Shown piece after piece: positions 1 to 26,057 of a stretch of 26,057 nucleotides of DNA. The stretch is taken from IMG/VR virus record IMGVR_UViG_3300003267_000006, positions 10,029 to 36,085 of that record; one strand, given 5' to 3'. Position 1 is the first letter of the stretch, and the number at the start of each line of letters is the position of its first letter. A program made the position numbers and the translations under genes. Below the pieces are notes generated by a model. That model ran no database searches and had not been told where the DNA came from. It saw only the letters and a program-made list of their open reading frames with translations. This DNA is from a virus.

Positions 1-1696
1 CCGGGTTGTACTGCTGCGCGAGCCGTTGGGCGTTCTGTCCCCGGCGCAGGTCTTCCGCTGTGTTGCCGTGCGCTTCGAAAATGCGCGAGAACGACGCCCC
101 AAGGTCGGCCGCGCCACCGTTGCCGGTCAGCGAGCGATTAAGCAAGCGCCGCTCGTAGGGATCAGTCAGCAGGAACTGCAGTTGCTGCTGCCAGGTCGCC
201 TCCGTCGGGAACATACCCTGATTGGCATTGCGGAAAGCCGTGATGCGCGCGCCGCGCCACTGCGCGAGCCCCTGCGCGCCCTGACCGCCGCCGGCGCCGT
301 TGAACGCCTCGGGGTTGAAGTTCGATTCGCCTTGGATGCTGGCCGCAACGGCCGCCGCCTGCGGCACGGTCAGCCCGTTCGCGACGAGGTACTGCATGAC
401 GTCCTGCGCGGACGGCCGCGCGGTCGGTCGCGCGCTCTGTCCCGCAGTCGCACCGCCCAACACGCCCGCAGCGATGCGCCGCTGCGCGTCAGGCGTCAGG
501 CGCGCGCCGCCGGCGTTGCCGGTCAGCGCGCCTACGGGCGCGGCGCCCTCTCGCCGGGCTTCGCCCACGGTCGCGTTCCAAATGCCGGCAATGGTGTCGC
601 CCACCGAGCTAACGGCGCTTTTGAGCTTGCCCGAGCCGGTGCCAGTCAGCGCGCCAAACTTCTCGTCAAGCCAGTCAAACAGTTGCTTGGCCCCGCGGTA
701 TAGCGACTGGAATCCGTACACGGTGACATCAACGACTTCCCCAAGGAAGGTAAAACCCTTACGCAAGGTTTCGAGCGTTGCGGCGAGTTGGGGCGATTCC
801 TTGTCAAGGACGGCCATAAAGCCGGTCACGCCGCCGCCCGCCGCCTGCACACGGTCATTGAACGCAGACAGATCGGCAGAGGTTTGGCTAACCCACTTGC
901 CGAAGTCTTCGACAGCGGGCAACGCGATGGCCGCAAGCGAGTTGGCGACGCTGACCGCGGAGTTTTTTACACCCTCCAGCGCGTTCGTAACCGCGTCCAT
1001 CGCGTTGCGGTTTTCTTCCGCCGACTCCGCGAGAGACTTGTTGAATTCCTCGCGCACGTCCTTTTCGGACTTGATGAGCAAGATCAAGTCGTTCGACACG
1101 CCGCTGGCGGCCAGCCCCGACTCAATCTGCGAGCGCTGCCCGGCGTTCGAGCCCCGGTACACCTGCTGCGCCTGCGCGATGATGTCCGTAATGGACGCAT
1201 CGGGCGAGACGCGAATGCCCAGGCGCGCAAGCGCCTGCATTGCCGGGGCCTGACCCGTGATGTTGAATTGTTTCTGCTCGCGCGCGAGGTCTGCAATTGC
1301 CGCGCGCCCGGCATCAGCGTCGGCACCCAGGCGGCGCGCGGCCGAGCCCCAGGCTTGCAACTCGCGCGCAGAGAGCCCCGTGCTGACGCCTGCGCGCCGC
1401 AGGTTCGTCTCGAAGTTCGTCAGGGCTACTACGGCCCCAACCAGCCCCGCGGCGCCGCCAGAGACGCCTAGAACGGCGCCGACCGTGAGCGCCAGCGACT
1501 TGAGCGAGCCGGCAAACTGCTTGGCCGCCTCGGTGCTCTGTTTCATCCGCTTTTCGCGGTCGCGGTCGCGCGTCTTGGCCTTGCGCTCAGACGCGGACGC
1601 GAGCTTGTCCACTTCGGCGTCGGCCTTTTTGTATTGGCTCGAATCGAGTTGGATTTTTACAACAAGTTCGTCGACGACGTTTGAGTTTGCGGCCAT
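1..1696 (-). CDS. Tail tape measure protein with tail-lysozyme domain (partial)
   Basis: The frame is open from an ATG at 1696 to the window edge, giving 565 codons with the C-terminus missing. The protein starts MAANSNVVDELVVKIQLDSS, followed by a highly charged helical stretch (about residues 20-60) and a hydrophobic Gly/Ala/Val segment (about 66-92), as is usual for tape measure proteins. These fix tail length by spanning the tube lumen. Residues of about 425-555 match the phage tail lysozyme domain pattern: QDVMQYLVANGL, then GESNFNP with the likely catalytic Glu457, then GAQGLAQW, then a WQQQLQFLL segment. This domain probably cuts peptidoglycan during DNA entry. The start follows GGGG, and the gene lies 3 bases after the Dit-like gene in the same operon. 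The tape measure role is inferred from length, composition and position after the chaperones. Confidence 0.85.
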   Translation of the reverse strand, partial: MAANSNVVDELVVKIQLDSSQYKKADAEVDKLASASERKAKTRDRDREKRMKQSTEAAKQFAGSLKSLALTVGAVLGVSGGAAGLVGAVVALTNFETNLRRAGVSTGLSARELQAWGSAARRLGADADAGRAAIADLAREQKQFNITGQAPAMQALARLGIRVSPDASITDIIAQAQQVYRGSNAGQRSQIESGLAASGVSNDLILLIKSEKDVREEFNKSLAESAEENRNAMDAVTNALEGVKNSAVSVANSLAAIALPAVEDFGKWVSQTSADLSAFNDRVQAAGGGVTGFMAVLDKESPQLAATLETLRKGFTFLGEVVDVTVYGFQSLYRGAKQLFDWLDEKFGALTGTGSGKLKSAVSSVGDTIAGIWNATVGEARREGAAPVGALTGNAGGARLTPDAQRRIAAGVLGGATAGQSARPTARPSAQDVMQYLVANGLTVPQAAAVAASIQGESNFNPEAFNGAGGGQGAQGLAQWRGARITAFRNANQGMFPTEATWQQQLQFLLTDPYERRLLNRSLTGNGGAADLGASFSRIFEAHGNTAEDLRRGQNAQRLAQQYNP

Positions 1697-1699
1697 GGA

Positions 1700-2293
1700 T
1701 TACCCCGTGATGTAACTAACCGCATTGGCCGCGACGTTCTGCGCCGCGCTGATCGCGTTCGTGTAGAGGCGGCCAAGTTGCTGGATCGGGCCTGCCTTGG
1801 CTTCGGCTGTGTTGTCGTAGGCGCCGGTACTTGACGGGATCTGCGGCACCTCGACGAAGTTCATGGACAGGTAAAGGATGTTCGAGCCCCGGTCTGGACG
1901 CGTCTCATAAGACAGGCCGCCGATCGTATAGTCGACGAAAATGCCCTGCGGCGAGATCAGCGTATAAAGCTGGGTCGGGTTCTCCGCTTCCTGCTGCTGG
2001 ATGGCTGCGAGCCAGGCGAAACGCGCAACGTCCGACCCGGTCTTGGTCAGCGAGACGTTAACGCCGGTCGGTCGCTTGACCTTGTTGTAGATCGCAAAAG
2101 TACCGTGCTCAACCGGATAGTCGGAGAGCGCATTCTCGAAGCGCGGCGAGAATTCGCCCCAGGACGACGGAACGGTCAGCGGGAAGAGCGTATCGCTCGC
2201 CACGATCGCATAGATCGGAATCGGGGGATTCACGTTCGGGAACTGCGAGGCGATCAACGACAGCGCGTTCAGGGCTGCGACCGTAGCGACCAT
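1700..2293 (-). CDS. Dit-like tail/baseplate protein
   Basis: 197 residues. The central part, FENALSDYPVEHGTF followed by a conserved Pro and a beta-strand run, and later LYTLISPQGIFVDYTIGGLS and a strand ending NFVEV, fit the Dit-like phage tail protein N-terminal domain, which has a PVEdG core and a late T-P-x-x-x-Y segment. Such proteins form a ring at the tail tip or baseplate hub around the end of the tape measure. The C-terminal 35 residues are Ala/Asn-rich and probably helical. A GGAG lies 10 bases before the ATG. The gene sits 2 bases after the second chaperone-like gene and 3 bases before the tape measure start. The family assignment is from pattern memory and the exact hub position is inferred. 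Confidence 0.65.
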   Translation of the reverse strand: MVATVAALNALSLIASQFPNVNPPIPIYAIVASDTLFPLTVPSSWGEFSPRFENALSDYPVEHGTFAIYNKVKRPTGVNVSLTKTGSDVARFAWLAAIQQQEAENPTQLYTLISPQGIFVDYTIGGLSYETRPDRGSNILYLSMNFVEVPQIPSSTGAYDNTAEAKAGPIQQLGRLYTNAISAAQNVAANAVSYITG

Positions 2294-2295
2294 GT

Positions 2296-2712
2296 TCAGG
2301 TGACTCCAGCGAAGTTGAGCTTCAGGACGCCGGCCAGCACTTCGCCAAGCGTCTTCAGTTCCCGGATGTCCGTCCGGTCGGCCAGCAGCGCACGGTTGAC
2401 GCCCGGATGCCGCGGGTCGGGCGAGACGCGCACATAATCGAGCAGTTCCTCAATCAGCGTATGCACCGCCTTGGCATCGGCGCCGCGCAGCGCGCCCAGG
2501 ATCAGATCGATGGGCGAGCCGCCCTCTTCTGACGCCGCCTTCCACTCCGCAATCAGCGTTTCGTACGACTCGATGCGCATCGCCGAATTCAGGCGCAGCG
2601 CGTAGCCGGCGGCCGTCAGGGGATCGATCTCCAGGATCGTGTATTGCTTGCCGGCGTCTCGGCCGTGCTGGCCGTAGACCGTCAGGGTGCGTGCGTCGTC
2701 AGGTTGGGTCAT
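2296..2712 (-). CDS. Probable tail assembly chaperone (second of two)
   Basis: 138 residues from ATG 2712 (MTQPDDARTLTVYGQHGRDA). The start is chosen because this ATG overlaps the stop of the upstream gene as ATGA; a start 36 bases further upstream is possible but sits inside the neighbour. The protein opens with two beta strands (TLTVYG, QYTILEIDPLTA) and continues as acidic, mostly helical sequence. This is the shape of small tail-assembly chaperones that bind the tape measure before tube polymerisation. Position supports this: it is followed by a Dit-like gene and then the tape measure. No slippery heptamer was seen at the junction, so coupling rather than a lambda G/GT-type frameshift is the simpler reading. 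The function is inferred. Confidence 0.55.
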   Translation of the reverse strand: MTQPDDARTLTVYGQHGRDAGKQYTILEIDPLTAAGYALRLNSAMRIESYETLIAEWKAASEEGGSPIDLILGALRGADAKAVHTLIEELLDYVRVSPDPRHPGVNRALLADRTDIRELKTLGEVLAGVLKLNFAGVT

Positions 2713-3263
2713 AGGTTTCCGCTCTTTGACTGTTGCGCGGCGTGCCATTCGCGGACGGCGCGCACGTTGAGGATCTCGACGATATTATACGCATCCTCTG
2801 TGCCTAGCACGGTTTCCAGTTCGCGATAGGTCGCCTTGTCGGAATCGATGACGGCGGCCAGCAGTGGCGAACAGAACGTGACGGCAACGTCGGGATCACT
2901 GTCCAGGATGCGCTCGGCGCGCATGGTGATCGGCACGTCGACCTGCGGTCGACCCACAATGAACCCCACGTGGAGCGCCAGCGCGGCCTGCTGCAGCTTT
3001 TCGACGTTGCGCCAGTCCTTGACCCGATAGTGCGATTCCAAGCGCACGAAGCGCTGGAGTTGGCGCAGGCCGGGCTCACCCAGTGCGCGCACTTCCGGCA
3101 GATGCTTGAGCGCTAACGCGACGACCCCGCCGTCGGGGTCGGCGTCAATGCTGCGCAGAATCTCGCGGGCGATGCGGTCGGCTACCAGTGCGGGAAGTTC
3201 GGTTAGCCGGACGGTCCGGCTTTCGTCCTTGCCGCCGAGCGCGACGTGCTGTGTCTTGAGCAT
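2709..3263 (-). CDS. Probable tail assembly chaperone (first of two)
   Basis: 184 residues from ATG 3263 (MLKTQHVALGGKDESRTVRL). The N-terminus has the beta hairpin plus 'RLTELPALVADRIAREIL' pattern common in phage tail-assembly chaperones; the rest is helical and slightly acidic. An in-frame TTG at 3329 would extend the protein by 22 residues, but that extension would be encoded by a terminator-like hairpin, so ATG 3263 is preferred. No Shine-Dalgarno sequence is visible before either start. The stop overlaps the next start (ATGA at 2709-2712). It may be a distant duplicate of the next gene, since both have the same strand-strand-helix opening; this is an impression and was not aligned. Confidence 0.55.
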   Translation of the reverse strand: MLKTQHVALGGKDESRTVRLTELPALVADRIAREILRSIDADPDGGVVALALKHLPEVRALGEPGLRQLQRFVRLESHYRVKDWRNVEKLQQAALALHVGFIVGRPQVDVPITMRAERILDSDPDVAVTFCSPLLAAVIDSDKATYRELETVLGTEDAYNIVEILNVRAVREWHAAQQSKSGNL

Positions 3264-3265
3264 AT

Positions 3266-3291
3266 AAAAAAGACCGGGCACAAGACCCGGT
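3266..3291 (-). terminator. Rho-independent terminator or attenuator
   Basis: Read on the minus strand, ACCGGG pairs with CCCGGT across a 7-base loop and is followed by C and six T. The T run ends 2 bases before the ATG of the chaperone-like gene at 3263. It would end transcripts from the small basic gene upstream, or act as an attenuator for the chaperone/tape measure genes. Confidence 0.65.
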
Positions 3292-3342
3292 TCAGGAAGA
3301 AGCCGCGACGGGGGTCGCGACGATGTCAACCCACTGACACAT
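3292..3342 (-). CDS. Possible 16-residue leader peptide
   Basis: The reading frame MCQWVDIVATPVAASS runs from ATG 3342 to a TGA that directly abuts the terminator hairpin at 3266-3291. No clear ribosome binding site precedes it. Placement between a promoter-driven small gene and an attenuator-like hairpin is what a leader peptide would have, but the frame could be chance. Support is weak. Confidence 0.2.
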   Translation of the reverse strand: MCQWVDIVATPVAASS

Positions 3343-3378
3343 CGGGACCAGTTTAGGTGATGTGTCGACGTTGCGCAA

Positions 3379-3627
3379 TCAGGCTGCGACCATCGGCAGA
3401 TGCTGCGCCTTGCGCTTCAGATTCTGCTGCGCGAAGTAGCCGGAGAATTGGCCCTTGTACTGCGCCTGGTAGTTACGCAGCAGCTTGGGCTGCACGCGGG
3501 CCTTGCGCGTCTTGCGGCGCGCAGGCGTCGGGCCAGCCTGCATGCGGGGTATGATGATGGCGTCCGTGCGGGCGTTGACCCTTGCTGCGGCGAACAAGGC
3601 AGCAAAGCGGGTGAATAGCGGGTTCAT
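3379..3627 (-). CDS. Small basic protein of unknown function
   Basis: 82 residues (MNPLFTRFAALFAAARVNAR at the start), rich in Arg, Lys, Gln and Ala. The middle is strongly basic (TPARRKTRKARVQPKLLRNY) and the end is aromatic and Gln-rich. GGAG lies 5 bases before the ATG, so translation is well supported. A near-consensus promoter sits 36 bases upstream and a terminator-like hairpin about 90 bases downstream, so it could be transcribed alone although it is inside a tail operon. I do not recognise a family. The charge suggests nucleic-acid or membrane binding or a minor virion role, but nothing in the sequence decides this. Confidence 0.75.
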   Translation of the reverse strand: MNPLFTRFAALFAAARVNARTDAIIIPRMQAGPTPARRKTRKARVQPKLLRNYQAQYKGQFSGYFAQQNLKRKAQHLPMVAA

Positions 3628-3662
3628 GCGATCTCCAATCAGTAGATGTGTACGACGGTTGG

Positions 3663-3691
3663 AGTTTAAGAGCGCGTAATCAGAATGTCAA
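3663..3691 (-). promoter_or_regulatory. Sigma70-type promoter for the small basic gene
   Basis: On the minus strand, a perfect -35 TTGACA (3691-3686) is followed after 17 bases by TAAACT (3668-3663). It points at the gene starting at 3627 and lies just past the stop of the plug gene at 3699. The -35 box and following bases (TTGACATTC) are shared with the promoter at 9998-10025. Confidence 0.7.
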
Positions 3692-3698
3692 CAGAGAA

Positions 3699-4058
3699 TT
3701 ACGGCCCCGACAACGTGCCGCCGTACGGAATCGCCATTGGGACCGACGTGCCGCCGTTCTCGTCCGGGTTGCCGTAGATCAGGATATAGCGCGTGCCGAA
3801 CCCTTCCCAGTGCGGGTCCGTCTGCCCCTGCAGGTCGACAAAACCCAGGAACTGCGGCAGGCCGTTATAGCGCGCCGGGTTGATGTCGGTACGGTCCAGG
3901 CACAGGCGTCCGTTGGCGACCGACACGCCGTTGTACAGGATGTCCGCAAACAGGCCGACGTCAGTCGTCGTCAGGTTGATCTGCGCAGCCTGGTCGTCCA
4001 GCACGCACAGGAACGTCTGATTGGCCCGGGGCTGGAGTGGGATGACCGTGTAACTCAT
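3699..4058 (-). CDS. Baseplate plug protein (Pam3 gp18-like)
   Basis: 119 residues, almost all beta strand. The order MSYTVIPLQPRANQTFLCVL, a variable strand run, NGRLCLD, an NGLPQFLGF strand, then GTRYILIYG near the end, is the pattern of the small phage baseplate plug family named from cyanophage Pam3 gp18. It caps the hub or joins it to the spike. The stop of the gp25-like gene overlaps its ATG (ATGA, 4055-4058), so the two are probably translated together. In related myoviruses these two genes also lie close together but normally after the tape measure gene. Family assignment is from pattern recognition. Confidence 0.65.
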   Translation of the reverse strand: MSYTVIPLQPRANQTFLCVLDDQAAQINLTTTDVGLFADILYNGVSVANGRLCLDRTDINPARYNGLPQFLGFVDLQGQTDPHWEGFGTRYILIYGNPDENGGTSVPMAIPYGGTLSGP

Positions 4059-4441
4059 GTCAGTTGCACCGTGCCGGTGTTACCGTTGAAGTCGGCAACC
4101 GTGATCGTGCCCGACAGGCGGCGTTCGCGACCGCCCGTGAAGGTGAAATCCGCCAGCGCGGTCTGGCACAACGGCACCTTGAGCCCTTCCGTGTTGTAGG
4201 CGTTCTGGAGTAGCGCCAGGTTGGGGTACTCGCCCATGATCGTCTCGTACCGGATGCCCTGCGTCGTGTCGTAGTAGACTTCGCCGCGCCACGCCAGGCA
4301 GCGGGTAGCCACGTCCTGTGCCAGCCGCATGCCGGGCCCGGTCAGGTCCGAGCGCGGCGTGGCGTCTCCGAACGTCGCCCAGTTGCCTTGCGCGTCAGTC
4401 GTGATGTCCCAGTTTGTGGTTTCGAGTGCCAGCGTGTCCAT
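4055..4441 (-). CDS. gp25-like baseplate wedge protein
   Basis: 128 residues. Features seen: WDITTDAQGNWATFGDATPR near the start, RLAQDVATRCLAWRGEVYYD in the middle and GIRYETIMGEYPN after it. This matches the phage baseplate gp25/W-like pattern (AQDvat, f-x-GEv-Yd-x-x-GipY, iLG). These proteins sit in the inner baseplate wedge and help start sheath assembly. It is the first gene of the minus operon. No Shine-Dalgarno sequence is present; a promoter-like -10 box ends only 6 bases before the ATG, so the message may be leaderless. The last four bases overlap the plug gene. Confidence 0.7.
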   Translation of the reverse strand: MDTLALETTNWDITTDAQGNWATFGDATPRSDLTGPGMRLAQDVATRCLAWRGEVYYDTTQGIRYETIMGEYPNLALLQNAYNTEGLKVPLCQTALADFTFTGGRERRLSGTITVADFNGNTGTVQLT

Positions 4442-4447
4442 GGGCGA

Positions 4448-4476
4448 ATCCTAGACGTTTCGGCGTTTTCTGGCAA
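4448..4476 (-). promoter_or_regulatory. Candidate promoter of the left tail operon
   Basis: Minus-strand TTGCCA (4476-4471), a 17-base spacer, then TAGGAT (4453-4448). The -10 box ends 6 bases before the ATG at 4441, placing the expected transcript start at or next to the start codon. With no Shine-Dalgarno sequence this predicts a leaderless message. Confidence 0.5.
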
Positions 4477-4535
4477 ATCCGGCGCGATGCTTGACTGACT
4501 GGAATCGTGCGCTGCTGGCGTCACTTTACAGACGA

Positions 4536-4675
4536 GTACAGCAGTACAGACGATTTGACCCTATTCCTCAAACTCCCCTCTACTTCGTTCTCACTACTAT
4601 CTCCCTTACTTATTTCATTTTTTCTCTTATACCTATATATAGAGAATAGGGGTTAAATCGTCTGTACTGCTGTAC
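4536..4675. repeat. 31/32-base inverted repeat around a G-free pyrimidine tract
   Basis: Left arm 4536-4566 begins GTACAGCAGTACAGACGATT and continues to TATTC. The right arm 4644-4675 is its reverse complement except for one substitution and one extra base. The 77-base core (4567-4643) is almost all C, T and A with only two G, and contains a T6 run and TATATATA. An extra copy of ACAGACGA lies at 4528-4535 beside the left arm. The element fills the gap between the divergent tail and terminase operons. The position fits a packaging site, replication origin or paired operator; the sequence alone does not decide which. Confidence 0.9.
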
Positions 4676-4773
4676 AAGCAAGAGCCGTGCCAGAAATCGA
4701 CAACAAGCCAGACAATCCCGCAGATAGGCGCCTGCTATCGCAAACGGTCTTGCAATTGCGTTACACTCCGTGT

Positions 4774-5262
4774 ATGGCCGAACCGCTCCAGCCCGTCAAG
4801 GCGTCCCTAGTTGCCGACCTGGTTTCGTTGATCAACGAGAACCTTGGCGAACTGCTGCGCGTGAAGACCGTAGCATGCCCAGATTGCAACGGGCGGGGTG
4901 TCACGGGCGGCGAGATCCAGTCCGACGGCGTGCTGCGCGACGATGGAACCCTGGCGACCTGCGCGACCTGCGGCGGCGTCGGCGCGGTCGAACGCTATCA
5001 CCTCGACGAAGAACTATTGCGCAAGCCGCGCTTTGGCCGACTGATCGAAGGGTTCGACCTGAAGCACGGCCAGCTGGTCCCGAAGTTCAGGTCGAAAGAC
5101 AAAGCATTTGCCATGCTGTCCAAGCTGCTTGGGTTTGACAAAGCCGTGCTGGAAATCGCCCAGGGCGCCAACTTCACGGACTCCGTGTCGCAGGAACAGA
5201 AAGACGCCTACCTCGAACAGCTCAAGGAACTAGCGCAGATGGGGCTGCTCGATGGCTGCTGA
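4774..5262 (+). CDS. Probable terminase small subunit with zinc motif
   Basis: 162 residues from ATG 4774; an in-frame GTG at 4687 would add 29 residues and starts just after the inverted repeat. Neither start has a clear Shine-Dalgarno sequence, and a TACACT box ends 6 bases before ATG 4774. The protein has a CPDCNGRG ... CATCGGVG pair, a four-cysteine zinc site of the DnaJ-like CxxCxGxG type, and a C-terminal FRSKDKAFAMLSKLLGFDKA segment that resembles the end of small terminase subunits. It overlaps the large terminase gene by 11 bases. The small subunit normally recognises the packaging site and regulates the large subunit. The role is inferred mainly from position and the C-terminal segment. 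Confidence 0.65.
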   Translation: MAEPLQPVKASLVADLVSLINENLGELLRVKTVACPDCNGRGVTGGEIQSDGVLRDDGTLATCATCGGVGAVERYHLDEELLRKPRFGRLIEGFDLKHGQLVPKFRSKDKAFAMLSKLLGFDKAVLEIAQGANFTDSVSQEQKDAYLEQLKELAQMGLLDGC

Positions 5263-6766
5263 CGCCGCGGCCGTCCTCGACGCGACGCCTATCGCCGTAG
5301 CGGCCGTAGCGCAGGTTCGGCCCCCCGATCCGGTCGACTATCTCGTCACGATGGCGCGGACGAACTTCGCCGCTTTCGTCTCCGCCGTCCACAAACCCCG
5401 GTTTCGCCATTCGACGTTTTCCGCGCGCGTCTGTCGCGCCGTCGACCAGTTCGTCGAAGATGTCATCGCAGGCAAGCGACCGGTTCTGATCCTGACCGCC
5501 CCGCCGCAGCACGGCAAGTCGTCGCTGATTGCCCGCTGCTTGCCGCCATACCTGTTCGGGCGCCTGACCGGCCAGTTGGACGCTGTACGCATTGCCAGCG
5601 CGTCGTACGCGCACGCGCTTGCGCAGCGCAACCGCCGGGACGCGCAGAGCATCATGACGGAGCCCATTTACCGGGCGATCTTCCCGCACACGTCGCTGAT
5701 CGGCTACAAGGGCGTCGACAACGCGTCGGACGGCCTGCAGATCCCGGGCGACGGCTGGCTGAAGGGCGTCGGCATCGGCGGCCCGCTAACCGGGTTCTCG
5801 GTCGACGTCGGTATCATCGACGATGCGGTCAAAAACGCCCAGGAGGCGTTGTCGGAAGTCACGCAGCAGCGCAACCGGGACTGGTACGACTCGGTGTTCC
5901 TGACCCGGTTGCAGCAGCGTAACGGGCAAATTATCATCGGCACGCCCTGGTCGGCGCAGGATATGCTCGCGCACGTGCGCAAGGCGTACGGCGGCGAAGC
6001 GAACTGCACGCTGCTGTCGTTCCCTGCGCTGAATCTACCAGACGAAGTCGGATTCGACCCCGACATGCCGCATGGTGCACTTGTGCCGTCGCTGCATGAC
6101 GAAGCCAAGCTGCGCGACATGAAACGCCACATGGGTGCCTTCTGGTGGGCGGCCATGTACCAGCAGACGCCGCTCGCGGATTTCGGGGCGATTTTCAAGC
6201 GCGCGGGGTTGCAGCACTACCGGCGCGCCGACCTGCCGCAGCAATTCCAAATCGTATGCATGACGGTGGATGCGACGTTCAAGGACGGGGACGCGTCCGA
6301 CTATGTAGCGGTCGGGGTGTGGGGCAAGACGCAGGACGACCGGGTCTATCTGATCGACTTCCGGCGCCAGCAACTGGCCTTCATGGCGACCGCGCAGGCG
6401 ATTGCCGACCTCAAGCGCAAGCACCCCCGCGTCAATCGGATTTACATCGAGGAAGCAGCGAACGGCGCGGCGCTGATCGACATGCTCAAGAAGCACTTCC
6501 CGGGCCTCGTCGGCGTGCCGCCGATGGGCTCCAAGGAAGCGCGAGCGCATGCAGTGTCGTGGGCGTGGGATGCGTTGCAGGTCTACCTGCCCGACCCGGC
6601 CGAGGCGCCAGGCATTGCGCAATGGGTTGCCGAGATCACGTCATTCCCTGACGTCAAGAATGATGACACGGTCGACTGCATGACGATCGCGCTGCACCAG
6701 CTGCTGTTGCGCACCCCTATCGCGGCACTCATCACGAACGACATCCTGCGAATGGCCGCAAGTTAG
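5252..6766 (+). CDS. terL: Terminase large subunit
   Basis: 504 residues, normal length. ATPase half: Walker A APPQHGKSS (residues 83-91), Walker B VGIIDD (186-191, with D190 and D191) and the coupling motif GTPWSAQD (230-237). Nuclease half: TVDATFKDG with D340, a strand LIDFRRQQL, IYIEE with E400, and NDDTVDCM with D471, D472 and D475, as in the RNase H-like terminase nuclease (Terminase_6C type). It cuts concatemeric DNA and drives it into the prohead through the portal. It overlaps the small subunit gene at its start and is followed by a short inverted repeat and then the portal gene. All key residues are present. Confidence 0.95.
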   Translation: MAADAAAVLDATPIAVAAVAQVRPPDPVDYLVTMARTNFAAFVSAVHKPRFRHSTFSARVCRAVDQFVEDVIAGKRPVLILTAPPQHGKSSLIARCLPPYLFGRLTGQLDAVRIASASYAHALAQRNRRDAQSIMTEPIYRAIFPHTSLIGYKGVDNASDGLQIPGDGWLKGVGIGGPLTGFSVDVGIIDDAVKNAQEALSEVTQQRNRDWYDSVFLTRLQQRNGQIIIGTPWSAQDMLAHVRKAYGGEANCTLLSFPALNLPDEVGFDPDMPHGALVPSLHDEAKLRDMKRHMGAFWWAAMYQQTPLADFGAIFKRAGLQHYRRADLPQQFQIVCMTVDATFKDGDASDYVAVGVWGKTQDDRVYLIDFRRQQLAFMATAQAIADLKRKHPRVNRIYIEEAANGAALIDMLKKHFPGLVGVPPMGSKEARAHAVSWAWDALQVYLPDPAEAPGIAQWVAEITSFPDVKNDDTVDCMTIALHQLLLRTPIAALITNDILRMAAS

Positions 6767-6779
6767 CCCGCGTGCTAAC
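6762..6779. repeat. Short perfect inverted repeat after terL
   Basis: GTTAGC and GCTAAC separated by CCGCGT, spanning the terL stop codon. There is no T run, so it is not a standard terminator. It could be an RNA stem between terL and the portal message or a protein site. Confidence 0.5.
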
Positions 6780-6806
6780 ATCGCATTGACCAAAAGGATA
6801 CCGACC

Positions 6807-8522
6807 ATGGCACGACGCAACCGAAACCAGAACGCCCGACGCAATGCGGCGCCCGCGCGCCCGGCGAGCGCCGCCGCCAAAGCCGCCCCGGGCAAGTCGA
6901 ATGTCGTGCCGTTCCCGACCGAAGCCGAACAGCGCGCGTCGCTCGTCCGGGCGCTGCTTGACGCCCCGCACGACACGCGCACGCCCAGCATGCAACTCGC
7001 CGAACGCTACCGGATCGAGCCGAAGGCGTACACGGTGCGCGAGCAGGCTGCGTCGGCGCACGCGCTGGACTTTAACGGCACGTCAATGAACGCGCTGTCG
7101 TTCGTCGAGAACACGGGCTTCCCGGGCTTCCCGACGCTCTCCCTGCTGGGCCAGCTGCCGGAATACCGCTCGATGCATGAGCGTCTCGCCGACGAGTGCA
7201 TCCGCATGTGGGGCACGGTGGCGTCGTCGGGAGAATCCAACGATGACGTAATCCAGGCGATTGAAGCCGAACTCAAGCGCATTGATCTGCCAGCAGTCAT
7301 CCGCGAGGCCGTAATCCACGATCAGGCGTTCGGCGGCGCGCACGTTTTTTTCAAGTTCAAGGAAGACAAGGGCAAGAAAAACCTGCCGCTGGTGCTCAAG
7401 CACTATACCGTGCCGAAAGGCTCGTTCGTCGGCCTGCGCGTCGTCGAACCCTACTGGGTGACGCCGAACGACTACAACTCGATCGACCCGACCGAAGCGG
7501 ACTTCTACGAGCCGAACTCGTGGTGGATGATCGGGACCGAGGTACACGCGACCCGGCTACAAACGCTTATTTCGCGGCCTGTGGCCGACATGCTCAAGCC
7601 GTCGTACTCGTTCCGCGGCATCAGCATGACGCAACTCGCCATGCCCTACGTGGACAATTGGCTGCGCACGCGTCAGTCGGTGTCGGACACCCTCAAGCAG
7701 TTTTCGGTATCGGGTGTGCGCACCGACCTTCAGCAGGCGCTGCTGCCGGGCGCGGGGGCGTCGCTTGCCAACCGGGCAGAACTCATCAACCGCTACCGGG
7801 ACAATCGCAACATCCTGTTCCTTGACAAGGCGACCGAAGAATTTTTCCAGGTCAACACGCCACTGTCCGGGCTGGACGCCCTGCAAGCACAGTCGCAGGA
7901 GCAGATGTCCGCGGTATGCCACATCCCGCTCGTGGTCCTGCTGGGCATCACACCTACCGGGCTGAACGCGTCCAGCGAGGGCGAACTGCGCGCGTTTTAC
8001 GACTACGTCAAGGGCTACCAAAAAAACGTTCTGACGTCCCTCGTGATGAACGTGCTACGCGTGGTCCAACTCTCCCTGTTCGGCCAGATCGACCCCGGTA
8101 TCTGTTGGGAATGGACGCCGCTCTACCAGTTGACGGAGCTCGAAGCGGCCGACGTGCGCGCCAAGGACGCCGACACGGACGCGAAGTACATCGAGAACGG
8201 TGTCATCCGCCCCGATCAGGTCACCAAGCGACTGGCGAACGACCCGAATTCGGGCTACGCAGGCATCGACGGCGAGTCGCTGGAGGACATCCCCGACGAC
8301 AATATCCAGGCGATCACCGACAAGATCATGGAGGTTGGACAGGGTGACCCCGTGCCGGCCGCGCCCGTGCCGGCCGAGGCGCCCGTGCCGGCGGTCGGCA
8401 TGCCGGCCGGCGCGCTGCCGAGCGTCGCCTTTGCGGACGAGGCGACCGCCGCCGAAGGGCTGCCCGGCGCACACGCCAGCGACCCCTCGCAAACCGACGA
8501 CCCGGGCGTGCTCAAGGTATGA
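6807..8522 (+). CDS. Portal protein (DUF1073 type)
   Basis: 571 residues from ATG 6807, chosen because AAGGA lies 8 bases upstream; an in-frame TTG at 6786 precedes that ribosome site and is rejected. A basic Ala-rich N-terminus (about 1-40) is followed by the portal body with DFNGTSMNALSFVENTGFPG, WWMIGTEVHATRLQTLISRP and LVVLLGITPTGLNASSEGELRAFYDY. This last segment is typical of DUF1073/Phage_portal_3 proteins. The portal forms the dodecameric DNA channel at one capsid vertex. The C-terminal 70 residues are Pro/Ala-rich with repeated APVPA units. The stop overlaps the next start (ATGA). Some databases label this family as Acb1-like, but nothing here suggests an anti-CBASS enzyme. Confidence 0.88.
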   Translation: MARRNRNQNARRNAAPARPASAAAKAAPGKSNVVPFPTEAEQRASLVRALLDAPHDTRTPSMQLAERYRIEPKAYTVREQAASAHALDFNGTSMNALSFVENTGFPGFPTLSLLGQLPEYRSMHERLADECIRMWGTVASSGESNDDVIQAIEAELKRIDLPAVIREAVIHDQAFGGAHVFFKFKEDKGKKNLPLVLKHYTVPKGSFVGLRVVEPYWVTPNDYNSIDPTEADFYEPNSWWMIGTEVHATRLQTLISRPVADMLKPSYSFRGISMTQLAMPYVDNWLRTRQSVSDTLKQFSVSGVRTDLQQALLPGAGASLANRAELINRYRDNRNILFLDKATEEFFQVNTPLSGLDALQAQSQEQMSAVCHIPLVVLLGITPTGLNASSEGELRAFYDYVKGYQKNVLTSLVMNVLRVVQLSLFGQIDPGICWEWTPLYQLTELEAADVRAKDADTDAKYIENGVIRPDQVTKRLANDPNSGYAGIDGESLEDIPDDNIQAITDKIMEVGQGDPVPAAPVPAEAPVPAVGMPAGALPSVAFADEATAAEGLPGAHASDPSQTDDPGVLKV

Positions 8523-9523
8523 CCGAACTGCGCGCGCCCGGCAAGAAGGACATCGTACTCGGGCCGGTCGTGCCGAACGTGCAGACCGAGGCCGACTATC
8601 GGCGCCAGTTGGCTAAGGCTATCGCCAACATGACGGCGAGCTACGAATGGTGGATCGGCGCGAAGTACCGCAAGGCGCTCGCGTCCAACGAGGCCGCCGG
8701 GCGCCTGCCCATGCCTGAAATCGCGCAGGACGCCAAAGGGCCGGCTGGCGACGCCGACGACCTGTTTGGCGAACTCAACCGCCTGCGCCATTACTGGGCG
8801 AACTATTTCGATACGCTCGCCAAGAAATTGGCCGAACAGGCCACGTGGCAGTGGTATCGAGACAACACCAACGCGTGGCAAGGCAAACTGCGCCGCGCCG
8901 GCTTCGACATCAAAATGGACCTGACGGACAGTCAAAAACTGATCCTGAAGACCAAGGTGCCAGAGAACGTAACGCTGATTCGCTCGATCCACCAGGACTA
9001 CCACAAGGACATCGAGGGCATCGTCTCACGCAGCTTCCTGAAGGGCCGCGACCTCGCGCCGATGGCCGAGCAGATCAAAGCCCGTGGCAGCGTCACGACG
9101 CGCCGGGCGGCGCTGATCGCGCGCGATCAGTCGAACAAGGCTACGGCGCAGATGAATTCCGCCCGGCAGAAGGAACTCGGCTTAACCTGGGCGGTCTGGA
9201 TCCACTCGTCGGCAGGCAAGGAACCGCGTGAAAAGCACGTGCGCGCTGGGCGCGAGCAGTGGGTATTCAACACACAGGAAGGAATCGACTTTAACGACGG
9301 CTTCGGGCATGTGCTGCCCGGCGAGGCGATCAACTGTAAGTGCCACTCCCGGACCATCATCCCAGCATTAGGCCGGGGCGACATCGAGTCGATCGATGAC
9401 CTAGACAACGTGACGGGCTTCCCGGGCGCCTACAAGGCAAAGCCCGGAAAGAGCGCCGGGCCGAAGATGAAACAGGACGTGACGAAGACGCGACTGCCCG
9501 GGCAGTCGGTCAAATACAGCTAG
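8519..9523 (+). CDS. Mu F-like / SPP1 gp7-like minor head protein
   Basis: 334 residues. The C-terminal domain shows LIARDQSNKATAQMNSARQ (199-216), GLTWAVWIHS (221-230), the EPREKH segment (235-240), and PGEAINCKC (267-275), the ordered motifs of the phage Mu F-like / SPP1 gp7 head morphogenesis family. A few copies of this protein enter the capsid with the portal. The N-terminal 180 residues are helical and specific to this phage group. The ATG overlaps the portal stop by four bases and the gene ends at a GC-rich hairpin, so it closes the first head-gene block. Confidence 0.88.
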   Translation: MTELRAPGKKDIVLGPVVPNVQTEADYRRQLAKAIANMTASYEWWIGAKYRKALASNEAAGRLPMPEIAQDAKGPAGDADDLFGELNRLRHYWANYFDTLAKKLAEQATWQWYRDNTNAWQGKLRRAGFDIKMDLTDSQKLILKTKVPENVTLIRSIHQDYHKDIEGIVSRSFLKGRDLAPMAEQIKARGSVTTRRAALIARDQSNKATAQMNSARQKELGLTWAVWIHSSAGKEPREKHVRAGREQWVFNTQEGIDFNDGFGHVLPGEAINCKCHSRTIIPALGRGDIESIDDLDNVTGFPGAYKAKPGKSAGPKMKQDVTKTRLPGQSVKYS

Positions 9524-9543
9524 CCCCGCCGTAGCGGGCGGGG
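9524..9543. terminator. GC hairpin between convergent genes
   Basis: CCCCGCC pairs with GGCGGGG over a 6-base loop directly after the stop of the Mu F-like gene; it is followed on the plus strand by TTGTGGTT, a poor T run. It separates the plus operon from the convergent minus-strand cassette ending at 9550. Confidence 0.6.
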
Positions 9544-9549
9544 TTGTGG

Positions 9550-9747
9550 TTAGGCGTTTTCGGCAGCGTCGGATTCGCATACGTCGCACGTGTAGCCGGA
9601 CCGTAACGGCGCTTTGCAATCTGCGCACCGGTAACCGGATTGATAGTGGACGTTCAGTACAGTTCCGATTGCCTGTTCGCAATAGTCAGCCGGCGGGGCT
9701 TCGCACGCGGATGCGACTAGGCATCCGCAAAATTTGCAGTTTTCCAT
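9550..9747 (-). CDS. Small cysteine-rich zinc-binding protein
   Basis: 65 residues from ATG 9747. CKFCGC near the N-terminus, CEAP and YCEQ in the middle, then YRCADCKAPLRSGYTCDVCE near the C-terminus. The last two CxxC pairs form a likely zinc ribbon. The ATG lies one base after the stop of the preceding minus-strand gene (TGA-T-ATG), so the two are probably co-translated. A longer version of this frame (starting at 9936) runs over the neighbour and is rejected. Function unknown; small zinc ribbons of this kind in phages are often DNA-, RNA- or protein-binding. Confidence 0.7.
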   Translation of the reverse strand: MENCKFCGCLVASACEAPPADYCEQAIGTVLNVHYQSGYRCADCKAPLRSGYTCDVCESDAAENA

Positions 9748-9748
9748 A

Positions 9749-9961
9749 TCAGAATGCGAAGTAGGCAAAGAAGCCGATTTTGGGGTCGCAGTCTTCACTG
9801 TCATATTCCGCTGCTTGCGACAGAATACCTTTTGCCTTGCAGAACTGCACGGCGTCCTCGCAGAACGCTGAAAGCATGTCTTTGCGGCAGAAGGTGATTT
9901 CAGCGGCAACGCCTTCGCGTGCCAGTTGCGCTTCAATTTTTGCCTTGATCGTGTTCAACAT
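9749..9961 (-). CDS. Small protein of unknown function
   Basis: 70 residues (MLNTIKAKIEAQLAREGVAA at the start), with an N-terminal helix, four Cys spread along the chain, and an aromatic end (FFAYFAF). AGGGGA lies 5 bases before the ATG, and a strong promoter is 36 bases upstream. With the zinc-binding gene that follows, it forms a two-gene cassette on the opposite strand to the flanking head genes and visibly richer in A and T. This looks like a moron-type insertion. I do not recognise the family. Confidence 0.7.
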   Translation of the reverse strand: MLNTIKAKIEAQLAREGVAAEITFCRKDMLSAFCEDAVQFCKAKGILSQAAEYDSEDCDPKIGFFAYFAF

Positions 9962-9997
9962 TTCGTTCCCCTTGCGTGTTGCGTTGTCGATGGCTGA

Positions 9998-10025
9998 ATT
10001 CTACCAAAGTTAAACGGAATGTCAA
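9998..10025 (-). promoter_or_regulatory. Sigma70-type promoter of the minus-strand cassette
   Basis: Minus-strand TTGACA (10025-10020), a 16-base spacer and TAGAAT (10003-9998), pointing at the gene starting at 9961. It is divergent from the plus-strand promoter at 10066-10094. Confidence 0.7.
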
Positions 10026-10051
10026 GAGTTTGTCAGGCTGTCACTCTTTGA
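10022..10051. promoter_or_regulatory. Imperfect dyad between divergent promoters
   Basis: TCAAGAGT and ACTCTTTGA form an inverted repeat with one bulged base across a 13-base centre that also holds two GTCA. The left half overlaps the -35 box of the minus promoter and the right half lies just before the plus promoter, a suitable place for a shared operator. Confidence 0.35.
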
Positions 10052-10065
10052 TATTTGCTATCGCG

Positions 10066-10094
10066 TTGCAGAACTTCATACGACACGCTAATAT
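10066..10094 (+). promoter_or_regulatory. Sigma70-type promoter for the capsid block
   Basis: TTGCAG (10066-10071), a 17-base spacer and TAATAT (10089-10094). The expected start near 10101 leaves a leader of about 23 bases before the protease/scaffold ATG at 10124. It allows capsid genes to be expressed separately from the packaging genes. Confidence 0.6.
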
Positions 10095-10123
10095 CACGCG
10101 GAACAGCACAATAGCTAAAGCTA

Positions 10124-11470
10124 ATGCCCGAAATCGTCTTCGCGTTCGACCGCAAGTCCGCCCGCTCCCGGGATGCGGATGGCCGTATGCGCGTGAAAGA
10201 CTGCATCCTCTCCACGGCCGAGGTGAATCCCTACCCGGGTTCGCAAATCCCGAAGTGGGATGCCATGGGGCTGGAGCCGCGCAAGATTTACGATCTTTAC
10301 CGCGACCCGGACGAATTGCGCAAGGCCGCGAAGACCTTCGAGGGGATTCCCCTCATGGTCAAGCACATCGTGCAGACCGCAGACAACCCGCGCAAGGAAT
10401 ACATCGGCGGATCGGTGCACGACGTGACATTTGACGGCAAGCACCTGCGGGGTGACCTGCTCGTGTGGGATGGCTACGCCATTGACCTGATTGACGCCGA
10501 CGAGTTGAGCGATCTCTCGTGCGGTTACCGATACGATCCTGTCATGCAGTCGGGCGAGGCTGGCGGGACGAAGTACGACGGCGTGATGCGCAACATTCAG
10601 GGCAATCATGTCGCGCTTGTCGACGACGGCCGGGCAACCGGCGCGCACGTGGCCGACTCGGCCATGCGCGAAAACCCGCAGACGCCCGACCCATCCATGC
10701 AACCGGAGAGCAACATGCCGTTTCCCGAAGAAAACAAGGACCAGGCGCCCGAAGGCGCTACACCGGCTGCTGCCGGCACTGCACCCGCCCCAGGCTCACC
10801 CGAAGGTGAAAACAACGAGCAGATGAATATGGCCTCGATCGGCCAGGCGCTCAAGCAGATTGCTACGCTGCTCACAAACATCCACGCGCGCTTGCCGGCC
10901 GCACCCGCTGCAGCCCCTGCGGCCGCACCGGGCGCTATGGACGAAGGCGGCGAACCAACCGGCGAAGTGCCGGCGACGACCGAGGGTGAAGCCGAATCGT
11001 CCCTGGCGATGCAGCCCGCAGTCGGCGCGCAAGACGACCTTGACGGGCCGCCGCTGACCGACGAACAGGAAGGCACCCCGGCCCGCGGCGACAAGACGCC
11101 GATCGCAGCCATGGACTCGAAGACCGTCAAGGCGATCGTCGACGCCGCCGTGCAAGCTGACCGCAAGCGCGGCGCCGCTGTCGAGCAGGCCAAGCGCGAC
11201 GTGCGCGGCGTGCTCGGCGACGTGATCGGCATGGACTCGGCGGGCGACATTTACCGCGAGGCGCTGACGCAGGCCGGCATGGATGTCTCGTCGCTTGCCA
11301 AGGGCCAGGAAAAGGTGGCATGGCAGGCATACGCCAGCGCAACCGCCCAGGCGGCCGGCGCACGTCCTCGCGGTGCTGGTCCGTCGCACGCCATGGACAG
11401 CACCAACGGTCAGAAACCTGCAGAACCGGCCTATATGGCCAGCCTGCGCAAGATTGCCGTGAAGGGTTAA
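10124..11470 (+). CDS. DUF2213 prohead protease/scaffold
   Basis: 448 residues. The N-terminal domain (about 1-185) contains FEGIPLMVKHI with H81, ADELSDLSCGYRYD with S132 and NIQGNHVALVDDGR with H162, a layout like HK97/herpes-type prohead proteases with His and a Ser in an LSxGY motif. I infer a Ser/His protease that processes the scaffold. From about 185 onwards the chain is Pro/Ala/Glu/Gln-rich and disordered, followed by a helical C-terminus (AIVDAAVQADRKRGAAVEQA), which fits a scaffold fused to the protease. The upstream ribosome site is weak. The cement and capsid genes follow at short spacing. Confidence 0.8.
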   Translation: MPEIVFAFDRKSARSRDADGRMRVKDCILSTAEVNPYPGSQIPKWDAMGLEPRKIYDLYRDPDELRKAAKTFEGIPLMVKHIVQTADNPRKEYIGGSVHDVTFDGKHLRGDLLVWDGYAIDLIDADELSDLSCGYRYDPVMQSGEAGGTKYDGVMRNIQGNHVALVDDGRATGAHVADSAMRENPQTPDPSMQPESNMPFPEENKDQAPEGATPAAAGTAPAPGSPEGENNEQMNMASIGQALKQIATLLTNIHARLPAAPAAAPAAAPGAMDEGGEPTGEVPATTEGEAESSLAMQPAVGAQDDLDGPPLTDEQEGTPARGDKTPIAAMDSKTVKAIVDAAVQADRKRGAAVEQAKRDVRGVLGDVIGMDSAGDIYREALTQAGMDVSSLAKGQEKVAWQAYASATAQAAGARPRGAGPSHAMDSTNGQKPAEPAYMASLRKIAVKG

Positions 11471-11510
11471 CGCCCCAACGGACAAACCCTGAAACGGCAA
11501 AGGAGAAATC

Positions 11511-12014
11511 ATGTTTCAGAACCAGGTGTACATCACCCCGGCCCAAGCGCTGCCCGGCGACTTCGCGTCGTCCAACCCAATGGAATACAAGCTGTCGTCG
11601 ACCGGCAAGATGGTCGCGGACTCCGCAGGCGTCAAGGTCGGCCAGTTCGCCGCCCTGAACGCCGACGGCACCGTGACGACCGTCCCGGGCGCCGCGCCTG
11701 CTGGCGGCCTGTCGCGCGTGGGCTTCGTGCATCGCGAGAACAACGCGCAGATCGCGACCTACCTGGCCGAATCGGGCTACATGATCCAGCCGGGCCAGGC
11801 CGTCGCGCTGTTCGGTTCGGGCGACTTCTGGATCAACGCCGACGCCGTGACGGGCTCGCCGGTTCGCGGCGCCACCGTGTGCTGGGACACGACCACGGGC
11901 CTGATCAACATCGGTGCGACCCCGACCGCAACCCTCATCGACACGGGTTACGACCTGATCTCGGAGACGGCTACGGTCAACGCCACGGTCATCATTTCGA
12001 ATCTGCGTTCGTAA
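11511..12014 (+). CDS. Capsid cement/decoration protein (gp24-like)
   Basis: 167 residues, beta-rich. It has the pattern of the phage structural cement gp24 family: MFQNQVYITPAQALPGDFAS start, VGQFAALNADGTVTT, GGLSRVGFVHRENNAQI and a WDTTTGLINIG turn near the end. It stabilises the expanded capsid shell. AAAGGAG lies 5 bases before the ATG. It sits between the scaffold and major capsid genes, the usual place for this family. Confidence 0.8.
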   Translation: MFQNQVYITPAQALPGDFASSNPMEYKLSSTGKMVADSAGVKVGQFAALNADGTVTTVPGAAPAGGLSRVGFVHRENNAQIATYLAESGYMIQPGQAVALFGSGDFWINADAVTGSPVRGATVCWDTTTGLINIGATPTATLIDTGYDLISETATVNATVIISNLRS

Positions 12015-12050
12015 TCCGATCGCCTCGCACAGACTCAAAGGAGAATTGAA

Positions 12051-13058
12051 ATGCGCGACTCTCAATTGATCGCACAGCTGCAGGCGAAAGGTGTGATCCT
12101 GCCCTATGGCGTGAAGGATGTTTCGACCGCCGTGTCGGACTACGCCATGGATGCGGCCGATCTGACCCCGCACCTGGTGGGCACACCGAATGCGGGCATC
12201 CCGACCTACCTGACGACCTACGTCGATCCGAAGGTGATCGAGGTACTGGTTGCCCCGATGAAGGCCGCCGAGATCACCGGCGAATCCAAGAAAGGCGACT
12301 GGACGACCCTGACGGCTACCTGGATTCAGGCGGAACCGACGACCAATGTCGCGACGTACGGCGACTACGCAGCGGGCGGTGACTCGAAGGCGAACGTCAA
12401 CTACCCGCAACGCCAGTCGTATTTCTTCCAGACGTGGACCCGCTGGGGCGAGCGCGAACTGGAAATGGCCGGCGCCGGGCGTGTCGACCTGGCTGCACAG
12501 CTGAACTACTCGTCGGCTCTCGGCCTGGCGAAGTTCCTGAACAGCTCGTACCTGTTCGGCGTCTCGGGTCTGCAGAACTATGGCCTGACCAATGATCCGC
12601 GTCTGCCGACCCCGGTCGCCGGCACGGTCAACTGGGCGACCGCCGTAGCCGAAGACGTCTACAACGACGTCGTGGCCATGTACAAGGCGCTGCAGGCACA
12701 ACTGCAAGGTCTGGCCGAACAGGACATGGAGATCGTCCTGGCAATGCCGCCGAGCGCCGCCGCCGACTTCAACCGTGTCAACACCTACGGCCTGTCGCCT
12801 GCGAAACTGTTCAAGGACGCGTTCCCGAACATGCGCATCGTGACCGTGCCGGAATACGACACGGCCGGTGGCCGCCTGGTACAGATGTGGATTCCGCGCC
12901 TGGAGGGTCAGGACTCGGCCACCTGCGGCTTCACGGAAAAGATGCGCGCCCACGCCATTGAGCGGTACTCGTCCTACTTCCGTCAGAAGAAGTCGGCCGG
13001 CACTTGGGGTGCAGTGATCTGGCGTCCGGTCTGCTGCACGCAGAAGCTCGGCGTGTAA
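12051..13058 (+). CDS. Major capsid protein (DUF2184 type)
   Basis: 335 residues. Recognised by the N-terminal arm with PYGVKDVSTAVSDYAMDAAD and TPNAGIPTYLTTYVDPKVIE, the QTWTRWGERELEMA helix and the C-terminal strand segment GAVIWRPVCCT, as in DUF2184 capsid proteins with an HK97 fold. A strong AAAGGAG precedes the ATG. A perfect GC-rich terminator follows 37 bases after the stop, which limits readthrough and fits the high expression needed for this protein. No protease site could be placed with confidence. Confidence 0.88.
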   Translation: MRDSQLIAQLQAKGVILPYGVKDVSTAVSDYAMDAADLTPHLVGTPNAGIPTYLTTYVDPKVIEVLVAPMKAAEITGESKKGDWTTLTATWIQAEPTTNVATYGDYAAGGDSKANVNYPQRQSYFFQTWTRWGERELEMAGAGRVDLAAQLNYSSALGLAKFLNSSYLFGVSGLQNYGLTNDPRLPTPVAGTVNWATAVAEDVYNDVVAMYKALQAQLQGLAEQDMEIVLAMPPSAAADFNRVNTYGLSPAKLFKDAFPNMRIVTVPEYDTAGGRLVQMWIPRLEGQDSATCGFTEKMRAHAIERYSSYFRQKKSAGTWGAVIWRPVCCTQKLGV

Positions 13059-13094
13059 GCACGGCCTCGCAACCTCGGTTGCGCGGATGAAACG

Positions 13095-13119
13095 AAAGGC
13101 CCGCTTCGGCGGGCCTTTT
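13095..13119 (+). terminator. Rho-independent terminator after the major capsid gene
   Basis: AAAGGCCCGC, a TTCG tetraloop, GCGGGCCTTT, then T. The perfect 10-base stem with a UUCG loop is very stable. Nearly the same stem is reused in the terminator at 18369-18397. Confidence 0.9.
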
Positions 13120-13135
13120 GCACCATCCGTGGCGG

Positions 13136-13192
13136 CCCGTGCGTAAATGCGACAGCCTTTCGTAACATTTACCTAACACATTATCGCACGGG
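13136..13192. repeat. Nested inverted repeats in the post-capsid gap
   Basis: The outer arms CCCGTGCG (13136-13143) and CGCACGGG (13185-13192) enclose GTAAATG (13143-13149) and CATTTAC (13166-13172). Together they can form a long two-part stem with an asymmetric 12-base AT-rich bulge. This part of the 400-base gap between the capsid and connector genes is AT-richer than its surroundings. Confidence 0.55.
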
Positions 13193-13203
13193 ACGTTGAG
13201 CAA

Positions 13204-13362
13204 TTGATCGACAAACGCGCGGCGTCGCTAGGATTTCACTACGGCGGCCCGGCCATCAGTCATCGCGAGCGCGCGGAGGACGAAGTCGTACACGAATTGC
13301 TGGGTGATCTGCCCGAGGGACCCGCGAAGCAGCTCATCGAACACCTACTCTCGAAAATGTAG
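13204..13362 (+). CDS. Possible small protein with a non-ATG start
   Basis: A 52-residue frame from TTG 13204: LIDKRAASLGFHYGG, then a charged region and EGPAKQLIEHLLSKM at the end. The amphipathic helical C-terminus and codon pattern look like real coding sequence, but there is no ATG and only a weak GGGA upstream. The same frame has ATG 13147 followed by a TAA at 13174, so this may be a gene broken by one stop codon. It is followed at once by the promoter at 13368. Function unknown. Confidence 0.4.
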   Translation: MIDKRAASLGFHYGGPAISHRERAEDEVVHELLGDLPEGPAKQLIEHLLSKM

Positions 13363-13367
13363 GCGAC

Positions 13368-13396
13368 ATGACAAAGCGCTGACCTTGCGCTAAACT
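13368..13396 (+). promoter_or_regulatory. Sigma70-type promoter for the connector/tail block
   Basis: ATGACA (13368-13373), a 17-base spacer and TAAACT (13391-13396). The expected start at about 13403 lies at the foot of a 5' hairpin (GGCGGCC pairing with GGTCGCC over CTGC, 13402-13419), which could stabilise the leader. It restarts transcription after the capsid terminator. Confidence 0.6.
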
Positions 13397-13460
13397 GAAG
13401 AGGCGGCCCTGCGGTCGCCCCCTTTACGTTTGCGTCAACCCCTATACGGAGAACACACTC

Positions 13461-13820
13461 ATGGCTAAAGCCGGAAACCGCGCCCGCGCTGCGGAAGGTT
13501 TGTCGATCGCCTGCAAGTTGCCCAGCGGCCTGCACATCAAGCACCACGAGCTCGGCATCGATCTGAAGTTGCACGGCTCGCATTCGCCCTACGCCGTGGC
13601 CGGTCACGGCATCACCCGCGGCGTGCCGGTCGACGTCTGGAGCGCCATCAAGACGGTCTATGCGGGCGCGGCCTGGCTCAAGAACGAAGTCGTGTTTGCG
13701 ACGACCGACCCCGAGTCGGCCGCCGACAAGGCCGAAGAGCGCGAGGGAGTCAAGGCGGGCTTCGAGCCGATCGACCCGGACAACCTGCCGCGCGGCATCG
13801 AGAACCCGGGCAACGAGTAA
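13461..13820 (+). CDS. Conserved virion-block protein of unknown function
   Basis: 119 residues (MAKAGNRARAAEGLSIACKL at the start). There is a His-rich section GLHIKHHELGIDLKLHGSHS (about 23-42), a helix with VWSAIKTVYAGAAWLKN, and an acidic, probably disordered tail ending in ENPGNE. GGAG lies 9 bases before the ATG. It is the first gene of the block between capsid and connectors, so a minor head or head-tail joining role is likely by position. I do not recognise a named family. Confidence 0.75.
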   Translation: MAKAGNRARAAEGLSIACKLPSGLHIKHHELGIDLKLHGSHSPYAVAGHGITRGVPVDVWSAIKTVYAGAAWLKNEVVFATTDPESAADKAEEREGVKAGFEPIDPDNLPRGIENPGNE

Positions 13821-13827
13821 GCAGGAC

Positions 13828-13854
13828 GAGCCCGCAAGGGCTCCCTCAGGAGCC
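13828..13854 (+). promoter_or_regulatory. Two alternative hairpins covering a ribosome site
   Basis: GAGCCC-GCAA-GGGCTC (13828-13843) and GGCTCC-CTCA-GGAGCC (13839-13854) share the central GGCTC and cannot form together. The second stem hides the AGGAG ribosome site of the gene starting at 13858. Translation of the upstream gene to its stop at 13820 could influence which forms. Confidence 0.4.
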
Positions 13855-13857
13855 AAC

Positions 13858-14340
13858 ATGGCGCAAGTCGTATTCGTTACGGCCGACTTCATTGCCGAAT
13901 ACCCCGAATTTACCGGCCTGACCGACCCGCGCGCGCAGTCGATGTTCAACATCGCGCAGCAGTCGCTGCTCGACAATACGGACAACTCGCCCGTGATGGA
14001 CATCCCGTACCGGACGCAGCTGTTCTACATGCTGGTCGCGCACTTGCTGACGATTTTCAAGCTCAGCCCGGCGACCGGCGCCGGCAACAACACGCCGCCC
14101 GGGCGGATCTCGTCTGCAACCGAGGGCACTGTCTCGTCGTCGTTCGAGTACAACGTACCGACTGGCTCGGCCATGATGGCGTGGTATCTGCAGACGCAAT
14201 ACGGCGCGATGTTCTGGACCGCTACAGCGCAGTTTCGCAGCATGCTCTACTACGCTAGCGGCGCGAGCGGCATCGGCTCGGCCCGCGCCTATAGCTCGGC
14301 GCCGTTCAACGTCCCCGCCGGCATCATCGTCGCGCCATGA
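13858..14340 (+). CDS. Head-tail connector (DUF4054-like)
   Basis: 160 residues from ATG 13858; AGGAG is 5 bases upstream, and the longer frame from 13660 runs through the preceding gene and is rejected. Recognised by FIAEYPEFTGLTDPRAQSMF (about 11-30), YRTQLFYMLVAHLLTIF and the Ser-rich GTVSSSFEYNVPTGSAMMAW followed by QTQYGAMFW. This is the pattern of DUF4054 head completion/adaptor proteins, which form the first ring under the portal. The stop overlaps the next start (ATGA at 14337-14340). Confidence 0.75.
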   Translation: MAQVVFVTADFIAEYPEFTGLTDPRAQSMFNIAQQSLLDNTDNSPVMDIPYRTQLFYMLVAHLLTIFKLSPATGAGNNTPPGRISSATEGTVSSSFEYNVPTGSAMMAWYLQTQYGAMFWTATAQFRSMLYYASGASGIGSARAYSSAPFNVPAGIIVAP

Positions 14341-14804
14341 GCGTAAGCCGGCGCGGCCTGCGCATGCCCAAGTTTCGATTCGAGTCGATGACCGTCAAGG
14401 CTGGCGTCTTGGAGGATGCCACCTATCCAGCCGACGAACTGTTGAACGCCAAGACGGGCGAACGCTACCCGGACCCGCGCGCCGGCATGAAGGTCGCGAC
14501 GATCGCGGCCGCGCTGGAATACGGCCACGGTCAGAACCACCCGCGCCCGTTCATGCAGCTGACGTTTGCCGAACATCGCGCCGAGTGGGCGAAGGCGGTC
14601 GCGACGCTGATCCTGCAGGGCATGTCGACCGAAGACGCGCTGCGCACGGTCGGCCAGGTCATGAAGGAAGACATTCGCACGACCATTTCGGACTGGCCGG
14701 CGGATAATGCCGCTTCGTGGGCCGAAGTAAAGGGATACAACGCCGGCCTGCGCCTGACCGGCCACTTGGCTAACTCGATCGAATCGGAAGTGGAGAAAGA
14801 CTAA
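14337..14804 (+). CDS. Neck/tail completion protein (HK97 gp10-like)
   Basis: 155 residues. ALEYGHGQNHPRPFMQLTFA followed by a long charged helix and DIRTTISDWPADN fits the small neck or tail-completion proteins of the HK97 gp10 / virion morphogenesis type, in which an RPFM strand follows a GxG turn. It starts on the ATGA overlap with the connector gene and its stop shares one base with the next start (TAATG). Its place between the DUF4054-like protein and the neck terminator agrees with a role in the head-tail joint. Assignment is from pattern and order. Confidence 0.65.
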   Translation: MSVSRRGLRMPKFRFESMTVKAGVLEDATYPADELLNAKTGERYPDPRAGMKVATIAAALEYGHGQNHPRPFMQLTFAEHRAEWAKAVATLILQGMSTEDALRTVGQVMKEDIRTTISDWPADNAASWAEVKGYNAGLRLTGHLANSIESEVEKD

Positions 14805-15235
14805 TGGGCCTCAACATGCACGCCATCGTCCGCGGCGCTATCGAGGCGGTCAATGACGACGTCGACGGCACCGTGTACATGAGCACGGGCGCGACAAACG
14901 TCCGGGGCATCCTGACGCCGACATTCTCGCCCGTGACGGCTCGGCTACAGATGCAGGCGCAGAAGCATGACCCGATCCAGCACGAACGCAACCTGGAGTA
15001 CTCGGGCGGCTATCTGACGATTTACGCCTTCGGCAACTTTGCGGAAATCGAGCGCCGCGACGGGTCCGGCGGCGACGTGATCAACATCGCGGCGGGCCCG
15101 CGCGCAGGCTGGTACTACGTGACGCAGACCCTGGAGCGGTGGCCCGACTGGTGCGCCTTCGAGGTGACAACCCAGCTGAATGCGCCTAATCTGGCGACAC
15201 TGATCGCACAGATTCGCAACGGGAACAACCCATAA
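14804..15235 (+). CDS. Head-tail joining protein, unknown family
   Basis: 143 residues, beta-rich in the middle (GTVYMSTGATNVRGILTPTF, LQMQAQKHDPIQH, GYLTIYAFGNFAEIERRDGS) with a C-terminal helix. It starts and ends with one-base TAATG overlaps, so it is translated with its neighbours. The gene order (connector, completion protein, this, neck terminator) suggests a stopper or head-closure ring. I do not recognise a specific family and give the role only from context. Confidence 0.6.
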   Translation: MGLNMHAIVRGAIEAVNDDVDGTVYMSTGATNVRGILTPTFSPVTARLQMQAQKHDPIQHERNLEYSGGYLTIYAFGNFAEIERRDGSGGDVINIAAGPRAGWYYVTQTLERWPDWCAFEVTTQLNAPNLATLIAQIRNGNNP

Positions 15236-15768
15236 TGGCCGCCGCTACCATCACGCCATCCGAGGACATCGTCTTTGACGCCATGTGGGGCTGGGTTGCG
15301 TCGCTGTTTGACGCGCCCGACCAGTCCAAGGTGTTCAAAGGCTTCCAGAACATGACGGCGACGCCTTACGACTCGTATGTCGTCGTCTCGCCGGGCGTCA
15401 AGGTGCGGCAGAACCAGATCCAGAAGACGTACGATTCCGTGAATGAGTTGGTGCTGGTCGAGCGGCACACGACATACTCGTATCAGGTCGATGCCTACGG
15501 CCCGAACGGCCCTGACTGGGCTGACATCATCACGATCGCGTGGCGCTCGATGTGGGCGTGCGACCAGCTGGAAGGCCAGTCGATTACGCCACTCTACGCC
15601 GACGAACCCCAGCAGCTGAACTTCCCGAACGGCGAAAATCAGTTCGAACAGCGATTCACGGGGCGCCTGTTTGCGCAGGTAAACCAGGTCGTAGCGCTGC
15701 CGCAGAATTTCTTTACAGGCCCGACGCCCGTACAGCTTCAGATCCCTGCCGACTACCTCGCACCTTGA
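15235..15768 (+). CDS. Neck/tail terminator protein (gp12-like)
   Basis: 177 residues. YDSYVVVSPGVKVRQNQIQK and HTTYSYQVDAYGPNGPDWAD, then ITIAWRSMWACDQL and LNFPNGENQFEQRFTGRLFA, are the conserved blocks of the phage neck terminator gp12-like / LIC_12616 family. These cap the finished tail tube and join it to the head. The gene starts on a TAATG overlap and is the last of the connector block; a promoter follows before the sheath gene. Confidence 0.75.
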   Translation: MAAATITPSEDIVFDAMWGWVASLFDAPDQSKVFKGFQNMTATPYDSYVVVSPGVKVRQNQIQKTYDSVNELVLVERHTTYSYQVDAYGPNGPDWADIITIAWRSMWACDQLEGQSITPLYADEPQQLNFPNGENQFEQRFTGRLFAQVNQVVALPQNFFTGPTPVQLQIPADYLAP

Positions 15769-15780
15769 CATGCGGCCCCT

Positions 15781-15808
15781 TTGCGGTTATTGAGCGTGGT
15801 GATAGAAT
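15781..15808 (+). promoter_or_regulatory. Promoter for the sheath/tube genes
   Basis: TTGCGG (15781-15786), a 16-base spacer and TAGAAT (15803-15808), with TGA directly before the -10 box giving an extended -10. It lies 60 bases before the sheath ATG and is the only clear signal in the 100-base gap. Confidence 0.55.
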
Positions 15809-15868
15809 CCGCGTAGCAATAGGGGCACTCAATCGCGCTCGGCCCCGCGCAACCTTGGAGCCGATCGA

Positions 15869-17362
15869 ATGTCGACAATCCCTATTTCCCAGGTAGTGCA
15901 GATCCTCCCCGGGGTCATCGCGGGCGGCGGCACGCCGTCCAAGCTCTCGGGCATGATTCTGACGCAGGACACGTCCGTCCCGCCCAGCCAGATCAAGTCT
16001 TTCTTCACGAAGGAAGACGTCCAGGAATGGTTCGGTCCGGCGTCGCCCGAAGCCGTCATGGCCAATATGTACTTCCCGGGCACCGTGAATGGCGGCCAGC
16101 TGCCGTACGAACTGAAGTTCGCCCGGAACGTTCTGGCTGCGGCGCCCGCCGGCGTCTACGGCATCGATTTGGGCGCGCTGACGCTGGCCCAGCTCAACAC
16201 GTTTTCGGGCACGCTGATCGTCACCACGACCGCGACCTTCACGTCGTCGGCGATCAACCTGGCGACCGCGACCAGCTTCGCTAACGCGGCCTCGCTCATG
16301 ACGGCCGGCTTCACGACGCCGAACTTCGCGATCACCTACGACGCGACCCGTCATCGTTTCCTGCTGCTGACGACTGCGACCGGCGTCGCCGCGACCAGCT
16401 CGGCCGTGACCGGCACGCTGGCTACGAATGTCGGCCTGTCCGCTGCTGCAGGTGCTTACCTGCAGGCGACCGGCGCCGACGTCGACACGCCTGCATCGGC
16501 CATGACGCGCGTCGTCGCGCAGGACATGAACTGGGGCACGTTCTCGACGTCCTACGCCGCAGACATCGACGACCGGCTGGCTTATGCGGCCTGGAATAGC
16601 GGCGAGTCGTACCAGTTCCTGTACGTGGCGTGGGATACCGAAGCGGCATCGATCGTGCCCGAGAACCCGGCGTCGTTCGGCGCACAGGTTGCTGCGCAAC
16701 CGTATCAGGGCGTCCTGCCGGTCTATGGCACGTTCGAATTGGCAGGTGCCTTCATGGGCTACGCTGCGGCGATCAACTTCAACATTCCGAACGGTCGTAC
16801 CAATCTAGCCTTCCGTCAGTTCGTCGCCGCGCCGAGTCCGACCGCGACGAGTCTTGCCACGGCCAACGCGCTGCTGTCGAACAATTACACGTATCTGGGC
16901 GCCTACGCCAACGCCGCGAACAACTACACGGTCGCGTACAACGGCAAGATCTCGGGCGCGTTCCTGTGGGTCGACACCTACCTGGATCAGATTTACCTGA
17001 ACCGGGAACTGCAGCGCGCGTTCTTCGAGGCATTCCTGGCATACAACTCGATCCCGTACAACCAGGACGGCTACACGCAGCTGTACCGCGCTGGCGTCGA
17101 CGTGGCCACGGCCGCCGTGACGTCAGGCATCATCCGGTCCGGCGTGACGCTCTCGCAGAGCCAGTCCCAGCAGATCAACACGCAGGCCGGCGGACGCGAC
17201 ATCGCCTCGACCGTGTCGACGCGTGGCTGGTATCTGCTGATCGGAGATCCCGCCAACGTCGCCCAGGTGCGCCAGCAACGCACGAGCCCGACCGCGTACT
17301 TCTGGTACACGGACGGCGGCTCGATTCAGATGCTGACCCTCAACAGCGTCGCCGTCATCTAA
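15869..17362 (+). CDS. Tail sheath protein (DUF3383 type)
   Basis: 497 residues, normal for the family. The start MSTIPISQVVQILPGVIAGG, the FFTKEDVQEWFGPASPEAVM segment (about 48-67), a Thr/Ala-rich insert domain (about 120-210), and a conserved C-terminal half with DTYLDQIYLNRELQRAFFEA and SIPYNQDGYTQLY identify DUF3383. This protein forms the contractile sheath in a group of myoviruses and is the best evidence for a contractile tail. GGAG lies 9 bases before the ATG. The tube gene follows after 13 bases. Confidence 0.85.
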   Translation: MSTIPISQVVQILPGVIAGGGTPSKLSGMILTQDTSVPPSQIKSFFTKEDVQEWFGPASPEAVMANMYFPGTVNGGQLPYELKFARNVLAAAPAGVYGIDLGALTLAQLNTFSGTLIVTTTATFTSSAINLATATSFANAASLMTAGFTTPNFAITYDATRHRFLLLTTATGVAATSSAVTGTLATNVGLSAAAGAYLQATGADVDTPASAMTRVVAQDMNWGTFSTSYAADIDDRLAYAAWNSGESYQFLYVAWDTEAASIVPENPASFGAQVAAQPYQGVLPVYGTFELAGAFMGYAAAINFNIPNGRTNLAFRQFVAAPSPTATSLATANALLSNNYTYLGAYANAANNYTVAYNGKISGAFLWVDTYLDQIYLNRELQRAFFEAFLAYNSIPYNQDGYTQLYRAGVDVATAAVTSGIIRSGVTLSQSQSQQINTQAGGRDIASTVSTRGWYLLIGDPANVAQVRQQRTSPTAYFWYTDGGSIQMLTLNSVAVI

Positions 17363-17375
17363 AGGAGAATGTGAC

Positions 17376-17807
17376 ATGGCCGCAACACTCACTGTCGCGA
17401 ACTCCGCGATTGCGCTAACCACCGAAGCGCTCTTCCCGAGCGCCCAGAGCCTGCAGGGCTACGCCGCAGACGACGCCTTCGATACCGACACCGTGGAGAA
17501 TGGCGAATTCTCGATGGGCATCGATGGCGAACTCTCGGCGGGCTTTGTCTACAATGCCGTGGGCGTGACGCTGACATTCCAGGCGGATAGCGCATCGCTG
17601 AACCTGTTCGAGCAGATCTACGCCTACGAGCAATCGAACCGCACGAAGCTCGAACAGAACCTGACGATCACGATTCCCGCAAAGAATCGTCGCTACGACT
17701 TCACGAAAGGCTACATGGTCAGCTACAAGGCACCCGCCGGCAAGAAGACCCTGCAGCCGGGCGTGGTCGTCTTCACGTTCAAGCGCATGACGCCGTCGAC
17801 GCTGTAA
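17376..17807 (+). CDS. Tail tube protein (DUF3277 type)
   Basis: 143 residues. FDTDTVENGEFSMGIDGELS, FVYNAVGVTLTFQADSASLN, and the C-terminal GYMVSYKAPAGKKTLQPGVV fit DUF3277, a small beta-barrel tube family that always follows the DUF3383 sheath. AAAGGAG precedes the ATG. The stop shares a base with the start of the Nudix gene (TAATG). With the sheath this makes the contractile tail shaft, whose length is set by the tape measure encoded on the other strand. Confidence 0.82.
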   Translation: MAATLTVANSAIALTTEALFPSAQSLQGYAADDAFDTDTVENGEFSMGIDGELSAGFVYNAVGVTLTFQADSASLNLFEQIYAYEQSNRTKLEQNLTITIPAKNRRYDFTKGYMVSYKAPAGKKTLQPGVVVFTFKRMTPSTL

Positions 17808-18367
17808 TGACCGAACCGACCGCCGCCGGGATTCTCTTCGTGCATGATGGCAAGGTGCTACTGCTGAAGCGCTCGGAGAGCGCGCAGGATGCGCCAGGCA
17901 CGTGGGGCTTCCCTGGTGGCGGAATCGAGGCCGGCGAGACGCCTGAAACGGCCGCCCGGCGCGAGTACGGCGAAGAGTGCGGCGGCGAGCCCTATGCGAG
18001 CACGCTGACGCCGCTCTACACGTCAGCGGACGGCTTCCAGTGCTTCGGCGCGACTGGCTACGCAGAACCTCACCTGAACGACGAGCATACCGACTGGGGC
18101 TGGTTCGGTTTCGACGATTTGCCGACGCCGCTGCATCCAGGCATGAAGGAGATTAAAATGCCACTCATTGAAGGCAAGAGCGACAAGGCACGGTCCGAGA
18201 ACATCAAGACGGAGATCGAGGCCGGTAAGGATCCGAAACAGGCCGCAGCCATCGCCTACAGCGTGCAGCGGCGCGCCACGGACGGCGCCCGCGACGAGTT
18301 CCTGCAGGCGGTCGACGCCATCAACCAGTGCGCCATGGACTGCATGGCGTACGACAAGCGCAAATGA
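17807..18367 (+). CDS. Nudix hydrolase fused to a small phage domain
   Basis: 186 residues. Residues 1-115 are a Nudix domain: GTWGFPGGGIEAGETPETAA carries into RREYGEECGG, the full G-x5-E-x7-RE-x2-EE-x-G box (G38 to G59), which binds metal and cleaves nucleoside-diphosphate-linked compounds. From M118 the chain is MPLIEGKSDKARSENIKTEI followed by a KDPKQAAAIAYSVQRRA helix, a small domain I recall as an independent phage protein of unknown function that begins at exactly this Met. The gene starts by TAATG overlap with the tube gene and ends at a terminator. A late-operon Nudix may act on nucleotides or NAD-like molecules; the substrate is not shown. Confidence 0.85.
   Translation: MTEPTAAGILFVHDGKVLLLKRSESAQDAPGTWGFPGGGIEAGETPETAARREYGEECGGEPYASTLTPLYTSADGFQCFGATGYAEPHLNDEHTDWGWFGFDDLPTPLHPGMKEIKMPLIEGKSDKARSENIKTEIEAGKDPKQAAAIAYSVQRRATDGARDEFLQAVDAINQCAMDCMAYDKRK
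18158..18367 (+). CDS. In-frame internal product of the Nudix gene
   Basis: Inside the Nudix frame an AAGGAG followed after 7 bases by ATG (18148-18160) is as good a ribosome site as any in the window. It would give a separate 69-residue protein starting MPLIEGKSDKARSENIK, matching the natural start of a small free-standing phage family as I recall it. The gene therefore probably makes both a long fused and a short form. Function unknown. Confidence 0.6.
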   Translation: MPLIEGKSDKARSENIKTEIEAGKDPKQAAAIAYSVQRRATDGARDEFLQAVDAINQCAMDCMAYDKRK

Positions 18368-18368
18368 G

Positions 18369-18397
18369 AAAGGCCCGCTACGTGCGGGCCTTGCTTT
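18369..18397. terminator. Bidirectional terminator between convergent operons
   Basis: AAAGGCCCGC, loop TACGT, GCGGGCCTT then GCTTT on the plus strand. On the minus strand the same stem ends in CCTTTCTC. It closes the late operon and the right-hand minus operon. Confidence 0.8.
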
Positions 18398-18473
18398 ATC
18401 GGATTCCGTATAGCGCGAGCCACTCGCGCCAGCGCACGTACGCCATAAAGGCGCCGACCATTACAGGATTCAT
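18396..18473 (-). CDS. Possible 25-residue protein
   Basis: The frame MNPVMVGAFMAYVRWREWLA then LYGIR has an ATG that overlaps the stop of the membrane protein gene as ATGA, a GGGAG 6 bases upstream, and a TAA just before the shared terminator. It exactly fills the gap between gene and terminator. It is hydrophobic at the start and amphipathic with two Trp later, so it may sit on a membrane. No family recognised. Confidence 0.5.
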   Translation of the reverse strand: MNPVMVGAFMAYVRWREWLALYGIR

Positions 18474-18769
18474 GCCCGCTCCCTACGTCGAGCCCGCAGC
18501 TGCGACGCGATATAGGCTCGCCTGAGCCAATACGACCAGGTCCAGTACGCAGCATGCGCGCGCTGGCCCAGCCACGTGTCGAAGCGCTGCGCCGATTGCT
18601 CGGCACAGCGCAAGCCCCTTACTGCGGCGCGGAGGATGCGCCAGAAAAGCCGCAGCCCGCGCGGCACGCCCTGTACGCAGGCATCCATGACGCGCCAAGC
18701 CACAGTCAGCACGTTCAGAGCGAACCACAGGCACAGAACGCCGAGAATGCAAGCGAGCAGGGCGATCAC
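18470..18769 (-). CDS. Small membrane protein
   Basis: 99 residues from GTG 18769; GGAG lies 6 bases upstream, formed by the last codon of the preceding gene. One clear N-terminal membrane helix (MIALLACILGVLCLWFALNV, about 1-25) is followed by a strongly basic, Arg- and Trp-rich cytoplasmic-type tail. An overlapping frame in this stretch (18483-18752) lacks a ribosome site. The topology could suit a small holin-like or anchoring protein, but nothing more specific is visible. It is the second-last gene of the right minus operon. Confidence 0.65.
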   Translation of the reverse strand: MIALLACILGVLCLWFALNVLTVAWRVMDACVQGVPRGLRLFWRILRAAVRGLRCAEQSAQRFDTWLGQRAHAAYWTWSYWLRRAYIASQLRARRRERA

Positions 18770-18772
18770 GGC

Positions 18773-19531
18773 TTACTCCAAGCTCAGGAAGTCCAGCGCC
18801 GCGGCGTGACGCGCGCAGTCGGCTTCCGTGTAGGTCATGACGTTCGGCCCAAGCCCAACGAGATTGAACGATTCGTTGTACTTCGACATGCCATGCTTGC
18901 CGATGAACGTGCGGGCCAGCAGCAGATGTTCGCGTTGGTCCAGCGTCGGGCGCTCGGCCAGTCGGGCGGCCACGAACTCGTTGATCTCAAACTGCTTCAC
19001 CTGTTCGGGCGTCGCGTTGGCAGGCGCTGCGGCCTTAGCCGGTTCCTGCGTCTTTTCTTCAGCCGGCAGGGACTGCTGCGCGAACGGGTTGCCGGTGTTC
19101 TCGGGCGCTACGACAGCCGCCGTGCCGGCTGGCGTCGTTTCGGGTTGCTTGGCGTATGCGGCAGCGGTTTCCGCACCGTGCTCGGCAAGATTCGCGTCCG
19201 CAATCGCGTTGGCCTGATTGTGCGCAGACAGGCGAGCGGCCTCTGCGGTCTTGTCCGCTTCAATCTCGGCCTTCGTGCGGCGCTTGCGCTTGGCGGGCTC
19301 TTCGACGGGCTCAGCTTTGGCGCCTTCGGTGGGTGGCGCCCCTTCGGCGTTTAGCAACGGATCGACCATATCTGCGTACGTCTTGACGGCGGCCAGCTTG
19401 CCCGAGGGGACGGAGTGCGTACCAGAGGCGTGCTGCACGGTCAGGTCCATGACCGGCGCCAACGGCCGCACGTAGCCAGCCCAAGTCAAGAAGTCCTTCA
19501 GTTCGTGCAGGTCGTTAAATTCGAAACGCAT
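18773..19531 (-). CDS. Charged Ala-rich protein of unknown function
   Basis: 252 residues. The N-terminus (MRFEFNDLHELKDFLTWAGY) and C-terminus (helices with REHLLLARTFIGKHGMSKYN) look folded. The middle (about 65-170) is Ala/Glu/Pro-rich and disordered, with the basic patch KRKRRTKAEIEADK, a motif often seen in phage proteins that bind DNA. AAGGA lies 10 bases before the ATG. It lies between the HTH-like regulator and the membrane protein. A DNA-binding or organising role is possible but not shown. Confidence 0.8.
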   Translation of the reverse strand: MRFEFNDLHELKDFLTWAGYVRPLAPVMDLTVQHASGTHSVPSGKLAAVKTYADMVDPLLNAEGAPPTEGAKAEPVEEPAKRKRRTKAEIEADKTAEAARLSAHNQANAIADANLAEHGAETAAAYAKQPETTPAGTAAVVAPENTGNPFAQQSLPAEEKTQEPAKAAAPANATPEQVKQFEINEFVAARLAERPTLDQREHLLLARTFIGKHGMSKYNESFNLVGLGPNVMTYTEADCARHAAALDFLSLE

Positions 19532-19559
19532 TGTGATGTGTCCTTGTGGTTGTAGTGAA

Positions 19560-19829
19560 TCAGGCTGCGACCGTCTCGGCGCGCTGGGCCTTCAGGTTAC
19601 GGGTGACGGTCAGGCGCATACGGCATTCCTGCTCGTTCTCCCGGATGGCCTCGATCATCTTCAGGATGCGATTGACGCCGATCCGGTTTGTGTTGCGCGT
19701 GGTGTAGATCGACCGGCGCGACGTATTCAGCAGCGTAGCGGCCGCCTCGACGCCCAAGGCGTCGGTCAGGTCGCGCACCGTGAAGTCGGCCAGCGGAAGA
19801 GTCATGTAATCGACGGACTGCGGGGTCAT
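19560..19829 (-). CDS. Small HTH-like DNA-binding protein
   Basis: 89 residues. VRDLTDALGVEAAATLLNTS followed by RRSIYTTRNTNRIGVNRI reads as a Cro/repressor-type helix-turn-helix: a helix, LGVEAAA as the first HTH helix, a turn, and SRRSIYTTRN as recognition helix. GGAG lies 9 bases before the ATG. Its promoter (19860-19888) contains a 14-base palindrome, so it probably controls its own expression. It may also control the flanking early genes. Family assigned by pattern only. Confidence 0.65.
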   Translation of the reverse strand: MTPQSVDYMTLPLADFTVRDLTDALGVEAAATLLNTSRRSIYTTRNTNRIGVNRILKMIEAIRENEQECRMRLTVTRNLKAQRAETVAA

Positions 19830-19859
19830 GTCAAAAGCTCCGTAATTGAAATTGGATAA

Positions 19860-19888
19860 AGTGTAAATGACTGTTAGCAGTCCGTCAA
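19860..19888 (-). promoter_or_regulatory. Promoter with embedded palindrome before the HTH gene
   Basis: Minus-strand TTGACG (19888-19883), 17-base spacer, TACACT (19865-19860). The spacer contains GACTGCTAACAGTC (19869-19882), an inverted repeat with 5-base arms placed where a bound protein would block RNA polymerase. Confidence 0.65.
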
Positions 19889-19895
19889 ATGCAAG

Positions 19896-19973
19896 TCAAT
19901 TACGCGATTCGTTGTCGGCTTGCGCGGCGCGCTCGGTGCAAACTTCTTCGGCAAGCTCGGTGAAATGCTTCAA
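19896..19973 (-). CDS. Possible 25-residue acidic protein
   Basis: Frame from TTG 19973 overlapping the preceding stop as TTGA: (M)KHFTELAEEVCTERAAQADN then ESRN. Acidic and helical, with codon use like its neighbours. The coupling-type overlap supports it; the non-ATG start and short length weaken it. Function unknown. Confidence 0.35.
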   Translation of the reverse strand: MKHFTELAEEVCTERAAQADNESRN

Positions 19974-20410
19974 GAGGTAATCGCGAACCGTCGCTGAAAT
20001 GCGTCGAGAGGAAAGCTGAGGTCGGCTCCGTCGGCACCTTGCGCGACTTCGTTCACCTTTCCTGGCTTGGTCAACGAGTCAATAACGCCCAGCAGCGTCG
20101 CATCGGAGGCTGCCTGCAGGAATTGGCCCAGCGGCGACGCCCGGTGCGCCTCGTCGGTTTCCATACGCTGCTCTACAAGCCGCGCGTAGCCGATGCTGTC
20201 GTGCCAATTATCCAGGTAGTCGGGATCGCCGTTAAGCATGCGCGCGATCTTGTCAGTGATAACCGTCAATGCCTGGCGCTGGTCGGCCGCAAGCCGAACC
20301 CATCCGGCGGTCGCGCGCAACGTATCTTGTAAGGCTTGTGCAATTTCGGCGTGATGGGCAAAGTTGCCGTAGCGGGCGCCCCGTTCTGCCAGGGTGAATT
20401 CGATGCTCAT
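19970..20410 (-). CDS. MazG-like / DUF6378-like all-helical protein
   Basis: 146 residues. LAERGARYGNFAHHAEIAQA, QRQALTVITDKIARMLNGDP and YLDNWHDSIGYARLVEQRME are the conserved blocks of a phage MazG-like family (DUF6378 as I recall it), with acidic and His residues placed like a nucleotide pyrophosphatase metal site. If active it would hydrolyse nucleotides or alarmones, which fits its place next to the polymerase. GGAG lies 6 bases before the ATG. The gene follows the polymerase gene after a 40-base gap. Confidence 0.65.
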   Translation of the reverse strand: MSIEFTLAERGARYGNFAHHAEIAQALQDTLRATAGWVRLAADQRQALTVITDKIARMLNGDPDYLDNWHDSIGYARLVEQRMETDEAHRASPLGQFLQAASDATLLGVIDSLTKPGKVNEVAQGADGADLSFPLDAFQRRFAITS

Positions 20411-20450
20411 TCATATCTCCGTTGTAGGTAAAGCAAAGTCTAACCTAAGT

Positions 20451-22421
20451 TTAATCCTTGCGCCAGCGCGGATTGACGTAGCCTGCGGCGTCCAGCGGCA
20501 GGCCGGGGCACCAGGCCGGGTTGATACGCAGGCGGGCGATCAGCTGTCCCAGACGCAATTCGGCACGGGCCTTGGGCACTTCTAGCACAACCTGATCGTA
20601 GACGTGGTGCACGATGGCTTCGACGCGATCAACGTCCAGCATCGCTTCCCAGAACAAATCCCGGGCTAGCCCCTGCGTCATGTTGTTCGACACGATCTTG
20701 CGGTCGAGCGTCTCGACGTAGCCTTCGGGCTTGTCGTAGCTCGCGATCGGCACCTGCGCGCCGGGCTCCAGATGCAGGCGCGCGTTGTGATAGCTGATCG
20801 TGCGCCCGGACGGCAGGATCATGCGCAGGGCGACGTCATCGCGCAGGAGCGTCACTTTGGAGCAGAAGCCGCGGCCCACTGGCAAGTCAACCGGGCGCCC
20901 GGGCTGATCCAGCGCAATCAGGATTGCGTACTCGATCTCGCTCCACCAACGCTCGAAGGCGGGGCGCGACTCGCGCCATTTCCAGACGATCTCTTCGATC
21001 TGCTCGGGTGGAAGGTGAACGCCGTAATTGGCCGCCATGTTGTTGAAGGCACCCGCGCCCCCGCCAAAGCCCAGCGACAAGTCTGCAACCTTCCCGACCT
21101 GACGTTGGTCCTTGTTGATCTCTTCGTAAGGATTGCCGAAGATGGGCACGGCGGCGGCCTTGTAGTTGTCGACGCCCTTCTCGATGTTCTGCAGCTTCTC
21201 TTCGTCATTGGCGAGCCACGGTGCCATGCGGGCCTCGATGCCGGTCAGGTCGGCGTCGACCAGGACGTGATTGGGCAATGTGGCGCAGAAGAGTGAGCGC
21301 TGCGCGTCGGCCAAGGCGGCGAGGATGGGCCCGTGGCCGTCGCGCGTCAGGAACTCGACATCGCGCCGGCGCGCCGCTTCGAGAAACGCTTCGCACAGTT
21401 CGGCGGACTTGCCGGGGCGCGGACGGGCTACGTTGAGCGTCTGCGCGCCGCCGGCCCCGCGTGCGGTCGAACGGCCGGATAGCGCGCCGTGATAAACAGT
21501 CGAATGCTGGAGCCGACCACCAACGTGCGCGCGTAGGATGGCCGCGCTCTTCTTAGGAGCGCGGGACGCATCAAGGCGCAGCGCGAGGACATCACGCAAA
21601 TCGCTCGGCAGGTCGTCACGACTCGCAATTTTCTTGAGCGCTTCCTTTCCTGCGTCGTCGATTTCCTCACCGAAGGAGGCGGCGTACTCTTTGATTTTAG
21701 CCACCTCCGTGACAGCAAGAATGCCACCTTGCGATAGAACGGCAATCTGGTAATCAAGCTGGGCCTCCGCTAGTAGTTTGAGTTCTTCCATGGCTGCAGC
21801 CGCTTCGACGTCGACGCCAAAGCCGCGCGCGTTGATGCGCATGTCCATTTCAAAATACGCCTGCTCGCGTGCCGGCAAGGGCTGCGTAGCGTGCCACAGG
21901 CCGTACATTGCGTCTGTGTCGGTCAGCGCGTACTTGAAGACCCGGGCGAACTGTTCGGGGTGCGTGTCGGGCGTCCAGTCCACGTTGCGCGCGATCTCCA
22001 GCATCACCTTGGAGCCGTCCGCGTCCTTCTGAATGGGCAGGCCCATCGCGCGGCAGGCACCCTCCAGCGATCCCGGCAGGCCATTGTAGCGGGCGCGCGC
22101 CGCAGAGCATCGCACCTGTCCGATCTGGATTTCAGGCAGGTCAGGCCACTGGCGCGCGCGTAGCACGGCGTTCCAGATGTGGAAGTCGAACGGCGCGTTG
22201 TGGGCGACAAACAGGCCGCCACGCTCCAGGTGCGACACGATCTGCCGCGGCGCGGGCCGGCGCGTGTCCCAGAGGTCAGCCAACTGCGTGCCCGGCAGGC
22301 GGAATGTCGCCACATAGGCTTTCGTCGTCGGCTCAACCAAGTAGCGCCCCAAGCCCTCCGCCGGCAGATCGCACTTGCTCTGCGTCTCGAAATCGAGGAA
22401 CAGCAGGTTTTCTTCTGTCAT
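20451..22421 (-). CDS. Family A DNA polymerase with 3'-5' exonuclease
   Basis: 656 residues. Exonuclease domain: LDFET (D10, E12), VAHNAPFDF (N75, D79) and YALTD (Y164, D168), all intact. Polymerase domain: motif A DLTGIEAR (D391, E396), motif B RQVGKVADLSLGFGGG (R440, K444, with F452 where Pol I has Tyr) and motif C HHVYDQVV (605-612). Motif C has the catalytic D609, but the usual HDE reads YDQ. It is the phage replicative polymerase. Only a weak AAAG precedes the ATG, 16 bases after the preceding stop. It lies downstream of the helicase in one operon. Confidence 0.92.
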   Translation of the reverse strand: MTEENLLFLDFETQSKCDLPAEGLGRYLVEPTTKAYVATFRLPGTQLADLWDTRRPAPRQIVSHLERGGLFVAHNAPFDFHIWNAVLRARQWPDLPEIQIGQVRCSAARARYNGLPGSLEGACRAMGLPIQKDADGSKVMLEIARNVDWTPDTHPEQFARVFKYALTDTDAMYGLWHATQPLPAREQAYFEMDMRINARGFGVDVEAAAAMEELKLLAEAQLDYQIAVLSQGGILAVTEVAKIKEYAASFGEEIDDAGKEALKKIASRDDLPSDLRDVLALRLDASRAPKKSAAILRAHVGGRLQHSTVYHGALSGRSTARGAGGAQTLNVARPRPGKSAELCEAFLEAARRRDVEFLTRDGHGPILAALADAQRSLFCATLPNHVLVDADLTGIEARMAPWLANDEEKLQNIEKGVDNYKAAAVPIFGNPYEEINKDQRQVGKVADLSLGFGGGAGAFNNMAANYGVHLPPEQIEEIVWKWRESRPAFERWWSEIEYAILIALDQPGRPVDLPVGRGFCSKVTLLRDDVALRMILPSGRTISYHNARLHLEPGAQVPIASYDKPEGYVETLDRKIVSNNMTQGLARDLFWEAMLDVDRVEAIVHHVYDQVVLEVPKARAELRLGQLIARLRINPAWCPGLPLDAAGYVNPRWRKD

Positions 22422-22437
22422 GAATCTTTACGTTTGG

Positions 22438-22887
22438 TCAAGGTTTGGTAAGTGTATCACGTCGGCGCGCCGCCAATTCGCGATCGCGCATAGCGTCTGC
22501 GACTTCCGCGCCCAATTGGCGAACTCGGTCTTCTTTGCGCTGGAACTCCAACTCGCGGCAGTAAAGGCACTTATCGTCCGCATCTTTTCCTTTCAATACT
22601 GCGCGCTCAGTGCGGCGTTCATACCTTCCGCAAAGACACCGACACACCCAAACATGCGCGCGAGTACCGCCGGATTTCTTGTGGCTATAACCTACCACTG
22701 TGAAACGGGCAAACTTTATGCCAGTTAAATTTGCGCACGTCGCGGGAATCGGCGCAGTTAGCAAAGGGGTGTCCGAACATTCGATGTGGCCGGTTTTAAA
22801 CTCCGGCGTCCAGTGCGTACCTGGCTGGACTGCGCGGGCTGCATTTGCGTCTACCGGTATTGCGCCTAGTTCGTATAGTTTTGTCAT
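22438..22887 (-). CDS. Zinc-finger protein of unknown function
   Basis: 149 residues from ATG 22887, which overlaps the preceding stop as ATGA; a longer frame from 23112 is a shadow of the two upstream genes. The N-terminal 60 residues are probably loose. The core KFARFTVVGYSHKKSGGTRA leads into VWVCRCLCGRYERR and later KCLYCRELE, giving a CxCxCG plus CxxC zinc site of a kind common in phage replication regions. The C-terminal 45 residues form a charged helix. It lies directly before the polymerase and may bind DNA. Confidence 0.75.
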   Translation of the reverse strand: MTKLYELGAIPVDANAARAVQPGTHWTPEFKTGHIECSDTPLLTAPIPATCANLTGIKFARFTVVGYSHKKSGGTRAHVWVCRCLCGRYERRTERAVLKGKDADDKCLYCRELEFQRKEDRVRQLGAEVADAMRDRELAARRRDTLTKP

Positions 22888-23093
22888 ATTTGATGCACGG
22901 CGTCGCGGGCGTCGCCAGGTCGTTTGGTCAGGTGATAGCCCTTGCAGTGCGGGCACTTGTAAATCCACAGGTGGGCCTCGCGCTCGAATTGCAGCGTCGC
23001 GCGTCCGCCTTTCAGGGCGTGACCCCGGTCGGGATAGCGCCGCTTGCGCTTGCAGGCGCGCCATTCGCCCGACGGGGGTCGGCGGGCGTTCAG
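22884..23093 (-). CDS. Small zinc-binding protein with apparent CTG start
   Basis: 69 residues. The frame ends in an ATGA overlap with the next gene, which strongly supports it. It carries ACKRKRRYPDRGHALKGG and then LWIYKCPHCKGYHLTK, a C ... CxxC-x3-H zinc site followed by HLT, typical of a small phage zinc protein. There is no ATG, GTG or TTG in frame; the only early start-like codon is CTG 23093, which overlaps the preceding stop as CTGA with AGGAAGG just before it. Function unknown. Confidence 0.6.
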   Translation of the reverse strand: MNARRPPSGEWRACKRKRRYPDRGHALKGGRATLQFEREAHLWIYKCPHCKGYHLTKRPGDARDAVHQI

Positions 23094-23325
23094 CCTTCCT
23101 GTGATGGCTCATAAGGCGCTTTCAGGCCACGCCATTCCTTGTGTTGAACAGCGCCTTGAAAGAACGTCTTACACACGGTTTCAAGGCGCTGTGGGGCATT
23201 CGACCATCGCCGGCCAGTCCAATAGGCGAACTCGCCGTCAAGTTGCAGACCGCTCGGCATGACCCAGCGGACTATGTGCCTTTGCGCACAGGTTTCACGT
23301 CCGCAGGGAACCAACCTGTCAGCAT
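23090..23325 (-). pseudogene. Frameshifted small phage gene
   Basis: ATG 23325 lies one base after the helicase stop and opens MLTGWFPADVKPVRKGT, then hits TAG at 23272. Another frame continues directly from there as VRWVMPSGLQLDGEFAYWTG, through a KTFFQGAVQHKEWRGLKA end, to a TGA at 23090. Joined, they read like one known type of small phage protein with GWFP...KPVRxGxY, a YWxGxRW and a final WRGL. Adding one base at the TAG (making Tyr) restores a protein of about 78 residues. This is a one-base deletion, a sequence error or a programmed shift. No ideal slippery site is seen. Confidence 0.6.
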
Positions 23326-23326
23326 G

Positions 23327-25171
23327 TCATTTGTAATTTGGGTCATAGCGGAAACTCTCCAGTTTGTCATTCAGAACAAAACGCACTTCAGTGAGAAATA
23401 CACTCTTGTCCTCAAATTGTGTCAAGGTAATGTCAAGCGGTTTTGGCAACAACTCGCGCATCAGCAGCACGCGGTACGCTTCGGTCGGCACTTTGCGCCC
23501 GGTGGCTTTCTCGAAGTACTTGCGGGAGAACGCGTAGAACTTGTTGTCGGCTGTGGTGCGGTCGAAATCCAGCCGGAGCGTGTAGGGGCCGTAATCCGTG
23601 TGATAGCGAAACGTGATGATGCTGTTGCCGGTCGGCTCGATGTCCATGTCGTGCACCGGCAGCACGCGCACTTCGCGGCAAACCTCGTCCTTAAGCACGA
23701 CGCTGTCCTCGTCGTGAATCTCGTAGCTGTCACCCTCGCCGATGCCGCGCTTGTCTGTGGCCCTGCGCTGGCGCACCGTCAGAAATCCTTGGCGCGGCCG
23801 GCCGCACTGGCGGCAGGTCATATGCTCGGCATCGTTTAGGTACGAGCAGCCGGGCGTGCCGGGCTCCATGAGGCCCAGCGACACCCGCAGGTCGTACTCG
23901 TACTGGTCGGGGTTGTTGATGGGAAAGCGGATGCCCGATCGCTCGCGCTTTGGCAGGTCCACCGCTTCGCCGGCGGCGTTGCGTCGAATGGGCGATTCGA
24001 TCACGGCGTCAGAGCACTCCCACAGACCGGCGCGGGTGTCGCCCGTACCAATTTCTGCGTTGATCGCCCCGTGACGCGTGAAATTGCCGCCGGCGTCCAA
24101 CACGAGGATGTTTTCCTTGCCCGGGTAGGGCCGCAGGCCGCGCCCCACGATCTGGCGCCACAGCACGAGCGAGCGCGTAGGGCGCAAGCAGACGATGCAA
24201 TCGACGAACTTTGCGTTAAAGCCGGTCGTCAGCATCGCTACGGACACGATGTGCCGATGCTTCTTCTTCAGGTACGCTTCGACCCCCTCCACCCGCTCGG
24301 CTTTTTCGAGATTGCCGTGGATGATGACGGAGGACTCGCCCGCCTCGCGCAGCGCGTCGTCGATCATGTGCGCGTGCTCGATGTTGACGGCAAACCACAT
24401 GAAGTGCTTACGCTCGGGGGCGTTCTCCAGTGCGACGCGCACGCACTCGCGCGTGACCTTCATGGCCTCCTGCGCGAGCGCGTCTTCGTCGAAGTCCCCG
24501 CCCTTGGTCTTGACGTTCGACGTGTCCACCTGGGGGAAGCGCAGCGATGGCGCGACCACGGGCGAGATATAGCCCTCGCGCACCAGTCGGTTGAAATTGC
24601 GCCCCGTGGTCAGGTCGTACATCTTCGCGTCGAACAGCCCGCACTCGGTCAGGGGCACGACCTTCAGGCCCTTCATGACAAATGGCGTCGCAGTCAACCC
24701 GATGAACCGCACGTTGGGGTTTGCCAGCCGTAGCCCGTCCACGATGGATTTCGCCGTCTTCAGGTCGATATTGAACGTGTGCGCCTCGTCCACGATGACA
24801 TAGTCGATTCTGCCGAAGCGTTTGACCTGTCGCGCCACGGACTGCGGCGTACCGATCGTCAGTTGCGACATGCGTTCCTTCATGCCCAGCCCGGCGCAGT
24901 AAATGCCAATCTTGGCTTGCAGGGTGGGCGGCAGGTAGCCGATGGCTTCCTCGACGTTCTGCTTGACTAGCTCCATGGACGGCGCCAGCGTCATCACGCG
25001 CACCCCGGGCTCGCGCTGGTTGATCGCTTCGGCCAGCATAGCGGCCAGCAGCGCCTTGCCGCCACCGGTGACGATCGCTGCAATGGGGTTGACGTTTGCG
25101 GCCGTCTGGAGTGCGCCCATCAACGCTTCCAAAGCCTCGGCCTGATACCAGCGAGGTGCTAGACGTGTCAT
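23327..25171 (-). CDS. DEAD/DEAH-type superfamily 2 helicase
   Basis: 614 residues from ATG 25171; an upstream in-frame TTG (25204) lies inside a terminator hairpin and is rejected. Motifs: PRWYQ (Q-like), TGGGKA (35-40, motif I), VDEAH (127-131, motif II), LTATP (159-163, motif III), VAMLTTGFN and QIVGRGLRPY (motifs V and VI). Motif I lacks the usual Thr/Ser after Lys. After the helicase core comes a CRQCG zinc-like element and a C-terminal domain of about 150 residues. It probably opens duplex DNA or remodels it for phage replication or recombination. The ribosome site is weak (AAGAA). Confidence 0.88.
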   Translation of the reverse strand: MTRLAPRWYQAEALEALMGALQTAANVNPIAAIVTGGGKALLAAMLAEAINQREPGVRVMTLAPSMELVKQNVEEAIGYLPPTLQAKIGIYCAGLGMKERMSQLTIGTPQSVARQVKRFGRIDYVIVDEAHTFNIDLKTAKSIVDGLRLANPNVRFIGLTATPFVMKGLKVVPLTECGLFDAKMYDLTTGRNFNRLVREGYISPVVAPSLRFPQVDTSNVKTKGGDFDEDALAQEAMKVTRECVRVALENAPERKHFMWFAVNIEHAHMIDDALREAGESSVIIHGNLEKAERVEGVEAYLKKKHRHIVSVAMLTTGFNAKFVDCIVCLRPTRSLVLWRQIVGRGLRPYPGKENILVLDAGGNFTRHGAINAEIGTGDTRAGLWECSDAVIESPIRRNAAGEAVDLPKRERSGIRFPINNPDQYEYDLRVSLGLMEPGTPGCSYLNDAEHMTCRQCGRPRQGFLTVRQRRATDKRGIGEGDSYEIHDEDSVVLKDEVCREVRVLPVHDMDIEPTGNSIITFRYHTDYGPYTLRLDFDRTTADNKFYAFSRKYFEKATGRKVPTEAYRVLLMRELLPKPLDITLTQFEDKSVFLTEVRFVLNDKLESFRYDPNYK

Positions 25172-25190
25172 AGTTTGTTCTTGTGGAAAT

Positions 25191-25232
25191 AAAAAGACGT
25201 GCAACCCATTCTAAAGGAAACTGCACGTCTTT
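25191..25232 (-). terminator. Terminator/attenuator hairpin before the helicase gene
   Basis: AAAGACGTGCA pairs perfectly with TGCACGTCTTT (11 bases) over an 18-base loop; on the minus strand it continues TTATTT. It ends 20 bases before the helicase ATG, in the same direction. The loop holds TAGAAT, a possible -10 box without a clear -35. Confidence 0.7.
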
Positions 25233-25259
25233 ACTAGCGGAAAGGGTAGGCCAACCCGC

Positions 25260-25298
25260 TCAGGCGGAGCAAGCTACTACGATGAGGAACGCAGTCAT
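25260..25298 (-). CDS. Possible 12-residue peptide
   Basis: MTAFLIVVACSA from ATG 25298, which overlaps the preceding stop (ATGA) and has a perfect GGAGG 4 bases upstream. The sequence looks like the beginning of a lipoprotein signal (LIVVAC), so it is either a leader peptide before the attenuator hairpin or the remnant of a longer gene. Confidence 0.3.
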   Translation of the reverse strand: MTAFLIVVACSA

Positions 25299-25591
25299 GG
25301 TGCCTCCACTTTCGGCACGTACGGCGCCGTCTCAGGGTTAGCAAGAAACACTTCGCGGATGATCTTGGCGGGGTAGGCGCGCTCTGAGGGCCAGCGCTTC
25401 TCCGGGGTAGGCCGGATCGACCATTCGGCGTTGCGGATGCGGCAGACCATCGAGCAGTCCTTTCCGAGTTGCTGCAGCAGCTTGAGATTGATCGGCTGCG
25501 CGCAGGTGAGCCAACGCGATGCTTCCTCGACGGTGAAGTGGTTCGGCGCGTTGACTTGACGCGCTGCCTGGGCCAATGCGGATTGTGTCAT
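25295..25591 (-). CDS. Small early protein of unknown function
   Basis: 98 residues (MTQSALAQAARQVNAPNHFT at the start). FTVEEASRWLTCAQPINLKL looks helical with a possible HTH-like arrangement. The C-terminal half is Pro/Arg-rich with WPSERAYPAKIIREVF. GGAG lies 6 bases before the ATG, which overlaps the preceding stop (ATGA). It belongs to the early operon leading to the helicase. No family recognised. Confidence 0.7.
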   Translation of the reverse strand: MTQSALAQAARQVNAPNHFTVEEASRWLTCAQPINLKLLQQLGKDCSMVCRIRNAEWSIRPTPEKRWPSERAYPAKIIREVFLANPETAPYVPKVEAP

Positions 25592-25749
25592 CTGCAGCTC
25601 CAGTCGTTGTCGATCTGAACGGCGCCGCTTTCGCAGTGGATTACGTCCACACCGCTCCCGTAGTAGCTAGCCCAGTCCACCCACTCTAGCGTATCGCCGT
25701 CCTTACGATCCGCAGCTTCTACCGCAGCTTTGAATTCGCCCCACGTCAT
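25588..25749 (-). CDS. Small acidic protein of unknown function
   Basis: 53 residues: MTWGEFKAAVEAADRKDGDT followed by LEWVDWASYYGSGVDVIHCE and an acidic end. It is Trp-rich and acidic and could fold as a helix plus beta hairpin. The ATG directly follows the TAA of the preceding gene and its stop overlaps the next ATG (ATGA), so it is a tightly coupled operon member even though it is short. No family recognised. Confidence 0.7.
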   Translation of the reverse strand: MTWGEFKAAVEAADRKDGDTLEWVDWASYYGSGVDVIHCESGAVQIDNDWSCR

Positions 25750-25971
25750 TTATGCTACCTCCGTAGTACCGGGCTCAAAGCTGGCTCCAGCTTGGCGCAC
25801 GATGTCATTGATGGCGCTATGCAGCCATCCTGCAGGCCCGTAGCCGACATTTCCGCCGTCTGCGAGTTGACCCGCAAGCTTGCGCCACTCCGCTAGAGTC
25901 ATAGTCGCGGTGATAGTGAATTCGATTGCGCTGGGCGCGGCGGCCGCTCCGTGAATGCAGGGCATGCTCAT
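25750..25971 (-). CDS. Small protein of unknown function
   Basis: 73 residues from ATG 25971 (TAATG overlap with the preceding gene), or 71 from the second ATG at 25965, which has better spacing to GGAG. MTLAEWRKLAGQLADG and GPAGWLHSAINDIVRQAG are two likely helices after an Ala-rich strand segment. Stop and next start are adjacent. No family recognised. Confidence 0.7.
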   Translation of the reverse strand: MSMPCIHGAAAAPSAIEFTITATMTLAEWRKLAGQLADGGNVGYGPAGWLHSAINDIVRQAGASFEPGTTEVA

Positions 25972-26057
25972 TACTCCGTGTCAATGAGCTCGGCCAGCAA
26001 CTGGCACGGATTTACTCTCGCCCAAAATTGATCACGGGCGGCGGCGGCGGCGGCGGC
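25971..26057 (-). CDS. C-terminal end of an unknown protein (partial)
   Basis: 28 residues reach the window edge: seven Ala, then RDQFWARVNPCQLLAELIDT and Glu, stop. It shares one base with the next start (TAATG), which supports the frame. The Ala run is encoded by seven GCC codons in a row. Too little is present to name it. Confidence 0.55.
   Translation of the reverse strand, partial: AAAAAAARDQFWARVNPCQLLAELIDTE
26037..26057. repeat. GGC triplet repeat at the window edge
   Basis: Seven perfect GGC units (GCC on the coding minus strand, poly-Ala) reach the last base, so the true length is unknown. Confidence 0.85.

Follow-up and report, generated by a model that had tools for sequence, protein, structure and literature searches.

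Results

Gene neighbourhood and structure of the element

The window analysed here, a stretch of 26,057 nucleotides within a virus record of 36,085 bases, comes from a lytic Bcep781-like myovirus (Naesvirus/Kantovirinae-type), the terminase large subunit region of which shares ~69% DNA identity with the Burkholderia phages Bcep1, Bcep43, Bcep781 and BcepNY3 and has further relatives in Xanthomonas phages, among them KPhi1 and phiXaf18. Between a baseplate wedge gene and a gene in the small-terminase position, hereafter the terminase-side gene, lies an inverted-repeat element with the following surroundings (positions are those of the window).

4055–4441, minus strand: baseplate wedge gene (Bcep1 gp53 homologue; PHROG 120), left neighbour of the element
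4448–4476, minus strand: promoter-like site of the leftward operon, outside the element (TTGCCA-17-TAGGAT; consensus match only)
4527–4535, plus strand: third TACAGACGA unit, outside the left arm
4536–4566, plus strand: left arm, 31 nt, GTACAGCAGTACAGACGATTTGACCCTATTC, containing GTACAG (at 4536 and 4544) and TACAGACGA (4545–4553)
4567–4643, no strand: AT-rich island between the arms, 77 nt, candidate DNA-unwinding element
4644–4675, minus strand: right arm, 32 nt, reverse complement GTACAGCAGTACAGACGATTTAACCCCTATTC, with a minus-strand TACAGACGA at 4658–4666
4723–4739, plus strand: small inverted repeat GATAG-N7-CTATC, ~50 bp 5′ of the terminase-side gene, common to different repeat types
4762–4767, plus strand: TACACT, −10-like (read from the sequence), just 5′ of ATG 4774
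4774–5262, plus strand: terminase-side gene (PHROG 16968; two CxxC motifs), right neighbour of the element
5252–6766, plus strand: terminase large subunit gene (PHROG 38)

The arms and their lengths, the single mismatch, the 77-nt spacer with two Gs and the third TACAGACGA unit, all described in the initial annotation, were confirmed base for base; the arms differ from each other by one substitution and one extra base, and the spacer is composed of A17 C24 G2 T34. No other 77-mer in the 26-kb window contains as few as two Gs, and none contains as few as two Cs. In the whole 36-kb record TACAGACGA occurs three times, each time at the element (4527–4535 and 4545–4553 on the plus strand, 4658–4666 on the minus strand). 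The top ungapped inverted repeat of the window scored 23, against a mean of 12.2 and a maximum of 15 in 40 simulated first-order Markov windows with the dinucleotide make-up of the window, and the highest AT content over 70 nt was found in the stretch at the island. A structured RNA element was considered and rejected, since the Rfam search gave no family match above threshold, the only hits being two microRNA matches at 22 bits against gathering cut-offs of 85 and 140.

The terminase-side gene had been given an upstream GTG as its start, which we corrected to the conserved ATG at 4774. The HTH-like protein encoded at 19560–19829, earlier suggested to bind the arms, had no Pfam match, and its sole PHROG match was to a family of unknown function.

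The element in related phages

The element was compared across ~50 distinct loci encoding a relative of the terminase-side protein. At nearly all of the 50 loci the gap that precedes the terminase-side gene contained an AT-rich island, and most had inverted repeats around it (z ~3 to 27), the left arm typically lying 190–270 bp before the gene; in some relatives, e.g. L036, L058, L062 and L072, the automatic inverted-repeat score was near background. The short repeats flanking the island usually face each other, and the sequence of the repeat unit differs between phages: it is TACAGACGA in the window and the similar ACAGACGA in L040 and L022, ACTGACGA in L056, L057 and L059, TACGGAGGA or TACGGAAGA in L008, L009 and L016, ATGACAGA-like in L004, L006, L007, L042 and L043, and ATCCCACC in L005, L051 and L054, with a loose TAC-NGA-NGA pattern common to many of these units. 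An exact search of viral contigs for the arm unit of the window matched no other contig, and a search of the collected loci for a pattern of doubled ACAGACGA arms found none. L016, L009, L049 and L052 have extra TACGGAGGA-type repeat sets between the island and the terminase-side gene, facing both outward and inward. In L011 and L012 (~1975–2760) the terminase large subunit gene is interrupted after residue ~80 by an intein-like inserted coding stretch.

The G-poor strand bias emphasised in the initial annotation is true of the window and does not extend to the group: AT-richness is common to the islands of relatives, whilst their G counts vary widely and some are biased the opposite way. A strand-biased tract was therefore rejected as the defining feature, and we give the bias of the spacer no role because it is not conserved. 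The initial annotation had named relatives without the arms but with an unchanged gene order as evidence against its reading; the opposite was seen, the element being kept even where the gene order is inverted (see below). Two genome papers on Kantovirinae mention neither an origin nor an inverted repeat, an earlier mention for the Bcep781 genome being possible.

Other signals in the same gap keep their sequence. GATAG-N7-CTATC was found at 15 of the 50 loci, compared with 0.4% of shuffles, and is probably an operator separate from the element, and TTACACT or near variants stand at the equivalent place in most relatives, across repeat types. In the window (4723–4767) GATAG-N7-CTATC is followed by TTACACT ~7 bp before the start codon, and a −10-like box so near the ATG suggests that transcripts of the terminase-side gene are leaderless or nearly so.

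A second copy beside the primase-helicase gene

The Bcep1 genome carries two copies of the element, at 16,470 in the gap between the exonuclease and terminase genes and at 36,700 in the gap between gp53 and the primase-helicase gene. All 20 relatives checked, namely those with both flanks, had a second copy in the gap upstream of the primase-helicase gene (in five of the 20 the pair joins contigs of one sample, presumed to be one genome). The two copies within a genome are 72–98% identical over 133–519 bp, 19 of the 20 pairs at 82% or more, compared with first copies from different phages, of which only 19 of 190 pairs align over at least 80 nt. Judged from these alignments, the two copies evolve together within a genome, because they are usually near-identical within genomes and mostly unalignable between phages. 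In the relative G001 the only copy adjoins the primase-helicase gene, and there is none beside the terminase. For the window phage we infer a second copy and a primase-helicase of the relatives' kind in the region outside its 36-kb record, and we predict that its missing ~10 kb holds a second island with GTACAGCAGTACAGACGA between the exonuclease and primase-helicase genes; that its exonuclease lies outside the record follows from the gene order.

IMG/VR contigs of these phages (loci L037, L041, L048, L062, L064, L067, L068, L075 and L076) end unusually often at the element. Of 13 contig ends found up to 2 kb upstream of the terminase-side gene, 9 fall 63–349 bp before the match. Packaging ends were considered as the cause and rejected, because a repeat of 130–500 bp that is present twice explains such ends as assembly breaks.

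Inversion of the genome between the two islands

Among the 44 loci where the left neighbour of the terminase-side gene could be recognised, it is the baseplate wedge gene at 25 and the exonuclease gene at the other 19, and in all 17 genomes with both flanks matched (a few of them pairs that join contigs of one sample) the reciprocal gene stands beside the primase-helicase gene. By gene order, then, one arrangement turns into the other when one half of the genome is inverted between the islands. The arrangement differs even between relatives of the same repeat type (L063 compared with L065), the two arrangements are also seen in L013, L040 and others, the switch has happened repeatedly, and the orientation of the island itself flips between phages. 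On this comparison both copies are breakpoints of a recurrent genome inversion. The two divergent late operons that had been placed around the element are found in the window's arrangement and not in the inverted one.

Such behaviour might mean that the islands exist as sites for inverting the genome half, with the arms serving a recombinase, and the 17 of 17 testable genomes in one or other of two reciprocal arrangements, the repeated switching and the flipping of the island would all fit. We regard this as extremely unlikely: homologous recombination between near-identical repeats suffices for the inversion, no recombinase was identified, and the AT-richness, the drift of the iterons and their link to a winged helix (below) would be left unexplained.

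The primase-helicase as candidate initiator

The gene beside the second copy is annotated as encoding a DNA primase or virulence-associated E protein, and the protein of the relatives carries the Pfam VapE-like domain PF05272. It matched the SaPI PriRep1 structure 7pds at profile level (E 2e-38), and 7pds was the top fold for a model of the protein (Foldseek E 4e-13; VIA Z 14.3), the model being an AlphaFold prediction for the L125 protein with a mean pLDDT of 77. We take PriRep1 to be a SaPI protein; the 7pds entry names it PriRep1, 'similar to D. nodosus vapE'. In the L125 model a prim-pol-like N-terminus precedes a VapE helicase core, to which 7pds (PriRep1 with DNA) is the closest solved structure, and a C-terminal winged helix lies at ~726–808, with helices at 755–763 and 773–782 and wing strands at 786–798. 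A candidate initiator of the VapE/D5-like self-loading helicase family was found in the relatives, the corresponding region lying outside the record of the window phage, for which we predict a primase-helicase winged helix resembling that of L125 or L118. At locus L077 (G003) two open frames (L140 and L141) share the primase-helicase match between them, owing to either a frameshift or a split gene.

The distance between repeats was best correlated with that between winged helices (r 0.475; 22 phages, curated arms). The correlation persisted when the rest of the protein was taken into account (r 0.344, p 0.001; 24 phages, arms curated by eye) and when the terminase-side protein was included as well (r 0.366, p 0.0002; 22 phages), the p-values here and below being from Mantel permutations, which do not fully remove shared ancestry. 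Once the winged helix was accounted for, neither the remainder of the protein nor the terminase-side protein added anything significant (r 0.007 for the terminase-side protein against repeat type), with the exception of the adjacent helicase segment (partial r 0.24). Automatically extracted arms from 18 phages gave a similar picture (r 0.465; partial 0.426, p 0.0002), and a cruder k-mer covariation, dominated by low-complexity repeats, gave a weak signal (r 0.19, p 0.048; partial p 0.095).

Two phages provide natural swaps. The protein of G002 has another sequence in place of the helicase half, leaving an N-terminal PHROG 16593 match alone, and both islands of this phage carry a different, GTGTGAAAG-like repeat. 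The G002 primase itself (L148, 762–3512) joins the N-terminal part of the family to a different C-terminal half without a Pfam match. This phage thus shows an apparent initiator domain swap together with different iterons. G001 has a strongly divergent winged helix and CAGTAAGG as its repeat. Both swaps agree with a repeat type that follows the winged helix.

These data bear on the proposal that the element is a pac site for the neighbouring small terminase. In headful phages the pac site is often found within or close to the small terminase gene, and in the window and most relatives the element does adjoin the terminase-side gene. The terminase-side protein, however, does not track repeat type given the winged helix; that of L004 is 81% identical to that of the window and yet the repeats differ; a second copy lies away from the terminase, G001 has no copy beside it, and the contig ends at the element are accounted for by assembly breaks at the two-copy repeat. 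A pac site is therefore very unlikely, and the link drawn earlier to the small terminase is not supported.

Another reading makes the iterons binding sites for a transcription factor of the phage, through which the divergent operons starting at each island are controlled, replication being uninvolved. It draws on the position of the Bcep1 copies, in the two large divergent gaps where the main operons start, and on the promoter-like site that adjoins the element in the window. The iterons nevertheless look unlike the main control site of the operons, because the promoter-like signals lie outside the arms and GATAG-N7-CTATC and TTACACT are constant across repeat types; such promoter- and operator-like signals keep their sequence where the iterons do not. 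The repeat type, moreover, tracks the winged helix of a replication protein, the primase-helicase being the sole DNA-binding candidate compared besides the terminase-side protein. We consider purely transcriptional control unlikely, whilst a regulatory side role of the element is possible because both copies occupy divergent gaps that also hold promoters.

Discussion

A candidate duplicated replication origin

Taken together, the lytic phages of this group probably have two replication origins, of which the element is one, built like those of phage-inducible chromosomal islands (PICIs, which include the SaPIs). We favour an origin because of the iteron–island–iteron anatomy, the copy at the primase-helicase gene and the repeats that follow the winged helix. 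Among the roles offered in the initial annotation (packaging start, replication origin or two-sided regulator site), the origin is thus clearly favoured and packaging and operator functions are the weaker. The structure of the element and its conservation, the presence of a second copy in relatives and the covariation of repeats and winged helix are direct outcomes of the comparisons above, whilst iteron binding, island melting and origin activity are suggested by analogy with related systems. On that analogy, the primase-helicase, with its prim-pol and VapE-type self-loading helicase, would bind the iterons through its C-terminal winged helix, probably as two hexamers facing each other across the island, and would then melt the AT-rich island, load itself and start replication in both directions. 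Windowed GC skew in Bcep1 and phiXaf18 showed no clear switch at the islands.

A more speculative extension, which we think rather doubtful, is that twin PICI-type origins are kept identical by recombination and double as active inversion joints that re-pair early and late operons, the winged helix and iterons drifting jointly into mutually incompatible replication types.

If the origin reading is true, a duplicated PICI-type origin in widespread lytic phages would link satellite and phage replication, and the more than 20 matched initiator/iteron pairs would form a natural series for working out site choice by a winged helix. The place where Bcep781-like phages start replication also becomes directly testable.

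Comparison with known systems

The available part of the report on the Pbunavirus phage Banzai names a homologue of the SaPI self-loading helicase as the likely initiator and gives two GC-skew minima (PMC12390725). That part describes no iteron-flanked island or duplicated origin, unlike what we find in Bcep781-like phages (PMC12390725).

Every PICI origin carries two sets of iterons, one to each side of an AT-rich region (PMC6092414), and SaPI Rep recognises its iteron origin with a C-terminal domain, apparently as two hexamers (PMC7581432). The phage element resembles the SaPI/EcCI PICI origins (PMC6092414, PMC7581432) in that the candidate initiator of the relatives is a VapE-family self-loading helicase, primase-fused as in PriRep, with a predicted C-terminal DNA-binding domain, and in that the iteron sequence differs between elements. 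It differs from them in being carried by a lytic myovirus, among terminase, portal, capsid and tail genes, rather than by a satellite; in being placed upstream of the primase-helicase and terminase-side genes, where PICI origins lie 3′ of rep; and in having two near-identical copies that serve as genome-inversion breakpoints.

The lambda origin lies within the O gene and has direct iterons that adjoin AT-rich DNA on one side; the O protein itself is no helicase. The phage element shares with lambda-type origins a phage-coded initiator, as proposed here, iterons by an AT-rich stretch and a repeat that varies among relatives, but it is intergenic with iterons on both sides and so does not qualify as lambda-type.

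At the viral origins served by the self-loading helicases SV40 T antigen and papilloma E1, a pair of facing sites for two hexamers encloses an AT-rich stretch. We propose that the Bcep781-like element works in the same way, claiming no membership of that group; the DNA-binding domain of SV40 T antigen and papilloma E1 is N-terminal (PMC7581432), as against the C-terminal winged helix predicted here.
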